Source: Aliiroseovarius crassostreae (GTDB lineage: Bacteria > Pseudomonadota > Alphaproteobacteria > Rhodobacterales > Rhodobacteraceae). Taken from it: a DNA stretch of 64,000 bases. The stretch lies in contig NZ_LKBA01000006.1 in assembly GCF_001307765.1 (NCBI RefSeq), positions 186,001-250,000 of the forward strand, in the 5' to 3' direction. The notes under the pieces are model-generated. The model made no database searches. It saw only the letters and a program-made list of their open reading frames with translations, and was not told the DNA's origin. The translations under genes and the position numbers were made by a program. Shown piece after piece: positions 1 through 64,000 of the stretch (position 1 is its first letter; the number at the start of each line of letters is the position of its first letter).

Positions 1-41
1 TGGTGCTCCCCCTTCGTTTTCTTGATCTAAGGACATGAACA

Positions 42-239
42 ATGGCTGTCTTCGAACCCACCCTGTTGAACCACGCTGGTTCTTCCTTCGGGGGCCGTCT
101 GTCCATCGCAGTTCAGCGTGCCGTTGCCGCTGTAACCGCTTGGAATGACGCGCGCTCGACCCGTATTGCGCTGTCGAAACTGACCGACCGCGAACTTGCG
201 GATATCGGTCTGACCCGAGCGGATATCAACGCCATCTGA
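42..239 (+). CDS. DUF1127 small basic protein
   Basis: 65-aa protein whose C-terminal half has the DUF1127 (YjiS-like) signature: a Trp-Asn-Asp-Ala-Arg stretch, then a Leu-Thr-Asp-Arg-Glu-Leu-Ala-Asp-Ile-Gly-Leu segment ending in Arg-Ala-Asp-Ile. Such proteins are short and arginine-rich. In Rhodobacter some have been linked to RNA binding and sRNA maturation under stress; a similar role here is inference. A purine-rich ribosome site (TAAGGAC) precedes the ATG. A hairpin terminator follows about 70 bases after the stop, so this looks like a single-gene transcript. Its promoter lies mostly outside the window. Confidence 0.85.
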   Translation: MAVFEPTLLNHAGSSFGGRLSIAVQRAVAAVTAWNDARSTRIALSKLTDRELADIGLTRADINAI

Positions 240-310
240 GCGTTGCGATCCCGATCACAGTGGTTTCCAGGCGGCATCCTCTCTCTCCCAAAGATGCCCC
301 ACCACTCAAG

Positions 311-340
311 AAAACCCGCAGCCTGCCTGCGGGTTTTTCT
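311..340 (+). terminator. Rho-independent terminator after DUF1127 gene
   Basis: Stem AACCCGCAG/CTGCGGGTT (short CCTG-type loop) followed by a T-rich tract, downstream of the DUF1127 gene. Confidence 0.8.
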
Positions 341-409
341 TTTCTCCGCTCCCCCGTTGAAATGCGCCGCCAGGCGGTCCATCTCAGGTTGAGAAAGAGG
401 AGCGCCGTC

Positions 410-1045
410 ATGTCTGCCATTCAAACCGCGAGCCTGCTGGTGCTCGCCCTTTATCTGCTGGCCTTTTTTGCAGGCTCGGCGCTGGCCGCCAGATCCGCAG
501 GGCGGTCGATCTGGCTGTTTGGCAAGGCGCGCGGGCTGGATCGCCTTGCCGCAATCGGGTTTCGGGCAAGTTTTGGGCTCGCGCTGGTTGCACCTCCCCT
601 TTATCTGATCGCGCCTGACGTCGCCAATATCGACCCGCTCTGGTGGCCCGGTCTTGGCGCGGCGGCCGTGCCCGGGCATCTGATCGCGGTGGGCGGGGCC
701 ATGCTGGCCTTTGCCGCTCAGATGGCGATGGGCGCCTCCTGGCGGGTCGGGGTGCTGGCCGAGGCAACCGGCGCGCTGGTCTCGGACGGGCTTTACACAT
801 TTTCGCGCAACCCCACCTTTCTTGGCCAGGCGATGCTGTTGGCCGGAGTCGCCCTGGCGCTTCCGTCCCTTCCGGGGGGCCTTGCCGTGTTGCTGTTTGT
901 CGGGTCCGCGCAGATCCAGATCCGCTCGGAAGAGGCAGCACTTCTGGCCCATCATGGCGATGCGTTCAAAGCCTTCTGCGCCCGCACCCCGCGCTGGGTT
1001 GGACGGGCCCGGAATGGGGCTGGAACAGGTAAGTCATCGGGGTAA
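410..1045 (+). CDS. ICMT/PEMT-like membrane methyltransferase family protein
   Basis: 211-aa membrane protein with about five hydrophobic segments. In the C-terminal half it has the Gly-Leu-Tyr-x-x-x-Arg-Asn-Pro-x-x-x-Gly motif (GLYTFSRNPTFLGQ) that marks isoprenylcysteine carboxyl methyltransferase and phospholipid N-methyltransferase relatives; in these families it helps bind S-adenosylmethionine. The tail (EEAALLAHHGDAF...RTPRW) is also typical. The substrate cannot be told from sequence; bacterial members are often simply called isoprenylcysteine carboxylmethyltransferase family. I chose ATG 410, preceded by GAGAAAGAGGAG, rather than the longer frame from 260, which would run through the preceding terminator. 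Confidence 0.75.
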   Translation: MSAIQTASLLVLALYLLAFFAGSALAARSAGRSIWLFGKARGLDRLAAIGFRASFGLALVAPPLYLIAPDVANIDPLWWPGLGAAAVPGHLIAVGGAMLAFAAQMAMGASWRVGVLAEATGALVSDGLYTFSRNPTFLGQAMLLAGVALALPSLPGGLAVLLFVGSAQIQIRSEEAALLAHHGDAFKAFCARTPRWVGRARNGAGTGKSSG

Positions 1046-1058
1046 GCCGAGCACAATA

Positions 1059-1092
1059 GAAAAGCCCCGCCGAGAACCCGGCGGGGCTTTGT
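1059..1092. terminator. Bidirectional terminator between convergent genes
   Basis: AAAAGCCCCGCCG stem pairing with CGGCGGGGCTTT, flanked by an A-run on one side and T-rich bases on the other. It lies between the converging methyltransferase and protease genes. Confidence 0.8.
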
Positions 1093-1136
1093 GTCTTTGA
1101 TCGGATTGTCTGAAACGCGTCCGGAATATGCCGCGC

Positions 1137-2633
1137 TTACTCCTCCAGCGACAGTGCCAGGAAACGCGGCTCGCCATTGCGGCGGATCAGCAGCAGCATG
1201 GATTTGCGTCCGGCGTCACGACCATCCTCGATCATGGCCTCGAACCTGCTCAGGCTGGTGACCCCGGTCTGTCCGGCCTCGGCGATCACATCGCCCCGAC
1301 GCAGACCTTTTTCAAAGGCTTCCGAGCTTTCATCCACATCAACCACAACAAGACCAGAGGCTCCGGGATTGAGACCCAGCTCTTCACGAAGCGTGTCATT
1401 CAGCTCTGTCAGCGTCATGCCAAGCAGCGTCTTTTCGACGGGGCTTCTCTGGCCCGGTGTCTGGCTGCCGTCATTTGAGGCCACAGCCTCTTCCCGACGG
1501 CCAAGCGTCACCTTCAGCGTTTCGGTCTGGCCACCGCGTTTCACGACAACGCGCACGGCCTTGCCCACCGGCGCATCGCCCACGATCTTGACCAGTTCAC
1601 GGGTATTGGCCACATCAATCCCGTCAAAGGACAGGATCACGTCACCGGCCATAATACCCGCCTCTTTTGACGGCCCATCCGGCACATCATTGACCAGCAC
1701 GCCATTGGTTGAACTCAGACCCAGCCCTTCGAGCATGTCCTCCGTGATGTCCTGAATGCGCACACCAAGCCAGCCACGACGGGTCTCGCCAAACTCCTGC
1801 AGCTGGCCGATCACTTTCTCAACCACATTGGAGGACATCGAGAAGCCGATCCCGATCGAGCCGCCATTGGGGCTGAGGATCGCAGTATTCACGCCGATCA
1901 CTTCCCCATCCATGCTAAAGAGCGGTCCACCCGAGTTGCCCCGGTTGATCGCCGCGTCGGTCTGGATGTAATCGTCATAGACGCCGCCAAGGCCACGGTT
2001 GCGCGCCGAGATGATACCGGCGGAGACAGAAAAGCCCTGCCCCAGCGGGTTGCCCACGGCCATCACCCAGTCGCCCACACGCATCACGTCACTGTCACCG
2101 AATTTCACGAAATCCAGCGGTTCATCACTTTCGACCTTGAGCAGCGCAATGTCGGTGTTCGGATCGGTGCCGATCACCTTGGCGGGCAGCTCCTTTTCAC
2201 CGCCAAAGAACTCGATCATAATCTCGTCCGCACCATCAATGACATGGTTGTTGGTCACGATGAAACCGTCTTCGGAAATCACAAACCCCGACCCCAGCGC
2301 CTGGCTGCGCCGCGGATTCGGGGCACCATTCCCCCCCGGCCCGTTGCGACCGCGGTCCCGGTCAAGGAAATCACGGAAGAAATCCTCAAACGGGCTGCCT
2401 TCGGGCACCATTGGCTGCTGGCCGACACGGCTTTCAATGATCGTGGAGGTGGTGATATTCACCACCGCCGGGCTGACCTGCTCGGCCAGATCCGCAAAGC
2501 TATCGGGCGCACCGCGCGCCTCGGTCCGAAGACCGGACACCAGCACAATCGCCGCGCTCATCACCAGTGCCACGAACATCATCATGCCCTGTGCGGGACG
2601 ATGGCGTGTAATTGGAATTGCCTGCGCTCTCAA
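1137..2633 (-). CDS. degP: Do/DegP-family periplasmic serine protease
   Basis: 498-aa trypsin-like protease of the HtrA/DegP/DegQ family, which degrades or holds misfolded envelope proteins in the periplasm. With the chosen start, the catalytic triad is His130 (VTNNH), Asp161 (DPNTD) and Ser234 (RGNSGGP), followed by two PDZ domains (about residues 270-360 and 390-490). A basic N-terminus leads into a hydrophobic signal segment (MMMFVALVMSAAIVLVSG). I chose the TTG at 2631-2633 because GAGGAGA lies 6 bases upstream; the longer ATG frame has no such site and an atypical N-terminus. The gene is on the same strand as the hflK-hflC-DUF2065 operon but separated from it by a gene on the opposite strand. 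Which HtrA subtype it is (DegP, DegQ or MucD) is not resolved. Confidence 0.9.
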   Translation of the reverse strand: MRAQAIPITRHRPAQGMMMFVALVMSAAIVLVSGLRTEARGAPDSFADLAEQVSPAVVNITTSTIIESRVGQQPMVPEGSPFEDFFRDFLDRDRGRNGPGGNGAPNPRRSQALGSGFVISEDGFIVTNNHVIDGADEIMIEFFGGEKELPAKVIGTDPNTDIALLKVESDEPLDFVKFGDSDVMRVGDWVMAVGNPLGQGFSVSAGIISARNRGLGGVYDDYIQTDAAINRGNSGGPLFSMDGEVIGVNTAILSPNGGSIGIGFSMSSNVVEKVIGQLQEFGETRRGWLGVRIQDITEDMLEGLGLSSTNGVLVNDVPDGPSKEAGIMAGDVILSFDGIDVANTRELVKIVGDAPVGKAVRVVVKRGGQTETLKVTLGRREEAVASNDGSQTPGQRSPVEKTLLGMTLTELNDTLREELGLNPGASGLVVVDVDESSEAFEKGLRRGDVIAEAGQTGVTSLSRFEAMIEDGRDAGRKSMLLLIRRNGEPRFLALSLEE

Positions 2634-2886
2634 ATCATCTCTCCTCGTTTTCACTCTCTGATTGGGACCCTGCTTGCGCGCGATCCCTTTGGGGACAGTC
2701 TCTAGATAGGAACAAAAATGTGCAACGCAAACTTGCACAAGGAAATGACGGGCACGTTCACCTGCTTGTGATCCCCATGCACATTCACGCGATAGGCCGG
2801 AATTGGCCGACATCCCCCCAAAGTCTCAACCTGATATTAGGACTTACCCGCCATAATTGCCCTGACAAACCGGTTGAGGCAATGAT

Positions 2887-3945
2887 TTGAGGGTAGAGAA
2901 CACAGCTTATCTTTCCTGCGACAGCACCTGCATACACCTGTGCCGCCAGCTTCTGTTTGCCTTGATACTCAGCATTTTCCCACCGGCGGCATTGCTGGCT
3001 GCCGACGACCGGTGCGGTGTCCCCGATGAAGTCAATGAACTGATCGACACGGTCAGCAGATATGCGGCAAAAGGTGCGGTGCTGTCGTCAGTGGAACAGC
3101 GCCAGCTTCGCCGCCAACTCATCCGTGCGCAATCCGTCATCTCCACCCGAGAGGATGATCTGGGCCTAGGCAGTTGGAAACCCGCATTTGACTGGATGGT
3201 CATCGCCACACAGGAAGCGTCGACTACGGGCCGGTTTCCGGACCCGGCAACGCTGCGCAGCCGTGTGGGTGTCCTGATCGCGGGGATGCGATTTTCCTGC
3301 AATGCCGGCGTGAGCGGTGGCAAGGGGGCTGCATGGGCAGGACAGGCGGACGGCACGATGAAAAACCGCCTGAAACGCTTTATGGAACGGGGTGTCTCTG
3401 ACTTAACGGTTTTAGAACAATCGCTTGCGGGCCTTTTCCTTGTGACCTTCCTGGTGCCGATCATCATCGGGGCAATCTGGTTTTCCCATTGGATTATCCG
3501 CACCTATCACACGGAGGATAAGCCCCTGCACCCCGTATCAGAACCAATATCCACGCCGCCCCCTGCCCCCCCAACTGGCCTATTCAACCAGCATGAATGT
3601 CGCATTCACGCCGCTGTTGAATTCGATCTGGATGTTGTGGATGTCTCGATTGTCGCCCTGGATGAAATCGGTGCCCTGATTGCGCCTGTCAACTCCGGCG
3701 CATATGACCGGATCGTCACCTTGCTTGAGGAAAGGCGTGGCAATGGCCATTGTCAGATCATGGTCGGGCCACATCGTCTCGCCTTTCTGATACTGAACCA
3801 TCACCACGGGCTGGCCGCCGGTTTTTTCTCCGATCCGCTGTCGCCAGAGCTGCTCGAAACTCTGTTGAACGCCTCTGTCACGCCGCCGGTTTTCACACCA
3901 ATGCCGACGGCGTCATCCCCTGCGCCCGAATTGCCTGACGACTAG
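2887..3945 (+). CDS. Unrecognised membrane protein inserted next to hflKC
   Basis: Open frame of up to 352 codons; I recognise no family. It has a hydrophobic N-terminal segment ending in PPAALLAAD, like a cleavable signal. A roughly 150-residue polar domain with two cysteines follows, then a second hydrophobic span near residues 180-200 (LAGLFLVTFLVPIIIGAIWF), a proline-rich linker (ISTPPPAPPTG) and a PilZ-like-sized C-terminal domain of about 100 residues beginning at HECRIHAAVEF. The frame begins at a TTG (2887) with poor ribosome-site support, so the true start may lie further in. Its strand is opposite to both neighbours, and it separates the protease gene from hflC-hflK. No PilZ consensus is visible, so that resemblance is only of size and place. 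Confidence 0.6.
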   Translation: MRVENTAYLSCDSTCIHLCRQLLFALILSIFPPAALLAADDRCGVPDEVNELIDTVSRYAAKGAVLSSVEQRQLRRQLIRAQSVISTREDDLGLGSWKPAFDWMVIATQEASTTGRFPDPATLRSRVGVLIAGMRFSCNAGVSGGKGAAWAGQADGTMKNRLKRFMERGVSDLTVLEQSLAGLFLVTFLVPIIIGAIWFSHWIIRTYHTEDKPLHPVSEPISTPPPAPPTGLFNQHECRIHAAVEFDLDVVDVSIVALDEIGALIAPVNSGAYDRIVTLLEERRGNGHCQIMVGPHRLAFLILNHHHGLAAGFFSDPLSPELLETLLNASVTPPVFTPMPTASSPAPELPDD

Positions 3946-4171
3946 AACATATTTTTTTGAAATGGCGCTGAAACAGGACATGCAACTGACCGCAGGCGGT
4001 GGCGACCTCTCTTGTTCCGATGGCGCAGGGCTTACCCGAAACTGTGGCGCTGTCCTGAGCTCATCGCGGCGTCAGAAACGCAGCTGCAGACACAGCGCCG
4101 CACAACCGGCGCACAGCCGGCGCACAGGGACGTAGCCCGATGGGGGTCCCGCCCAATCACCTGTTCAAAAC

Positions 4172-4360
4172 TCATCCACCCTGAGACAACCACACCATCA
4201 CCGCCCCGAGACCAACCGCGCCCAGCCCGATGGCCCGGCGCTGGTCACGGGTCAATGCATTGATTGCCTGAACCAACTCATCAAGACGCGAAGGGGCCAG
4301 TGCGAACACCAGCCCCTCAATCACGAGCACAAGCCCGAAGCCTAAGAGCACAAAGCTCAC
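4172..4360 (-). CDS. DUF2065 (YjeT-like) inner-membrane protein
   Basis: 62-aa protein with two hydrophobic helices (about residues 3-22 and 43-60) separated by a basic hinge containing RDQRRAIG, the usual DUF2065/YjeT layout. Its ATG overlaps the hflC stop by four bases, so it is translationally coupled to hflK-hflC. The same gene order occurs widely in proteobacteria, where YjeT-like proteins follow hflC; the biochemical role is unknown. Confidence 0.85.
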   Translation of the reverse strand: MSFVLLGFGLVLVIEGLVFALAPSRLDELVQAINALTRDQRRAIGLGAVGLGAVMVWLSQGG

Positions 4361-5232
4361 TTCCGGCCCTCATCCGAATTCAGATAGTCGAAAAATTCGC
4401 TATCCGGCGAAATGACAAGCGAGGAGTTTTCACCGCTCAGCGAGGCTTCATAGGCCTGAAGCGAGCGCAGGAACGCATAGAATTCCTCATCCCGCCCAAG
4501 GGCATCTGCCAGAATGGCATTGCGTCGGGCATCCGCCTCACCGCGAATGATCTCGGCATTTTTACGCGCCTCTGAGGTGGTTTCCACCACGGTCCGATCT
4601 GCCGTTGCCCGCAGGCGTTGGGCGGCCTCGTTACCACGGGCAATTTCGTCTGCGGCAAGACGCTGACGTTCGGCTCGCATCCGTTCAAAAGTTGCCTCAA
4701 GGTTCTGCTTTGGCAGGTCGGCGCTTTTGATCCGCACGTCGATCACTTCGATCCCAAGATCAACCGATTGGCTGCGGGCGCGATCACGGATCTGGTTCAT
4801 CAACACCACCCGGTCGGCGGATAGAACGACCCCGGATTTCACCTTCCCCAGAACGGCCCGAAGTTCGGCGTTCAGGATCCGTTCGAGCCGCGACGCTGCC
4901 CCGGCAATCCCCCCGGCCCCGACAGAACGACGGAATTCCTTTGCGTCAATGATGCGCCAGCGGGCAAAGGCGTCCACTTCCAGACGGCGCCCATCTGCCG
5001 GCGTCACCTCAAGCTTGCGCGTATCAAGCGGCAGGATCCGGTCATCATATTTCACGATTTCGTCGATCAGCGGCACTTTGAAATAAAGCCCCGGATCGCG
5101 CACCTCTTCCTTCACCTCACCAAAGCGAAGTTTCAGAACGGTTTCGCGCTCATCCACGATATAAATGGCTTGCAGCGCGGCCACGACAGCCACGACAACA
5201 ACACCAATCAACATTTGTGTCTTGCGCATCAC
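4357..5232 (-). CDS. hflC: HflC, SPFH-domain modulator of FtsH protease
   Basis: 291-aa protein with one N-terminal membrane anchor (LIGVVVVAVVAALQAIYIV) followed by an SPFH/band-7 domain (VDERETVLKLRFGEV..., DPGLYFKVPL). The C-terminal part has a long Ala/Glu/Arg-rich helical region typical of stomatin-like oligomers. HflC pairs with HflK in a large membrane assembly facing the periplasm that restrains the FtsH AAA protease. The start overlaps the hflK stop by four bases and its own stop overlaps the DUF2065 start, giving a tightly coupled three-gene operon. Confidence 0.95.
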   Translation of the reverse strand: MMRKTQMLIGVVVVAVVAALQAIYIVDERETVLKLRFGEVKEEVRDPGLYFKVPLIDEIVKYDDRILPLDTRKLEVTPADGRRLEVDAFARWRIIDAKEFRRSVGAGGIAGAASRLERILNAELRAVLGKVKSGVVLSADRVVLMNQIRDRARSQSVDLGIEVIDVRIKSADLPKQNLEATFERMRAERQRLAADEIARGNEAAQRLRATADRTVVETTSEARKNAEIIRGEADARRNAILADALGRDEEFYAFLRSLQAYEASLSGENSSLVISPDSEFFDYLNSDEGRK

Positions 5233-6359
5233 TTCGACCCTCCGCTGGATTTGTTCAGCTCATTGAGCGGCAGATAGGGCACAACGCCCCCTTCCCCGCC
5301 AACCGGGGTGTCAATGATCACCTTGTTCACCGATCCCATGACCTTTTCGAGGGTTTCGAGGTAAAGGCGTTTGCGCGTCACATCCTGTGCCTTCGCATAT
5401 TCCTCATACACGGCGATGAAACGGGCGGCTTCCCCTTCGGCCTCATTCACGACTTTGGCACGATACCCTTCGGCCTCTTCCAGAAGCTGCGCCGCCTCAC
5501 CACGTGCGGCTGCCACCACACGGTTGGCATAGGCGTCGGCCTGTTTTTGCAACGTGTCACGGGTTTGCTCAGCGGCCTGAACTTCACGGAAGCTGTCGAT
5601 CACTTCGCGCGGCGGGTCAGCACGGTCGAAGTTCACGCGCACGATGTTCACCCCGGCCTCATAGCCATCCAGGGTCTGCTGGATCAGATCCTGCAATTCC
5701 TGCTGAATGACCCCACGGTCCGAGGTCAGGATCGGCGCCAGCAGGGAGCGGGCGATAATCTCGCGCATGGCCGATTCCGACACGGCGCGAATGGTGTCTT
5801 CGGGGGCTGCGAGGTTGTAGACGAACGCCTCGATATCCGAAATGTTCCAGACCACCTGGAAATCAATATCGACGATATTTTCATCCCCGGTCAGCATCAG
5901 GCCGGAATTGCCCTCGCCAATATTGATGATGTTTTCACGGGTCACCGGATAGATTTCCTTGGTCACCACCGGCCAGGGGGCAAAGTTCAGACCTTCCTGA
6001 CCAACCCCGTAACGTGCGCCAAACAGCTGTTCGACCGATTGTTCCGAGGTATCAACGCGATAGAAGCTGGCAAACACCCAGACACCGGCAGCGGCCAAAG
6101 CCCCCAGCATCAGCGTGCCGCGACCGATCCCCGGCCCACCTGTGCCAGATCCCGAACCACCACGGCGTCCATCAGAACGGCCGCCCATCAGAACACGCAG
6201 CTGCTCTTGCCCCTTCTTCATCAACTCGTCGATTTCGGGGATCGGTTGGTCCCCGGGGCGCTGGGGACGATTGCCCCCCTGATTGCCGCCCTGTTTGTCG
6301 CCACCCGAACCGCCGCGGTTTCCACCGCCGCCCCAGGGGCCGCCATTATCGCTGGCCAT
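5229..6359 (-). CDS. hflK: HflK, SPFH-domain modulator of FtsH protease
   Basis: 376-aa protein. It begins with a cytoplasmic Gly/Asn/Gln-rich tail (residues 1-40, GGPWGGGGNRGGSGG), then a membrane anchor (about residues 85-103) and a band-7 domain (VDTSEQSVEQLFGARYG...). A long helical segment follows, with the usual ARGEAAQLLEEAEGYRAKVV-type motif. It is first in the hflK-hflC-DUF2065 operon. The glycine-rich N-terminus is normal for HflK. A CTAGTTTT octamer array lies about 130 bases upstream of its start, in the promoter region. Confidence 0.95.
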   Translation of the reverse strand: MASDNGGPWGGGGNRGGSGGDKQGGNQGGNRPQRPGDQPIPEIDELMKKGQEQLRVLMGGRSDGRRGGSGSGTGGPGIGRGTLMLGALAAAGVWVFASFYRVDTSEQSVEQLFGARYGVGQEGLNFAPWPVVTKEIYPVTRENIINIGEGNSGLMLTGDENIVDIDFQVVWNISDIEAFVYNLAAPEDTIRAVSESAMREIIARSLLAPILTSDRGVIQQELQDLIQQTLDGYEAGVNIVRVNFDRADPPREVIDSFREVQAAEQTRDTLQKQADAYANRVVAAARGEAAQLLEEAEGYRAKVVNEAEGEAARFIAVYEEYAKAQDVTRKRLYLETLEKVMGSVNKVIIDTPVGGEGGVVPYLPLNELNKSSGGSK

Positions 6360-6492
6360 GTGGTTATTGTCCTTATCTGGTCAAAGCATCAGAGCAATAA
6401 CTGGCCTTTCGGGAGCGATTTTTCAAGGGAAAGCCCTTCGCTTGCGCGGGTTTTTCAGGTCATCGGGGGGGATTTTCAAAAAAACCAGAAAA

Positions 6493-6524
6493 CTAGTTTT
6501 CTAGTTTTCTAGTTTTCTAGTTTT
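6493..6524. repeat. CTAGTTTT octamer array, 4 copies
   Basis: Four head-to-tail copies of the 8-bp unit CTAGTTTT, preceded by AAAACCAGAAAA, so that the first unit forms the palindrome AAAACTAGTTTT. It lies between gor and hflK. The same array with other copy numbers occurs at 17320, 28865 and 51880. Confidence 0.95.
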
Positions 6525-6561
6525 CTATGAAAACAGTGCAGCAGTCCCGGTACACAAGCTC

Positions 6562-6610
6562 TAAAGCGTTTCGACGTTCACCTGAGGCAGGGAAAAGTCG
6601 AAACACTGTA
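6562..6610 (-). repeat. GCGTTTCG paired-hairpin element, half copy
   Basis: Inverted repeat AAAGCGTTTCGACGTT...AAAGTCGAAACACTG around a CCTGAGGCAGGG core. On the minus strand it matches the second hairpin of the full-length elements at 60283 and 62362. The first hairpin is absent. Confidence 0.85.
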
Positions 6611-6665
6611 AATGAAACGCGCGCCCCAAAAAGCGCGCGTCCTCTTCTACTTTCAACGGTGCAAA

Positions 6666-8042
6666 TCAATCGCGCCGTGTGGGTGTTTTCATCAACACAA
6701 TCTCTTCCGACATGGTCGGGTGCACCGCCACGGTGCGGTCGAAATCTGCTTTGGTGGCCCCCATCTTCACCGCCACCGCTGCCAGCTGGATCATCTCGCC
6801 CGCACCCGGTCCAACGATATGAACCCCCAGCACTTTCTGGCTGGCCTGGCTCACCACCAGTTTGAACAGCACACGTTCGTCAGAGCCGATAAAGCTGGAC
6901 TGCATCGGGCGGAACGCAGCCGTGTAGACGTCGATTTTTTCGGCGGCACGGGCCTCTTCCTCGCTCATGCCCACCGTGCCATATTCCGGCTGGGTAAACA
7001 CGGCAGAGGCGACATTCTCGTGATCCGGGCTGGTCGGGTTGCCATTGAACACGGTTTCCACAAAAGCCATTGCCTCGCGGATGGCCACCGGCGTCAGGGT
7101 GATCCGGTTGGTCACATCCCCCACGGCGTAAATCGACGGGACCGAGGTCTGGCTGTATTGATCAACAACCACTTCCCCGCCACGACCCAGCTCAACCCCG
7201 GCTTCGGCAAGGCCCAGCCCGTCAGTATTGGGCACCCGGCCGGTTGCGAACATCACCTGGTCGAACATTTCTTCACGCCCATCGGTGCCCTTGACCCAGA
7301 TGGCCCCGTCGCGGCGCTCCATCCGTTCCACTTCCAGCCCCACATGCAGGTCCACCCCGCGCGCAGAGATATGTTCCGCCAGAAATCCACGCACCTCGTC
7401 ATCAAAGCCACGCAGGATCTGTGCGCCGCGATACCATTGCGCCACATGCGCGCCGAGACCGTTGAAAATACACGCAAATTCCGTAGCGATATAGCCCCCG
7501 CCAACAATCAGGATGCGATTAGGGAAGGTGTCGAGGTTGAAGACCTCGTTTGAGGTAATGCCAAGATCCTGTGCCCCGGGCGTATCAGGCAGGAAGGGGC
7601 GCCCGCCCGTGGCCACCAGGATATGCTTTGCGGTGAAGGTTTCCCCCGTGGACAGCGCCACCGTATGGGCATCTTTCACCACCGCGCGCGCATTGAAGAT
7701 ATCCGCACCGGAATTGCCCAGGTTGCGCTGATAGATCCCCTCAAGCCGATCCAGTTCCGCATGCAGCATCGGCTGAAACTGCCCCCAGTCGAACACACCT
7801 GCCGCATTGCCGCGCCAGCCATATTTCGCGGCCTCATCCGCCGCCGGGCCATAGTGGGAAGCAAACACCATCAGCTTTTTCGGCACGCAGCCGCGGATGA
7901 CGCAGGTGCCGCCCATGCGGAACTCTTCCGCCAGCGCCACCTTGGCCCCGCCCTCTGCCGCCACCCGGCCCGCGCGCACGCCGCCGGACCCGCCACCGAT
8001 GACAAACAGGTCATAGTCAAATTCGCTCGCAGTGGTGTTCAT
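6666..8042 (-). CDS. gor: Glutathione-disulfide reductase
   Basis: 458-aa class I flavoprotein disulfide reductase that reduces GSSG with NADPH. Visible features are the FAD Rossmann motif (VIGGGSGGVRAGR), the redox-active CVIRGC dithiol followed by VPKKL, a second nucleotide-binding motif (ILIVGGGYIATEFA), the ATGRVPNT segment and the C-terminal HPTMSEE with the catalytic His-Glu pair. The VPKK and C-terminal region fit glutathione reductase rather than lipoamide dehydrogenase. I chose the ATG at 8042 (GGAAGGGA just upstream) over an in-frame ATG seven codons earlier. It lies 243 bases downstream of rpiA on the same strand; the gap is filled with repeats. Confidence 0.93.
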   Translation of the reverse strand: MNTTASEFDYDLFVIGGGSGGVRAGRVAAEGGAKVALAEEFRMGGTCVIRGCVPKKLMVFASHYGPAADEAAKYGWRGNAAGVFDWGQFQPMLHAELDRLEGIYQRNLGNSGADIFNARAVVKDAHTVALSTGETFTAKHILVATGGRPFLPDTPGAQDLGITSNEVFNLDTFPNRILIVGGGYIATEFACIFNGLGAHVAQWYRGAQILRGFDDEVRGFLAEHISARGVDLHVGLEVERMERRDGAIWVKGTDGREEMFDQVMFATGRVPNTDGLGLAEAGVELGRGGEVVVDQYSQTSVPSIYAVGDVTNRITLTPVAIREAMAFVETVFNGNPTSPDHENVASAVFTQPEYGTVGMSEEEARAAEKIDVYTAAFRPMQSSFIGSDERVLFKLVVSQASQKVLGVHIVGPGAGEMIQLAAVAVKMGATKADFDRTVAVHPTMSEEIVLMKTPTRRD

Positions 8043-8162
8043 GGTCGTCCCTTCCGAAATCAAGTTGACGAGAACCTAGGGGTAAGGGGGAAAGGTTTCC
8101 AGAGTGGGAACGTGCGATTTTTCAACAAGCAGTCACAAAGCCGCGACCAGAGCGCGGGTCCG

Positions 8163-8204
8163 ACAGTCCGGCGGACGCGACATACAGTCCGGCGGACGCG
8201 ACAT
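8163..8204. repeat. 21-bp tandem duplication upstream of gor
   Basis: Two perfect adjacent copies of a 21-bp unit containing CAGTCCGGCGGACGCGACAT. Each unit holds the near-palindrome GTCCGGCGGAC and could fold as a small hairpin. It lies between rpiA and gor. Confidence 0.9.
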
Positions 8205-8227
8205 AAGGAGAGCCACCGCAGGCTGGA

Positions 8228-8272
8228 AAAGTTTAAACTCCGGCGTTTTTGATGTTCGAAAGTTTAAACTTT
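8228..8272. repeat. AAAGTTTAAACTTT palindrome pair downstream of rpiA
   Basis: A perfect 14-bp palindrome AAAGTTTAAACTTT at 8259-8272 and a partial copy (AAAGTTTAAACT) at 8228, 31 bp apart. The same arrangement with 32-bp spacing lies downstream of transketolase (56300-56345). Confidence 0.9.
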
Positions 8273-8285
8273 CCCCTCGGGAGGG

Positions 8286-9068
8286 TCACAAATCTTTAAA
8301 GATATTGTCTGTTTCGACAAACTCGATCCGGTCTTCCTCAAACGTGCCTTCATTGATGTCGATCACCTCAACCCGGCCATCCCCATGCCCCACGACAACC
8401 ACGTCGCAGATGTCGATGAACAGGCCGTTCTCCACCACGCCGGGGATCTGGTTCAGCACCATCGACAATTTGCGCGGATCACCGATGCGTTTCAGATGCA
8501 GGTCAAGGATGTAATTGCCCTCATCCGAAAGAAAGGGCTGGTCCCCGTTCATGCGCAGCGTGGTGATCTGGCCCAGCACATCCATGGAGATCAGCATTTC
8601 TTCGACCAGGTTTTTTGACGTCTGCCAGCCGAACGGAACCACTTCCAAAGGCAGGGGAAAGGCGCCAAGTTGCTCAACCGATTTTGACGGATCTGCAATC
8701 ACCACCATGCGGTCAGACGCGGTTGCGACAATCTTTTCAAGCAGATGCGCCCCGCCGGCGCCTTTGATCAGACAAAGGTCCGCGTCAAATTCATCGGTGC
8801 CGTCAATGGTCAGGTCCAGCCATTTGACCTCATCCAGCCCCGCAACCGGAATGCCCTGCGCCCGTGCAAGCTCTGCGGTGCGCACCGAGGTGGGAACACC
8901 GGTGACGCGCAAACCTTCTTCGCGCACAAGCTCCCCAAGGCAGCGCACCATCCAGGCGGCGGTTGAGCCCGTTCCAAGACCTACGCGCATCCCGTCCTCG
9001 ACAAATTCCACTGCGCGCTTGGCGGCGACGAATTTGGCGGTATCGATGGGTGACAATTCGCCGGACAT
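8286..9068 (-). CDS. rpiA: Ribose-5-phosphate isomerase A
   Basis: 260-aa enzyme interconverting ribose 5-phosphate and ribulose 5-phosphate in the non-oxidative pentose phosphate pathway. RpiA signatures are present: GLGTGSTAAW (phosphate loop), DGTDEFD (catalytic Asp region) and KGAGGAHLLEK. The start at 9068 is supported by AGGAGGGGG seven bases upstream; the longer reading frame from 9188 would run into the repeat at 9154-9214. Length is slightly above the usual 220-240 aa because of a short N-terminal extension. Confidence 0.93.
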   Translation of the reverse strand: MSGELSPIDTAKFVAAKRAVEFVEDGMRVGLGTGSTAAWMVRCLGELVREEGLRVTGVPTSVRTAELARAQGIPVAGLDEVKWLDLTIDGTDEFDADLCLIKGAGGAHLLEKIVATASDRMVVIADPSKSVEQLGAFPLPLEVVPFGWQTSKNLVEEMLISMDVLGQITTLRMNGDQPFLSDEGNYILDLHLKRIGDPRKLSMVLNQIPGVVENGLFIDICDVVVVGHGDGRVEVIDINEGTFEEDRIEFVETDNIFKDL

Positions 9069-9153
9069 GGCGCCCCCTCCTCTTAAGACACTGTTTTGGC
9101 GGTTATAAATCAGATGTTGCCCCGTGGCGAGAGGGTCTGACCAGACCGCTATG

Positions 9154-9214
9154 AAAGGGGCGCTGCCCCTCGGCTCTTCGAGCCTCACCCCGGGATATTT
9201 TTAACAAGGAAAAG
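9154..9214 (+). repeat. CACCCCGGGATATTT-type intergenic element
   Basis: Composite of the hairpin AGGGGCGCTGCCCCT, a second hairpin GGCTCTTCGAGCC, then CACCCCGGGATATTTTTAAC. The same layout recurs at 25176 (plus) and 20902 (minus). It lies in the divergent rpiA/DUF454 gap. Confidence 0.9.
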
Positions 9215-9231
9215 AGAGGTTTAGCGCGCCC

Positions 9232-9663
9232 ATGCTGATTGCTGGACATTCCGAAAAGATTGCACCAGCATGGGGGCGGATAGGGTCGTTCTGGAGTGCG
9301 GCAAACGGCATGGGCAGGTTTTTCTTTATCGCGTTGGGCTGGGGCGCCGTGGGCCTTGGCCTATTGGGTATTCTGCTGCCAGTGGTGCCGACCACCCCCT
9401 TTTTGCTGGTGGCGGCGTTTGCCTTTGGGAAATCCAGCCCCCGGGCGCGTAAATGGCTGATTGAACACGCCCATTTTGGTCCGACCATTCGGGATTGGGA
9501 AGAACGAGGCGCGATTTCCCGGCGCGCAAAACTTCTGGCAACCAGCATGATGGCATTGGTGATAGCGTTTTCGGTGTGGAAGGGATTGCCGCTTTGGGTT
9601 CTGACCCTGCAGGGGGTTTTGATCGCGGCGGGCGCGGCTTTTGTGCTCACACGTCCTGACTAA
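9232..9663 (+). CDS. DUF454 (YbaN-like) inner-membrane protein
   Basis: 143-aa protein with the DUF454 pattern: a first helix (FFIALGWGAVGLGLLGILLPVVPTTPF) carrying the conserved PxxPTTPF, a basic FGKSSPRARKWL loop, an FGPTIRDWEERGAI segment and two closely spaced C-terminal helices. Function is unknown. ATG 9232 is kept, but its ribosome site is weak (GAGAGG 12 bases away); the in-frame ATG at 9310 would start just before the first helix and is possible. Confidence 0.8.
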   Translation: MLIAGHSEKIAPAWGRIGSFWSAANGMGRFFFIALGWGAVGLGLLGILLPVVPTTPFLLVAAFAFGKSSPRARKWLIEHAHFGPTIRDWEERGAISRRAKLLATSMMALVIAFSVWKGLPLWVLTLQGVLIAAGAAFVLTRPD

Positions 9664-9752
9664 GCACGAATATGTCGCTTTCCGCCCGTCATATGATCTA
9701 AAATTCGCCATGGTGGGGTCTATTGCTTGTTGACCAAATGCGCGAGGGTCTC

Positions 9753-11132
9753 ATGTTTCTATCTGTCTTTGACATGTTCAAGGTTGGGGTTGGCCCCAGT
9801 TCGTCCCACACGATGGGACCGATGGTAGCCGGTGGCCGGTTTCTGGATCTGCTGCGCGAGCAGCCGTTTCAGGTGGCTGGGCTGCGGGCGTCCCTGCACG
9901 GGTCTTTGGCCTTTACCGGCGTGGGCCATGCCACGGACCGGGCGACTATTCTGGGCCTCGCAGGGTTTCTGCCCGACAGCTATGAACATGCGGCGGCAGA
10001 GGCCTGCCTGGATGCCATCAACGCCAGCAAGACGGTCAACCCGGAGGGGTTGGGGGCGCTGAAATTCGATCCAGCCACGGACCTGATCTTTGACTATGAT
10101 CACCCGCTGCCCGGCCACGCCAACGGTATGGTGCTGATGGCCACGGATGCGCAGGGTGATGTTGTGGTTCGCGAGACCTATTACTCGATCGGTGGGGGGT
10201 TCGTGGTGACCGAGGCCGAACAGGCCGAAGAGCCGGTCCGCGACAAGGTAGATGCAAAAACCCATCCCTATCCATTTGAAACCGCAGCGCAAATGCTTGA
10301 GATGGCAGCCATGTCCGGCAAGTCGATTGCCGAGATGAAACGCGCCAACGAGCTGGAACATATGGGGCCAGCATCGCTGGATGCGGGCATCACGCGCCTG
10401 TGGCAGGTGATGGAGGATTGCATCACCCGCGGGCTGGATCGCGAGGGCATCCTGCCCGGTGGCCTGTCGGTGAAACGACGCGCGCGCGGCATTTACGAGG
10501 CCTTGCAGGCGGAGAAGGGGCTGAACCTGACCGCACCTCATACGATCAATGACTGGATGAGCGTCTATGCCATGGCGGTGAACGAAGAAAATGCCGCTGG
10601 CGGACAGGTGGTCACCGCCCCGACCAACGGGGCAGCGGGGGTATTGCCTGCAACCATCATGTACTGGCTCAACCATGTGCCGGGTGCAAGCCGCGACAAG
10701 ATCGGCGAGTTCCTTTTGACCGCGTCGGCGATTGGCGGGATCGTCAAGCACAATGCCTCGATTTCAGGGGCAGAGGCGGGCTGTCAGGCGGAGGTCGGTT
10801 CGGCCAGTGCCATGGCGGCGGCCGGGCTGTGCGCCGTGATGGGCGGCACGCCGATGCAGGTGGAAAACGCCGCAGAGATCGCGCTGGAACACCACCTTGG
10901 ACTGACCTGCGACCCGATCAAGGGGCTGGTTCAGGTGCCATGTATCGAACGCAATGGCGTGGGCGCGATCAAGGCGGTCTCGGCGGCGTCGCTTTCGCTG
11001 CGCGGGGATGGCACCCATCTTGTGCCGCTGGATGCCTGTGTGAAAACCATGTTCGAAACCGGGCAGGACATGATGGAGAAGTATAAAGAGACCTCTCTGG
11101 GCGGGCTTGCCGTGAATGTGCCGAACTGCTGA
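9753..11132 (+). CDS. sdaA: L-serine ammonia-lyase, single-chain iron-sulfur type
   Basis: 459-aa enzyme deaminating L-serine to pyruvate and ammonia with a 4Fe-4S cluster rather than PLP. The N-terminal beta domain (SVFDMFKVGVGPSSSHTMGP) is fused to the alpha domain. The alpha domain contains the cysteines in GAEAGCQAEVGSASAMAA, GLTCDP and VPCIERN, which match the cluster ligands of the SdaA/SdaB family. ATG 9753 (GAGGG five bases upstream) is preferred over an upstream TTG. It stands alone on its strand, followed 50 bp later by a separately promoted exporter gene. Confidence 0.93.
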   Translation: MFLSVFDMFKVGVGPSSSHTMGPMVAGGRFLDLLREQPFQVAGLRASLHGSLAFTGVGHATDRATILGLAGFLPDSYEHAAAEACLDAINASKTVNPEGLGALKFDPATDLIFDYDHPLPGHANGMVLMATDAQGDVVVRETYYSIGGGFVVTEAEQAEEPVRDKVDAKTHPYPFETAAQMLEMAAMSGKSIAEMKRANELEHMGPASLDAGITRLWQVMEDCITRGLDREGILPGGLSVKRRARGIYEALQAEKGLNLTAPHTINDWMSVYAMAVNEENAAGGQVVTAPTNGAAGVLPATIMYWLNHVPGASRDKIGEFLLTASAIGGIVKHNASISGAEAGCQAEVGSASAMAAAGLCAVMGGTPMQVENAAEIALEHHLGLTCDPIKGLVQVPCIERNGVGAIKAVSAASLSLRGDGTHLVPLDACVKTMFETGQDMMEKYKETSLGGLAVNVPNC

Positions 11133-11148
11133 TCTACCATAGGGTGAA

Positions 11149-11176
11149 TTGACTTCTGACCGGGGCGGCGTAGGGT
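11149..11176 (+). promoter_or_regulatory. Putative promoter for a leaderless mRNA
   Basis: TTGACT (11149-11154), 16-base spacer, TAGGGT (11171-11176), then only six bases before the ATG at 11183. No ribosome site is present, so transcription would start at or next to the start codon. GGGGCG/CGCCCC (11162-11182) can also form a hairpin abutting the ATG. Confidence 0.55.
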
Positions 11177-11182
11177 CGCCCC

Positions 11183-12106
11183 ATGTCTAGTTCCATCACA
11201 TCCTCAACCTCTCATGACCGCCCCTTCCTTGGCATCCTGTTGATGCTGGGATTTTGCATGTTGGTGCCGTTGTCGGATGCGCAGGCCAAGGCGCTGGGGG
11301 ATGAAGTGGCGCTTTTGGCCCTGATCACCCTGCGATTTCTGTTTCCCCTTTTGCTTTACCCCTGGCTGAAGGCGCGCAACATCCCATGCCTGCCGCCCAA
11401 GGGCACACGGGTCTGGATGCTGGCGCGCGCGCTGGTTTTGCTGATCTCGATGGGGTTGATGTATCAGTCGCTGCGATTTCTGCCACTGGCGGATGCGGTG
11501 GCAATTGCCTTTGTGGCTCCGTTCATCATGCTGGCCCTTGGGGCGCTGGTGCTGGGCGAACAGGTTGGGCCACACCGGATTGGCGCCGCCCTGGTTGGTT
11601 TCATCGGCACGCTTCTGGTGATCCAGCCCAATTTCGTGGCGGTGGGGCTGGTGGCGCTCATGCCGCTTGGGGTCGCGCTTGGCTTTGCCATCTTCGCAAT
11701 GATCACACGCAAGATTTCACGCGCAATGGATCCGCTGGCGATCCAGGTGGCCAATGGATCTCTCGGTGCTGTCATTTTGCTGCCGCTCTGGGGCATTGCC
11801 GGGGCAGACGCCCTGCCGCCGCTGCATCTTGCGCCAGATCTGGTCATGTTCGGAGTGATCGGGACCGCGTCGGCAATTTTGATGACCGCCAGCCTGAAAT
11901 ATGCCCCTTCTGCCACGCTGGCACCGATGCAATATCTGGAAATTCCCTTTGCCACGCTGATTGGCTGGCTTGCCTTTCACGACCTGCCCAACGGGCTTGC
12001 CGCGCTGGGAATCGCCATTACCGTGGCAGCCGGGCTTTACGTGATTACGCGCGAGCACCGGCAGGCGCGGCGTCAGGCAAAGTGTCAGGCTCAGCGCCCT
12101 ACCTGA
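11183..12106 (+). CDS. DMT-superfamily EamA exporter
   Basis: 307-aa membrane protein with ten predicted helices arranged as two EamA repeats (about residues 15-145 and 155-290). Landmarks are SDAQAKAL in helix 1, YQSLRFLPLADAVAIAFVAPF in the first repeat and YAPSATLAPMQYLEIPFATLIGW in the second, the usual pattern of drug/metabolite transporters. The substrate is not predictable. The C-terminal tail is arginine/glutamine-rich and cytoplasmic. No Shine-Dalgarno sequence is visible; see the leaderless promoter upstream. It converges with thiN, with 9 bases between them. Confidence 0.88.
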   Translation: MSSSITSSTSHDRPFLGILLMLGFCMLVPLSDAQAKALGDEVALLALITLRFLFPLLLYPWLKARNIPCLPPKGTRVWMLARALVLLISMGLMYQSLRFLPLADAVAIAFVAPFIMLALGALVLGEQVGPHRIGAALVGFIGTLLVIQPNFVAVGLVALMPLGVALGFAIFAMITRKISRAMDPLAIQVANGSLGAVILLPLWGIAGADALPPLHLAPDLVMFGVIGTASAILMTASLKYAPSATLAPMQYLEIPFATLIGWLAFHDLPNGLAALGIAITVAAGLYVITREHRQARRQAKCQAQRPT

Positions 12107-12115
12107 CAGTCCGGC

Positions 12116-12787
12116 TTAGCCGAGCAGGGCCTCGATGACCGCCCCAAGATGGGCGCGCGGCAGGATCACCAACATGCCCGGCCGATCAAAGGACAGGGTC
12201 AGCTGGCCCTCGGCCACCTCATTTGAGGTCCCGACCCGCCCCCAGGGAGACAGGGTCAGCCCGTCAACCGGCCAGCGCAACCCGGTGCAGTTCCCGGTCA
12301 CCTCCGCCATGGGGAAAAGTGACAAACGCGCCCCCAATGGCAGCGCCAGCTTGAGATTGTCCGCAAGATGGAAACAAAGATCCTCCTCTCCCAGCAAGAC
12401 ACAGGGCGCGGTGCTGCGCACCAATGCGTTGTAACAGGCAAGTTCATGATCCAGCCGTCCGCCCATGAACCCAACCCCCAGCACCAAGGGCGCCTGCCCC
12501 TGCTCAACCGCCCATTGCAACGCCTTGTCGAAATCCGTTCGGTTCTGGTCGGGGGTTTCCACAACACAGGCAGGGTCGAACACGGCACGAACCTCGGGGG
12601 TCAGACTGTCCAGATCCCCCACCACCGCCTCCGGCATCAGATCCAGCGACACAGCGGTCCCGGCCGCCCCATCCACCGCCACGAGGCGGGGGGCAAATTC
12701 AAGGCTCTCACGCAGAATCGAGTGGTTAACCCGCCCGCCTCCAAGCAGTGTTATTGACGCCAATTGTTGCAAAATATTCCCTTTCAT
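12116..12787 (-). CDS. thiN: Thiamine diphosphokinase
   Basis: 223-aa enzyme that makes thiamine diphosphate from thiamine and ATP. It has the ThiN/TPK catalytic-domain motifs: VAVDGAAGTAV, the acidic GDLDSL, and DQNRTDFDKALQWA. A C-terminal beta-sandwich-like region follows, with the FPMAEV...GLRWPVDGLTL pattern. No thiamine biosynthesis genes lie nearby, so it serves salvage or final cofactor formation. The start is uncertain: ATG 12787 has no good ribosome site, whereas TTG 12772, five codons further in, has AAAGGGA at proper spacing. Confidence 0.85.
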   Translation of the reverse strand: MKGNILQQLASITLLGGGRVNHSILRESLEFAPRLVAVDGAAGTAVSLDLMPEAVVGDLDSLTPEVRAVFDPACVVETPDQNRTDFDKALQWAVEQGQAPLVLGVGFMGGRLDHELACYNALVRSTAPCVLLGEEDLCFHLADNLKLALPLGARLSLFPMAEVTGNCTGLRWPVDGLTLSPWGRVGTSNEVAEGQLTLSFDRPGMLVILPRAHLGAVIEALLG

Positions 12788-12927
12788 GCGGTTATTGTTT
12801 CCAAATCGGCAAAAAAACACATTCCTGCCCAGAAAAAATACCGCGATTTTCCCGGTTTTGTTCATTTTCCCGAACCAGTGCATGGTAAACAGGTTCCTGC
12901 TGGATCGGGGGAGAAAGCGAGTTATTT

Positions 12928-15480
12928 ATGGTGAGCAATAGCAAGATTCTCACTGTATCTTACGGCACATTTTCGTGCACGTTGGAGGGTTTTGACGAAC
13001 CTTTCAACACGATGAAGTCAATTGCGGAGTATTTCCGTGATCTGGCGGCAGACGATCGCTACTTCGGCGCGGAACCACCCACGCCGGATGCAGAGATGCT
13101 GCATCGCATCGCTGAACGTGAGATTCAGAAACGGGTTGAAGCCCGCGTGGAAAAGGACGGTGTCGTCCTGCGTCAGGCTGACGCCGACGTGACCACCCAA
13201 ACCGCCATTGGCGCAACCGCCGTGGAGGCGGGTCACCTGTTGACCGATGCGTCCACCACCGCCGCTGAAAACTCCGCTTCCGAACACGCCCCCACATCGC
13301 AGGCCGGCGCCGCTCAGGACGAGCCGACCCCGTCAGTGACTGAGGATGAGGACATCGCCCAACCGGAGGCTCCGGTTGCAGAGGTTCCGCAGGCAGATGA
13401 GGCGCCGCTGAACACGCCTGTTTCCGGCTCGATTGCTGACAAGCTCAGCCGCATTCGCGCGGTGGTCGATGAAAAGCGCGCCGAAGGGGCCGCAGCCTTT
13501 GTCGCCACCGATCAATATGCCGAAGATCAGGATCTTGATCGGGCCGACGTTTCCAATCTCTTTGTGGATACCGACGAGATTGAAGACCTGCCGGATGCCG
13601 TCGAGGCCGAGGTCGAAATGGACCTCGACACGGCCCCCGATACAGACACTGCTGCGCAGGACGCGGAGGGCGAGGACGCCCAGCCCCCTCAGAACCTGCG
13701 TTCTGAGGATGACGAAGCCCCCCTGCCTGACGCCCTGACCGCAGAAGAAGAGAATCTGTCTTCGGCAGAGATCCGCAAGCTGCGCCGCTCTCGCCGCGCC
13801 CAGCGCGCCCAACGTCTGCGTGAACTTGCACGCGCAGAACTGGCCGCACAGGGTATGTCGCAAGACGAGGATGAGGACGACGAGCAACCGGTTTCTGAAC
13901 TCCAGGAGCAGGGGCTTGAAGAGGACGCGCAGCCCCGTGAGGACGCGCAGGAAGAAAGCCTGCAGGACGAAGATCTGGAAGACGAGAACGACATTGCAGA
14001 GGGCTCCTCGTCCATTTCGTCCGTTCTTGCCACGGTCGCGAAACATGGGCGCAGCAATGTGACCCTCGACGACGAGGCAGCCGATCAGGACAACCAACCT
14101 TCCGCATCTGTTGCAGAAACTGCTGAGCCTGAAACTCTCGATCAGGACCGCGGACAGGGTGAGGATACGATTTCCGGGATCCTGTCGCGACTGAACAGCG
14201 AGCCCAAGGCGGAAGAGGCCGCGGAAGAGGCAAGCGCAGACATCGCTGAGCCCGAAATCGCTGAAACTGTCGAAACCGAGGCTGATCTTGCCGAACAGGA
14301 TGACATCGACCCGGAAGATACCGATCTGGACATGGCCGAAGAAGCGGCCACGGAGCGCGATGACCTACATGCCGAGGAGACTGCCGAAGAGGACGCTGCC
14401 CAGGAAGAAGAGGACACCTCCCCTCGCCCGGTCGCTCTGCGCAAACCCCGTGTGATTCGCGTGCGCCACGTGAAAGGCGGACAGCTTTCGTCCCCCGAGG
14501 ACGACGCATCGCAGGACAATGAAAATGCAATGCTGACCCCGGAGGCTGAGGCGGAACTGATGGCCGAGCTGGCTGAGGCGGAAGCCGAAGCCGTTGCCGC
14601 GCAGACAGACGAAATCTCCGCTCAGGCCCCGCAGATCGAAGACGCACCCGCCATCGAGGAGGCCCCCGCCGAAGTCGCCACAGAAGAGCGTCCTGAAACA
14701 CGCGATCTGCCGAAGCTCACCGCATTTGATGATGGCGGCGTCAGCGACAGCGAAAACGCGCTGGACCGGCTGCTGGCTGAGGCCGACACGCATATGGCCA
14801 GCACCGAGGTAAGCCGCCGCCGGTCTGCCATCGCACATCTCAAGGCAGCGGTTCAGGCCAAACGCGCAGATGACACACATGAGGATGCATCGGGTAAAAA
14901 TGGTGACGACAGCGTCGGCGCCTATCGCGATGACCTTGCCCGTGTTGTGCGTCCGCGTCGCCCCGGCATGTCCGGAGGGTCGTCGCGCCGGATGCCCCCC
15001 CTGGTTCTGGTGTCCGAACAACGCGTTGACGAAATGGAAACAATTGATGAGGCCCCAGCGGTCCCGACCTCCAGTGACATCGTGCGCCCGCGCCGCGTTC
15101 TGCGCAACCCGCAGGCCGACCTCGCACGGGACGAGATCTCTGAAGACACGGCAACCGAACAGCTGGATGCCGGGTTTATCGACTATGTCGAACAAACCGG
15201 AGCCCATAAGATGGGAGAGCTGCTGGAAGCTGCAGCCTGCCACACCGTGCTGCTGAACGGGTATGAAAGCTTTACCCGTCCCCGCGTGATGGGCATGGTG
15301 CGCCGCTATGTGGGCGAAGAGGAGTTTTCGCGTGAAGAAGGTCTGCGCGCCTTTGGCAAACTGCTGCGCGAAGGGCGGATCAAACGCCTGAAACGCGGCC
15401 AGTTCGCCCTGACCGAAAGCACCCGCTTCCGTCCTGGCAGCGGTTCAGACGGAGAGACCGACGGGCGCCAATCTGCGTGA
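12928..15480 (+). CDS. Large acidic low-complexity protein with globular ends
   Basis: 850-aa protein with three parts. Residues 1-65 form a compact, structured-looking domain (KILTVSYGTFSCTLEGFD, then SIAEYFRDLAADDRYFGA). Residues 66 to about 750 are mostly Glu/Asp/Ala-rich low complexity, with basic islands such as EIRKLRRSRRAQRAQRLREL and RRSAIAHLKAAVQAKRAD. The last 90 residues look folded and basic (GFIDYVEQTGAHKMGELLEA, MGMVRRYVGEEEFSREEGL, GRIKRLKRGQFAL). It has no signal peptide or membrane span. I recall similar unnamed proteins in Rhodobacterales but no known function. The ends suggest a scaffold or regulator with a long flexible linker. It is monocistronic and ends at a strong terminator. 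Confidence 0.8.
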   Translation: MVSNSKILTVSYGTFSCTLEGFDEPFNTMKSIAEYFRDLAADDRYFGAEPPTPDAEMLHRIAEREIQKRVEARVEKDGVVLRQADADVTTQTAIGATAVEAGHLLTDASTTAAENSASEHAPTSQAGAAQDEPTPSVTEDEDIAQPEAPVAEVPQADEAPLNTPVSGSIADKLSRIRAVVDEKRAEGAAAFVATDQYAEDQDLDRADVSNLFVDTDEIEDLPDAVEAEVEMDLDTAPDTDTAAQDAEGEDAQPPQNLRSEDDEAPLPDALTAEEENLSSAEIRKLRRSRRAQRAQRLRELARAELAAQGMSQDEDEDDEQPVSELQEQGLEEDAQPREDAQEESLQDEDLEDENDIAEGSSSISSVLATVAKHGRSNVTLDDEAADQDNQPSASVAETAEPETLDQDRGQGEDTISGILSRLNSEPKAEEAAEEASADIAEPEIAETVETEADLAEQDDIDPEDTDLDMAEEAATERDDLHAEETAEEDAAQEEEDTSPRPVALRKPRVIRVRHVKGGQLSSPEDDASQDNENAMLTPEAEAELMAELAEAEAEAVAAQTDEISAQAPQIEDAPAIEEAPAEVATEERPETRDLPKLTAFDDGGVSDSENALDRLLAEADTHMASTEVSRRRSAIAHLKAAVQAKRADDTHEDASGKNGDDSVGAYRDDLARVVRPRRPGMSGGSSRRMPPLVLVSEQRVDEMETIDEAPAVPTSSDIVRPRRVLRNPQADLARDEISEDTATEQLDAGFIDYVEQTGAHKMGELLEAAACHTVLLNGYESFTRPRVMGMVRRYVGEEEFSREEGLRAFGKLLREGRIKRLKRGQFALTESTRFRPGSGSDGETDGRQSA

Positions 15481-15495
15481 CCCGGCACCAAACAG

Positions 15496-15527
15496 AAAAA
15501 GGCCCCTGCATTGCGGGGGCCTTTTTT
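15496..15527. terminator. Bidirectional terminator
   Basis: AAAAAGGCCCC...GGGGGCCTTTTTT hairpin between the converging acidic-protein gene and the DUF2842 gene. Confidence 0.9.
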
Positions 15528-15547
15528 GTGGTGAGATTACAGCAGCC

Positions 15548-15832
15548 TCAACCGTTCCGTTTGTCTTCGTCTTTCAGTGCATATTTCCCTGCCGGGTCGT
15601 GCGGATAATTGGCAGGATCTTCGTCCGGATCAGCCTTTCCCACCCCAAGGAACACTTTCTTGAACGGCAGCATCCAGAGGAAACCAAGACCGACATAGAT
15701 GATCAGCTCCAGCCAGATCGGCGGGCGATTGAACAGCGACACAACCCAGATCGCCATGATGATATAGGCGGGCAAACCCAGCACAAGGATGAGCAGGGAC
15801 AGTCGCTTGCGGGTTTTGTAACTCAGGGCCAT
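15548..15832 (-). CDS. DUF2842 small membrane protein
   Basis: 94-aa protein with two helices (about residues 12-33 and 41-58) and a short polar C-terminus containing ADPDEDPANYPHDP. This matches the alphaproteobacterial DUF2842 family, which is of unknown function. ATG 15832 follows GAAGGAAACG; the frame extends upstream but the extension is not family-like. It lies 76 bases downstream of purA on the same strand and may be cotranscribed. Confidence 0.8.
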   Translation of the reverse strand: MALSYKTRKRLSLLILVLGLPAYIIMAIWVVSLFNRPPIWLELIIYVGLGFLWMLPFKKVFLGVGKADPDEDPANYPHDPAGKYALKDEDKRNG

Positions 15833-15908
15833 CAGCGTTTCCTTCGGTTGAAAAAGGCGGGCAACGGTTTCCCGCACCCGCCTTCAATTCACGGCTTCGA
15901 CCGGCGGA

Positions 15909-17204
15909 TCAATCCGCAAACGGATCGGTCACCAGGATCGTATCATCCCGTTCCGGGCTGGTCGACAAAAGCGCCACCGGGCAGTCGATCAGCTCTTCCA
16001 CGCGTTTGACGTATTTGATCGCGTTGGCGGGCAGGTCATTCCAGCTGCGCGCCCCTTCGGTCGATTCGCTCCAACCCGGCATCTCTTCATAGATCGGGGT
16101 GCAGCGGGCCTGTTGATCGGCGGCGGTGGGCAGGTAATCCAGACGCTCACCGTCCAGGTCATAACCCACGCAGATTTTCAGCGTTTCGAACCCGTCCAGA
16201 ACGTCAAGCTTGGTCAACGAGATGCCGGACACACCGGAGGTGGCGCAGGTCTGGCGCACCAGGGCCGCATCAAACCAGCCGCAACGGCGCTTGCGACCGG
16301 TGGTGGTGCCAAACTCGTGGCCACGCTCGCCCAGGCGCTGTCCGTCCGCATCATCCAGCTCGGTCGGGAACGGGCCTTCGCCCACGCGGGTGGTGTAGGC
16401 CTTCACGATCCCCAGCACATAGTCAATCGAACCGGGACCAATGCCCACACCGGTTGCGGCCTGACCGGCAATCACGTTGGACGAGGTCACGAACGGATAG
16501 GTGCCGAAGTCGATGTCCAGAAGCGCGCCTTGTGCGCCTTCGAAAAGGATCCGTTTGCCGGATTTGCGCTTTTCATTAAGCACCTTCCAGACGGGAGCTG
16601 CAAAATTCAGAATTTTCGGTGCAACTTCCTTGAGTTGCGCGATCAGGGCGTCCCGGTCGATCGGTTCAACACCCAGACCTTTGCGCAGCGGATCATGGTG
16701 CTGCAGGGCGCGGTCCACACGGGCCTCAAGCGTGGCGTCATCGGCCAGGTCAGCCACACGGATCGCACGACGCCCGACCTTGTCTTCATAACACGGACCA
16801 ATGCCGCGACCGGTGGTGCCGATCTTGGTGCCTTTGGACGCGGCCTCTTCGCGGGCGCGATCCAATTCACCGTGGAAGGGCAGGATCAGCGGGGTGTTTT
16901 CCGCGATCATCAGCGTCTCGGGCGAGATATCCACGCCCTGTGCCGTTACCGTTTCAATTTCTTTCAGAAGGTTCCAGGGATCCAGCACAACACCGTTGCC
17001 GATCACGCTGAGCTTACCCCCGCGCACAACGCCAGAGGGCAGCGCATGCAGCTTGTAAACCTTGCCGTCGATCACAAGAGTGTGGCCCGCATTGTGCCCG
17101 CCCTGAAACCGGCAGATCACATCTGCGCGTTCGCTGAGCCAGTCAACGATTTTGCCTTTACCTTCGTCACCCCACTGGGCGCCTACGACGACAACATTTG
17201 CCAT
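15909..17204 (-). CDS. purA: Adenylosuccinate synthetase
   Basis: 431-aa GTP-dependent enzyme joining IMP and aspartate to make adenylosuccinate, the first step from IMP to AMP. Clear motifs are the N-terminal [15 protein letters not shown]-loop, [10 protein letters not shown], the [12 protein letters not shown] loop, [21 protein letters not shown] and the C-terminal [12 protein letters not shown] with [10 protein letters not shown]. It is full length for the family. A CTAGTTTT array fills part of the divergent gap toward secG. Confidence 0.97.
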
Positions 17205-17319
17205 GGTCTGTTCCTATCTCAAAGAAAACCCGGCCCGTCATAGCGGCTGGCGCGCGCTGGGGAAACACCTAATTCGCCGCAGATGCAAAAAGGCGGGAGT
17301 AAGGCGCGATACCAGAATA

Positions 17320-17391
17320 CTAGTTTTCTAGTTTTCTAGTTTTCTAGTTTTCTAGTTTTCTAGTTTTCTAGTTTTCTAGTTTTCTAGTTTT
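17320..17391. repeat. CTAGTTTT octamer array, 9 copies
   Basis: Nine contiguous copies, preceded by ACCAGAATA. It lies in the 352-base divergent region between purA and secG (17205-17556), which otherwise shows only non-coding sequence with an unremarkable GC-rich stretch before secG. Confidence 0.95.
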
Positions 17392-17556
17392 CGTCGAACG
17401 CCCCAGCTGCCCGCCCTGCAAGCAAAATTTCATATTCAGACGAAAACAGGGCTTTCCCCTCACGAAAACAGAACGCCCCGAAACGCGGGTTGCGCTGCAG
17501 CGCCCTTTCGCCTAAATACCCGCGAAGACCGTCGTAACCGAATATTGGACCCCCTT

Positions 17557-17922
17557 ATGGAAAATGTCGTCCTCGTCATTCATCTGATTCTGGCACTGTC
17601 ACTGATCGGTGTTGTGCTTCTTCAGCGTTCTGAGGGCGGTGGTCTTGGGATCGGTGGCGGTGGGGGCGGCCTGATGTCCGCCCGCGGAGCGGCAACAGCC
17701 CTTGCAAAAGTGACCTGGGGTCTGGCAATTGCCTTCCTGATCACCTCGATCTCCCTGACGGTCATCGCTGCGAAAAACGCAGCAGACAGCTCGGTCACAG
17801 ATGCGCTTGGCCTGCCGACGTCAACGGAAGAGGCCCCGGCAACTCCGGCGCTTCCGGATGTGGAAAGCCTGCTGCCGCCGGTATCGACCGACGAAAGCCT
17901 GACGCCGCCACGCGCCGAGTAA
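17557..17922 (+). CDS. secG: Preprotein translocase subunit SecG
   Basis: 121-aa membrane protein of the SecYEG channel. The first helix (VVLVIHLILALSLIGVVLLQ) runs directly into the SecG hallmark RSEGGGLGIGGGGGG and then a second helix (LAIAFLITSISLTVIAA). A Pro/Ala/Ser-rich C-terminal tail of about 40 residues extends it beyond E. coli-type length, as is common in alphaproteobacteria. I use ATG 17557; the frame also offers a TTG four codons earlier. A terminator follows. Confidence 0.93.
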   Translation: MENVVLVIHLILALSLIGVVLLQRSEGGGLGIGGGGGGLMSARGAATALAKVTWGLAIAFLITSISLTVIAAKNAADSSVTDALGLPTSTEEAPATPALPDVESLLPPVSTDESLTPPRAE

Positions 17923-17938
17923 TTCACTACAGATTGTG

Positions 17939-17964
17939 AAAGGGCGGTTTTTCCGCCCTTTATC
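17939..17964 (+). terminator. Rho-independent terminator after secG
   Basis: AAAGGGCGG/CCGCCCTTT hairpin with a TTTTT loop, 16 bases after the secG stop. Confidence 0.8.
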
Positions 17965-18077
17965 TTGCGGTTCGGTTGCGCGGGTGGCCGGAATCGTGTA
18001 AGTCTTAAATCCCGTGGAACGCGGATTCGCAGGGGCCCGTCACCGACAGGTTTTTGCGTATTCCAAAAGAATTGACC

Positions 18078-18110
18078 GGGCCTCTCAGCAAAGCGCAAGA
18101 GGCCCATTTT
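18078..18110 (+). promoter_or_regulatory. Hairpin with short T-tract in the pyrG leader
   Basis: GGGCCTCT pairs with AGAGGCCC around a 12-base loop and is followed by ATTTT, 20 bases before the pyrG ATG. It resembles an intrinsic terminator or attenuator inside the 5' leader. No leader peptide is evident. Confidence 0.45.
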
Positions 18111-18129
18111 CACGGGGGCAGCCAAGCTT

Positions 18130-19773
18130 ATGGCACGTTACATCTTCATCACCGGTGGTGTTGTTTCTTCTCTTGGCAAAGGGCTGACCTCGGCCGCTTT
18201 GGGGGCACTGTTGCAGGCCCGTGGCTATTCGGTTCGCCTGCGCAAACTGGACCCTTACCTGAATGTCGACCCTGGCACGATGAGCCCGTTTGAGCATGGC
18301 GAGGTGTTTGTGACCGACGATGGGGCCGAGACCGATCTTGATCTGGGCCATTACGAACGCTTCACCGGCGTGGCCGCGCGCAACACCGATTCTGTCTCAT
18401 CCGGCCGGATCTACACCAATGTGCTGGAGAAAGAGCGGCGCGGGGACTATCTGGGCAAAACCATCCAGGTGATCCCGCATGTCACCAACGAAATCAAAGA
18501 CTTCATTGCCATTGGTGATGACGAGGTTGATTTCATGCTGTGCGAAATCGGTGGCACGGTGGGCGATATCGAAGCCCTGCCCTTTTTCGAAGCAATCCGC
18601 CAGTTCAGCCAGGAACGCCCGCGTGGGCAATGTATCTTCATGCACCTGACCCTGCTGCCCTATCTGGCCGCCTCGGGAGAACTGAAAACCAAACCGACCC
18701 AGCACAGCGTGAAAGAGCTGCGCTCGATCGGTATCGCCCCTGACGTGCTGGTCTGCCGCTCGGAACACCCGATCCCGGACAAGGAACGCGCCAAGATCGG
18801 CCTGTTCTGTAACGTGCGCCAGGAAGCCGTGATCCCCGCCTATGACCTGAAATCCATCTACGAAGCGCCGATGGCCTATCACAAGGTTGGCCTCGATCAG
18901 GCCGTTCTGGACGCCTTCCAGATCGCGCCAGCCCCGAAACCGGACCTGCGCCGCTGGGAAGATGTGGAAGACCGCATTCACAATGCCGAGGGCGAGGTGA
19001 AAGTGGCCGTTGTGGGCAAATATACCCAACTCGAAGATGCCTATAAGTCGATCAAAGAGGCGCTGACCCACGGCGGCATGGCCAACCGCACCAAGGTGAA
19101 ACTGGAATGGGTCGATGCCGAGCTTTTCGACAAGGGCGACCCTGCCCCGCATCTGGAAGGGTTCCACGCAATCCTCGTGCCCGGCGGGTTTGGCGAACGC
19201 GGCACCGAAGGCAAGATCAAGGCAGCGCAGTTTGCCCGGGAACGCAAGATCCCCTATCTGGGCATCTGTCTGGGCATGCAGATGGCCGTGGTCGAGGCCG
19301 CGCGCAACGTGGCCGGCATCGCTGATGCAGGATCGGAAGAGTTTGACCACGAGGCGGGGCAGACCCGCTTCACCCCCGTCATCTACCACCTGAAGGAATG
19401 GGTGCAGGGCAATTACAAGGTCAAGCGCAAGCTAGGCGACGATAAGGGCGGCACCATGCGCCTTGGGGCCTATTCCGCCACGCTGAGCGAAGGATCAAAC
19501 GTCGCGCGCATCTACGGCGCAACCGAACTGGAAGAGCGCCACCGCCATCGCTACGAGGTGGATGCGCAATACCGGGATCAGCTTGAAGCCTGCGGGCTGC
19601 AATTTTCGGGCATGTCACCCGATGGCCGCCTGCCCGAAATCGTTGAGTGGAAAGATCATCCCTGGTTTATCGGTGTGCAGTTCCACCCGGAACTGAAATC
19701 GAAACCCTTCGATCCCGCCCCCTTGTTCGCCGATTTCATCCGCGCGGCAAAAGAGGTGGAACGTCTGGTCTGA
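18130..19773 (+). CDS. pyrG: CTP synthase
   Basis: 547-aa enzyme that aminates UTP to CTP using glutamine and ATP. The N-terminal synthetase domain starts with [20 protein letters not shown] and contains the [20 protein letters not shown] stretch. The C-terminal class I amidotransferase domain has GICLGMQ with the nucleophilic cysteine near residue 380, and a late FHPE with the His-Glu pair. Full length for the family. The leader carries a terminator-like hairpin, and a strong terminator follows the stop. Confidence 0.97.
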
Positions 19774-19792
19774 CCCTGCCAACCCTGACATC

Positions 19793-19826
19793 AAAGGCGC
19801 GTCGCACAGCTGCGGCGCGCTTTTTT
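19793..19826 (+). terminator. Rho-independent terminator after pyrG
   Basis: GCGCGTCGCA/TGCGGCGCGC stem (one bulge or wobble) followed by TTTTTT. Confidence 0.85.
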
Positions 19827-19925
19827 GTTGCCCTGTTGTCGGCGCATGCCTCCTTCGCGAAAACATTCTGGAGGAATGCCGGGGCACATGTAGATCCAGA
19901 AACGCCACAGCTGAGATGCCTCTTG

Positions 19926-20025
19926 CCGCGTTTCGGTTTTGCCCTGTGTCAGGTTGAAACCGAAACGCTTTATTGTGATCCAACAATATGTAGAAACGCT
20001 TTAGATTAAAATCGAAACGCTTTAG
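19926..20025 (+). repeat. GCGTTTCG hairpin element plus two extra GAAACGCTTTA ends
   Basis: GCGTTTCGGTTT...AAACCGAAACGC around CCTGTGTCAGG is the second-hairpin half of the dispersed element. Two further copies of GAAACGCTTTA follow at about 19992 and 20013. It fills most of the gap upstream of the first TerB-like gene. Confidence 0.8.
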
Positions 20026-20052
20026 GCTCGCCGCAACACAGGAGAGGATCCC

Positions 20053-20487
20053 ATGCTGTCCGAATTCTTTCAGAAGTTCCGAAAAACCCCGCAAGAGGCC
20101 CCCCCTCTGCCCGAACTGGATGGGCGGATTGCCATGGGGGTTCTTTTGGTGCGGCTTGCCAAGGCCGATCAGAACTACGCTGTGGAAGAAATCGCCATGA
20201 TCGACAGGCTGTTTTCCCGATATGGAAACCTCAACCCCGTCGAGGCGGCCAAAGCCCGCGCCACCTGCGAAAAACTCGAGGCCGAAGCCCCGGACACCTC
20301 CGAACTGACCGCGCTGGTGCGCGAAGGCGTTTCCTCTGAAACCCGCCTTCAGATGCTTTCCGCCCTCTGGGGGGTCTCTCGTGCCGACGGGATCGTGCGC
20401 GATGAGGAAAGCTGTTTTGTCACCCGTGTCGCCCGCGAGCTTGGGCTGACCCGCGACGATATCACCAATGCGAACGGGGCGCCCTGA
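20053..20487 (+). CDS. TerB-family protein (copy 1)
   Basis: 144-aa soluble all-helical protein of the TerB/DjlA-type fold. The pattern AMGVLLVRLAKADQNYAVEE (early helix pair with Asp and Glu) and its counterpart LWGVSRADGIVRDEESCFV (second half) are characteristic of the family. TerB proteins bind metal and associate with membrane stress or tellurite-resistance systems, but no ter operon is present here. It is paralogous to the gene at 21060; a DUF1330 gene lies between. It lacks a J domain. Confidence 0.8.
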   Translation: MLSEFFQKFRKTPQEAPPLPELDGRIAMGVLLVRLAKADQNYAVEEIAMIDRLFSRYGNLNPVEAAKARATCEKLEAEAPDTSELTALVREGVSSETRLQMLSALWGVSRADGIVRDEESCFVTRVARELGLTRDDITNANGAP

Positions 20488-20591
20488 CACATCACAGCGG
20501 GTTGCCACGCCTGGTGGGCCGCGACCAAAAAAGCTCGGCACCTTGCCGTCCGCCCCCCCTTTTCCCAAGTCGACAACAGATGGATGTGAAT

Positions 20592-20885
20592 ATGCCCAAA
20601 GGATATTGGATTGGCCGGATCGACGTCTCGAACCTCGAAGAATACAAGAAATACGTTGCGGCCAACGGCCCCGCCTTCGCCGCGTTCGACGCGCGCTTTC
20701 TGGTCAGGGGCGGCACGTTTGAAACCGTCGAAGGATCGGCCCGTTCCCGCAATGTTGTGATCAAGTTTCCAAGCTATCAGGCCGCAAAAGACTGCTATGC
20801 CAGCGCCGCCTACCAACAGGCCAAATCCCTGCGCGACCCCGTCAGCAGCGGCGATCTGATCATCATCGAAGGATATGGGGGCTGA
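20592..20885 (+). CDS. DUF1330 family protein
   Basis: 97-aa protein with the DUF1330 dimeric alpha-beta barrel (ABM-like) pattern: MPKGYWIGRIDVSNLEEYKK at the start, a central FLVRGGTFETVEG and a SYQAAKDCYASAAYQ helix. Function is unknown; members are small cytosolic proteins. ATG 20592 gives the family-typical N-terminus; an in-frame ATG at 20580 is also possible. Confidence 0.85.
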   Translation: MPKGYWIGRIDVSNLEEYKKYVAANGPAFAAFDARFLVRGGTFETVEGSARSRNVVIKFPSYQAAKDCYASAAYQQAKSLRDPVSSGDLIIIEGYGG

Positions 20886-20901
20886 GCCGCCGCGCTCTTC
20901 C

Positions 20902-20955
20902 TCTTGCCACAAATATCCCGGGGTGAGCGCGCAGCGCGAGGGGCAGCGCCCCTTT
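20902..20955 (-). repeat. CACCCCGGGATATTT-type intergenic element (inverted)
   Basis: Reads AAATATCCCGGGGTG followed by hairpin GCGCGCAGCGCG and GGGGCAGCGCCCC, the reverse orientation of the elements at 9154 and 25176. It lies immediately after the DUF1330 gene. Confidence 0.85.
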
Positions 20956-21023
20956 CTCACCACATGGGAGCACAGGGGATACACCCGATCCCCTGCCCAC
21001 CCCAAAACCCTTTGTGATCCACC

Positions 21024-21052
21024 TTTTCAGCGCGCCCTTGCCCCCCTATAAC
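21024..21052 (+). promoter_or_regulatory. Putative promoter for leaderless TerB-like gene
   Basis: TTTTCA, 17-base spacer, TATAAC (21047-21052), then seven bases to the ATG at 21060. There is no ribosome site between, so the transcript would be leaderless. Confidence 0.5.
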
Positions 21053-21059
21053 TGATCCC

Positions 21060-21497
21060 ATGATTGCTTCATTGTTCGACCGGCTGTTTGCCCCCGCCCC
21101 CTCGCCCCTCAATCAGGACGACGCCCAGCTTGCCCTGTCCGCGCTGCTGGTGCGGCTGGCGCGGTCCGACGGGGATTATGCGGCGACGGAAATCGCCGCG
21201 ATAGATGCGGCTCTCACCGATCGCTACGGTCTGTCTCCGGACGCAGCCGCAGCCCTGAGGCATCAGGCCGAAACCTTCGAAACCCAGGCCCCTGACACTG
21301 TCCGCTTTACCCGGGCGATCAAGGATGCGGTGGGGCTTGAAGACCGTGTTGCGGTGATCGAAGCCGCCTGGTCGGTGGTCCTCGCGGATGGAACTCGCGC
21401 CGAGGAAGAGGACGCCCTGATGAGGATGGTGGCGCATCTTCTGGGGGTCAATGACCGCGATTCGAACCTGGCTCGGATCCGGGCCCAGAAGGGATAG
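21060..21497 (+). CDS. TerB-family protein (copy 2)
   Basis: 145-aa paralog of the TerB-like protein at 20053. Matching landmarks are ALSALLVRLARSDGDYAATE near residue 30 and AAWSVVLADGTRAEEEDALM near residue 105, each with the conserved Asp-x-x-x-x-x-x-Glu spacing. The two copies differ substantially outside these motifs, so the duplication is old. Probably expressed separately from its own promoter, without a leader. Confidence 0.8.
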   Translation: MIASLFDRLFAPAPSPLNQDDAQLALSALLVRLARSDGDYAATEIAAIDAALTDRYGLSPDAAAALRHQAETFETQAPDTVRFTRAIKDAVGLEDRVAVIEAAWSVVLADGTRAEEEDALMRMVAHLLGVNDRDSNLARIRAQKG

Positions 21498-21685
21498 TCC
21501 GGCCGGGCGCGGCACCCGCCAGACGTGTGTCGCTCCGGTCCCCGGCACACCTCACTGACAAATCGTCGGAATTACCGCCCTTTAGCCAAAGCTTACCCAA
21601 CGCCACCGCCTTTTCGCCGTTGCATTTGTGCAAGATTTGCGCCCTACTCGCGGGTCAATGAACAAGGCAACTCCGGATCCATTCT

Positions 21686-22492
21686 GTGACCCCAGACACG
21701 ATATCTGACCCTGCACACACTGCTGACACGCCCGTGATCGAAATCCGCGACCTGCATAAAAGCTATGGCGCATTGGAAGTTCTGAAAGGGGTCGATCTTG
21801 TCGCCCCGCGTGGCCATGTGGTGTCGCTGATCGGCTCTTCCGGCTCCGGCAAATCCACTCTTCTGCGCTGCGCCAACCTGCTTGAGGAAAGCCAGCAGGG
21901 AGAGATCAGGTTCGAAGGCGAGCCGATTGCCTGGCGTGGGCACGGGCTGGATCGCCACCCGGCAGACCGCAAACAGGTCACCCGGATCCGCACCAACCTG
22001 TCGATGGTGTTCCAGCAGTTCAACCTCTGGTCCCACATGACCATTCTGCAAAACGTGATGGAGGCACCAATCACGGTGATGGGCCGTGACAAGGCAGAGG
22101 TAGAGGAGAAGGCGCGTTACTATCTTGACAAGGTCGGCATTGGCGACAAATGCGACATGTGGCCCTCGCAGCTGTCGGGCGGCCAGCAGCAACGCGCGGC
22201 GATTGCGCGCGGGCTGTGCATGGAACCGCGCGCCCTGCTGTTTGATGAACCGACCTCGGCGCTTGATCCCGAGCTGGAACAAGAGGTGATCAAGGTGATC
22301 AAGGATCTGGCCGCCGAGGGGCGCACCATGGTCATCGTGACCCATGACATGCGCATGGCCGCCGACATCTCGGACCACGTCGTGTTCCTGCATCAGGGTC
22401 TGGTCGAAGAGGAAGGCGCCCCCGCAGAATTGTTTGGCAATCCGAAAAGTGACCGCCTGAAACAATTCCTGTCCCATTCGCAACCGGCCTGA
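21686..22492 (+). CDS. ABC importer ATPase, basic/polar amino acid type
   Basis: 268-aa HisP/OccP-like ATPase. Walker A is GSSGSGKST, the Q-loop is VFQQFNLW, the ABC signature is LSGGQQQR, Walker B is LLFDEPTSALDP and the switch His is in VTHDM. The HisP-type insertion after RFEGEPIAW and the MEAPITVMG region point to the histidine/lysine/arginine/octopine family. The start is a GTG with a weak ribosome site, and the first 15 residues are a nonconserved extension. It is first in a four-gene importer operon (ATPase, binding protein, two permeases). Confidence 0.9.
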   Translation: MTPDTISDPAHTADTPVIEIRDLHKSYGALEVLKGVDLVAPRGHVVSLIGSSGSGKSTLLRCANLLEESQQGEIRFEGEPIAWRGHGLDRHPADRKQVTRIRTNLSMVFQQFNLWSHMTILQNVMEAPITVMGRDKAEVEEKARYYLDKVGIGDKCDMWPSQLSGGQQQRAAIARGLCMEPRALLFDEPTSALDPELEQEVIKVIKDLAAEGRTMVIVTHDMRMAADISDHVVFLHQGLVEEEGAPAELFGNPKSDRLKQFLSHSQPA

Positions 22493-22571
22493 AGCTAAGG
22501 TCGCGACATTCGACATTGATTTTCAGCGGGTTATCCGCAGACTAACAACAGAATAACCAAGGGAGAACAAT

Positions 22572-23282
22572 ATGAAGAAACTGATCCTGACCACGGCCGC
22601 CCTGGCTGTGAGCGCAGGGTTCGCTATGGCGGACACTGTGCGCATGGGCACCGAAGGCGCCTATGCTCCGTGGAACTTCGTCAATGACAATGGCGAGATT
22701 GACGGGTTCGAGCGCGAGCTGGGCGACGAGCTTTGCAAACGCGCCGAGCTGGAATGCACCTGGGTGAAAAACGACTGGGACAGCATCATTCCGAACCTCG
22801 TGTCGGGCAACTATGACACCATCATCGCGGGCATGTCGATCACCGACGAACGCGACGAAGTGATCGACTTCACCCAGGCCTATACGCCGCCCGATCCTTC
22901 GGCCTATGCCGCCATGTCGGCAGATGTGGACCCGGCCAACGCCGTGGTTGCCGCACAGGCCACCACCATTCAGGCCGGCTTTGTGGCCGCTCAGGGCTGG
23001 ACCCTGATCGAGTTTGCGACCCCGGAAGAAACCGTAGCCGCGGTGAAAAACGGCGAAGCTGACGCCGTTCTGGCAGACAAGTCGTTCCTTGACAGCATGA
23101 TCAGCCAAGAGGGGCTGGTGATGCTGGAGCGGACGGAAGCCATCGGTGACGGTGTGGGCATGGGATTTCGTGAATCGGATCCTGAACTGCGCGCCAAATT
23201 CGACGCCGCTATCCAGTCGATGAAAGACGATGGCACGCTGAACACCTTGATCGCAAAATGGGAAGTCTCGTCACAGTGGTGA
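22572..23282 (+). CDS. Periplasmic amino acid-binding protein
   Basis: 236-aa family 3 solute-binding protein (HisJ/ArgT-like). It has a cleavable signal peptide (KKLILTTAALAVSAGFAMA), then VRMGTEGAYAPWNFVNDNGE, GFERELGDELCKRAELEC and the GMSITDERDEVIDFTQAY motif that lines the ligand site. The ligand is probably a cationic amino acid or opine-like compound, given the ATPase and permease types; this is inferred from context. It is followed by a GC-rich hairpin that may raise its expression over the permeases. Confidence 0.9.
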   Translation: MKKLILTTAALAVSAGFAMADTVRMGTEGAYAPWNFVNDNGEIDGFERELGDELCKRAELECTWVKNDWDSIIPNLVSGNYDTIIAGMSITDERDEVIDFTQAYTPPDPSAYAAMSADVDPANAVVAAQATTIQAGFVAAQGWTLIEFATPEETVAAVKNGEADAVLADKSFLDSMISQEGLVMLERTEAIGDGVGMGFRESDPELRAKFDAAIQSMKDDGTLNTLIAKWEVSSQW

Positions 23283-23300
23283 TCTGACTTTCTGATGTTC

Positions 23301-23330
23301 GGGGCCTGCCGGATTGGCGGGCCCCCTTTC
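23301..23330 (+). terminator. Intra-operon hairpin after the binding-protein gene
   Basis: GGGGCCTGCC pairs with GGCGGGCCCC around GGATT, with only a weak T-tract (CTTTC). It could stabilise the upstream mRNA or partly terminate before the permease genes. Confidence 0.6.
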
Positions 23331-23405
23331 AAACCTGGCCGCCTGACGGGCTTGCACTCCCACCCGATGCAGACCGCTCATGGCCCCCGCCCTTCGGATC
23401 CTGCG

Positions 23406-24290
23406 ATGTTTTCCTACTGCACCGACCCCTCGACGCTTGAAGGCTTTCAGTGGCTTTCGTGCTACCTGACCACGGGCAAGCACATGTCTTTCTACCTGTC
23501 TTTCGGGACGGTTCTGGTGTTGTTGGCAATCACCGCGCCGGTGGCCCTTGGGTTTGGCTTTCTGGGGGCCATGGCCTCGCGCGCACGCTTTGCGCCGTTT
23601 CGCTGGATCGGCAAAGCCTATACCTCGATCGTGCGTGGTGTGCCGGATATTGCGTTCTTCCTGTTCTTTGTGATTGCGCTGGATCAGGCGTTTGAATGGA
23701 TGCGCCACAAGGTGAAATGCCCCGACTGGACCGATCCGATCCGGCAGGGCAATGATTTCGTGGTCTGTGCGCAGGCGAAGCTGCCGCTGTCGACCAGTGC
23801 GCAATGGATGCATGAGACCTATGGGTTTTTCCTGGCTGTGCTGACCTTCTCCATCGTGTTCGGCGCTTTTGCGGCCAATGTGATCTTTGGTGCGATGAAG
23901 GCGGTGCCGCGGGCGCAGATGGAAACCGCCGAGGCCTATGGCATGTCCCATCGGCAGGCGTTCTGGCGGATCATGGTGCCGCAGATGTGGGTTTACGCCC
24001 TGCCCGGCCTCAGTAACCTGTGGATGATCCTGATCAAGGCCACGCCCCTTCTGTTCCTTCTGGGGGTCGAAGACGCGGTGTATTGGGCCAAGGAACTGGG
24101 CGCGACCAAAACGGCCAAGTTCTCGGACTACCCGCATTCCAACTGGCATATGTATTATTATTTTGGACTGCTGGTGTTTTACCTGGCCTTTACCAGCCTG
24201 TCGGAGCGCGTCTTCAAAAAGATCTCGGCCCGCCTGTCCAAAGGTCAGGCCACCGCAGCCGGGGAAGCACAAAGAAAGGCCGCGGCATGA
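23406..24290 (+). CDS. ABC importer permease, HisQ-like
   Basis: 294-aa integral membrane permease with the binding-protein-dependent transport domain. It has TSIVRGVPDIAFFLFFV early and the EAA loop METAEAYGMSHRQAFWRIMVPQM, which contacts the ATPase. Between helices it carries an enlarged loop (about residues 98-135) with two cysteines (VKCPDWTDPIRQG...VVCAQ), longer than in E. coli HisQ. I chose ATG 23406 because earlier in-frame ATGs lie next to or within the GC-rich hairpin region. Its stop overlaps the next permease start by four bases. Confidence 0.85.
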   Translation: MFSYCTDPSTLEGFQWLSCYLTTGKHMSFYLSFGTVLVLLAITAPVALGFGFLGAMASRARFAPFRWIGKAYTSIVRGVPDIAFFLFFVIALDQAFEWMRHKVKCPDWTDPIRQGNDFVVCAQAKLPLSTSAQWMHETYGFFLAVLTFSIVFGAFAANVIFGAMKAVPRAQMETAEAYGMSHRQAFWRIMVPQMWVYALPGLSNLWMILIKATPLLFLLGVEDAVYWAKELGATKTAKFSDYPHSNWHMYYYFGLLVFYLAFTSLSERVFKKISARLSKGQATAAGEAQRKAAA

Positions 24291-25093
24291 GCTGTCTTCA
24301 AACCATTCAGGACTACGCGCTCCGCTCGATCGGGTATGGAGAACGACTGCTGCCGCGCACGGATTTCACCCTGTGTGACCAGTTTACCCTGATTGGCTCT
24401 GGGATGATCTGGAATATCTATTACGGCGTCGTGGCGATCTTCTTTGGCTTTTTCTTTGCCGTGCTTCTGGCGATGGGCAAGAACAGCCGTCATGCGCTCG
24501 CCCGAAAACCGGCAGAGTTTTTCATCTATGTGTTCCGCGGCTCTCCGCTGTTCATCCAGTTTTTCTTTGCCTATGCGGTGTTTTTGTCGCTGAAACAGGC
24601 CTATCCTGTGTTTCAGCCGCTGACCGCCGCCTGGCTTGGGGCGACGGTTGTGCTCTTTTGCAATACCTCCGCCTATTCTGCCGAGATCTTTTATGGCGCG
24701 CTTCGGTCCATCCCCAAAGGGGATCTGGAAGCGGCGGATGCCTACGGGATCATGGGGCTCACCCGGTTCCGGCGGATCACCTTTCCAACCATGCTACGGC
24801 TGGCCTGGCCATCTTATACAAACGAGGCGATCTTTCTGTTTCATGCCACGGCCCTGGTGTCCTTTTCCAGTTTTCCGGTGCGCGGCCAGCAGGGGGATGC
24901 GCTCTATTACGCCAGCTATTTTGCGGACAAGACCTTCAACCCGTTTGTCCCATACCCGATCCTTGCGATGTATTTCATCCTGCTTACGCTGGTGGTGATA
25001 ACGATTTTTGGCCTGGCCAACCGGCATCTGAACCGGCACCTGCCGCAGGAACGGCGCGCACCTGCCAGGGGCCGCTTGAACCTGTTTCGGTAG
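24287..25093 (+). CDS. ABC importer permease, HisM-like
   Basis: 268-aa second permease of the importer. Its N-terminal half contains FIYVFRGSPLFIQFFFAYAV, the His/Gln-type signature, and the EAA loop is LEAADAYGIMGLTRFRRITFPTM. The ATG overlaps the HisQ-like stop (ATGA), indicating translational coupling and an obligate heterodimer. It ends the operon; a CACCCCGGGATATTT-type repeat follows about 80 bases later. Confidence 0.9.
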   Translation: MSCLQTIQDYALRSIGYGERLLPRTDFTLCDQFTLIGSGMIWNIYYGVVAIFFGFFFAVLLAMGKNSRHALARKPAEFFIYVFRGSPLFIQFFFAYAVFLSLKQAYPVFQPLTAAWLGATVVLFCNTSAYSAEIFYGALRSIPKGDLEAADAYGIMGLTRFRRITFPTMLRLAWPSYTNEAIFLFHATALVSFSSFPVRGQQGDALYYASYFADKTFNPFVPYPILAMYFILLTLVVITIFGLANRHLNRHLPQERRAPARGRLNLFR

Positions 25094-25175
25094 GATAATG
25101 TGGCTGTAAAGGACCTTTCGTGTCCGACTCAGCCAGCCGTCTCAAGGCTCGCTTGGCGGGGGGCGCTTGACGGGG

Positions 25176-25235
25176 AAAGGGGCGCTGCCCCTCACCTCTT
25201 CGAGGCTCACCCCGGGATATTTGTGACAAGAAAAT
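25176..25235 (+). repeat. CACCCCGGGATATTT-type intergenic element
   Basis: AGGGGCGCTGCCCCT hairpin, CCTCTTCGAGG hairpin, then CACCCCGGGATATTTGTGAC. Same order and near-identical sequence to 9154-9214. Confidence 0.9.
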
Positions 25236-25311
25236 AAGCCGTGAAAACAGGCGTTCCTGCCTGTACTATCCTTTATGAGCGCCGATCCTGACATCCCTTC
25301 TTCAAAGTGGC

Positions 25312-25363
25312 TTGCCGGGCCGCATCTGCTCGTCTAGGTTAGGAGCGAAATTTGATCAAATTT
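25312..25363 (+). promoter_or_regulatory. Promoter with 16-bp palindromic operator
   Basis: TTGCCG (25312-25317), 17-base spacer, TAGGTT (25335-25340), then the perfect palindrome AAATTTGATCAAATTT (25348-25363) covering the expected transcription start and leader. The ATG of the amidotransferase gene follows eight bases later. This geometry fits repression of the amidotransferase/synthetase operon by a dimeric regulator that is not encoded next to it. Confidence 0.6.
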
Positions 25364-25371
25364 GGTGTCAC

Positions 25372-26052
25372 ATGAAGATCGGTATCCTGCAAGCGGGCCA
25401 TTCGCCCGACGAAGTTCGAGACAGTGTCGGCAATTACGGCGAAATGTTTACCCGGCTCCTCGATGGGCATGGGTTTGAGTTCGAGATTTTTTCGGTGGTG
25501 GATGGAGAGTTCCCTCCGGGCATCGACGCTGCGGATGGCTGGCTGATTACCGGATCCAAACATGGCGCTTATGAGGACCATGACTGGATCGGACCGCTGG
25601 AAGAGCTGATCCGCGACATTCGTGCGGCAGGACAGCCCCTGGTCGGCGTCTGCTTTGGGCATCAGATCATCGCGCAGGCCTTGGGCGGCAAGGTTGAGAA
25701 GTTTGCTGGTGGCTGGTCCGTTGGCCGGACGGAATATGATTTCGGCGATGAGGTGCTTGCGCTTAATGCCTGGCATCAGGATCAGGTGACCGAATTGCCC
25801 GAAGGCGCCGAGGTGATCGCATCAACCGATTTTTGTGCCAATGCCGCGGTGATCTACGGAGACAGGATCCTAACAATCCAACCACATCCGGAATTCACCG
25901 CAGATCTGATTGCCGGGCTGATTGAACATCGGGGGCGCGGCAAGGTGCCGGATGCGCTGCTGGATGAGGCAGAGCAGCAGCTTTCGACATCCACCGACAA
26001 TGCCCGTTTTGCGGAACGCATGGCGCAGGTTCTGAAAAAAGGGGCAAAATGA
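25372..26052 (+). CDS. Class I glutamine amidotransferase-like hydrolase
   Basis: 226-aa protein of the class I glutamine amidotransferase superfamily. The triad is Cys94 (GVCFGHQ), His172 and Glu174 (QPHPEF). It has the GuaA-type single-domain architecture, with no synthetase domain attached. It overlaps the downstream glutamine-synthetase-like gene by four bases, so the pair probably acts together, possibly as a gamma-glutamylation and deglutamylation pair for amines. That pathway role is inference from context; the family also contains unrelated hydrolases. ATG 25372 was chosen because the upstream frame crosses the promoter. Confidence 0.8.
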   Translation: MKIGILQAGHSPDEVRDSVGNYGEMFTRLLDGHGFEFEIFSVVDGEFPPGIDAADGWLITGSKHGAYEDHDWIGPLEELIRDIRAAGQPLVGVCFGHQIIAQALGGKVEKFAGGWSVGRTEYDFGDEVLALNAWHQDQVTELPEGAEVIASTDFCANAAVIYGDRILTIQPHPEFTADLIAGLIEHRGRGKVPDALLDEAEQQLSTSTDNARFAERMAQVLKKGAK

Positions 26053-27431
26053 TGGGACAGTCCAACAAAACGACAACCGCCTGGATCGACACCCTGCCGG
26101 AAGCAGCGCAGGATTATCTGCACGGGAAACGTCTGGACGAAGTGGAATGTGTGATCTCTGATCTGCCGGGCATTGCCCGCGGCAAAGCGGTTCCGGCGGC
26201 AAAGTTTGGCCGGCAGGAGCATTTTCACCTGCCGGATAGCATCTTTTTCCAAACCATCACCGGAGATTGGGGGGAAGCTGCAGGGGACGAGGGGTTTATC
26301 GAACGCGACATGATCCTGAAGCCTGATATGTCCACCGCCACGGCCGCCCCCTGGACCGGAGACTGGACCCTGCAGGTGATCCATGACGCTTATGACCGCA
26401 ATGGCGAGCCGGTGCCCTTCTCTCCTCGCAACGTCCTGAAACGGGTGGTTGAGTTATACCGTGCCAAAGGGTGGGAGCCGGTTGTGGCCCCGGAAATGGA
26501 GTTCTATCTCGTTGCCCGCAATCTGGACCCGGCTGAAGCGATCAAACCCATGATGGGCCGATCCGGACGTCCCGCTGCCGCACGGCAGGCCTATTCGATG
26601 ACGGCCGTTGATGAATTTGGCCCGGTGATCGACGATATTTACGACTTTGCCGAAGCGCAGGGTTTCGAGATTGACGGGATCACGCAGGAAGGCGGCGCCG
26701 GTCAGCTGGAAATCAACCTGATCCACGGCGACCCGATCAAACTGGCCGACGAGGTGTTCTACTTCAAACGGCTGATCCGTGAAGCCGCGCTGCGCCACGA
26801 TTGCTTTGCCACCTTCATGGCCAAACCGATTGAGGAAGAGCCGGGATCGGCCATGCATATCCATCATTCGGTTCTGGATTGTGAAACGGGCGAAAATATC
26901 TTTACCGGCCCGCAAGGCGGGGAGACGGATGCGTTTTTCCATTTTATCGCGGGTCTGCAGAACCACCTGCCCAGCGCCGTTGCCGTTCTTGCCCCTTACG
27001 TGAACTCCTATCGCCGTTATGTGAAGGACAACGCCGCCCCGATCAATCTGGAATGGGGACGTGACAATCGCACCACGGGCATTCGTGTGCCGATCGCGTC
27101 ACCCAAGGCCCGACGGGTTGAAAACCGGATTGGCGGAATGGATTGCAACCCCTATCTCGGGATCGCCGCCTCACTTGCGGCCGGGTATCTTGGACTGGTC
27201 GAACAAAAACGCCCCAATGCCCAATACAGGGGGGACGCGTATGAAGGCGAAGGGGACATCCCCAACGGGCTGGGAAGCGCCCTGGATCTGTTTGATAACG
27301 CCACGGAAATGCAAAACATCCTTGGACCGGATTTTGCCCGTGTCTATTCCATCATCAAACGGACGGAATATGAAGAATTCCTGCAGGTTATCAGCCCGTG
27401 GGAGCGTGAACACCTTCTGCTGAACGTCTGA
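26049..27431 (+). CDS. Glutamine synthetase-like gamma-glutamyl ligase (PuuA-type)
   Basis: 460-aa member of the glutamine synthetase superfamily. Recognisable are the beta-grasp region (ECVISDLPGIARGKAVPA), PEMEFYLV with metal-ligand glutamates, GAGQLEINLIHGDP, AMHIHHSV and NRTTGIRVPIASPKARRVENR. The last replaces the usual nucleotide-site sequence of true GlnA, and the adenylylation loop of GlnA is missing. This pattern fits gamma-glutamylputrescine synthetase and related gamma-glutamyl-amide ligases better than housekeeping GlnA. It is translationally coupled to the amidotransferase gene. The true substrate (putrescine, an ethanolamine-like amine or another amine) is unknown. Confidence 0.85.
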   Translation: MMGQSNKTTTAWIDTLPEAAQDYLHGKRLDEVECVISDLPGIARGKAVPAAKFGRQEHFHLPDSIFFQTITGDWGEAAGDEGFIERDMILKPDMSTATAAPWTGDWTLQVIHDAYDRNGEPVPFSPRNVLKRVVELYRAKGWEPVVAPEMEFYLVARNLDPAEAIKPMMGRSGRPAAARQAYSMTAVDEFGPVIDDIYDFAEAQGFEIDGITQEGGAGQLEINLIHGDPIKLADEVFYFKRLIREAALRHDCFATFMAKPIEEEPGSAMHIHHSVLDCETGENIFTGPQGGETDAFFHFIAGLQNHLPSAVAVLAPYVNSYRRYVKDNAAPINLEWGRDNRTTGIRVPIASPKARRVENRIGGMDCNPYLGIAASLAAGYLGLVEQKRPNAQYRGDAYEGEGDIPNGLGSALDLFDNATEMQNILGPDFARVYSIIKRTEYEEFLQVISPWEREHLLLNV

Positions 27432-27453
27432 TCTGAGCGATGATCACGCGCAG

Positions 27454-27489
27454 AAAGCCCGCTTTCCCTGGACGGAAGGCGGGTTTTTT
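27454..27489 (+). terminator. Rho-independent terminator
   Basis: CCCGCTTTCC/GGAAGGCGGG stem with one wobble, followed by TTTTTT, after the PuuA-like gene. Confidence 0.85.
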
Positions 27490-27598
27490 ATGGCCAGCCC
27501 CCGCAACCTGTTTTAGTATTTTGAAAGAGTAGTTTTGGGAAAGCTGAAAATCAAACCCGCTATCAGCCCCAATCGCCTTTGACAAAGCAGGAGATCCC

Positions 27599-28816
27599 AT
27601 GTCGCTTGCCCCCAATGTCTATGACGCCGAACCCATCCCGGCTGCCGCACGCGCTGAAATTGATCGCCTGCTGCAATCGGGGGATCTGTTTCGCTATACC
27701 GCTGCCCAGGATGCGCCGGTTGCGCTTCTTGAAGAAGAATTCGCCGCAGAGATGGGGGCGAAATATGCGGTGGCGGTGGCGAGCTGCTCAGCCGCGCTGT
27801 TTCTTTCGCTCAAATCGCTCGACCTGCCACGCGACACCAAGGTGATCATTCCCGCCTTCACCTTCGCCGCTGTCCCCAGCTCCGTCATTCATGCGGATTG
27901 CGTGCCCGTGCTGGTCGAAGTTGGCGACAATTATCGCGTGGACCTGACTGATTTCGAGGCAAAGCTGCAAGACGATATCGGTGCGGTGATCATTAGCCAC
28001 ATGCGTGGGCATACGTCGGACATGGACGCCATCATGGCACTGTGCGATGCGCGCGGTGTCCCGGTGATTGAAGATGCGGCCCATTCTCTTGGCACGCTTT
28101 GGCATGACCGGAAAATTGGCACCATCGGCAAAATTGGCTGTTTTTCTTTCCAGAGCTATAAAATGCTGAATGCTGGCGAAGGGGGCATCCTGATTACGGA
28201 CGATGCCAACCTCGCTGCCCGTGCCATCATCATGTCCGGCGCTTACGAGCATAACTGGAAAAAGCACAAAACGCCCCACGGAGACAACTCGCCTGAGCTT
28301 ACAGATGCCTTTGCCCGTTGGCAAAACAGGCTGCCTCTCTACAATACCCGCCTGTCAAACCTGTCTGCGGCAGTCATCCGCCCCCAGATCCCCGAGCTTT
28401 CCAGACGGGTCACAGACGGATTGGCCAATCATGACTATGTCGCCGAACGCCTGAACCAAAGCCCCTGGCTGGCGGTCCCGCCCCCGCTCGAACCGGAAAC
28501 CCGCGCCCCGGATTCGATCCAGTTTAACCTTGTTGGATTTTCCGATCAGGAAACGCTGAAATTTCAGGATGCGGCCAAGGCGCGCGGCGTATCCATTCAG
28601 GTGTTTGGGGCCAGTGAAGACAACGCGCGGGCGTTCTGGAACTGGCAGTTCATTCCGGATCCGGGCCCCTTGCCGCAAACCCGCAAAATGCTGATGCGCG
28701 CCTGTGACACGCGCCTGCCTGTTCGCCTGAAACAAAATGAGTTGGAATACATCGCACAGGCGCTGATCAAGGCCGCGGATGAGGTTGTGCAACACCGGCA
28801 ACACTCCGCCGCCTGA
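27599..28816 (+). CDS. DegT/DnrJ/EryC1/StrS-family PLP aminotransferase
   Basis: 405-aa fold-type I PLP enzyme. Near the N-terminus is the VALLEEEFAAEMGAKYAVAVAS segment; IEDAAHSLG carries the Asp that contacts PLP, and Lys188 lies in SFQSYKMLNAGEGG. Most family members aminate sugar nucleotides, but no sugar, LPS or glycosylation genes lie here. Its position after the amidotransferase/PuuA-like pair suggests an amine-related role, though the terminator between means they are not necessarily cotranscribed. The start is supported by GCAGGAGATCCC before the ATG. The C-terminus ends in a His/Gln-rich tail. Confidence 0.85.
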   Translation: MSLAPNVYDAEPIPAAARAEIDRLLQSGDLFRYTAAQDAPVALLEEEFAAEMGAKYAVAVASCSAALFLSLKSLDLPRDTKVIIPAFTFAAVPSSVIHADCVPVLVEVGDNYRVDLTDFEAKLQDDIGAVIISHMRGHTSDMDAIMALCDARGVPVIEDAAHSLGTLWHDRKIGTIGKIGCFSFQSYKMLNAGEGGILITDDANLAARAIIMSGAYEHNWKKHKTPHGDNSPELTDAFARWQNRLPLYNTRLSNLSAAVIRPQIPELSRRVTDGLANHDYVAERLNQSPWLAVPPPLEPETRAPDSIQFNLVGFSDQETLKFQDAAKARGVSIQVFGASEDNARAFWNWQFIPDPGPLPQTRKMLMRACDTRLPVRLKQNELEYIAQALIKAADEVVQHRQHSAA

Positions 28817-28864
28817 GATGGGCCTGAAACAGCCCCCACGCTGACCGCACAGAAAACCAGAAAA

Positions 28865-28968
28865 CTAGTTTTCTAGTTTTCTAGTTTTCTAGTTTTCTAG
28901 TTTTCTAGTTTTCTAGTTTTCTAGTTTTCTAGTTTTCTAGTTTTCTAGTTTTCTAGTTTTCTAGTTTT
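28865..28968. repeat. CTAGTTTT octamer array, 13 copies
   Basis: Thirteen perfect consecutive copies, the longest array in the window, preceded by AAAACCAGAAAA as at 6493. It lies between two convergent genes (aminotransferase and LysR), so a promoter role is unlikely at this copy. Confidence 0.97.
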
Positions 28969-29015
28969 CTTTGAAATACGCCCCGGTCGGCCCCCGCCAA
29001 GCAGAAATCTTGCCC

Positions 29016-29978
29016 TCAAAGCAGCCGCAAGTCCTTTTGCAACCACGGCATTTCTGCCAGCGCAGGCTCCAGCACGGTTTGCGACAAAATGCTTTGTAGC
29101 GATTGTGCGATATCCAGCGGGAGTCCTCCCAGCACATCGCGCCGCGCCACTAAAGAGATCTGCCGCTTCAGCGCGCCAAAAGGCAGGGGCACCAACTCGA
29201 CATCCTCACGAAATTGCTGCGCATGAAGATAGGCCAGCGGCGTGAGCACGCTCCACGCCCCGCCCTTTGCCACCATCGCCATGATCGCGTGATAGCTGTC
29301 CAGTTCAAACCGGCATTCCATGCGCAAATGGTGCCGTGCGATATAGTCGGAAATCTGCCGCCCCATGTAATGGCGCGCACTATATCGTACCAGGGGCAGA
29401 TAAGAGAGCAGCGCTGCACTGTCCTTGCCACGCAGATACCCCCTTGGCACAACAGCCACAAAGGGATCCTGCAACATGGGGTGGATCTCCATCCAATGGG
29501 CCGCTGCACCAATGTCAGCGGCGACAATCACATCCAGCGCCCGTGCCTCCAACTGCTCATACAACCGATGCGACGCCCCGGTTTCCAGCAAAAACTGAGT
29601 TGTTCCAAGCTGTTGTGAAAGCTGTGTCAGCAATAGCGGTGTCACTTCCGCGTCAAGGTCCTCAATCACGCCAAGCCGTAGGCGCATCAAGCTGGCCAGT
29701 TCACTCTGGGCCAGTTCTGCACGAGCCTGCGCGGCTTCGTTCAAAATGGCCTGGGCCCTTTTCAGAAACAGCTCACCCGCCGGGGTCAGGGTCAACGGCC
29801 GGGCAGACCGATTGAAAAGCTCCGCCCCCAGCGACAGTTCCAGGTTGCTCAGTTGCTGGCTGACGGCAGAGGGGCTTGCCCCGAGGCGCCGCGCCGCTGC
29901 GGAAATTGCGCGCTCATCGGCAATGGCCACAAAGACTTCCACGCCCCAGAAGGTGATTTTGCCAACGGTTTCGACCAT
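29016..29978 (-). CDS. LysR-family transcriptional regulator
   Basis: 320-aa regulator with an N-terminal winged helix-turn-helix (FWGVEVFVAIADERAISAAA, then RLGASPSAVSQQLSNLELSLG) and a periplasmic-binding-like effector domain (residues about 95-300). The start at 29978 is supported by AAGGAGCG. No divergent operon partner is present: the neighbour upstream is comEC on the same strand. So its target cannot be guessed from location. The effector is unknown. Confidence 0.9.
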   Translation of the reverse strand: MVETVGKITFWGVEVFVAIADERAISAAARRLGASPSAVSQQLSNLELSLGAELFNRSARPLTLTPAGELFLKRAQAILNEAAQARAELAQSELASLMRLRLGVIEDLDAEVTPLLLTQLSQQLGTTQFLLETGASHRLYEQLEARALDVIVAADIGAAAHWMEIHPMLQDPFVAVVPRGYLRGKDSAALLSYLPLVRYSARHYMGRQISDYIARHHLRMECRFELDSYHAIMAMVAKGGAWSVLTPLAYLHAQQFREDVELVPLPFGALKRQISLVARRDVLGGLPLDIAQSLQSILSQTVLEPALAEMPWLQKDLRLL

Positions 29979-30042
29979 TTCCGCGCTCCTTGCCACATCG
30001 CCACAGGCTAGGGTCTTTGGGTCGGGCAATCAATATCCGCCG

Positions 30043-32112
30043 CTACCAGCGGGTCCACAACCGCTCCCCCTGCTGATCGCGCGCCGTAATCATGCGCCAG
30101 CCTGTCCCCTGAGGCCACAGCGCAAGGGAGCCGGTCTCGCGCAAATCGGTGGGGCTGATGATCCAGCAATCTGGCGACATCTTCGCCTCAGGGGGCTGGT
30201 TCATGACCACAATCCCCCCGGTGGCACAGGCCTCAACCAATCGTCCCGCCCCGCGTTTTCCACTGAGATGCACCATGGGCAGCCCGGCAAGAGCCAGTTC
30301 GGCATAGCCGTTGTCCCCCATAAAGGCCCCAAGCGCATAGGCCTCAACCTGCTCTGCGGGCGCACCATCGTTTTCCAGCCAGATCCGAGCCGCAAACCCC
30401 TCTCCCTTGGGTTTGGACAAAGCACGCCCCTGCTCGGTCATGACACCAACCAATCCACCTGTCTGGCTGATCAGGACCGGGGGTCTGTCGACACTGCTCC
30501 ATAAAAACAGCCCACCCCCAAACACCAGCGCCCCCAGCAGCTTTTCCCACCGGGTCAGCAAAACCAGCAAAAGCCCTCCGAACGCCACCAAGGGCAAGAC
30601 CGAAGACATCGGCTGCGGCACATAGCCAACCGCTCCATCCAGTGAGGAAACATAACCGGCAACGCCAATGATCCAGTTGATCGGTGGGCCCATCACCTTG
30701 ATCGCCACCCAGCCCAGCCCAAACGGGCTGAGCAATGCCGCAAGCACCGCCGCGGGCATGACAATACTGCCCATCAGCGGCACGGACAGAAGATTGGCCA
30801 ACAGGCCAAAATGGCTGACCTGATTGAAATGCGCCGCCGCAAACGGGGCTGTCGCGGCCGCTGCCACGGCAGAGGACAGCACCACCGCCACAACCGGCTG
30901 AAACCAGCGCGGCCCGAAAAACCGCCGATAAGGACCAAGCCAGCCGAACACCGCCACCAGTGCCGTGGTCGCGGCAAACGACATCTGGAAACCGGGTTCG
31001 GTCAGGGCTTCGGGATGCAGCAAAAGAACAATCACCGCCGCCATGGCCACGGCCCTCAGGCTCAGCGCGCGGCGGTCAAACAGGACGCCGACAAACATGG
31101 TGCTCACCATGATAAAGGCCCGTTCGGTCGACACGTTTCCCCCGGACAGAAGCAAATAGAATGCACCTGCCCCAATCGCCAGAACCGCCGCGATTTTCTT
31201 GGTCGGGCGTCGCAGGGCCAATCCGGGCAACAATGCCATCAGATAGCGCACAGCCTGATAGACAAACCCGGTGAGCAGCCCCATATGTAACCCGGAAATG
31301 GCCAGCAGATGCGCAAGGTTCGATCCACGCAACGCCTCCAATGTGGGACGGCTGATCGCAGAACGATCCCCCGTGATGATGGCGGCGGCAAATGCGCCCG
31401 CTTCGCCGGGCAGGATCCCCTGCACCCAGGCCGAAAGCGCCATGCGCAAGCGATTGATCTGCACCACACCCCAGCCGCCATCCGGCGGTTCAAGTTCCAG
31501 CACCGGGTTGCGGGTATAGCCAATTGCCCCGATCCCCCTGAACCACGCCATGCGCTGAAAATCGAACCCTCCGGGTTCAACCGGGCCGTTCGGGCCGGAC
31601 AGATGGGCGGTCGCGGCCACACGCATCCCGATCTGCGGCGTGGTGAAACTGTCATCCCCATAAAGGGATATCCGCGCCTTTCGTGGCACCCGATCCGGGG
31701 ACGTATCCGCCAGCCGGATCTGATCCAAGGTCAGCCGCACCGCTTCTTTTTGCGAGCGGTCCATGGCAATGATCCGCCCCTCAATCGGGCCGTAATAGCG
31801 AAAGTCGAGAACCGGCGCCGCCACGTAATGCGCCCTTGCCCCGGCCAGGAAAATCCCGGCGGCAATCAATGCCACGCCCCGAGACACAGGGCCAAGCCCC
31901 CAGGGCCAAAAACGGGTGATCAGGACAGAGAGGAGGAGGAGAACAACAAGTGCTCCGTAAACAAGAGGGCCCGGCTCTACCGGCAACAGGAAATAGATCC
32001 CGACCCCTGTTCCGAGGAAAATCGGCACCCAGTGCAGGAACCGTCCCCGTTCCCGTTCGACCCGGGTGAGGCCCGCCTGCATGACAGATAAGGGGCTGAT
32101 CCTGGCCAGCAC
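30043..32112 (-). CDS. comEC: ComEC/Rec2-family DNA uptake channel protein
   Basis: 689-aa polytopic membrane protein of the ComEC/Rec2 family, which carries single-stranded DNA across the inner membrane in natural transformation. It shows the N-terminal oligonucleotide-binding-like region (about residues 90-190), then the competence core with LLAISGLHMGLLTGFVYQ and NVSTERAFIMVSTMFVGVLFDRRA. The C-terminal part is shorter than the full metallo-beta-lactamase domain of B. subtilis ComEC and lacks its usual HxHxDH motif, as in many alphaproteobacteria. In Rhodobacter ComEC is also required for receiving gene transfer agent DNA, which is relevant to the lysis cassette at 39.6-41.6 kb. The start is a GTG with GGGAGG upstream. 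Confidence 0.9.
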   Translation of the reverse strand: MLARISPLSVMQAGLTRVERERGRFLHWVPIFLGTGVGIYFLLPVEPGPLVYGALVVLLLLSVLITRFWPWGLGPVSRGVALIAAGIFLAGARAHYVAAPVLDFRYYGPIEGRIIAMDRSQKEAVRLTLDQIRLADTSPDRVPRKARISLYGDDSFTTPQIGMRVAATAHLSGPNGPVEPGGFDFQRMAWFRGIGAIGYTRNPVLELEPPDGGWGVVQINRLRMALSAWVQGILPGEAGAFAAAIITGDRSAISRPTLEALRGSNLAHLLAISGLHMGLLTGFVYQAVRYLMALLPGLALRRPTKKIAAVLAIGAGAFYLLLSGGNVSTERAFIMVSTMFVGVLFDRRALSLRAVAMAAVIVLLLHPEALTEPGFQMSFAATTALVAVFGWLGPYRRFFGPRWFQPVVAVVLSSAVAAAATAPFAAAHFNQVSHFGLLANLLSVPLMGSIVMPAAVLAALLSPFGLGWVAIKVMGPPINWIIGVAGYVSSLDGAVGYVPQPMSSVLPLVAFGGLLLVLLTRWEKLLGALVFGGGLFLWSSVDRPPVLISQTGGLVGVMTEQGRALSKPKGEGFAARIWLENDGAPAEQVEAYALGAFMGDNGYAELALAGLPMVHLSGKRGAGRLVEACATGGIVVMNQPPEAKMSPDCWIISPTDLRETGSLALWPQGTGWRMITARDQQGERLWTRW

Positions 32113-32201
32113 GCTTGTTCTTGGCCTCCCTTTTGCTTTAACACGCCCTTAACGCATCTACAGGCATACGCCTCACATGGTTTCCAAAAGGTTAACATCT
32201 C

Positions 32202-33605
32202 ATGAACGCTGATCAGGTCGTCACCCGCTTCGCCCCCTCGCCCACCGGTTATCTGCATATCGGCGGTGCCCGCACGGCGCTGTTTAACTGGCTTTACGCC
32301 CGCGGCCGCGGAGGCAAGTTTCTGCTGCGCATCGAAGACACCGACCGGGCGCGCTCAACGCCCGAAGCGACAGATGCGATCCTGAGGGGCATGGAGTGGC
32401 TTGGGCTCGATCACGATGGAGAGGTGATCTCTCAGTTTGACCGCGCGGACCGTCATGCAGAAGTGGCGCATGAGATGCTGGCCAAGGGTTATGCCTATAA
32501 ATGCTTCGCCACCCAGGACGAGATCCAGGCCTTCCGCGATCAGGCCAAGGCCGAGGGGAAATCCACCCTCTATCAATCGCCCTGGCGCGATGCGGATCCG
32601 GCCACCCACCCCGACGCCCCCTTCGTGGTGCGCCTGAAAGCCCCGCGTGAGGGCGTCACGGTGATCGAAGATGCGGTGCAGGGCAATGTCACGATCCGCA
32701 ATGATCAGCTCGATGACATGATTTGTTTACGTTCCGATGGCACACCCACCTATATGCTGGCCGTTGTTGTGGACGATCATGATATGGGGGTGACCCATGC
32801 CATTCGGGGGGATGACCACCTGAACAACGCAGCCCGTCAGCAACTTGTCTATCATGCCATGGGTTGGGACATTCCGGTCTGGGCCCATATTCCACTGATC
32901 CATGGCCCCGACGGCAAGAAGCTGTCGAAACGCCATGGCGCGTTGGGGGTCGAGGAATATCAGGCGATGGGATATCCGGCTGAAGCGATGCGCAATTACC
33001 TGACCCGACTGGGCTGGTCGCATGGGGATGACGAGTTCTTCTCGGATGCGCAGGCGCTCGAATGGTTTGACCTGAAGGGAATCGGCAAATCTCCTGCCCG
33101 GTTCGATTTCAAGAAGCTCGACAACCTGTCCGGTCAGCATATGGCCGCAATGGAAGACGAGGCGATTTTAGCCGCATATGCAGCATTCCGTAGCGTCACA
33201 GGAGAAGTTGACCTGACAGCACTGCAAAGTGAACTTTTGTCAAAAGCGATGTATGTGCTGAAAACCAGCGCCAAAACCTTCCCTCAACTCACTGAAAAAG
33301 CTCATTTTGTTTTGGCATCTCGTCCATTGGATCGCGATGAGAAGGCCCAAAAGGCGCTGGACGATGTATCCCGTAGTATACTGAGAGAATTGACGCCGCA
33401 GCTGCAAAATGCTAGCTGGGATCGCAACACGCTTGAGGGGATCCTCAATGGCCTTGCCGAAGCCCATGGGCTGAAGTTCGGAAAGCTGGCCGCCCCACTG
33501 CGCGCTGCCCTCGCGGGACGTGCCGTAACCCCCAGCGTTTTTGACATGATGCTGGTGCTTGGGCCGGACGAAACCATTGCCCGACTAAACGACGCGAGCA
33601 CATAA
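32202..33605 (+). CDS. gltX: Glutamyl-tRNA synthetase
   Basis: 467-aa class I aminoacyl-tRNA synthetase. The HIGH-type motif is [19 protein letters not shown], the KMSKS-type motif is KKLSKRHG, and the anticodon-binding half follows. It is a discriminating or non-discriminating GluRS; sequence alone does not tell. Many alphaproteobacteria carry a second gltX copy elsewhere. It is divergent from comEC, with 89 bases between, and followed by gltA 58 bases downstream on the same strand. Confidence 0.96.
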
Positions 33606-33663
33606 TATACCAATACGACACCACCCGCCTGAACGGGCCGGGTCTTGCACGAAGGGAACTAGA

Positions 33664-34959
33664 ATGGCTGAACAAACCGGAACCGCGAAACTCACATTTG
33701 GCGACAAGGAACTGGAATTGCCGATGTACTCGCCGACGGCAGGCCCGGATGTGATCGACATTCGCAAGCTCTATGCCCAGGGCGATGTCTTCACCTATGA
33801 CCCGGGCTTCACCTCGACGGCAAGCTGCGATTCAACCATCACCTTCATTGATGGCGACAAGGGCGAGCTTCTGTATCGCGGCTATCCGATCGACCAGCTG
33901 GCGGAAAAATCGCATTACCTCGAAGTGTGCTACCTGCTGCTTTACGGTGAACTGCCTTCGGCCACCGAGCTTGAGGATTTCGAAAGCCGCGTGACCAACC
34001 ACACGATGGTGCATGAGCAGATGATCAAGTTCTTCTCGGGCTTCCGTCGCGACGCACACCCGATGGCGATCATCACCGGCGTGATGGGGGCCATGTCAGC
34101 CTTCTATCATGACTCGCTTGACATCAATGACCCGTGGCAGCGCGAAGTTGCAGCGGTTCGCATGATCGCCAAGATCCCGACCATCACCGCGATGGCCTAC
34201 AAATACTCGATCGGCCAACCGTTTGTGTATCCGCGCAACGATCTGGACTATGCCTCGAACTTCCTGCGCATGTGTTTCGCCGTGCCTGCCGAAGAATATG
34301 TGGTGAACCCGATCCTGAGCCGCGCCATGGACCGGATCTTTACCCTGCACGCAGATCACGAACAGAACGCCTCGACCTCGACCGTGCGTCTGGCCGGGTC
34401 GTCGGGTGCCAACCCGTTCGCCTGTATCGCCGCCGGGATCGCCTGTCTGTGGGGCCCTGCCCATGGTGGCGCCAATCAGGCCTGCCTGGAAATGCTGCGT
34501 GAAATCGGGTCGGTTGAGAACATCCCGGAATATGTGGCCCGCGCCAAGGACAAGAACGATCCGTTCCGCCTGATGGGCTTTGGTCACCGCGTCTACAAGA
34601 ACTTCGACCCGCGTGCCAAGGTGATGAAGGAAAGCGCCGACGAAGTGCTGGGCCTTCTGGGCATCGAAGACAACGAAACCCTGAAAGTGGCCAAGGAACT
34701 GGAGCGCATCGCGCTGGAAGATCCGTATTTCGTTGACAAGAAACTCTACCCGAACGTGGATTTCTATTCCGGCATCATTCTGGAGGCCATGGGCTTCCCG
34801 ACCTCGATGTTCACCCCGATCTTCGCGCTGTCGCGCACCGTGGGCTGGATTTCGCAATGGAAAGAGATGCTGGGTGATCCGGGCCAGAAGATCGGTCGTC
34901 CGCGTCAGCTCTATCTCGGTGCCACCGCCCGCGATTACACGGATGTAGAAACCCGCTGA
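33664..34959 (+). CDS. gltA: Citrate synthase
   Basis: 431-aa type II (hexameric, NADH-sensitive) citrate synthase starting the TCA cycle. Catalytic regions are [15 protein letters not shown] (first His, about residue 266), [18 protein letters not shown] (second His) and [12 protein letters not shown] (Asp). Length and the N-terminal beta domain ([17 protein letters not shown]) match the proteobacterial type II enzyme. GAAGGGAACTAGA precedes the ATG. A terminator follows. Confidence 0.97.
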
Positions 34960-34976
34960 AGCCCACCTGCTCCAAC

Positions 34977-35006
34977 AAAAGGCCGCCCCAAGGGCGGCCT
35001 TTTTTA
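34977..35006 (+). terminator. Rho-independent terminator after gltA
   Basis: AAAAGGCCGCCC/GGGCGGCCTTTTTT hairpin between convergent gltA and the outer-membrane protein gene; may serve both. Confidence 0.9.
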
Positions 35007-35036
35007 CGTTTATTCGGCGCTGACACTCAGTGCAGA

Positions 35037-35891
35037 TCAGTCCAGCGCTTCCGCCCAAGCCGCAGCCAGACCCGGCTTGTAGGTGGTCGTCAGAGGCGAG
35101 ATTTTCGCACCCTCTGCCCCGAACGGAATACGCACCCCCAGATAGGCGCGATAGTCATTGCCATGGTCTTCTTCGTTGGCGGCGATATTCATGAGATCAA
35201 TGCCGGCCTCACCGATCAAACGCGGCTGGAACGCATACGCGGCCTTGATACCGACTGACTTGTAATCACCCCAATCCTCCTCATCCTCGAACAGGTCAGA
35301 AGAGCGACCGTATTCCAAGTCAATCATTAGATTGAGCTTGTCAGTGATCGCCTGCGTCATGCCGAGGCGGACGAAGGTGCCCTCAAACCCGGTGTCACGG
35401 TCGTCTCCGGCCAATTCCGCCCTGCCCAGCTGTCCAAAGAAACCTGTGGTGCCGTTTGCCAGCTCGAACTGGCCCTCGATGCCATAGAGGTTTCCGCTTT
35501 CGGTACCATTTACAGAGCCGGCCTCTTCTCCCTGGAACCAGTTTCGCCCGGCGAAAACGCCGACATAGTTTTCACCCCACATATATCCCGCGTGCAGGCC
35601 CAGAGCACTTGCCCGACTGGGGGCGTAATCACTGAAGACCTTGCCATCCAGGTCGCGCCCAAAATGCGAAGCATCAATCATGAAGGCCCAGTTGCCCATC
35701 TCGGCGCGCAATTGACCGTCCAGCTTGAACAGGTCTTCCGAAGAATACTCATATTCTTCGTCCGAGTTTAGGAACGCAGACGTGCCAACACTGGCACCGA
35801 TGCTGCCGGAGAAAGACAGTTCTGCCTGGGCAGGAAATGCCGCAGTGAATGCAAGACCTGAAGCCAGCAAACATTTGGAAAGATTTGTCAT
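35037..35891 (-). CDS. Small outer-membrane beta-barrel (porin-like) protein
   Basis: 284-aa secreted protein: signal peptide (KCLLASGLAFTAAFPAQA) followed by alternating-residue beta strands with aromatic girdles (ELSFSGSIGASVG, WAFMIDASHFGRDL, LGLHAGYMWGENYVGVFAGR). It resembles a small 12- or 14-strand porin, but the last residue is Asp, not the usual C-terminal aromatic of porins, so membrane insertion by BAM would need another signal. It is rich in Asp/Glu loops (DEEYEYSSEDL, FEDEEDWGD), giving an acidic pore or calcium-binding surface. Three 22-bp direct repeats lie about 100-170 bases upstream of its start. Confidence 0.7.
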   Translation of the reverse strand: MTNLSKCLLASGLAFTAAFPAQAELSFSGSIGASVGTSAFLNSDEEYEYSSEDLFKLDGQLRAEMGNWAFMIDASHFGRDLDGKVFSDYAPSRASALGLHAGYMWGENYVGVFAGRNWFQGEEAGSVNGTESGNLYGIEGQFELANGTTGFFGQLGRAELAGDDRDTGFEGTFVRLGMTQAITDKLNLMIDLEYGRSSDLFEDEEDWGDYKSVGIKAAYAFQPRLIGEAGIDLMNIAANEEDHGNDYRAYLGVRIPFGAEGAKISPLTTTYKPGLAAAWAEALD

Positions 35892-35994
35892 TTATAGTTT
35901 CCCCTCTAGGAAAGATTGATTCGCTCTGCGAGAGATAACCATTATTCTCCAGCCGCTACATGTAGCATTTGAGTTAACTATTATTGATTGCTGG

Positions 35995-36060
35995 AATCCT
36001 GTTACCTTGCCGCAACAATCCTGTTAGCTTGTTGTAACAACCCTGTTACCTTGCCGCATA
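35995..36060. repeat. Three 22-bp direct repeats upstream of the barrel gene
   Basis: Three adjacent 22-bp units at 35995, 36017 and 36039. Units 1 and 3 share CCTGTTACCTTGCCGCA; unit 2 reads CCTGTTAGCTTGTTGTAAC. The spacing of about two helical turns puts them on one DNA face, like an array of regulator sites. They lie between the barrel gene start and the enoyl-CoA hydratase gene end. Confidence 0.85.
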
Positions 36061-36130
36061 AAGTCTCGATATCAGGTAAGATAAAGGCCGATCGACAAGC
36101 GAGCTTTCGATAAAACCCGCGCGGGGCCAG

Positions 36131-36907
36131 TCAACGCCCTTCATATTTCGGCCTGCGCTTTTCGAGGAAGGCCAGAACGCCTTCTTTGAAATCACGCGAG
36201 CGGCCACATTCGCCTTGCAGATGGGCCTCCAGCGCCAGTTGTTCGTCCAGAGAGTTGGTCAGCGACGCACGCATCGCCTTTTTGATATTGGCAAAACTCA
36301 TGGTCGGACCATTGGCAAGATAGGCACCGCGCGCTTTCCAGGCCGCTTCAAAAGCGTCATCCGCCACGCATTCCCAGATCAGTCCCAGCTCGTCGGCCTC
36401 TTTCGCAGACAGTTTCTCAGCAAAAAGGGCCGCGCCCATTGCCTTGGCAAAGCCCATGGTGCGCGGCATCCAATAGGTGCCGCCCGCATCCGGGATCAAG
36501 CCGATGCGCGAAAACGCCTGCATGAAATAGGCGCTTTCCTTCGCGATCACCACGTCAGCGGCCAGCGCGATATTCGCCCCTGCCCCGGCAGCCGCGCCGT
36601 TGACCGCGCAGATCACCGGAATCGGCGCATTATAAATCGCATGCAACAGCGGTTCATATTCATCCTTCAGGGTGCGCTCCAGATCCACTGAATCCGCATT
36701 GGCGCGGTCCCCCAGATCCTGCCCCGAGCAGAAGGCGCGCCCTTCTCCCACGATCACCAGGGTGCGGGCGTTGTTCCCGGCATCCGTCACCGCATGGGCA
36801 ATCTCGGCGCGCATCTGGGTATTGAGCGCATTCATCTTATCCGGCCGGTTCAGGGTCAGAACCGCCAGCCCGTCAGTGATTTCATAGGTGATCGTGTCGT
36901 ATTTCAT
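36131..36907 (-). CDS. Enoyl-CoA hydratase/isomerase, PaaG-like
   Basis: 258-aa crotonase-fold enzyme. Residues 15-35 hold VLTLNRPDKMNAL. The oxyanion-hole glycines lie in GRAFCSGQDLGDR and NGAAAGAGANIALAADVVIA, and RIGLIPDAGGTYWMPR carries an acidic-residue position used by isomerase-type members. The C-terminal EAHLQGECGRSRDFKEGVLAF resembles PaaG (ring-epoxide isomerase of phenylacetate breakdown), but no paa genes are nearby, so beta-oxidation is equally possible. The start is supported by CAGGGAGAATGCG before the ATG. Confidence 0.85.
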   Translation of the reverse strand: MKYDTITYEITDGLAVLTLNRPDKMNALNTQMRAEIAHAVTDAGNNARTLVIVGEGRAFCSGQDLGDRANADSVDLERTLKDEYEPLLHAIYNAPIPVICAVNGAAAGAGANIALAADVVIAKESAYFMQAFSRIGLIPDAGGTYWMPRTMGFAKAMGAALFAEKLSAKEADELGLIWECVADDAFEAAWKARGAYLANGPTMSFANIKKAMRASLTNSLDEQLALEAHLQGECGRSRDFKEGVLAFLEKRRPKYEGR

Positions 36908-37028
36908 CGCATTCTCCCTGAGCTTGGCACATTTATAGCTGACCAAGCGGACGGCAAAAAGGGGAACGTGACGGCACGCTCCCCTTTCTGCAATCAAACG
37001 GTCATTTGAACGAGGCTGATCGCCCGCC

Positions 37029-37080
37029 TAAAGTGTTTCAGGGCACCCCTGAAACACATGTTTGTGCCGAAACGCCTTAG
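37029..37080. repeat. Divergent GCGTTTCG hairpin element at the ccmH stop
   Basis: AAAGTGTTTCAGGG...CCCTGAAACAC hairpin followed by ATGTTTGTGCCGAAACGCCTTA, resembling the first hairpin unit of the element with changed loop. Its CTTA end supplies the ccmH stop codon, so insertion may have trimmed or reset the ccmH C-terminus. Confidence 0.65.
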
Positions 37081-37547
37081 CCCTCCATCAACTCTTCAAG
37101 GCGTCTGGCTTCATCCTTAGACAACCCGTCATCCTTTTCGCGTCCCTGTGCGCGGCGGCGCAGATAGATCACACCTGTGATCGCCGCGATCAGGAACAAC
37201 ACCGGCCCAGCCAGCCACAGCACAATATTTGCCCCGGTGGCGGTGGGTTTCATCAGCACATACTCGCCGTAGCGTTCAACGATGAAGGCGACCACTTCGC
37301 TGTTGCTGTCCCCTTCCACCAGACGCTCGCGCACCAGCAGACGAAGGTCTTTAGCGATTGCGGCATTGCTTTCGTCGATGTTCTCCCCCCGGCAGACCAC
37401 GCAGCGCAGACCCGCCGAGATATCACGGGCCCGTTGTTCCAGCACCGGATCATCCAGCACTTCATCCGGGTTCACCGCCAGTGTTGGGGTCGCCAGACTG
37501 GCAAGAACCACGGCCGCGACAATCAGACGTTTGATACGGGTCATCAT
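37077..37547 (-). CDS. ccmH: Cytochrome c maturation thiol-disulfide protein CcmH
   Basis: 156-aa membrane-anchored periplasmic protein that handles the apocytochrome c haem-binding thiols. It has a signal or anchor at the N-terminus, the redox pair Cys49/Cys52 in LRCVVCRGENI, the LRLLVRERLVEGDSNSEVVAFIVERYGEYVLMKP segment and a C-terminal membrane span (about residues 105-125). The start overlaps ccmF by four bases. The cytoplasmic tail is short, without the TPR domain of enterobacterial CcmH, which here would be the separate CcmI (not in this window). Confidence 0.93.
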   Translation of the reverse strand: MMTRIKRLIVAAVVLASLATPTLAVNPDEVLDDPVLEQRARDISAGLRCVVCRGENIDESNAAIAKDLRLLVRERLVEGDSNSEVVAFIVERYGEYVLMKPTATGANIVLWLAGPVLFLIAAITGVIYLRRRAQGREKDDGLSKDEARRLEELMEG

Positions 37548-39517
37548 TCTGCGGGCACTCCTTTCGGGGCACGGGTTCGGGCAGCACCTGCCGCGACACG
37601 GAAACGGCGGTCGGACAAGCTGATCAGCCCCCCCAGCGCCATCAGCGTACAGCCGAACCAGATCCAGTTCACAAAGGGTTTGATAAAGGTGCGCACCGCC
37701 CAGCCTCCATCATCTTGAGGATCACCGATCACCACATAGATATCCCTCCAGAACCCGTTGGAAATCGCCGCTTCGGTGGTTGGCATCCCCTGCACCGGAT
37801 AGACGCGTTTCTCAGGATTGAGCAACGCCACGGTCTCGCCTTCCTGCTCAATCCGAACGGTAGCCTTGGTGGAGATGTAGTTTGGTCCCGGCTCGCGGTT
37901 CACCTCTTCCAGCGTCACGGTATAGCCTGACACCTCAAACGGTTCCCCGACCATCGTGGTCCGGATATCTTCATATTGCCACGCTTCCAGCCCCGAGATC
38001 CCCATCATGGTCACCCCAAGCCCAACATGGGCGGCAAATTTGCCCCAATCTGCACGAGGCAGACGGGTGAGGCGTGACAAGCGCCCGGCAAGGGCCCCTC
38101 GTCCGGTGCGCCCCATGATATCGACAATAGAGCCCGCCACCAGCCAGGTTCCGAGGAACATGCCAATCGGCCCCAGCGCCGACTTTCCGGTCTGCATCGC
38201 CCAGATCAGGGTCAACACCGACAGCGCGGCAATCAACGCCGGGACAAGCTGCTTTACCACCCGACCCAGCTTTGCGCGTTTCCACGACAGCATGGCCCCT
38301 ATTGGCAAGATCAGCGCAAGCACAACCATGAAGGGGATAAAGGCGGCATTGAAAAACGGTGCGCCAACCGAAACCTTGCGATCAAATATTTCGCCAATCA
38401 GCGGCCAGATCGTGCCGATGAAAACCACGATTGAGCTCACCGCGAGAAGCACATTGTTGAACACAAGCGCGCTTTCCCGGCTTACGATTGAAAAGACACC
38501 TTTCGCTTCCATTGCATTGGCGCGGGCGGCAAAGAGCGTCAGCGCACCACCGGTAAAGACAGCGAGGATCATCAAGATGAACACGCCACGTTCCGGGTCC
38601 GATGCAAAGGCGTGGACCGAGGTGATCACCCCCGAACGCACAAGGAATGTGCCGATAATCGAGAAGCCGAAGGCGAGGATTGCCAGAAGGATCGTCCAGC
38701 TTTTCAGGCTTTCGCGCTTTTCAACCACGATGGCGGAATGAAACAGGGCTGCGGCAAAGAGCCATGGCATGAAGGATGCGTTTTCCACCGGATCCCAGAA
38801 CCAGAAACCGCCCCAGCCCAGCTCGTAATAGGCCCACCACGACCCCAGCGCGATGCCGATGGTCAGGAAAACCCAGGCCGCCAGCGTCCAGGGGCGCACC
38901 CAGCGGCCCCAAGAGGCGTCAATCCGGCCCTCGATCAGGGCAGCCACGGCAAAAGAGAACGCCATCGACAGACCCACATAGCCCAGATAGAGGAAGGGCG
39001 GGTGCATGGCGAGGCCGATATCCTGCAACAGCGGGTTCAGGTCCCGCCCATCAAAAGGCGGGCTTTCAAACCGCAGGAACGGGTTTGAGGTAAAGAGGAT
39101 GAAGGCCAGAAACGCCACCGCAATTGCACTTTGCACCGACAGAACACGCGCCCGCAAGGTCAGCGGCAGGTTGCCCCCGAACCAGGCGGCCATCGCGCCG
39201 AAAAACGACACGCTCATCACCCACAGAAGCATCGAGCCTTCATGGTTGCCCCACACGCCCGAGATCTTGTAGATCATCGGTTTCGCGCTGTGCGAGTTGT
39301 AATAAACCAACTGCACCGAAAAATCTGAGGTCACAAACGCGTAGGTCAGCGCGCCGAACGCGACAACGAGAAACGCAAGCTGCAGCGTGGCTGCTGGCAC
39401 TGCCAGCTCCATCCAGCTGCGCCAGCCCTTATGTGCCCCAATCAGTGGCACCACCATCTGGATGGTTGCCACGCCCAGCGCCATGATCAGCGCAAAATGT
39501 CCAAGTTCAGTAATCAT
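37544..39517 (-). CDS. ccmF: Haem lyase subunit CcmF
   Basis: 657-aa polytopic protein that, with CcmH and CcmI, ligates haem to apocytochrome c. It carries the WWD-type domain GWGGFWFWDPVENASFMPWL in the periplasmic loop and conserved histidines (GHFALIMALGV, VWGNHEGSMLLWV, AMHPPFLYLGYVGL, FLVRSGVITSVHAFASDP). It is about the usual length of CcmF. It is followed directly by ccmH, but separated from ccmE by a lysis-type gene cluster, unlike the compact ccmE-ccmF order seen in many other bacteria. Confidence 0.96.
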   Translation of the reverse strand: MITELGHFALIMALGVATIQMVVPLIGAHKGWRSWMELAVPAATLQLAFLVVAFGALTYAFVTSDFSVQLVYYNSHSAKPMIYKISGVWGNHEGSMLLWVMSVSFFGAMAAWFGGNLPLTLRARVLSVQSAIAVAFLAFILFTSNPFLRFESPPFDGRDLNPLLQDIGLAMHPPFLYLGYVGLSMAFSFAVAALIEGRIDASWGRWVRPWTLAAWVFLTIGIALGSWWAYYELGWGGFWFWDPVENASFMPWLFAAALFHSAIVVEKRESLKSWTILLAILAFGFSIIGTFLVRSGVITSVHAFASDPERGVFILMILAVFTGGALTLFAARANAMEAKGVFSIVSRESALVFNNVLLAVSSIVVFIGTIWPLIGEIFDRKVSVGAPFFNAAFIPFMVVLALILPIGAMLSWKRAKLGRVVKQLVPALIAALSVLTLIWAMQTGKSALGPIGMFLGTWLVAGSIVDIMGRTGRGALAGRLSRLTRLPRADWGKFAAHVGLGVTMMGISGLEAWQYEDIRTTMVGEPFEVSGYTVTLEEVNREPGPNYISTKATVRIEQEGETVALLNPEKRVYPVQGMPTTEAAISNGFWRDIYVVIGDPQDDGGWAVRTFIKPFVNWIWFGCTLMALGGLISLSDRRFRVAAGAARTRAPKGVPAE

Positions 39518-39634
39518 GAGGCGAACCCTACTCCTTCTCGCGGGGACCGACCAGCCCCGTTAAGGATTTTGCCCTGCGGCAGCTGGTCACGCCGTTAACC
39601 GATGTGCCCGGTCCTTAAAACCGAAGAAACCCTT

Positions 39635-40057
39635 TCAGTTTATGATGTAAATCAAGCCCGACAGACACACCGCCCCGAGCACGGGCCATAAAAACATGGC
39701 TCCATGCAGTCCAAAGGACCGATTAATCACGGAAAAGTGTAGAAGGGCACCCACAAGATACAGGGCCAGGAACACGAAATGCGCCGGGCTTTCCGCCGCC
39801 CATGCAGGTTCCCCCAACACCGAGAAGATCCACCACCAGCCCAGAACCAGGCTGGCCCCGGACCAGCTATAGGCCATTCCCAGGGCAAGCGGCGTGGCAC
39901 GCACCACGTAAAGCCACAGAAAGGTCAGCGAAATCATCAACCCCATCAGCGTGATCGCCCCATATCCGATCTGGTAAATCGCCTCGTATCCCGCCCAAAG
40001 ATACCCCAGTTGCAACACTGCGGCGATCACCATCATCAACGCAAAGGCCTGTTTCAT
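39635..40057 (-). CDS. Four-helix membrane protein ending the lysis-type cluster
   Basis: 140-aa protein with four hydrophobic helices and almost no loops, starting KQAFALMMVIAAVLQLGYLW and ending in GLIYIIN. I do not recognise the family. Its ATG overlaps the stop of the 41-aa gene (ATGA), so it belongs to the coupled chain behind the GH108 and holin genes. It could be an accessory membrane protein of lysis or an unrelated passenger. A 117-base gap separates it from ccmF. Confidence 0.75.
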   Translation of the reverse strand: MKQAFALMMVIAAVLQLGYLWAGYEAIYQIGYGAITLMGLMISLTFLWLYVVRATPLALGMAYSWSGASLVLGWWWIFSVLGEPAWAAESPAHFVFLALYLVGALLHFSVINRSFGLHGAMFLWPVLGAVCLSGLIYIIN

Positions 40058-40179
40058 TTCTGCAAAACCTCTCGCACCACCACATCCAATTCGGCGGCGG
40101 CATGTTTGTTTCTTTCGATCGACTGGCGCAGCTTGGCGCCAAAAATCAGCTCTTTGAGAAGGGAAATCAGCCGGGTCAT
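40054..40179 (-). CDS. 41-aa micro-protein in the lysis-type cluster
   Basis: Short gene, 41 codons: it begins MTRLISLLKELIFGAKLRQ and ends VVVREVLQK. The first part is an amphipathic basic helix with an LISLLKELIFG hydrophobic face, then a charged helix (SIERNKHAAAELDVVV). The start overlaps the stop of the 63-aa gene (ATGA) and its own stop overlaps the next start (ATGA), strong evidence that it is translated. GGAGGGCGCGAGCG precedes the ATG. Function unknown; membrane-associated by its look. Confidence 0.7.
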   Translation of the reverse strand: MTRLISLLKELIFGAKLRQSIERNKHAAAELDVVVREVLQK

Positions 40180-40367
40180 CGCTCGCGCCCTCCTGCCGGA
40201 AGGCGTTCGCGAATAATTGTGGTGATCTCGATCAGGATGGATGAGTTCTTGTCCAGCACAGCCCGCGTGGCCTGATCTTTCTGAAGATCCCGGTAAAGAA
40301 GGTAAAAAACCAAGAGCACCCAGGGGCCATGCTCTGACACAAGTTTCAGGATCAGGTCACTGCCCAT
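40176..40367 (-). CDS. BhlA/UviB-like small holin-type membrane protein
   Basis: 63-aa protein with a single N-terminal membrane helix (SEHGPWVLLVFYLLYRDLQK) followed by a charged helix (IIRERLPAGGRER at the end). The arrangement, with a short N-terminus, one span ending in a basic patch and then a polar coiled helix, matches phage BhlA/UviB-type holin-like proteins. The start overlaps the holin gene end by 11 bases and the stop overlaps the 41-aa gene start. It may serve as an antiholin or second holin. The family assignment is by pattern only. Confidence 0.65.
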   Translation of the reverse strand: MGSDLILKLVSEHGPWVLLVFYLLYRDLQKDQATRAVLDKNSSILIEITTIIRERLPAGGRER

Positions 40368-40956
40368 CGCGCCCTCCCCCAGCTTTCACCCAATCCTGCA
40401 AAGCCGCATTGCCGGATACATCCACTGACCCGGATGGCACAGGGGGCAAAAGCGGGGCTGGTGGGGCATCCGCTTGCGTAGCATTTTGGCGCTGCAACCC
40501 CTCAAGAGCCCTCAAATTGGCCACAACCTGAGGCGTGCGCGCAAGCGACATGGCGATTTCCTGCTGGAACGCCTGCCCCTTCGCCTGGTGGCGCGCCCCG
40601 AAATAGAAACTCACAATTGCGCCCAGCAGCCACCAGAGCGGTTCCGGCACCAAAGCCACCCCCTGCATTCGGGAGGAAAACCAGACCGGATCCACCATTG
40701 CCGCCAGAAAAAGAGCCAGAGTCCCCAATGCAAGGGCCGGGCGCGGAAGCCGGTTCAGCCCATCCATAAACCGATCAAACCCGCCTTTGCGGGCCACCAT
40801 GAACTCCGCCGCATAAGCCTCTAACGTGGCCTGATGCAAATCTGCATCGCGCGCGGCCCCGGCTTCGCGGTTTTCAACAAATACCTCTGCGGTATCCCGG
40901 ATCACATTCCGATTGGCACCAAACAGAATGTTCAAAATGCCACCAATCAGCCCCAT
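40357..40956 (-). CDS. Holin of the gene-transfer-agent release type
   Basis: 199-aa membrane protein. A polar N-terminal third has GLIGGILNILFGANRNVIRD and an amphipathic AEFMVARKGGFDRFMDGLNRL. The hydrophobic helices lie at about residues 74-92 (LALGTLALFLAAMVDPVWF) and 105-121 (EPLWWLLGAIVSFYFGARH), and the tail is proline/alanine-rich. This is the pattern of the Pfam family named holin of 3TMs for gene-transfer release (GTA_holin_3TM). It makes inner-membrane holes that let endolysin reach the wall. The start lies 10 bases inside the endolysin gene end, so the two are coupled. The longer reading frame to 41034 is just overlap with the endolysin. Confidence 0.8.
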   Translation of the reverse strand: MGLIGGILNILFGANRNVIRDTAEVFVENREAGAARDADLHQATLEAYAAEFMVARKGGFDRFMDGLNRLPRPALALGTLALFLAAMVDPVWFSSRMQGVALVPEPLWWLLGAIVSFYFGARHQAKGQAFQQEIAMSLARTPQVVANLRALEGLQRQNATQADAPPAPLLPPVPSGSVDVSGNAALQDWVKAGGGRDGQ

Positions 40957-41558
40957 TTTTCGACCCTTTCCCGATGTTCCAGATTCGAAAGATGATATTT
41001 TTCCGAGATGAATTCCTCGGCCCGCGTGATCCATCCGCCTTTGCCCCCATCGCGGCGGCGCGCGTATTTGCGCGATTTCGGTCGCTGATCCGCAAGACGG
41101 TAATAATAGTTGCGCCGTTCGATCCCATACGCGTCTGCCAGATGGTCCGGGGCTGCGGCCATGGCCAGACGCACCGCGCGCAGGGAGCGCGGGCCAAGCA
41201 CGCCGTCCACGGCAACGGCATAGCCCATCTTGCCCACCAACCGTTGCAGGATACGCACCGCGCTCCCGCCTGCATTCACATACATGTCAAACACGCTGGG
41301 CTGCAGCGGGGCCGGCAAATCTGCAATTCTGGGTCGGTGAAAATAATGGCGCACAAAGATCTCGCGCGCCTGATCGCGGGTCAGAGCCTTGACGTCCTGA
41401 GAGGTGATCTTTCCATCCCCGGTCAGATCAATCCCCAGCCCACGCATGGTGTTGAGGGTGACCCCGTATTTCGTCGCCCCGCCCGGATCATCGGGGTCAT
41501 TCACATACCCGCCTTCGCGGGCAATGATTTCATCTGCAATCTCTTCAACGCTTTTCAT
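40947..41558 (-). CDS. GH108 N-acetylmuramidase (endolysin) of GTA release type
   Basis: 203-aa muramidase of glycoside hydrolase family 108. The catalytic Glu15 is in AREGGYVNDPDDPGGATKYGVT, the conserved substrate-site stretch. An EF-hand-like DLTGDGKITSQDV insertion follows. The C-terminal half has the peptidoglycan-binding-type PSVFDMYVNAGGSAV and DGVLGPRSLRAV. It has no signal peptide, so it needs the holin for export. GH108 with a 3TM holin is the release pair known from Rhodobacter capsulatus gene transfer agent (loci rcc00555/rcc00556). It is the first gene of a five-gene overlapping chain placed between ccmE and ccmF. GAGG precedes the ATG. Confidence 0.88.
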   Translation of the reverse strand: MKSVEEIADEIIAREGGYVNDPDDPGGATKYGVTLNTMRGLGIDLTGDGKITSQDVKALTRDQAREIFVRHYFHRPRIADLPAPLQPSVFDMYVNAGGSAVRILQRLVGKMGYAVAVDGVLGPRSLRAVRLAMAAAPDHLADAYGIERRNYYYRLADQRPKSRKYARRRDGGKGGWITRAEEFISEKYHLSNLEHRERVEKWG

Positions 41559-41623
41559 CGGGCCTCGCCCCCGTTACCTGAAACGGGGACAAGGATCGTT
41601 AAATTACGTTAAGATTGTTGAAA

Positions 41624-42076
41624 TCAGGAGTTCGGATCCACGTAGACCCCGGTTTCCTTGAGGCTGTCGACCACCTCTTTGGGCATGTAATCCTCGTCAT
41701 GTTTGGCGAGGATCTCCGACGCTTCGAACACGCCGTCCACATAGGTTCCGGTGCCGATCATGCCCTGGTTCTCAGCAAAAAGATCCGGCAGCACCCCGGT
41801 GAAACGCACCGGCACAATCTCCCCCCCATCGGTGACCGAGAAGCTGACCGTCTCGCCCTGACCGCGCACAATCGAGCCTTCGGTGACGAGACCACCCATG
41901 CGGAAAACCTCGTTAGAAGCGGGCGGTTCGGCAATCACTTCGCTGGGGGACCGGTAATAGTTGATCCCGTCTTGCAGCGCGTAGCCGATCAGACCCGTTG
42001 CAATAGCAAGTGCCACAAAAGCCAGAACGATGATCTGGATCCGGCGGGTTTTCTTTAGGTTCTTCATCCCAGCCAT
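41624..42076 (-). CDS. ccmE: Periplasmic haem chaperone CcmE
   Basis: 150-aa membrane-anchored chaperone that carries haem covalently to CcmF. It has one N-terminal anchor (IQIIVLAFVALAIATGLIGYAL), then an OB-fold beta barrel (FRMGGLVTEGSIV, VRFTGVLPDLF) and the haem-binding His126 in LAKHDEDYMP. AAGGAG precedes the ATG. It lies 47 bases downstream of argC and 65 bases upstream of the GH108 gene. Confidence 0.95.
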   Translation of the reverse strand: MAGMKNLKKTRRIQIIVLAFVALAIATGLIGYALQDGINYYRSPSEVIAEPPASNEVFRMGGLVTEGSIVRGQGETVSFSVTDGGEIVPVRFTGVLPDLFAENQGMIGTGTYVDGVFEASEILAKHDEDYMPKEVVDSLKETGVYVDPNS

Positions 42077-42123
42077 AGCGGGACACTCCTTTTTTCTGTT
42101 CGCGTGCGGGCGAGCGGCGGGCC

Positions 42124-43152
42124 TTATGGAAAGACCGGCACCAGCTCAAGTCCCGTGGTTTCTTTTTCACCGAGCATCAGGTTGGCATTCTGCAGGGCCT
42201 GTCCTGACGATCCCTTGCACAGGTTGTCCAAGGCCGAGACGACCAAGGCGCGACCGGGAACGCGGTCGCCGACCACCCCAAGATGGCATTGGTTCGAGCC
42301 CATCACCTGCCCCATGCCGGGCAATTGGCCCATCGGTAACACGGTCACAAACGGCTCGTCTTGATATTGCTCAACAAGTGCTGCGTGTATCGCTTCCGGG
42401 TCGCCCTGCACATAGCAATCGGCCAGAATGCCCCGGTTCACAGGCACCAGATGAGGGGTGAACATGATCCGCACCTCACGCCCTGCGAGCAGGGAAAACT
42501 CCTGGTCAAACTCGCCCAGATGGCGGTGTTTTCCGCCCTGCGCATAGCCCAGAACATCGGTCGAGCGTTCGGCAAACAACATGTTTTCCTTCAACGCCCG
42601 CCCAGCACCCGAAATACCGTTTTTCAGGTCGCAGATAATCGTGTCCAGATCCACCAACCCCTTGGAAATCAAGGGGCGCAGCGCAAATTGCACCGTTGCG
42701 GCATTGCAGCCGGTTCCTGCCACCAAACGCGCATCTTTGATCTCATCGCGGTAAAACTCGGTCAGGCCGTAGACCGCGGTTTTCTGCAGCTCGATGGCCA
42801 CATGTTCGGCCCCATACCATTTTTCGTATTCCGCCGGATCACGCAGCCGGAAATCAGCGCCCAGATCAACAATCTTCACGTTTTCGGGAAGATCACGCAC
42901 CAGCGCCTGGCTAAGCCCGTGGGGAAGGGCCGCGAAGGCCAGATCCACCTTGGAAAAGTCGATTTCATCCATCTTGACCAGTTTCGGCAGATCCAGATGA
43001 CGCAGATGAGGATAGACCTCAGCCATCTCCATCCCCGCCTTACGATCTGCGGAGAGGGCGACAATTTCCATCGTCGGATGGGTGGCGATCAGCCGGACCA
43101 GTTCAGCGCCGGTATAGCCGGACGCGCCAAGAATAGCGATTTTATGGGTCAT
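42124..43152 (-). CDS. argC: N-acetyl-gamma-glutamyl-phosphate reductase
   Basis: 342-aa NADPH-dependent enzyme of arginine biosynthesis. It has the Rossmann start [19 protein letters not shown], the catalytic Cys in [10 protein letters not shown], and the LVPVNRGIL and [14 protein letters not shown] segments. ATG 43152 has a near-perfect AAGGAGG upstream; the longer frame to 43206 is not needed. Genes follow in the order murI-argC-ccmE, which occurs in related bacteria. Confidence 0.95.
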
Positions 43153-43206
43153 CACGACCTCCTTGCGAGTTGGGAATGATCTAATCGTTTTTACGACAGC
43201 CTTCAA

Positions 43207-44019
43207 TCAGGCGGCTTCAAACGTGATCTTTCGTCGCAAGAACTGGGTGGCACGCGAGGAGACCTGCGCGGGGCTGCCCGTGGTCAGGAACTTGCTTTCC
43301 GTGCCCGCGCCCTTCATCTCCGGATGCCGGTCCAGATAATCTGCCAGGCTTTCCGCCACCAGACCGGCCTGACTGAACACTTTGACATCCGGGCCAAGTG
43401 CCGCCTGAAATTCCTTTTCCATCAAAGGGTAATGGGTGCAGCCCAGAATGGCGGCCTCGGGATTTGGCATTTTCCGTTTCAGCGCATCCACATGCGAGTG
43501 CACCAGCGCCTCTGCCAGGATCATGTCGCCTTCTTCAATGGCATCAACCACACCGCCACAGCTCTGCGCCTCGACATCCACACCGATGGCGCGGAACGCG
43601 AGTTCGCGCTGAAACGCGCGGCTGGCCACGGTGGCAGGGGTAGCAAACAGCGCCACATGTTTGGTTTCCACTTCACGCGGCGGCGTGTTGTCGCCCCAGG
43701 ATCGTTCCGTCAGCGCCTCGATCAGCGGCACAAACACGCCCAACACCCGCTTATTGGGTGGGATCCAGCTTTCCTGCATCCGGCGCAGGGCAGCGGCCGA
43801 GGCGGTGTTACAGGCGAGAATCACCAGGTCACAGCCCTCTTCCCACAGTCGCGCCACCGCCTTTGTGGTCAGGTCATAGACGTCATCTGCATCGCGCACC
43901 CCGTAAGGCGCATGGGCATTGTCCCCGAAATAGACAAAATCGACATCTGGCAAGCGTTTGGTCACCGCATCCAACACTGTCAGACCACCCAGTCCCGAAT
44001 CGAACACCCCTACTGCCAT
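43207..44019 (-). CDS. murI: Glutamate racemase
   Basis: 270-aa cofactor-independent racemase making D-glutamate for peptidoglycan. It has the signature [13 protein letters not shown], the first catalytic Cys in [11 protein letters not shown] and the second in LGCTHYPLM. The C-terminus is as expected for the family. It heads the murI-argC-ccmE run on the minus strand; a full-length GCGTTTCG element lies just upstream. Confidence 0.95.
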
Positions 44020-44046
44020 CTGTCTTATCCTTGTACTTGTTTTGCG

Positions 44047-44160
44047 AAAGCGTCTCGACTTTAGCCTGAGACAGGGAAAAGTCGAAACACTGTCAGAGAT
44101 ATCAAGGTCATAGGCGTTTCGGAATAACGATGTGTCACAAGTTTATCCCGAAGCGCTTCA
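44047..44160 (-). repeat. GCGTTTCG paired-hairpin element, full copy
   Basis: Full element on the minus strand: GCGCTTCGGGATAAACTTGT to ATTCCGAAACGCC (first hairpin), a spacer with TGATATCTCTGACAGTG, then TTTCGACTTTTCCCTGTCTC to GTCGAGACGCTTTCGC (second hairpin). It is nearly identical to the plus-strand copy at 60283 over 115 bp. Confidence 0.92.
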
Positions 44161-44283
44161 GCCCCGGCCCCCGCAACGCGAAGGCCATGGTTCAAGGATT
44201 ATGTCCGTTTGAACAGGAAATCCATCGCGGATTTACCTCAACGCGGGCGAGAGCGCCAACAGGCTGGGATTTCAGCCCGCAGA

Positions 44284-47200
44284 TCACTCCGCGGCCTGAA
44301 CCTGCCCCCCTGCACCGAACAGTCGCTGCAGCAGATTTTCCCGTTTCTTACCGGCTTTTGCGACATTTTCCGCCTTCACCGGGCCAAAGCCGCGAATATC
44401 CATCGGAAGCTCTGCCAACGCTTTGACAAGCGGCAGGTTGTCGTCGTTCAAAATCGCAAAGGCCCGCCCCATGTCCTCTTCGAACTGGGCAATCAACCCG
44501 CGTTCCATCTGGCGCTCTTCGGACCAGGCAAACACATCCCAGGCCGTGCCACGCAGGAATTTCAATCGGGCCAGCATCGGGGCAAGCCGCTCAAACCACG
44601 TGCCAAAGGCGCGTTTGCGCGGGCGACCATTCGGGTCGGTGCCGCCCAGGATCGGTGGGGCCAGATGGTAGGTCAGTTTCAGATCGCCATCAAACTCGGC
44701 ATGCGCCTTGGTCTTGGTGTCACACAACAGCCGCGCCACTTCATATTCATCCTTATACGCCAGAAGCTTGTGATAGCTCAGCGCCACCGCCTCGCGCAGC
44801 TCCGCCGGGGCGCGCTCGACAAAAGCACGGTAACGGGCGGCGTAGTTTTCATTTTGGTACGCGGTCAGGTGCTCCACCCGGAAATTGATCTTTTCGTCCA
44901 GCGTCTGGGGCAGTTTGACAACATCGCCCTGCAGATAACCGGAGGCCTGTTCGGGATAAAGCACCGCCCAGCGCCCGATTTCAAAGGCGCGCTTGTTGCG
45001 CTCCGGCGCCTGACCATTGAGGTCAATGGCCTGCATCAGCGCCTCATGGGTCAGCGGCACATTGCCCGCCTGCCAGCTCGCCCCCAGCACCATCATGTTG
45101 GAGAAGATGCTGTCCCCCATCAGAACCCGGGCCAGCTCGCTCGCGTCAAACATGTGCAACTGGTCGCGAAGGCGCGCCTCAAGGGACAGGCGCAGCTGAT
45201 CCCCCGGCAAGGTGAAATCCTTGTTGCGCGTGAACTCACCCGTCACGGTTTCATGGCTATCCACCACCGCCCCGGTGCGACCGGTTTTGGTCAGGCCAAG
45301 CGTGGTGGAGGCGGCGGACACGACAAGTTCGCACCCGATCAGCGCATCCAGCTCCCCTGTTGCCACCCGGATGGCCGAGATATCTTCGGGCCGTTCTGCC
45401 AGCCGCAGATGCACCGTGACAGCGCCGCCTTTCTGGGCAAGGCCGGCCATTTCCATCATGCCCGCGCCTTTGCCGTCGATATGTGCAGCCTGTGCTAAAA
45501 TGGCCCCGATGGTGACAACACCCGTGCCGCCCACACCGGTGATCACCGTGTTGAAGGTGCCGTTGATCGCCGGCAAGACCGGGCTGGGCAGATCCGGCAG
45601 GTCCAGCGCAGCGGTTGCAGCCTTTTTGATCTTTGCCCCCTCGATGGTGACAAAGCTGGGGCAGAACCCGTTCACACAGGAGAAATCCTTGTTGCAGGAC
45701 GACTGGTCAATGGCACGTTTGCGCCCCAGCTCAGTGTCAACCGGCACAATCGACACGCAGTTCGACTGCACCCCGCAATCGCCACAGCCTTCGCAAATAT
45801 CGGTATTGATGAAGACCCGCTTGTCAGGATCGGGAAAGAGGCCGCGCTTGCGACGGCGACGCTTTTCAGCAGCACATGTCTGAATATAGAGGATGACCGA
45901 CACCCCCTTGATATCCCGGCATTTCTTTTCGATCGCCAGAAACTCATCGCGGGTATGAAAACTCAGCCCCGCAGGGAACTGACCGACTTCCACATCTTCC
46001 TTGTCGTCATAGACCACAAAGATATTCTGCACGCCCATCGCCTGCACTTCACGCGCGATGCGCACCGCGTCCAAACCGCCTTCATTGGTCTGGCCCCCGG
46101 TCATGGCCACCGCGTCATTGAACAGGATCTTGTAGGTGATCGTGGTCCCGGCCGCGAGCGCCGCCCGGATCGCCAGAATGCCTGAGTGGTTATAGGTGCC
46201 ATCGCCGAGGTTCTGGAACACGTGCCCGGTCTTGGAAAACGGCGCCTCGCCAATCCAGTTGGCCCCTTCCCCCCCCATCTGCGTAAAGCCAACGGTAGAG
46301 CGGTCCATCCACTGCACCATGTAGTGGCAGCCAATCCCCGCATAGGCGCGCGATCCATCCGGGACGCGGGTCGAGCTGTTATGCGGGCAACCGGAACAGA
46401 AATAGGGCAGTCGCGCCGCCAGTTGCGGGGCGTTATCCGCCTGTTTTGCCCTGCCAATTTCCGCAAGACCCGCCTTGACGGCATCGGTGCCACGCCCCTC
46501 GTCGATCAGGATCTGGCCAAGCTTTTCGGCAATCATGATCGGGTCCAGCGCATACCGGGTCGGGAACAGTTCGATCGGCTTGCCGCCCTCGGTCAGCTCG
46601 CCTTTATGCCAACCGTAAACGCGACGCCCCTGGCGCTTGTCAAAGATGGCCTCCTTGATCTGGACCTCAATCAGTTTCCGCTTTTCTTCAACTACAACAA
46701 TAAGATCGAGGCCATCGGCCCATTCTTCAAAACTGGTCATGTCCAGTGGGAAGGTCTGACCGATCTTGTAGGTGGTGATCCCAAGACGTTCTGCCTCGTC
46801 CCCATCAACGCCCAGCAGGTTCATTGCATGCACCAGATCAAGCCAGTTCTTGCCCGCCGCGACAAAACCGATCTTGGCACCGGGTTTGCCCCAGACGCGG
46901 CGGTCAATCTTGTTGGCGCGCGCATAGGCCTCTGCGGCAAACCGCTTGCAGTCAATCATCCGCGCTTCCTGCGCAACCGGTGCGTCGCCCAGACGGATAT
47001 TCAGCCCCCCTTCGGGCATATCAAAGGACGGGATGACCAGCTGCATACGATCCGGACGCCCATCCACGACAGAGGTGGCCTCAACCGTATCCTTCATCAC
47101 TTTCAGACCGGCCCAGACCCCGGCAAAGCGGCTCAGACCATAACCATAGATGCCGTAATCAAGGATTTCCTGCACACCTGCGGGGGACAGAACCGGAATA

Positions 47201-47700
47201 TAGGCGTCCACCATCGCCCAGTCCGACTGGTGCAGCACGGTCGAGCTTTCCCCCGTGTGGTCATCCCCCATTGCCATCAGCACACCGCCATGAGGCGATG
47301 ATCCCGCCATGTTGGCATGGCGCATGACATCCCCGGTGCGATCCACCCCCGGCCCCTTGCCATACCACAACCCAAAGACGCCATCATAGGCGCCTTCGCC
47401 TCGCAGCTCAGCCTGCTGACTGCCCCAAAGGGCGGTGGCGGCAAGGTCCTCATTCAGCCCAGGTTGAAACAGGATATCGTTTTCTTTCAAAAGCTTGTCA
47501 GACCGCCCCATCCACAGGTCAACACCCCCCACCGGTGAGCCGCGATAGCCGGAAACCAGACCAGCCGTTTTCAGCCCCGACCGGCGGTCGCGCTCCTTCT
47601 GCATCAACATCAAGCGCACCAACGCCTGCGTGCCATTGAGCAGCACATGCTCTTTGGACAGATCGAACCGGTCATTCAGCGTCACGTCTGGCTTGCCCAT
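44284..47700 (-). CDS. Indolepyruvate:ferredoxin oxidoreductase, fused alpha-beta
   Basis: 1138-aa fused 2-oxoacid:ferredoxin oxidoreductase that oxidatively decarboxylates aryl 2-oxoacids such as indolepyruvate, using thiamine diphosphate and CoA. The N-terminal part contains YRGSPVGGVD, the TPP-binding GDGTYNHSG region and the CSGCPHNSSTRVPDGSRAYA stretch. A ferredoxin-like CEGCGDCGVQSNC cluster motif sits near residue 640. The gamma domain (TGVGGTGVVTIGAILAQAAH) lies near residues 730-920, and a DUF6537-type tail ends the protein. This fusion is typical of aerobic alphaproteobacteria. A divergent LysR gene begins 210 bases upstream and probably controls it. Confidence 0.93.
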   Translation of the reverse strand: MGKPDVTLNDRFDLSKEHVLLNGTQALVRLMLMQKERDRRSGLKTAGLVSGYRGSPVGGVDLWMGRSDKLLKENDILFQPGLNEDLAATALWGSQQAELRGEGAYDGVFGLWYGKGPGVDRTGDVMRHANMAGSSPHGGVLMAMGDDHTGESSTVLHQSDWAMVDAYIPVLSPAGVQEILDYGIYGYGLSRFAGVWAGLKVMKDTVEATSVVDGRPDRMQLVIPSFDMPEGGLNIRLGDAPVAQEARMIDCKRFAAEAYARANKIDRRVWGKPGAKIGFVAAGKNWLDLVHAMNLLGVDGDEAERLGITTYKIGQTFPLDMTSFEEWADGLDLIVVVEEKRKLIEVQIKEAIFDKRQGRRVYGWHKGELTEGGKPIELFPTRYALDPIMIAEKLGQILIDEGRGTDAVKAGLAEIGRAKQADNAPQLAARLPYFCSGCPHNSSTRVPDGSRAYAGIGCHYMVQWMDRSTVGFTQMGGEGANWIGEAPFSKTGHVFQNLGDGTYNHSGILAIRAALAAGTTITYKILFNDAVAMTGGQTNEGGLDAVRIAREVQAMGVQNIFVVYDDKEDVEVGQFPAGLSFHTRDEFLAIEKKCRDIKGVSVILYIQTCAAEKRRRRKRGLFPDPDKRVFINTDICEGCGDCGVQSNCVSIVPVDTELGRKRAIDQSSCNKDFSCVNGFCPSFVTIEGAKIKKAATAALDLPDLPSPVLPAINGTFNTVITGVGGTGVVTIGAILAQAAHIDGKGAGMMEMAGLAQKGGAVTVHLRLAERPEDISAIRVATGELDALIGCELVVSAASTTLGLTKTGRTGAVVDSHETVTGEFTRNKDFTLPGDQLRLSLEARLRDQLHMFDASELARVLMGDSIFSNMMVLGASWQAGNVPLTHEALMQAIDLNGQAPERNKRAFEIGRWAVLYPEQASGYLQGDVVKLPQTLDEKINFRVEHLTAYQNENYAARYRAFVERAPAELREAVALSYHKLLAYKDEYEVARLLCDTKTKAHAEFDGDLKLTYHLAPPILGGTDPNGRPRKRAFGTWFERLAPMLARLKFLRGTAWDVFAWSEERQMERGLIAQFEEDMGRAFAILNDDNLPLVKALAELPMDIRGFGPVKAENVAKAGKKRENLLQRLFGAGGQVQAAE

Positions 47701-47910
47701 GGCACCCTCCCTTGGAGTCGTGGTTTTATTGGGTTGCGGTCTTGTTGATCTACATTTTAGGTCACAATGCCTGACCTTTCAATTGTTTTATTTCCGCCAC
47801 GCTTGTGCTTTTCACAGAAAAATTGTCGGATTAAACATTGGTTTCCTGGGCATTTCCCGCGATAACTTCTGGCAAGTTAAATATGCGAACAACATACGGA
47901 TCCTTACCTG

Positions 47911-48804
47911 ATGGATTGGGACAAGCTCAGAATATTTCATGCAGTGGCTGATGCAGGGTCCCTAACCCATGCTGGCGATGCGCTGCACCTGTCTCAATCT
48001 GCGGTGTCGCGCCAAATACGCGCGCTGGAAGAAAGCCTGAACGCAACCCTGTTTCATCGCCACGCGCGCGGACTGATTCTCACCGAACAGGGCGAGCTGC
48101 TGTTCGAGGCCACCAATGCCATGAATCACCGGCTGGAAGCCGCAGTGGCGCGCATTCGTGACAGCAAGGAAGAGGTCTATGGCGAGCTGCGCGTGACCAC
48201 CACAACCGCTTTCGGATCGCTCTGGCTCGCGCCGCGCCTGCCGAAATTCTATGAGAAATACCCGGACCTGACCATTGACCTGATGCTTGAGGAGCGGGTG
48301 CTTGACCTGCCGATGCGCGAGGCTGACGTGGCCATCCGCATGAAAGAACCCAGCCAGGCCGACCTCATTCGCAAGCGCCTGATGGATGTCCACATGCGCC
48401 TTTATGCATCCCCCGGCTACCTGGAAAGCCATGGCACACCAGAGAGTTATGATGACCTGACCAAGCACAAGATCATCTGCCAAAGCACCTCTGCTCACCA
48501 GGTCTCTGCCGGTGCGGCCCTGGTCAAGCAACTGATCGCCTACGGCGTCAGCTCCAGCCTGACCGTGAACAATTACTTCGGCGTGCTGCAAGCCACACTG
48601 AACGGTTTGGGCATTGGCGTTTTGCCAGATTACATCATCGAGGATTTCCCGGAACTGCAGCGGGTTTTGCCGCAGGCCGAAAGCAAGGACATCCCGGTTT
48701 ACCTCGCCTATCCAGAAGAATTGCGCCAATCCCAGCGCATTGCGGCCTTCCGGGATTTTGTCACTGAGGAAATCATCGCACAGCGCAAACGCGAAAAAGC
48801 CTGA
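47911..48804 (+). CDS. LysR-family regulator divergent from iorAB
   Basis: 297-aa regulator with an N-terminal helix-turn-helix (AGDALHLSQSAVSRQIRALEE, LFHRHARGLILTEQG) and a substrate-binding domain with TTTAFGSLWLAPRLPKFYEK. Being divergent from the indolepyruvate oxidoreductase gene, with a 210-base gap rich in AT, it is the natural candidate for controlling it, perhaps in response to aromatic amino acid breakdown; this is inference. No strong ribosome site is visible. A structured stretch follows its stop. Confidence 0.9.
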   Translation: MDWDKLRIFHAVADAGSLTHAGDALHLSQSAVSRQIRALEESLNATLFHRHARGLILTEQGELLFEATNAMNHRLEAAVARIRDSKEEVYGELRVTTTTAFGSLWLAPRLPKFYEKYPDLTIDLMLEERVLDLPMREADVAIRMKEPSQADLIRKRLMDVHMRLYASPGYLESHGTPESYDDLTKHKIICQSTSAHQVSAGAALVKQLIAYGVSSSLTVNNYFGVLQATLNGLGIGVLPDYIIEDFPELQRVLPQAESKDIPVYLAYPEELRQSQRIAAFRDFVTEEIIAQRKREKA

Positions 48805-48840
48805 CCTTTCAGCGAATTGAAATCCACCCGTGTCAGATAT

Positions 48841-49002
48841 TTGCGATAGCTATGCATGAGGCGCATAGCCGCAATGCGGCATTTACCCTTGTCACCCAGG
48901 TATTCAAGGCCTAAATCAGGCTCAAAGCCGATCATGGGCACTTGCCCTTCGGCTTTTACCTCCCTGTTGGACTTGGCCGGGCTATGCCCGGCCTTTTTTT
49001 TT
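48841..49002 (+). ncRNA. Candidate structured small RNA ending in a strong terminator
   Basis: Consecutive hairpins: CTATGC/GCATAG (48850-48868), GCCGC/GCGGC (48868-48880), AAAGCCGA/TCGGCTTT with inner GGGC/GCCC (48924-48956), and a GGCCGGGC/GCCCGGCC terminator with nine T (48975-49002). No protein is encoded. It could be an sRNA with its own promoter or the long 3' end of the LysR transcript; no clear promoter was found. The rest of the 356-base LysR-purL gap (48805-49160) shows nothing else except the purL leader. Confidence 0.5.
48975..49002 (+). terminator. Rho-independent terminator
   Basis: GGCCGGGCTATGCCCGGCC stem-loop followed by TTTTTTTTT; the strongest terminator in the window. Confidence 0.95.
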
Positions 49003-49160
49003 GACCCCACCTCCCACAGCAACAATTTGCGGTGTTATCGCCGCAACTCGACAAATCCCCTGTTGAGCAGGCTTCCCACGCGCCCTCTTTTCCCATATGA
49101 GATGCCGCAACTGCCATTGCGCCCGCCACATGACCCAGGTGGGACGCGCCAAAAGGGGAC

Positions 49161-51329
49161 ATGCGCCAGATGCAAGAGCCAGCGATCACCACAGATCTCA
49201 TCGAAGCCCACGGGCTCAAGCCGGATGAATATGAGCTCATTCTGGAAATCATCGGACGCGAGCCGAGCTTCACCGAACTTGGTATTTTCTCGGCCATGTG
49301 GAACGAGCACTGTTCCTACAAGTCCTCCAAGAAATGGCTGCGCACCCTGCCCACCGAAGGCCCGCAGGTGATCTGCGGTCCCGGCGAAAACGCGGGCGTG
49401 GTGGATATTGGCGACGGTCAGGCAGTCATCTTCAAGATGGAAAGCCACAACCACCCATCTTACATCGAACCTTATCAGGGCGCGGCCACCGGTGTGGGCG
49501 GCATCCTGCGCGACGTGTTCACCATGGGCGCCCGTCCGATTGCGGCGATGAACGCGCTCTCCTTTGGTGAGGTGGATCACCCGAAGACCAAGACGCTGGT
49601 CAATGGCGTGGTCGAAGGCATCGGTGGCTATGGCAACTGTTTCGGCGTGCCGAATGTGGGCGGCGAAGTGCGCTTCCACCCGGCCTATAATGGCAACTGC
49701 CTTGTGAACGCCTTTGCGGCGGGCCTGGCGGACGCCGACAAGATCTTCTACTCAGCGGCCTCAGGCGTCGGGATGCCCGTTGTGTATCTGGGGGCGAAAA
49801 CCGGCCGTGACGGCGTGGGCGGCGCCACGATGGCGTCAGCCGAATTTGACGACACGATCGAGGAAAAGCGCCCCACCGTGCAGGTAGGCGACCCGTTCAC
49901 CGAAAAACGCCTGATGGAAGCGACGCTGGAGCTGATGCAGACCGGCGCGGTGATTTCGATCCAGGATATGGGGGCTGCTGGCCTGACCTGTTCGGCCGTT
50001 GAAATGGGTGACAAAGGCGGGCTGGGCGTCAAGCTCAACCTCGAAGACGTGCCGCAGCGCGAAGAGAACATGACCGCTTACGAGATGATGCTCTCGGAAA
50101 GCCAGGAACGCATGTTGATGGTGCTGAACCCCGACCTGGAAGACGCAGCCCGCGCGGTCTTTGAAAAATGGGATCTGGACTTTGCTATCGTGGGCGAAAC
50201 CCTGCCGGAAGACCGCTTCCTGATCATGCATAATGGCGAGGTGAAAGCCGATCTGCCGCTGTCGCCGCTGTCTGGCCGTGCGCCTGAATATGACCGCCCC
50301 TGGGTGGAAACTCCGCAGGCCGAGGAACTGGCCGACGTGCCGGAGATCGACGGCATCGACGGGCTGAAAGCGCTGCTGGGTTCACCCAACTATGCCGCCA
50401 AGAACTGGGTTTATGAGCAATATGACCACATGGTGATGGCCGACACGGTGCGCGCACCGGGTCTGGGCGCGGGCATCGTGCGGGTGCATGGCACCAACAA
50501 GGCACTGGCGTTCACCTCGGATGTGACGCCGCGCTACGTGCGCGCCAACCCGCTTGAAGGTGGGCGTCAGGCGGTGGCAGAGGCCTATCGCAACCTGACC
50601 GCCGTGGGGGCCAAACCGCTGGCCACCACCGACAACCTGAACTTCGGCAACCCGGAAAAGCCCGAAATCATGGGTCAGTTCGTGGGCGCAATCAAAGGTA
50701 TCGGAGAGGCCGTGGCTGCGCTGGATGTGCCCATCGTGTCCGGCAACGTCTCGCTTTACAATGAAACCGACGGTCAGGCGATCCTGCCCACCCCGACCAT
50801 TGGTGCCGTGGGGCTGATTGAAGATCTCGATCACCTGATCTGCGGTGATGCCCGCGACGGTCACGTGGCGATGATGGTGGGTGACATGGTTGGCCACCTT
50901 GGCCAATCCGCCCTGCTGGCGGAAGTGTTCAACCGCGAAGACGGCGATGCACCCCATGTGGATCTTGAGGCCGAGAAGAGAAACGGTGAGTTCATCCGTG
51001 CAAACCGTGACCTGATCAAGGCCTGCACTGACATTTCCGATGGCGGTCTGGCCATGGCGGCTTTTGAAATGGCAGAGGCCGGGAATGTTGGTGTTCAGCT
51101 GGACATGGCAGACACGCCGACCCTCTTTGGCGAGGATCAGGGCCGCTATCTCGTTGCGCTGAACTTTGATCAGGCGGAAGCCCTGATGATTGCCGCAGGC
51201 CAGGCCGGGGTCAAACTCACCTCGGTGGGCCGCTTCACCGGCGACACTGTAAAACTGGGCAGCTCGGAAGCGTCTTTGGAAGACATGCGCGAGATTTACC
51301 GCACAGGTTTCGACAAGGCCCATCGTTGA
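49161..51329 (+). CDS. purL: FGAM synthase subunit PurL
   Basis: 722-aa small-type phosphoribosylformylglycinamidine synthase II, which needs PurQ and PurS partners for purine synthesis. It has [20 protein letters not shown], the [20 protein letters not shown] stretch and the second AIRS-like half with [15 protein letters not shown] and [17 protein letters not shown] 49161 sits very close to AAAGGGGA; the next in-frame ATG (49170, giving MQEPAI...) has better spacing and may be the true start. The stop shares one base with the ATG of the Cys-rich gene. Confidence 0.95.
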
Positions 51330-51868
51330 TGTCACCTGCAAACACGGGGGGGGCCATTCCGGCCCTCACCGCCGACTGTCAGGCCTGCATGGGCATCTGC
51401 TGTGTGGCCCCCAGTTTTGAAAAAAGCGCGGAATTTGCCCTGTCAAAACCCGCGCTGACCCCCTGCCCGCATCTGACCGACCGGGACCGTTGCAAGATCT
51501 ATCGCAATCTTGAATGGCACGGGTTTTCTGCCTGTGAAAAATTCGACTGCAAAGGGGCGGGGCAATATCTGACCCAGGTGGTTTACCCGGGCAAGTCCTG
51601 GCGCGACAACCCGGAGCAAAAGGCCGCCATGGCCGAAAGCTATCGCCGCCTGCGCCGGGTGCATGACCTGCTTGAGATCTTCACCCTTGCGAAATCCCTG
51701 CCACTTGACGCGGATCAAGAGGCGGCCCGGCAGGCCGCCCTATCGTCGCTGACACCGGAGGAAGCATGGAGTGAGGAGAGCCTGAAAAGATCTGAAGCAG
51801 ATGGATTGTTTGGTCGCTTGCAGAATGTGCTTGCCACATTCCGATCCGCTTACGCACGCAAACCGTGA
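51329..51868 (+). CDS. Cysteine-rich YkgJ-like metal-chelating family protein
   Basis: 179-aa protein with a cysteine pattern in its first third: CQACMGICC at about residues 16-24, then CPHL, RCKIYR and ACEKFDC. This resembles zinc/iron-chelating CxxCxxxCC proteins (YkgJ-type), but I cannot give a firm family. The rest is helical and polar, without a membrane span. The start codon overlaps the purL stop (TGATG), so translation is probably coupled. Function is unknown. Confidence 0.7.
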   Translation: MSPANTGGAIPALTADCQACMGICCVAPSFEKSAEFALSKPALTPCPHLTDRDRCKIYRNLEWHGFSACEKFDCKGAGQYLTQVVYPGKSWRDNPEQKAAMAESYRRLRRVHDLLEIFTLAKSLPLDADQEAARQAALSSLTPEEAWSEESLKRSEADGLFGRLQNVLATFRSAYARKP

Positions 51869-51879
51869 AGATGGCAAAA

Positions 51880-51899
51880 CCAGTTTTCTAGTTTTCTAG
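51880..51899. repeat. CTAGTTTT octamer array, minimal 2-copy form
   Basis: AAAACCAGTTTTCTAGTTTT then CTAGC. It keeps the CCAG flank and about two repeat units, so it may be the ancestral or collapsed form. Confidence 0.85.
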
Positions 51900-52013
51900 C
51901 GAAGTCCATCCTCCACCGGTCGCGGGCAAGCGCAAATCTCGCTTCTTGCTTGAAGCCCCTGCCCCGCATGCCTAAATTCATCCCAACAACTGCTTAAACA
52001 AGGATCCCGCCAC

Positions 52014-52250
52014 ATGGCCATGGAAGCGCAACAAATCGAAGACCTGATCCGCGCAGGTTTTCCTGACGCCAAGATCACCATCACCGACCTGGCTGGCGAC
52101 GGCAATCACTGGGCGGCAGAAGTGGTGGACGAGAGCTTTCGTGGCATGAACCGTGTGCAACAGCAACGCGCGGTGAACGCAACGGTGAAAGCACAGATCG
52201 ATTCAGGTGAATTGCACGCGCTGGCGCTGACCACCAAGGCACCGGAGTAA
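52014..52250 (+). CDS. bolA: BolA-family protein
   Basis: 78-aa BolA fold protein: QIEDLIRAGFPDAKITITDLAGDGNHW at the start, then VDESFRGMNRVQQQRAVNATV and GELHALALTTKAP. The histidine in DGNHW and the one in ELHAL are candidate ligands for a shared 2Fe-2S cluster with a monothiol glutaredoxin. It is upstream of grxD with an 80-aa gene between, the classical BolA/Grx4 genetic pairing linked to iron-sulfur sensing. It is the short (IbaG/BolA2-like) form. Confidence 0.9.
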   Translation: MAMEAQQIEDLIRAGFPDAKITITDLAGDGNHWAAEVVDESFRGMNRVQQQRAVNATVKAQIDSGELHALALTTKAPE

Positions 52251-52253
52251 CAG

Positions 52254-52496
52254 GTGTTCTCCTTCGACATCATTGCCCCGCTCCTGCTGTTACTTGCAGG
52301 AGGTGTCACGGTGATTGCAGTGGTGGAATACCGAAGAAAGCGCAAAAACCGCTCCCATCGAAAAGGCGCCACCCCATCGCAAAACAGCTCACTTGTTGGC
52401 GGCGGAGTGATTTCAAACCATGGTGGACATACGCATCATATCGCGGTGCCCCGCGACCCACAGGACTACACAAGGGCGATGAGCCCGAAGAAGTAA
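52254..52496 (+). CDS. 80-aa His-rich single-span membrane protein between bolA and grxD
   Basis: One membrane helix (DIIAPLLLLLAGGVTVIAVV), then a strongly basic stretch (YRRKRKNRSHRKG) and a soluble tail with SNHGGHTHHIAVP, which has four histidines in eight residues and could bind metal. The GTG start has CGGAG six bases upstream, overlapping the bolA end region. Twelve bases separate its stop from grxD. No family known to me; its position between two iron-sulfur partners makes a metal role plausible but unproven. Confidence 0.65.
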   Translation: MFSFDIIAPLLLLLAGGVTVIAVVEYRRKRKNRSHRKGATPSQNSSLVGGGVISNHGGHTHHIAVPRDPQDYTRAMSPKK

Positions 52497-52508
52497 GGAC
52501 AACGACAT

Positions 52509-52871
52509 ATGACCGACGCAAAAACCCAAATCGATGAACTCGTCAAATCCAACGACGTTGTGCTCTACATGAAAGGCACCAAGGACATGCCGCAATGCGG
52601 GTTTTCCTCCCGCGTGGCTGGTGTGCTGAACTTCATGGGGGTGGACTACACCGATGTGAACGTGCTGGCAGATGAGGAAATCCGCGCAGGCATCAAGGAA
52701 TATTCCGACTGGCCGACCATCCCGCAGCTTTACGTCAAAGGCGAATTTGTCGGCGGCTGTGACATCATCACCGAGATGACCCTGTCAGGCGAGCTGGACA
52801 CGCTCTTTGACGACAATGGCGTGACCTATTCGAAAGAAGCGGCCGATAAGATCCGCGAAGCCAACGCATAA
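52509..52871 (+). CDS. grxD: Monothiol glutaredoxin (Grx4/GrxD)
   Basis: 120-aa CGFS-type glutaredoxin; the active Cys30 lies in [10 protein letters not shown]. Also visible are the FKGT-like KGTKDMPQ, the [21 protein letters not shown] motif and WPT. It binds a labile 2Fe-2S cluster with glutathione and hands it to targets, usually with BolA. It ends an operon-like run (bolA, 80-aa gene, grxD) and is followed by a perfect palindromic terminator. Confidence 0.95.
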
Positions 52872-52891
52872 TCTTGACCTCACCAAACAAG

Positions 52892-52919
52892 AAAAGGCGC
52901 TCAGATCTGAGCGCCTTTT
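52892..52919. terminator. Bidirectional terminator
   Basis: Perfect palindrome AAAAGGCGCTCAGATC with its reverse complement, between the converging grxD and zapA genes. Confidence 0.95.
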
Positions 52920-52938
52920 CTTGCGACTGTCAGGGGGT

Positions 52939-53325
52939 TTAACCCGCTGTTTTTTCTTCCACGGCTGCGGCCATTGCCTCGGCGCGCGCGGCGATCTCGG
53001 CCAATGTATCGGTCACGCTCGACGGCACCACGGGCACCTCAACCTTGACCGGTTCCGCATTTTTCAAAGATGAAATTTCTGCCTGAAGATCAGCGATCTT
53101 CTTTTCCGCGTCTTTCAGCTTGTCATCCATGCCTGCCGTTTTGTCCGCCAGCATCAAGCCGGACATCAGCAACATCCGGCTTTCGGTCAGATTATTGATC
53201 TGCGACACCAACACCGAGGCTTCGGCATCCAGCATAGCCGCAGCCGATTTCAGGAAATGCTCTTCCCCCTCCTGGCAGGCGACTTCAAATCCACGACCAC
53301 CGATTTTGATCACGACATCAGGCAT
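52939..53325 (-). CDS. zapA: Cell division protein ZapA
   Basis: 128-aa FtsZ-ring-associated protein. The N-terminal globular half (VVIKIGGRGFEVACQEGEEHFL, then AAAMLDAEASVLVSQ) is the ZapA domain. The C-terminal half is a coiled coil extended by VKVEVPVVPSSV and an alanine-rich tail. It bundles FtsZ filaments in the cytoplasm. The start lies within the end of the coiled-coil gene (8-base overlap), which points to joint action. Confidence 0.9.
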   Translation of the reverse strand: MPDVVIKIGGRGFEVACQEGEEHFLKSAAAMLDAEASVLVSQINNLTESRMLLMSGLMLADKTAGMDDKLKDAEKKIADLQAEISSLKNAEPVKVEVPVVPSSVTDTLAEIAARAEAMAAAVEEKTAG

Positions 53326-53836
53326 CCATATTCTCCTGAGTTTGGGCCGCTTCCGCCTGCTGGGTTTCCGCTTTTGATATCAGGCTGTTCAGCTCACCCA
53401 GAACCGCATTCAGCTCGGTCCGGTCCGCCGTCTGCGCCGCACGCAGCCCTTCCAGCTCTGCCATCATCGACTTGTTGATCAGATGGGGTTCCACCACGCC
53501 CTGATTGGCCGCCTCACGCAAAGCATCATTATTGAGGCGCAGATCCGCGTTGACCTGGCGCAGCTTGGCAAGCGCCTTTTCCTCGCTCGCCAGCAGTGCA
53601 GTCAAACGCTCCACCTCTGCAGACAGCGCCTGAACAGTGCTGTCCTGTTTTTCCTTGATTGCCTTCACACGCTCTTCCAGCTGCGCATTCACGATGCGCT
53701 CATCTTCCAGTGCGGCGCTCAGCCGGGCAACCTCGTCACTTTGATCCGGCTTGGCGGGAGTAAGCGTGTCAATCCCTGCACCAATCCGTTCCAACGCGGT
53801 GGTGATGCGGGTCTCCAGTTCGGAAATATCGCTCAT
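53318..53836 (-). CDS. Coiled-coil partner of ZapA (ZauP-like)
   Basis: 172-aa almost entirely coiled-coil protein: residues about 40-120 follow a heptad-like Leu/Ala pattern (VARLSAALEDERIVNAQLEE, LRQVNADLRLNNDALREA), with a short C-terminal helix. It lies directly upstream of zapA and overlaps it. In Caulobacter the ZapA-upstream coiled-coil protein ZauP forms a complex with ZapA that focuses the Z-ring; the same position and architecture support that assignment here. Sequence identity was not measured. Confidence 0.7.
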   Translation of the reverse strand: MSDISELETRITTALERIGAGIDTLTPAKPDQSDEVARLSAALEDERIVNAQLEERVKAIKEKQDSTVQALSAEVERLTALLASEEKALAKLRQVNADLRLNNDALREAANQGVVEPHLINKSMMAELEGLRAAQTADRTELNAVLGELNSLISKAETQQAEAAQTQENMDA

Positions 53837-54211
53837 GCTCGTCCTTGTTCACTCTGCCCTGTTCAAATCACTTTCCCTTGCACGCGGCACTACTAAAGGC
53901 GAATCGTTGCGCGCCGAGGGCTTAGTCATTCCATGATGACTTCCGTTTTAGCCGATGAGAAGAAATTATAAAACGTCTGTTCCAATGACGCCCCGCCTGA
54001 TCAGCGAAAATCACCGGAAAACCGGGGAAAAACCTGTTTCCAATTGACGATAAAGCACTTTCCAACCCGGTTTTTCGCGCAAACTGTGGCCCGGACACCC
54101 CCCAGCCCGTGTTCCGTCCTTCCTTGCGTCCGGTTTGCCACAGCTTGGCTTGACCCGCCCAAAATGGCTGTTAAACCCGTCGCAACTCTACTTAGCCAAA
54201 GGATCTGGGCC
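53837..54211. other. 375-base divergent gap between zauP-like and tkt
   Basis: No gene or strong secondary structure seen. It must hold the promoters of the division pair and transketolase; no convincing -35/-10 set at good spacing was found. A frame continuing upstream of tkt is open here but lacks family-like residues. Confidence 0.5.
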
Positions 54212-56236
54212 TTGGATATCGCAACCCTTCGCAAAAACCATCCCGACCACTGGAACAAGGCTGCGGCCATCCGTGCGCTGACGCTTGACGCGGTGGCGGC
54301 GGCCAATTCCGGTCACTCCGGCATGCCGATGGGCATGGCTGACGTGGCGACAGTCCTGTTCGAAAATCACCTGAAATTCGACGCCTCACAGCCGCGTTGG
54401 GCGGACCGTGACCGGTTCATCCTGTCGGCGGGCCACGGCTCGATGCTGATCTATTCGCTGCTTTATCTTACCGGTTACGAAGACGTGACGCTGGAGCAGA
54501 TCAAGAACTTCCGCCAATGGGGCGCGATCACGGCTGGTCACCCGGAATATGGCCATGTGTCGGGGGTGGAAACCACCACTGGCCCGCTGGGTCAGGGTAT
54601 TTCCAACGCCGTGGGCTTTGCCATGGCCGAAGAAATCCAGCGCGCCCGCTACGGCAAAAAAGTCGTGGATCACTACACTTACGTGATCGCCGGCGACGGT
54701 TGCCTGATGGAAGGCGTGAGCCAGGAAGCCATCGGCCTGGCTGGCCGTCACGAGCTGGGCAAGCTGATTGTGCTTTGGGACAACAACGACATCACCATCG
54801 ACGGCAAGGTGTCCCTGTCCGATCGCACTGATCAGGTTCAGCGGTTCAAAGCCTCGGGCTGGCATGTGATTGAAATCGACGGGCACAACCCCGAAGAAAT
54901 CGACGCGGCCATCACCAAAGCCAAAACCACCCAAAAGCCATCGATGATCGCGTGTAAAACGCATATCGCCCTGGGTCACGCCGCACAGGACACCTCCAAA
55001 GGCCATGGCGCGCTGACCGATGCGGAGCAGCTTAAAGCTGCGAAAGAAGCTTACGGCTACCCGCTTGAGCCCTTCGCGGTTCCCGCCAATGTGAAAGCAG
55101 CCTGGGAAGCCATCGGCGCACGTGGCGTGGCCGATCGCGAAGCCTGGGAAGCCCGCTTTGCCGAGATTTCCGAGCGCAAACAGGGCGAGTTCAATCGCGC
55201 CTATGCCCTTGAAGCTCCTAAGAAATTGTCGGCTGTCATCCGCCAGCTGAAAAAACAGGTCGCCGAGGAGCAGCCCAAGGTCGCAACCCGCAAATCGTCC
55301 GAAATGGCGCTGGCTGTGATCAACCCGGTGATGCCGGAAACCGTGGGTGGCTCGGCTGACCTGACCGGGTCGAACAACACAAAAACCGGCGATCTGGGCG
55401 TGTTCGACACCGACAACCGCAAAGGCCGTTATGTCTATTGGGGCATCCGTGAACACGGCATGGCAGCGGCGATGAACGGCATGGCGCTGCATGGCGGCAT
55501 GCGCCCCTATGGCGGCACGTTCTTCTGCTTCACCGACTATGCGCGCCCCTCGATGCGTCTGGCGGCGCTGATGGGCATTCCGACCGTGTTTGTGATGACC
55601 CATGACAGCATTGGCGTGGGTGAAGATGGCCCGACCCACCAGCCGGTGGAACACCTGTCGATCTGCCGCGCAACCCCGAACAGCTTCACCTTCCGCCCGG
55701 CCGACACGGCTGAAACCGCAGAGGCGTGGGAGATTGCCCTGAGCGAAAAAACCACCCCGTCCACCATGGTTCTGACCCGTCAGAACCTGCCGACGCTGCG
55801 CACCGAGTACAAGCAGAAAAACCTTGTTTCTCAAGGGGCTTACGTGCTGGCCGATGCGGAATGCGGCAAGCGTCAGGTGATCCTGATCGCCACCGGGTCC
55901 GAAGTGTCCCTGGCGATGGAAGCGCGGGCCGCGCTTGAAGCCCAGGGCATCGGCACCCGCGTGGTCTCCATGCCCTGTATGGAGCTGTTTGCCCAGCAGG
56001 ACGAGGCGTATCGCCGTAAAGTTCTGCCCGCTGGCCCCGTCCGTGTGGGCGTGGAAGCGGCTGTGCGCGATGGCGGCTGGGATCGTTGGCTTCTGGGCGA
56101 GCGTGGACGCGAAGCGAAGCAGGCATTTGTCGGCATGGACGGCTTCGGCGCATCAGCCCCGGCAGACGTGCTGTATGAGAAGTTTGGCATCACCTCTGAC
56201 AACGTGGTCGAGACGGCAAAAACCCTGCTCGGCTAA
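54212..56236 (+). CDS. tkt: Transketolase
   Basis: 674-aa TPP-dependent enzyme of the non-oxidative pentose phosphate pathway. It starts [20 protein letters not shown], then [20 protein letters not shown], the TPP motif [20 protein letters not shown] with [10 protein letters not shown], and the pyrimidine-binding [19 protein letters not shown] chose the TTG at 54212 with AAAGGA nine bases upstream, giving the family-typical N-terminus; an ATG 56 codons earlier would add a nonhomologous tail. The rpiA gene at 8286 shares the same palindrome pair in its 3' flank. Confidence 0.95.
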
Positions 56237-56263
56237 GGCTGCAAATCCTTGCTGAAAAACCCG

Positions 56264-56294
56264 GACGCCCCGCCGACAGGTTGGGGCGTCTTTT
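56264..56294 (+). terminator. Rho-independent terminator after tkt
   Basis: GACGCCCC/GGGGCGTC stem followed by TTTTC. Confidence 0.8.
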
Positions 56295-56299
56295 CTTGG

Positions 56300-56345
56300 A
56301 AAGTTTAAACTTTGTCGGGCCCTGAAACCGGAAAGTTTAAACTTT
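56300..56345. repeat. AAAGTTTAAACTTT palindrome pair downstream of tkt
   Basis: Two perfect copies at 56300-56313 and 56332-56345 (32 bp apart), with a degenerate third (AAAATTAAAGTTTT) near 56363. It matches the pair at 8228-8272 beside rpiA. Confidence 0.92.
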
Positions 56346-56459
56346 TCCGCCGCCAAAATTCGAAAAATTAAAGTTTTCAGACATGATCACAGGGGTTTTC
56401 GCTTCCCCTTCCCGCCCTGATCAGACAGGTTGAAACCTGTCTGACTGCAGGACCCCAAG

Positions 56460-57335
56460 ATGCCTCCCTCCCTTTCCAAAAACCTGCGCGATAATTTACG
56501 GGGTGCGCTGTTCATGGTGTTTTCCATGGGCGCCTTTGCGCTGGAGGACATGGCCCTGAAGGCCGCCGCCCGCGACATCCCGATCGGTCAAGCGGTGGCG
56601 CTGTTTGGCGCCGCAGGAATGGTGATTTTTGCCCTAATGGCGCGTGCGCAGGGACAACGGATCTTTCACCCGGATCTGCTGTCCCCGGTGCTGATCTGGC
56701 GGTCGCTGTTTGAGATTTCCGGGCGCTTGTTTTACGCGCTGGCCATTGCGTTGACCCCGCTGTCGAGCGCCTCGGCCATCCTGCAGGCCACGCCCCTGGT
56801 GGTGGCGCTGGGGGCCGTTGTGGTTTTTGGTGAGCGGGTCGGTCTGCGCCGCTGGATGGCCATTGCCATGGGGTTTGTCGGCGTTCTGATGATCCTGCGA
56901 CCGGGGCTGGACGCGTTTGACCCGCTGTCGGGTTTTGCCGTTCTGGGCATGCTGGGCTTTGCCGGGCGCGATCTGGCAACGCGGGCCAGCCCCGTGTCGA
57001 TGTCTTCCGCACAATTGGGCGTGGCCGGGTTTGCGGTGCTGACGCTGGCGGGAGTGGTTTTGATCAGCTTTGGCGGTGTCGCACGCCCGACCCCTGCCAG
57101 CCTTGGTTTTGTGGCGATGGCCAGTGTCATCGGGGTTCTGGCTTATGCGGCGCTTACCCGTGCGATGCGGGTCCGAGAGATGTCGGTTGTGACGCCGTTT
57201 CGCTATTCCCGGCTGCTTTTTGCGCTGATCCTGGGCATCACGGTGTTTGGCGAGCAACCGGATCTGATGACGCTGCTGGGGTCTTTGGTGATTGTCTCAA
57301 GCGGGGTGGTTTTGTTACATAAGCGTGCAAGATAG
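56460..57335 (+). CDS. DMT-superfamily EamA exporter
   Basis: 291-aa ten-helix exporter with two EamA halves: NLRGALFMVFSMGAFALEDM, FYALAIALTPLSSASAILQATPLVVALGA and, in the second half, YAALTRAMRVREMSVVTPFRYSRLLFALILG. It is related in design but not closely to the EamA protein at 11183. Substrate unknown. The frame begins at ATG 56460 near the palindrome repeats. It converges on the AT-richer orphan gene, with eight bases between them. Confidence 0.88.
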   Translation: MPPSLSKNLRDNLRGALFMVFSMGAFALEDMALKAAARDIPIGQAVALFGAAGMVIFALMARAQGQRIFHPDLLSPVLIWRSLFEISGRLFYALAIALTPLSSASAILQATPLVVALGAVVVFGERVGLRRWMAIAMGFVGVLMILRPGLDAFDPLSGFAVLGMLGFAGRDLATRASPVSMSSAQLGVAGFAVLTLAGVVLISFGGVARPTPASLGFVAMASVIGVLAYAALTRAMRVREMSVVTPFRYSRLLFALILGITVFGEQPDLMTLLGSLVIVSSGVVLLHKRAR

Positions 57336-57343
57336 TGAGGACT

Positions 57344-57865
57344 CTACCGTCTCAATGTAATTTCATCCATCGGCGGCCAACCAAGAAAACTACGCCAATC
57401 GATGAACGGCCCCAGTTCTCTAAGAACTGAATCATCTATGTAGCGCCCTTTCATCAACTCACGCTGGCAATCTGACACATACTCACAAATCGCTTCCCAG
57501 ATTTCTTGGTTTGTCAAATCGCCGGTCTTCCAAAGCGTGTGCTCCGGAGCGAGCTTATGCGTGCGGAAGGTAAAGACCTTTTTTCGACTAACGGGGTTGC
57601 GCTTTTTCTCTGCGCTAAAATACTCCCCACGGATTTGAGTTCCAAGAAAATGCAAACGAATATACCCGATAATTTCATTGAACTGCCAAGGGCCATATTT
57701 CTGGTCGTGGGGATTCGAAAGAAACATCTCAGTGTTACTCGGCATTTCTTTCCCAGCAGTCGTTCGCCATTGCTCTTGGAGCGGAACCATAAGCCCTTCA
57801 AACCACTTCTGATATTTCTTATCCGAAACTCGGTATACTGGAAGGTCGTAAAAAAACTTGTCCAT
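57344..57865 (-). CDS. AT-richer orphan protein of unknown function
   Basis: 173-aa soluble protein with no family I recognise. It is rich in aromatic and charged residues (KFFYDLPVYRVSDKKYQKWF at the start, WRSFLGWPPMDEITLRR at the end). It has one IGYIRLHFLGTQIRGEYFSA motif region and a central KKRNPVSRKKVFTFRTHKL. Base composition is clearly lower in GC than both neighbours, and codon choices differ (many AAA, TTT, TAT), suggesting recent acquisition. It is squeezed between two genes with 8 and 11 bases to spare. It has a weak ribosome site. Confidence 0.65.
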   Translation of the reverse strand: MDKFFYDLPVYRVSDKKYQKWFEGLMVPLQEQWRTTAGKEMPSNTEMFLSNPHDQKYGPWQFNEIIGYIRLHFLGTQIRGEYFSAEKKRNPVSRKKVFTFRTHKLAPEHTLWKTGDLTNQEIWEAICEYVSDCQRELMKGRYIDDSVLRELGPFIDWRSFLGWPPMDEITLRR

Positions 57866-57876
57866 TATTAGTCTTA

Positions 57877-58839
57877 CTACGCCTTTCCCTTGAAGATCGC
57901 TTGCCAGATCGGGGCGATGATCCGGGTGGCGAGCGGAATAAGGAGGACCCCCAGGATCAGGCCCACCACGCCATCAAGGGCCGCGGTCACCGCCCATGCG
58001 ACAAAGCCCTGGGCCTGTGTGACGGAATGCGCGGCGGCCTCGGCGATACGGTAGATCGAGTTGTAAGGTTCATGCAGGCCCAGTTCATGCGCGCCGTGGA
58101 TCACGATGGATCCGCCGACCCAGATCATTGCAGCGGTGCCGATAATGGTGAGCAATTTCATGAAGATGGGCATGAACTTCACCAACCCGAGACCAAAGTT
58201 TCGGGTCAGGCCGAGGCGCCCTGTCCGGGCCAGGAACAGCCCCACGTCATCCATTTTCACGATGATCGCCACGGAGCCGTAGACGGCGATGGTGATGCCG
58301 ATCCCGGCAATGGCCAGCCCGCCCGCCTTGGCGTAGATGGACCCTTCCGGCAGGGCGGCGAGGATGATTGTCATGATTTCGGCCGACAGGATGAAATCGG
58401 TTTTGATGGCGCCTGCGACCTTGCTTTCTTCCAGGTGGGTCGGATCGCCTTCTTCGTGGTCTGCGTGATCCCATTTATGTTCGTGCGGAAAGAGCACATG
58501 CCAGACCTTCTCTGCCCCTTCAAAGCACAGGTAGGCCCCGCCCAGCATCAGGAGGGGGGCCACCAGCCAGGGGGCGAAGGTGGACAGGAGGAGGGCTGCG
58601 GGCAGCAGGATCAGCAGCTTGTTCTTGATCGACCCCCAGGCGATGCGCCCGATGATCGGCAACTCGCGCGCGGGGGCAAAGCCCTGCACATATTTTGGTG
58701 TCACAGCCGCATCATCAATCACCGCGCCTGCGGCCTTGACCCCGGCCTTTGCGGCCTGGGCGGCCACGTCATCAACCGAGGCGGCCGCCACTTTGGCGAT
58801 CCCCGCCACATCATCCAGCAATGCAATCAGACCACTCAT
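57877..58839 (-). CDS. DUF808 (YedI-like) membrane protein
   Basis: 320-aa polytopic membrane protein of the DUF808/YedI family, marked by SGLIALLDDVAGIAKVAAAS, DDAAVTPKYVQGFAPARELP, a KNKLLILLPAALLLS helix and a His-rich HEHKWDHADHEEGDP loop. Eight or more helices follow. Function is unknown; some members are called inner-membrane proteins of the YedI type. I used ATG 58839; a GTG one codon earlier is also possible. Confidence 0.85.
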   Translation of the reverse strand: MSGLIALLDDVAGIAKVAAASVDDVAAQAAKAGVKAAGAVIDDAAVTPKYVQGFAPARELPIIGRIAWGSIKNKLLILLPAALLLSTFAPWLVAPLLMLGGAYLCFEGAEKVWHVLFPHEHKWDHADHEEGDPTHLEESKVAGAIKTDFILSAEIMTIILAALPEGSIYAKAGGLAIAGIGITIAVYGSVAIIVKMDDVGLFLARTGRLGLTRNFGLGLVKFMPIFMKLLTIIGTAAMIWVGGSIVIHGAHELGLHEPYNSIYRIAEAAAHSVTQAQGFVAWAVTAALDGVVGLILGVLLIPLATRIIAPIWQAIFKGKA

Positions 58840-59005
58840 CACCCCTGCCCCGTATCAACTGCGCGTTCCGGCGAATCCTACGGGTTGGCCACGGGAGGGG
58901 CAAGGGGCAGCCGGTTGGCGCGGGGAGATTGTCTGGGCCATGGCGTTCTGCGGCAGGCCCCCTCTGCGGCGATTGAGGCGGCAGATTTCACCGGGGTTGC
59001 GCTGG

Positions 59006-59040
59006 GGATTGCGCTAACATGGCATGTTTTCGCTAACATG
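59006..59040 (+). promoter_or_regulatory. CceR-like palindromic operator pair upstream of gap1
   Basis: CATGTTTTCGCTAACATG (59023-59040) holds TGTTTTCGCTAACA, 12 of 14 to TGTTAGCGCTAACA. A weaker site ending GCGCTAACA lies 19 bp earlier. It is 109-143 bases before the gap1 ATG, in a 309-base gap (58840-59148) with no other feature seen. Confidence 0.6.
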
Positions 59041-59148
59041 CGGAGGGGAAAGGCGAATTCGACATTGGACCATGCCCGCCCCCCGTCTATACCCGGCGCA
59101 AATGCCAATGGCCGCCTGGGGGGTGGCCGGAATTCAAGAGGTACTTCG

Positions 59149-60147
59149 ATGACTGTGAAAGTCGGGATCAACGGATTTGGCCGCATTGGCCGCTGCACGC
59201 TTGCTCAGATCGCCGCATCTGGCCGCAAGGACATCCAGGTTGTGAAACTGAACGCCACGGGCCCGGCCGAAAGCGCCGCGCATCTGCTGAAATATGACAG
59301 CGTGCACGGGCGGTTCCCCAACGAGGTGGTGCTGGGTGACGGCACCATGGACGTGGGTCAGGGCCCGATGCAGCTGATGTCGACCTATGACATGAACGAG
59401 CTGGACTGGTCCGGCTGTGACGTGGTTCTGGAATGCACCGGCAAGTTCAATGACGGCGAAAAGGCCAAGGCGCATATTGAGCGCGGCGCCAAGAAGGTGC
59501 TTCTGTCGGCCCCCGGCAAGAACGTGGACAAGACCATCGTCTTCGGCGTGAATGACGAGATGCTGGAAGCCTCGGACGTGATGGTGTCGAACGGCTCCTG
59601 CACCACCAACTGTCTGGCCCCGGTGGCCAAGGTGCTGAACAACGCCTTTGGCATCGAAAGCGGCATCATGACCACGATCCACGCCTATACTGGCGACCAG
59701 CCGACGCTGGACCGTCGCCACAAGGATCTGTATCGCGCCCGCGCGGCCGCCATGTCGATGATCCCGACCTCAACCGGTGCCGCGAAAGCCCTGGGCGAGG
59801 TTCTGCCCGCGCTGAAAGGCAAGCTGGATGGCTCTGCCGTGCGCGTGCCGACCCCGAATGTCTCGGCCGTGGACCTGACCGTGGTGCTGAACAAAGACGT
59901 GTCGGAAGCCGACGTGAACGCGGTGATGAAAGAGATGTCGGAAGGCGCAATGAAGGGCGTTCTGGGGTACACCGAAGAAAAACTGGTGTCGACCGATTTC
60001 AACCACACCGAGGAAAGCTCGATCTTCGCAGCTGACCAGACCAAGGTGATCGGTGGCCGCCTGCTGCGCGTGCTGGCCTGGTATGACAATGAATGGGGCT
60101 TCTCGACCCGTATGGGCGACGTGGCCGTCAAGATGGGCTCGATCTGA
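59149..60147 (+). CDS. gap: Glyceraldehyde-3-phosphate dehydrogenase (first copy)
   Basis: 332-aa GAPDH interconverting glyceraldehyde 3-phosphate and 1,3-bisphosphoglycerate. It has the Rossmann start KVGINGFGRIGR, the catalytic Cys in SNGSCTTNCLAP and YDNEWGFSTRMG. At the cofactor site the usual Asp after the second strand is replaced: VVKLNATG has Ala36 where the second copy has Asp, and the later position reads LDRRHKDLYRAR. These changes are those seen in NADP-tolerant GapB or plastid-type enzymes, so it may use NADP(H) or work in the gluconeogenic direction. AAGAGG precedes the ATG. The longer upstream frame is antisense to DUF808 and not coding. Confidence 0.95.
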   Translation: MTVKVGINGFGRIGRCTLAQIAASGRKDIQVVKLNATGPAESAAHLLKYDSVHGRFPNEVVLGDGTMDVGQGPMQLMSTYDMNELDWSGCDVVLECTGKFNDGEKAKAHIERGAKKVLLSAPGKNVDKTIVFGVNDEMLEASDVMVSNGSCTTNCLAPVAKVLNNAFGIESGIMTTIHAYTGDQPTLDRRHKDLYRARAAAMSMIPTSTGAAKALGEVLPALKGKLDGSAVRVPTPNVSAVDLTVVLNKDVSEADVNAVMKEMSEGAMKGVLGYTEEKLVSTDFNHTEESSIFAADQTKVIGGRLLRVLAWYDNEWGFSTRMGDVAVKMGSI

Positions 60148-60176
60148 TCTGACCCTTTGATCCGATGGAAATACTG

Positions 60177-60209
60177 ACCCCCGGTTGGCCCTGCCTGCCG
60201 GGGTTTTTT
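60177..60209 (+). terminator. Rho-independent terminator after gap1
   Basis: CCCCCGG...CCGGGG stem followed by TTTTTT. Confidence 0.85.
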
Positions 60210-60282
60210 CGTGGGGATCGCCCGCGGCCCTTTGCCCCCCTGCCCCCTTGCGCCCCCTTGCCCTGCCGCCGCATCCCGGTGA

Positions 60283-60396
60283 TAAAGCACTTCGGGATAA
60301 ACTTGTGACACATGGTTATTCCGAAACGCCGATAACTTTGATATCTCTGACAGTGTTTCAACTTTCCCCTGTCTCAGGTTAAAGTAGAAACGCTTT
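60283..60396 (+). repeat. GCGTTTCG paired-hairpin element, full copy
   Basis: AAAGCACTTCGGGATAAAC to GTTATTCCGAAACGCC (first hairpin), spacer with TTGATATCTCTGACAGTG, then TTTCAACTTTCCCCTGTCTC to AGTAGAAACGCTTTCG. It is nearly identical to the reverse copy at 44047. It separates the two gap genes together with the small ORF. Confidence 0.92.
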
Positions 60397-60422
60397 CGTG
60401 GCCTCAACGACAGGAGCAGCCT

Positions 60423-60566
60423 GTGACCAATCAGATCGCCTTTTCCATTGCCTTTGTGATCCTGGTCGCTCTAGGGCTGGATTATGCCCTGTCGGACCTT
60501 TCCAACAGCTTGTTTTTAGGACGAAAATTCCTGGAGCTGACCGAATGGATGGCCTTCTGGCGCTGA
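60423..60566 (+). CDS. 47-aa membrane micro-protein between the gap genes
   Basis: Starts with GTG, read as VTNQIAFSIAFVILVALGLD: one membrane helix, then a short LSNSLFLGRKFLELTEWMAFWR end containing two tryptophans. It has AGGAGCAGCCT before the GTG. I recall similar small proteins, ending in E-W-x-A-F-W-R, next to gap genes of Rhodobacterales, which supports its being real. Function is unknown; it is too short for standard gene-finder cut-offs. Confidence 0.7.
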   Translation: MTNQIAFSIAFVILVALGLDYALSDLSNSLFLGRKFLELTEWMAFWR

Positions 60567-60622
60567 GCCCCCCGGTAAATCTGACATTTTGGCAACGGGT
60601 TGCACTTCTGCGTGACCCTCTC

Positions 60623-60662
60623 TTGACCTTTCCGTCAAAAAAGCCATGTTAGCGCCAACATG
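60623..60662 (+). promoter_or_regulatory. Promoter overlapped by a CceR-like operator, gap2
   Basis: TTGACC (60623-60628), 17 bases, then ATGTTA as -10. The palindrome CATGTTAGCGCCAACATG (60645-60662) holds TGTTAGCGCCAACA, 13 of 14 to the CceR consensus, and overlaps the -10, the arrangement of a repressor site. It lies 45 bases before the gap2 ATG. Confidence 0.65.
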
Positions 60663-60706
60663 ACATGCGGCAGCGTCTTGTGCGTGCCCCCGGAAGGAAC
60701 GACGAC

Positions 60707-61708
60707 ATGAGTGTGAAACTGGCCATCAATGGGTTTGGGCGCATCGGCAGACTGGTGCTGCGGGCGCTTGCGGAACAGGGGCGTGACGATCTTGAGGTGG
60801 TGGCGATCAACGATCTCGGTTCGGTTGAGATGAACGCACATCTGCTGGAGTTTGACAGCGTTCATGGGCGGTTCCCCGGCACAGTCACCTATGGCGAAGA
60901 CTGGATGGATGTGGGGCGCGGCAAGATTGCCGTCACCGCGATGCGCAACCCCGATGACCTGCCCTGGGGGCATGTGGATATTGTCCTGGAATGCACCGGG
61001 ATTTTCAAAGGCGACAAGGCGCTGGTGCATCTTGGCAATGGGTCCAGCCGGGTGCTGGTTTCGGCCCCGTCTTCGGGGGCACATAACACCGTGGTCTATG
61101 GCGTGAACCATGACAGCCTGACCTCGGACCATGTGCATGTCTCAAACGCGTCCTGCACCACCAATTGCCTGGCGCCGGTGGCCAAGGTGCTGCATGAAAC
61201 GGTCGGGATCGTAAAGGGGTTCATGACCACCGTGCATTCCTATACCGGCGACCAGCCGACGCTGGACCGGTTGCACAAGAAAGATTTCTACCGTGCCCGT
61301 GCCGCCGCGATGAGCATGATCCCCACCACCACCGGGGCGGCAAAGGCGGTTGGGCTGGTCCTGCCCGAACTGGCCGGCAGGCTGGATGGGGTGGCAATCC
61401 GGGTGCCGACACCGAATGTCTCCTGCGTGGATCTGACCATCGAGGCGGCGCGCGCCACGGATGCGGGCGAGATCAATGCCGCGATACATGCCGCCGCCCA
61501 TGGGCCGCTTCGCGGGGTGCTCGGCGTGACCGACAAGCCGCTTGTCTCGGTTGATTTCAACCACGCCCCCGAAAGCTCGACCTTCGCCACCGATCAGACC
61601 CGTGTAATGGACGGCAATATGGTGCGCATTCTCAGCTGGTATGACAATGAATGGGGATTTTCAAACCGGATGCTGGATACGGCAGCGGAAATGGGAAAAC
61701 ACCTGTGA
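60707..61708 (+). CDS. gap: Glyceraldehyde-3-phosphate dehydrogenase (second copy)
   Basis: 333-aa GAPDH paralog of the first copy. It has the standard NAD-site VVAINDLG with Asp36, catalytic SNASCTTNCLAP and the YDNEWGFSNRM end; its later site reads LDRLHKKDFYRAR. Compared with copy 1 it looks like the NAD-dependent, glycolytic-type enzyme, though identity between the two was not computed. AAGGAACGACGAC precedes the ATG. It has its own promoter with a carbon-regulator-type operator, so the two copies can be controlled separately. A terminator follows. Confidence 0.95.
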   Translation: MSVKLAINGFGRIGRLVLRALAEQGRDDLEVVAINDLGSVEMNAHLLEFDSVHGRFPGTVTYGEDWMDVGRGKIAVTAMRNPDDLPWGHVDIVLECTGIFKGDKALVHLGNGSSRVLVSAPSSGAHNTVVYGVNHDSLTSDHVHVSNASCTTNCLAPVAKVLHETVGIVKGFMTTVHSYTGDQPTLDRLHKKDFYRARAAAMSMIPTTTGAAKAVGLVLPELAGRLDGVAIRVPTPNVSCVDLTIEAARATDAGEINAAIHAAAHGPLRGVLGVTDKPLVSVDFNHAPESSTFATDQTRVMDGNMVRILSWYDNEWGFSNRMLDTAAEMGKHL

Positions 61709-61737
61709 GCGGATGGGGCGCATAAACAGGACCGACA

Positions 61738-61763
61738 GAAGGCCCCGGAGGGGGCCTTTTTTG
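61738..61763 (+). terminator. Rho-independent terminator after gap2
   Basis: AAGGCCCC/GGGGCCTTTTTT hairpin. Confidence 0.9.
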
Positions 61764-61857
61764 TGAACCAAACCCTCAACAGGCGGATTTTTCACAAAGG
61801 GAGGATCGCATTCATGTGCCCCCGCACACGCCCCCCGCAAAGGGGCAAAAGCCGCCT

Positions 61858-62349
61858 CTACCCGATTTTCGCGAGCAGCTTCTCTTTCACCTCAGGGGTG
61901 ACAAATTTCGATACGTCGCCATCCAGCTTGGCGATCTCTTTCACCAGTTTCGACGCAATCGCCTGATATTTTGCCTCTGCCATCAGGAACACGGTTTCGA
62001 CCGAGCTATCCATCGCGCGATTCATGCCAACCATCTGATATTCATACTCAAAATCCGTCACCGCCCGCAGGCCGCGCACGATGATCTGGGCGCCGACATC
62101 ATGGGCGCAGTCGATCAGAAGGTTTTCAAACGGATGGGCAATGATCTCGGTCCCGGTTTCCTGGGCCAGATTTACGCATTCCTCTTCGACCATGGCCACC
62201 CGCTCCTCGAGCGAGAACATCGGCCCCTTTCCGGTGTTGATCGCCACCCCAATCACCAGCCGATCCACCAGCGCACAGGCACGGCGGATGATATCGGTAT
62301 GTCCGAGCGTGATCGGATCGAAAGTTCCGGGATAAAGACCAACGCGCAT
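61858..62349 (-). CDS. coaD: Phosphopantetheine adenylyltransferase
   Basis: 163-aa enzyme making dephospho-CoA from 4'-phosphopantetheine and ATP. It has the nucleotidyltransferase start RVGLYPGTFDPITLGHTDII with the T/HxGH motif, and GLRAVTDFEYEYQMVGMNRA. ATG 62349 (AGGAGG seven bases upstream) is preferred over an ATG two codons earlier. A full GCGTTTCG element lies just upstream of the ribosome site, within 15 bases of the ATG, so it probably forms part of the 5' leader. Confidence 0.95.
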   Translation of the reverse strand: MRVGLYPGTFDPITLGHTDIIRRACALVDRLVIGVAINTGKGPMFSLEERVAMVEEECVNLAQETGTEIIAHPFENLLIDCAHDVGAQIIVRGLRAVTDFEYEYQMVGMNRAMDSSVETVFLMAEAKYQAIASKLVKEIAKLDGDVSKFVTPEVKEKLLAKIG

Positions 62350-62361
62350 ATTCATGCCTCC

Positions 62362-62479
62362 TAAAGCGTTTCGGGATAAACTTGAGACACATGTTTATTC
62401 CGAAACGCCCACAACATTGTTATCACTTACGGCGTTTCGACTTTTCCCTGTCCCAGGCGAACGTCGAAACGCTTTAAAG
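62362..62479 (+). repeat. GCGTTTCG paired-hairpin element, full copy
   Basis: AAAGCGTTTCGGGATAAAC/GTTTATTCCGAAACGCC hairpin (one mismatch), spacer, then GGCGTTTCGAC/GTCGAAACGCTTT hairpin around CCCTGTCCCAGG. It is the best-preserved copy and sits at the coaD 5' end. Confidence 0.93.
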
Positions 62480-62572
62480 CTGGGGCGCACGCAACAATAT
62501 TGCGCGTGATTTTTCAAGACTTTTGGTGCCGCCACGTAGTTCTACGTAACGGCACAATGCGCTAAAATGCGC

Positions 62573-63007
62573 TCAGTAGCCCATGATCATATTGGTCAGC
62601 GCTTCGGCCTGGCTCGACAGCTCATCCAGTCGCGCCTTGACCACGTCACCGATCGACACCAGCCCGACCATCTCGTCACCTTCCATCACCGGCATATGGC
62701 GAAACCGACCTTCGGTCATGGTCTGCAACACCTGAATGGCCCGGTCGCCGGGGGCGCAGCTGACCAGTTTGGCGGTCATGATACTGTCGACAGTGTTGGT
62801 CAGGCACCCCGTGCCCGACGCCCCAAGGGCACTGACGACATCGCGTTCCGACACGATCCCCGCCGGGCGCACGCCATCCTCGGACACAATCACCGCGCCA
62901 ATCTTTTTCTCCGACAAAAGCGCCACCGCCTCGGTGATCGAACTGCCCGGTTTAATCGTGGCAACACCGCTGATCGGTTTGTCTTTGAGAATTTGGCTGA
63001 CGAGCAT
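62573..63007 (-). CDS. CBS-domain pair protein
   Basis: 144-aa protein consisting of two CBS domains (MLVSQILKDKPISGVATIKP and SIMTAKLVSCAPGDRAIQVL), with the usual second-domain H-M-P-V segment (RFRHMPVMEGDEMVGLVSIGD). Such single Bateman modules bind adenine nucleotides and act as sensors; the partner is unknown. AGGAGG precedes the ATG. It lies 78 bases downstream of the LysR gene on the same strand. Confidence 0.85.
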   Translation of the reverse strand: MLVSQILKDKPISGVATIKPGSSITEAVALLSEKKIGAVIVSEDGVRPAGIVSERDVVSALGASGTGCLTNTVDSIMTAKLVSCAPGDRAIQVLQTMTEGRFRHMPVMEGDEMVGLVSIGDVVKARLDELSSQAEALTNMIMGY

Positions 63008-63085
63008 CTGAACCTCCTGGGGAATTATAATTTATGTCCCCAGCGTCACCCCTCACGCAACAATATGTCAAGAACATTCGGCACC

Positions 63086-63985
63086 TTAGGGTGTTTCTAC
63101 CATGTTTTCCAACCGCGCCACCTCTGCCCGGATTCCCTGCGCCAACGCCTCTGCCACCCGCGCAAAACGCTCCACCCGCGCATCCCCTTCGTGGCGCACC
63201 AGATAAAAGGACCGCGTGATCGACAGCTGGTCGCTCAGCACCCGCCGCAGTTCCGGCGCAAAAGGCAGGATGAAATCATGGGTGATGCCAACCCCGCCCC
63301 CCTGGCGCACCATGCCCTGCTGCACCGCCACCAGGTTGGAGGCCAGCTGCACCCGCTCAATCCCCAGCTTGGTCAGGAAATCAAGCTCGGGATAAAAGAT
63401 CATGTCCTGAATATACCCCACAATCGGATGATCCCGCAGGTCCGCCAGCCGCTCCAGCCGGGGGGCGTGGCGCAGATAGGTCTCACTTGCCGCAAGATGC
63501 AGGTGATAGTCGGTGATCCGCTGCACGGTGACCCGGCCCGCCTGCGGGGGGCTGACGGTAATCGCCATATCCGCTTCCCGTTTTGACAGGTTGATCACGC
63601 GGGGCAGCGCCACGACCTGCAATTCCAGCTCCGGGTGCTGGCGCTGAATCTGCGCACAGACCTGCGGCAGGATATAACTGGCGCAACCATCCGTGGCGCC
63701 AATCCGCACCTGACCGGACAATTGCCCGGACTGTCCACGCAGCTCATCCGCCCCGGACAAAACCGCCTGCTCTGCCCGTTCCGCATGGGACAACAGACGC
63801 GAGCCCGCCTCGGTCAGCGCATAGCCCTGCGGTGACTTGGTGAACAGAACCTGCCCCAGATCGCCCTCGAGCTTGGCCACCCGCCGCCCCACCGTGGCCG
63901 CATCACGCTTGAGCACCTTGCCCGCCCGCGACAGGCTTTCCGCCCGCGCCACCGCCAGAAACACTTTCAGATCATCCCAATCCAT
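63086..63985 (-). CDS. LysR-family transcriptional regulator
   Basis: 299-aa regulator with a winged helix-turn-helix (LKVFLAVARAESLSRAGKVL, then AATVGRRVAKLEGDLGQVLF) and a substrate domain (KREADMAITVSPPQAGR). The DNA-recognition helix (DAATVGRRVAKLE) belongs to the subgroup found in many alphaproteobacterial LysR proteins that replace the usual Ser-x-x-x-Ser-Arg with Thr-Val-Gly-Arg-Arg. The gene is complete in the window; its target and the divergent partner lie outside it. Confidence 0.88.
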   Translation of the reverse strand: MDWDDLKVFLAVARAESLSRAGKVLKRDAATVGRRVAKLEGDLGQVLFTKSPQGYALTEAGSRLLSHAERAEQAVLSGADELRGQSGQLSGQVRIGATDGCASYILPQVCAQIQRQHPELELQVVALPRVINLSKREADMAITVSPPQAGRVTVQRITDYHLHLAASETYLRHAPRLERLADLRDHPIVGYIQDMIFYPELDFLTKLGIERVQLASNLVAVQQGMVRQGGGVGITHDFILPFAPELRRVLSDQLSITRSFYLVRHEGDARVERFARVAEALAQGIRAEVARLENMVETP

Positions 63986-64000
63986 CACCCGCTCCGTAGA

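Follow-up and report, generated by a model that had tools for sequence, protein, structure and literature searches.

The five minus-strand open reading frames (ORFs) at 39635-41558 of the window, the 64,000-nucleotide stretch of Aliiroseovarius crassostreae DNA analyzed here, probably (at a probability of roughly 0.6) constitute a domesticated lysis operon of the RcGTA type. According to this reading, the operon lies inside the cytochrome c maturation (ccm) locus and combines a lock on the ribosome-binding site (RBS) of the lysin gene, opened by transcription from the gene transfer agent (GTA) start, with accessory genes that tune the holin. A more tentative proposal, to which we give slightly less than even odds, is that the operon carries a family-wide translational lock, with GTA-promoter starts falling within a hairpin, and behind it an exchangeable slot for holin timing that was built at the domesticated locus and is not found at viral relatives.

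GTA producers must avoid accidental bursting, but their lysis genes are commonly found in a respiration operon in this family. The lock and the timing slot, if true, would explain both the safety of this placement and the tuning of lysis. No description of the ccm neighborhood, the small accessories, or the hairpin of a GTA lysin was found in open-licence PubMed Central. The R. capsulatus genome has no accessories behind the holin, and they could therefore not have emerged from that model.

Organization of the Cassette

The five ORFs are flanked by ccmE and ccmF and all share the ccm orientation (Table 1). Successive overlaps along the cassette are 10, 11, 4, and 4 bp (with the holin start set at 40956 from the DNA), the first of which places the holin gene directly behind the lysin gene. 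ORF calls and domain matches thus agree with the sequence-only reading, which had described five minus-strand genes overlapping by 4-11 bases between ccmE and ccmF. The same reading had pointed to comEC at a distance of 8 kb. This gene is present at 30043-32112 (PF03772, 210 bits), about 7.5 kb off the cassette, so that the distance is true, but its nearness carries no weight for a GTA role.

Table 1. Features of the lysis cassette and its flanks, in window coordinates
Feature	Position	Strand	Remark
ccmE, upstream neighbor	41624..42076	-	ORF and domain search
TTAAC element, CtrA half-site type (name from literature)	41608..41612	-	conserved promoter position
Second TTAAC	41598..41602	-	5 nt behind first TTAAC
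RNA hairpin 5' arm, before lysin	41582..41594	-	computed folding
RNA hairpin 3' arm, over RBS	41563..41575	-	computed folding
Gene 1, GH108 muramidase (lysin)	40947..41558	-	positional orthologue of rcc00555
Gene 2, GTA_holin_3TM	40357..40956	-	positional orthologue of rcc00556
Gene 3, 63 aa, BhlA-like	40176..40367	-	one predicted membrane helix plus charged helix
Gene 4, 41-aa microprotein	40054..40179	-	predicted helix without membrane span
Gene 5, 140 aa	39635..40057	-	five predicted membrane helices
ccmF, downstream neighbor	37544..39517	-	ORF and domain search

The Lysin-Holin Pair and the GTA

Judged by sequence and gene order, genes 1 and 2 are positional orthologues of the R. capsulatus GTA release genes rcc00555 and rcc00556. 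Gene 1 comprises GH108 and PG_binding_3 domains (PF05838, 94.7 bits; PF09374, 86.1 bits) and scores 352.4 bits against the NCBIfam equivalog NF040573 (holin-associated N-acetylmuramidase; cut-off 240), while gene 2 matches PF11351, GTA_holin_3TM (97.7 bits, cut-off 24.8). The R. capsulatus DSM 1710 locus was located with the rcc00555 primer printed in PMC6854486; the forward primer finds an exact match inside argC, and the reverse primer matches at 19/20 positions (by eye) at the TTAAC element. The order murI-argC-ccmE-lysin-holin is identical in this strain and in the window. Aligned with their R. capsulatus counterparts, the lysin is 63% identical and the holin 47% over the alignment, or 57.6% over 125 aa by BLAST.

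The window genome also contains an RcGTA cluster with portal, protease, capsid, major tail protein, RcGTA_tape, hub, and megatron, of which RcGTA_tape and megatron are equivalog matches; the terminase match is weak. A DUF6456 (GafA-type) protein is present as well (143 bits). This cluster is on another contig than the cassette; the sequence-only reading had likewise described the Rhodobacter release genes as away from the structural cluster. Among 199 family genomes, the lysin family is found in 172 (165 over the cut-off) and GTA_TIM in 171. Both occur in 160 genomes, the lysin only in 12, GTA_TIM only in 11, and neither in 16 (Fisher p 1.2e-9, uncorrected for genome kinship, with 7 and 8 genomes not individually listed and assigned by elimination). 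The twelve genomes with a lysin but no GTA_TIM count against the reading.

In R. capsulatus, disruption of rcc00555 reduces gene transfer and leaves particles trapped in cells (PMC3423380, PMC6363796). GafA binds the lysis promoter, and induction of the endolysin is diminished without ctrA (PMC6363796). The earlier identification of genes 1 and 2 as the GTA release pair is borne out by protein family, R. capsulatus synteny, and co-occurrence with the GTA cluster.

Conservation of the ccm Location and the Promoter Element

The position of the cassette in the ccmE-ccmF interval is ancient and shared across the family. We compared this interval at 90 lysin loci, made up of the 30 best and 60 out of the 66 that ranked next. 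Of the six omitted, one is the window locus itself, and the other five lie mostly close to contig ends. Fifty-three loci are flanked on both sides, by ccmE upstream and by ccmF downstream, 17 have ccmE only, 13 have ccmF only, and 7 have neither in the fetched stretch, such that 83/90 retain ccmE and/or ccmF. The median distance from the ccmE stop to the lysin start is 66 bp (n = 92).

TTAAC lies at -75..-25 of the lysin in 78/92 ccmE-linked loci, compared with a mean of 3.4 and a maximum of 9 in shuffled sequences; the other 14 have none in the tested range. It also precedes the lysin in 14/26 loci that are not ccmE-linked. Upstream of ccmE the element was found in 0/74 windows, and among viral lysin leaders in 1/30.

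A Predicted Hairpin over the Lysin RBS

Computed RNA folding places a hairpin between TTAAC and the lysin start codon, with a stem that takes in the RBS. The window hairpin has a folding energy of -25.5 kcal/mol, matched by 0/200 shuffles; that of R. capsulatus DSM 1710 reaches -15.8 kcal/mol (z -1.93), and 7/200 shuffles are as stable. A folding z below -2 is seen in 55/118 lysin leaders, compared with 5/123 for holin, 8/74 for ccmE, 11/95 for ccmF, and 1/31 for gene 5, although within the ccmE-linked lysin leaders it is reached in only 43/86.

Because the MAFFT alignment of the leaders was too gappy for column pair counts, we compared the pairing of each leader's own arms with that of arms swapped between species. 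Own arms out-pair swapped arms in lysin leaders (z -12.3, n = 92), against control values of +0.4 for ccmE, -1.8 for ccmF, +0.3 for gene 5, and +1.6 for holin. The signal persists after redundancy reduction (z -11.8, 90/92 kept) and with GC-matched swaps (own arms better in 66/90, p 3.5e-7). It extends to 34 lysin loci whose fetched stretch lacks ccmE (z -8.1). When ten windows from -120 to +59 were scanned, own pairing stood out only at -45..-1 (z -9.2). At -15..+29, own pairing fell below swapped pairing (z +3.6). The two leader halves have mean pairwise identities of only 0.32 and 0.27, yet their pairing is kept. Thirty viral lysin leaders show a weak pairing signal (z -1.8), with a folding z below -2 in 11/30. 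In these folding models, the stem hides the lysin RBS and is kept by covariation between species.

The 5' arm of the hairpin is positioned at TTAAC+17 to +27 (medians), about where the -10 region would lie. With an assumed start at TTAAC+33, the RBS opens in 71/78 leaders and its mean unpaired probability rises from 0.22 to 0.50; the gain exceeds 0.3 in only 35/78, and 7/78 leaders close instead. A like cut in ccmE leaders, as a control, changes this value from 0.47 to 0.54, with a gain above 0.3 in 4/75. A model built on these predictions would have read-through RNA from ccmE carry both arms, leaving the lysin poorly translated and growing cells therefore safe. Transcription driven by CtrA/GafA would begin past the 5' arm and free the RBS, by analogy with T4 gene e. 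With such a lock, a lethal operon could persist within a respiration operon. The leaders that close, the loci lacking TTAAC, the ccmE-linked leaders that miss the folding threshold, and the weaker R. capsulatus hairpin weigh against this model.

Three Small Genes behind the Holin

Sequence comparison identifies genes 3-5 as real genes under purifying selection, strongest on gene 3. With synonymous sites near saturation throughout, five pairs gave pN/pS values of 0.14-0.22 for gene 3, four pairs gave 0.36-0.60 for gene 4, and another four gave 0.28-0.35 for gene 5. The 4-bp overlap between the gene 4 stop and the gene 5 start is kept in 26/27. Gene 3 is predicted to form an N-terminal membrane helix followed by a charged helix, and gene 4 is predicted to have no membrane span. 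Gene 3, earlier labeled BhlA/UviB-like, shows only a weak resemblance to BhlA: 20/30 of its relatives match PF10960 weakly when E values as high as 1 are admitted (9.2e-4 for the best), and the window protein itself falls below the cut-off (15.2 versus 22.6 bits). Gene 3 may still act like a BhlA/UviB holin. Searches of Pfam, PHROGs, and NCBIfam matched neither gene 4 nor gene 5, and gene 5 matched no known fold. The AlphaFold2 model of gene 5 is a five-helix membrane bundle (mean pLDDT 96.9), at odds with the four helices proposed from the sequence.

Gene 3 occurs in 42/394 family genomes and gene 5 in 31/394, all 31 inside the 42. A search of 385 genomes of the class, nearly all from other families, returned no gene 3 besides the window's own, and relatives of genes 3 and 5 were absent from 50,697 phage records and from IMG/VR. 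At 29 of 30 fetched gene 3 loci the gene lies behind the lysin-holin pair, the remaining one being cut by a contig end. Gene 5 follows lysin and holin at 28 of 30 fetched loci, while L118 is cut by a contig end and L128 (genome G043) has neither; ccmF is downstream in 25 of these 30. Where accessory genes adjoin the holin, they overlap it in 34/35. The gene 4 motif was recovered at 54/67 gene-3 loci (27 distinct sequences), and in L074 gene 4 is placed behind gene 5. Six gene-3 loci without gene 5, missed by the motif, have a gene 4-like ORF at most about 80 bp behind gene 3 (by eye; weak in L175). On a lysin-holin tree of 124 rows, accessory presence needs 9-10 changes, versus 32-34 in shuffles, and the trio falls within a single 65-row fork (support 83); this fork is drawn open, and a few genomes occur twice in it.

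Two genomes depart from the usual arrangement. In G133 all five genes are together, away from ccm. G043 has intact genes 3-5 and GTA_TIM, but no lysin of the cassette family in the genome and, at the locus itself, no holin between ccmE and gene 3, which argues against strict dependence. An in-frame TAG had made gene 3 of G043 a candidate broken gene; in the DNA this TAG is the natural stop.

The sequence-only reading had proposed undescribed lysis accessories, perhaps antiholin or spanin equivalents; the promoter element, the hairpin, and the XhlA-like alternative described below had escaped it. The accessories do lack a description in the literature covered above, and an antiholin role is possible. 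Genes 3-5 are not spanins, because cysteine, present in 0/37 gene 3, 6/27 gene 4, and 12/31 gene 5 sequences, is too rare for a conserved lipobox. Most relatives keep the pair without the small genes, as the 42/394 for gene 3 indicates, a pattern that the earlier reading had set against its own proposal. It does not refute a lysis role, because at the fetched loci the small genes, where present, follow the pair (with one exception, contig-end cuts aside).

Other Occupants of the Slot

At loci without gene 3, the slot behind the holin can hold a protein of 62-81 aa, represented by 12 distinct sequences, whose hydrophobic stretch is C-terminal and whose helix order is the reverse of that in gene 3. 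All 12 match XhlA (PF10779), the best at E 6.7e-10, with one printed score of 30.9 bits against a cut-off of 34.7. In the PBSX cassette, XhlA acts together with a holin. The XhlA-like protein is found in 37/394 family genomes; in the best 30 of the 37 matches it is always behind the GTA holin, with ccmE in 29 and ccmF in 27. Only G037 has both gene 3 and an XhlA match, on different contigs, and the window genome has no XhlA-like match. Small ORFs of 48-64 aa in L021, L029, and L049 form a third kind of occupant.

That two dissimilar kinds of protein occupy a single slot next to the same holin points to a common task, the timing or threshold of that holin. The slot accessories probably set one of these, whether by holding back or by helping. 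In the proposed mechanism, the gene 2 holin would open the inner membrane for the lysin, and genes 3 and 4, optionally joined by gene 5, would set holin timing or threshold, a job taken by the XhlA-like protein in sister lineages. Here gene 3 would supply the membrane-bound partner, on which gene 4, as a cytosolic helix, may act.

Among 35 IMG/VR lysin relatives, 32 have a holin; gene 3, gene 5, an XhlA-like gene, ccmE, and ccmF are all absent from the fetched stretch (up to 4 kb per side). XhlA-like relatives occur elsewhere in viral contigs, at 20 loci, one of them near another GH108 gene. The comparison suggests that domestication of the phage lysis genes added regulation absent from their phage relatives.

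Alternative Explanations

The existence of another lysin-holin pair, carried by a Mu-like prophage of the window genome, and of lysin relatives on 35 viral contigs, would be in keeping with a phage lysis module, either a prophage remnant or separately acquired, that has no GTA role. This is very unlikely, however, considering that no phage genes adjoin the cassette, that it has the same place in R. capsulatus and ccm linkage at 83/90 loci, and that the lysin co-occurs with the GTA cluster while TTAAC marks a single one of the 30 viral leaders. There is also a slight chance that holin and muramidase are non-lytic and serve envelope or cytochrome biogenesis, which would fit the family-wide ccm linkage, the 12 genomes with lysin but without GTA_TIM, and the known export by a non-lytic holin (PMC9527704). 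The trapped particles and lowered gene transfer upon rcc00555 disruption and the binding of GafA to the lysis promoter (PMC3423380, PMC6363796) speak against such a role, as does the loss of the lysin in 16/28 genomes without GTA_TIM.

The inverted repeat before the lysin could be a ccmE terminator or a DNA operator instead of an RBS lock, given that a dimeric protein could bind a promoter-proximal repeat and that GC-rich stems can terminate. We consider this improbable: the stem is followed by the start codon and not by a T-run, and poor sequence conservation with kept pairing is unlike a fixed operator. Of the alternatives, the one that deserves most consideration, though it too is rather unlikely, is that genes 3-5 are membrane proteins of other function that share the operon and do not act on lysis. 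G043, which keeps these genes although its genome lacks the lysin and the locus lacks a holin, is consistent with it, as is the lack of a known fold for gene 5. At the remaining fetched loci, contig-end cuts aside, the accessories nevertheless lie behind the holin and nearly always overlap it, the five genes travel together off ccm in G133, and the slot can be taken by XhlA-like proteins instead of gene 3. We therefore prefer the domesticated GTA lysis operon with an RBS lock and holin-tuning accessories.

Comparison with Known Systems

The cassette shares with the RcGTA lysis genes the lysin and holin sequences, the upstream order murI-argC-ccmE, and a TTAAC preceding the lysin. In contrast to the window, the DSM 1710 holin is followed by metG on the opposite strand, with no ccmF and no accessory genes there, and the R. 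capsulatus hairpin is weaker. The Mu-like prophage pair of the window genome (G000:C5; L002, L007) is similarly close in sequence (lysin 62%, holin 47-49% identical), and its NF040573 and PF11351 matches pass the cut-offs. It differs in that neither ccm neighbors nor accessories were found there and no TTAA lies within the last 75 nt before the prophage lysin.

In T4 gene e, a lysozyme gene, a stem hides the RBS in longer transcripts, and late transcripts without the 5' part are translated (PMC3014915). The predicted stem would likewise mask the RBS of the muramidase gene on long transcripts, but the cassette is in a bacterial operon behind ccmE, and the start inside the stem is a proposed one. 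Gene 3 resembles the BhlA/UviB small holins (PF10960) in size, in its N-terminal membrane helix, and in the charged helix behind it; unlike them, the window protein scores under the curated cut-off and sits behind another holin. The slot protein of the sister lineages resembles XhlA through its PF10779 matches in 12/12 sequences; the window genome has no such match.

Arrangement of the Lysis Genes in Other Settings

The small accessory genes behind the holin can persist without the lysin. In one family genome (G043), intact genes 3, 4 and 5 lie between ccmE and ccmF with TTAACC retained ahead of them; the holin is absent at this site, and a lysin of the gene 1 family is absent from the genome. 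In G133 (contig C1; L089 and L108), all five genes are kept together without ccm neighbors and a photolyase-like gene lies downstream; no phage-like genes were seen in the upstream stretch inspected (L184). The accessory slot itself varies: a gene 4 relative follows gene 5 in L074, instead of preceding it, and three loci (L021, L029 and L049) carry a third type of small membrane-type ORF, of 48–64 aa, which overlaps the holin stop.

The window genome holds another lysin-holin pair of the same families (lysin 62% and holin 49% identical). Its surroundings look like a Mu-like prophage: on visual inspection, the ORFs there include transposase-like, terminase-like and tail-like ones. Within the window, comEC adjoins gltX and a citrate synthase gene.

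Among the 199 family genomes, 11 have the GTA_TIM gene and lack a lysin of the gene 1 family; these may use an alternative release route, have lost release or reflect assembly gaps.

Locations of the features discussed
Feature	Locus	Position
Genes 3–5, G043	L183 (G043:C6:204001-211000)	3237-3983
Gene 4 relative	L074	3800-3985
Second lysin-holin pair	L002, L007, L008	G000:C5:498800-499829
comEC	window	30043-32112
Site upstream of gafA-type gene	L181	~723-739

Sequences around the Lysin Start and the gafA-Type Gene

Across the lysin loci, pairing between RNA halves of the same locus falls below that with halves swapped between species at −15 to +29 around the start codon (z +3.6), as if structure immediately past the start codon were avoided.

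In the window genome, TTAAG-N6-GTAAC lies upstream of the gafA-type gene. By its sequence, this putative site resembles the CtrA site of R. capsulatus gafA, TTAAC-N6-GTAAC (PMC6363796).
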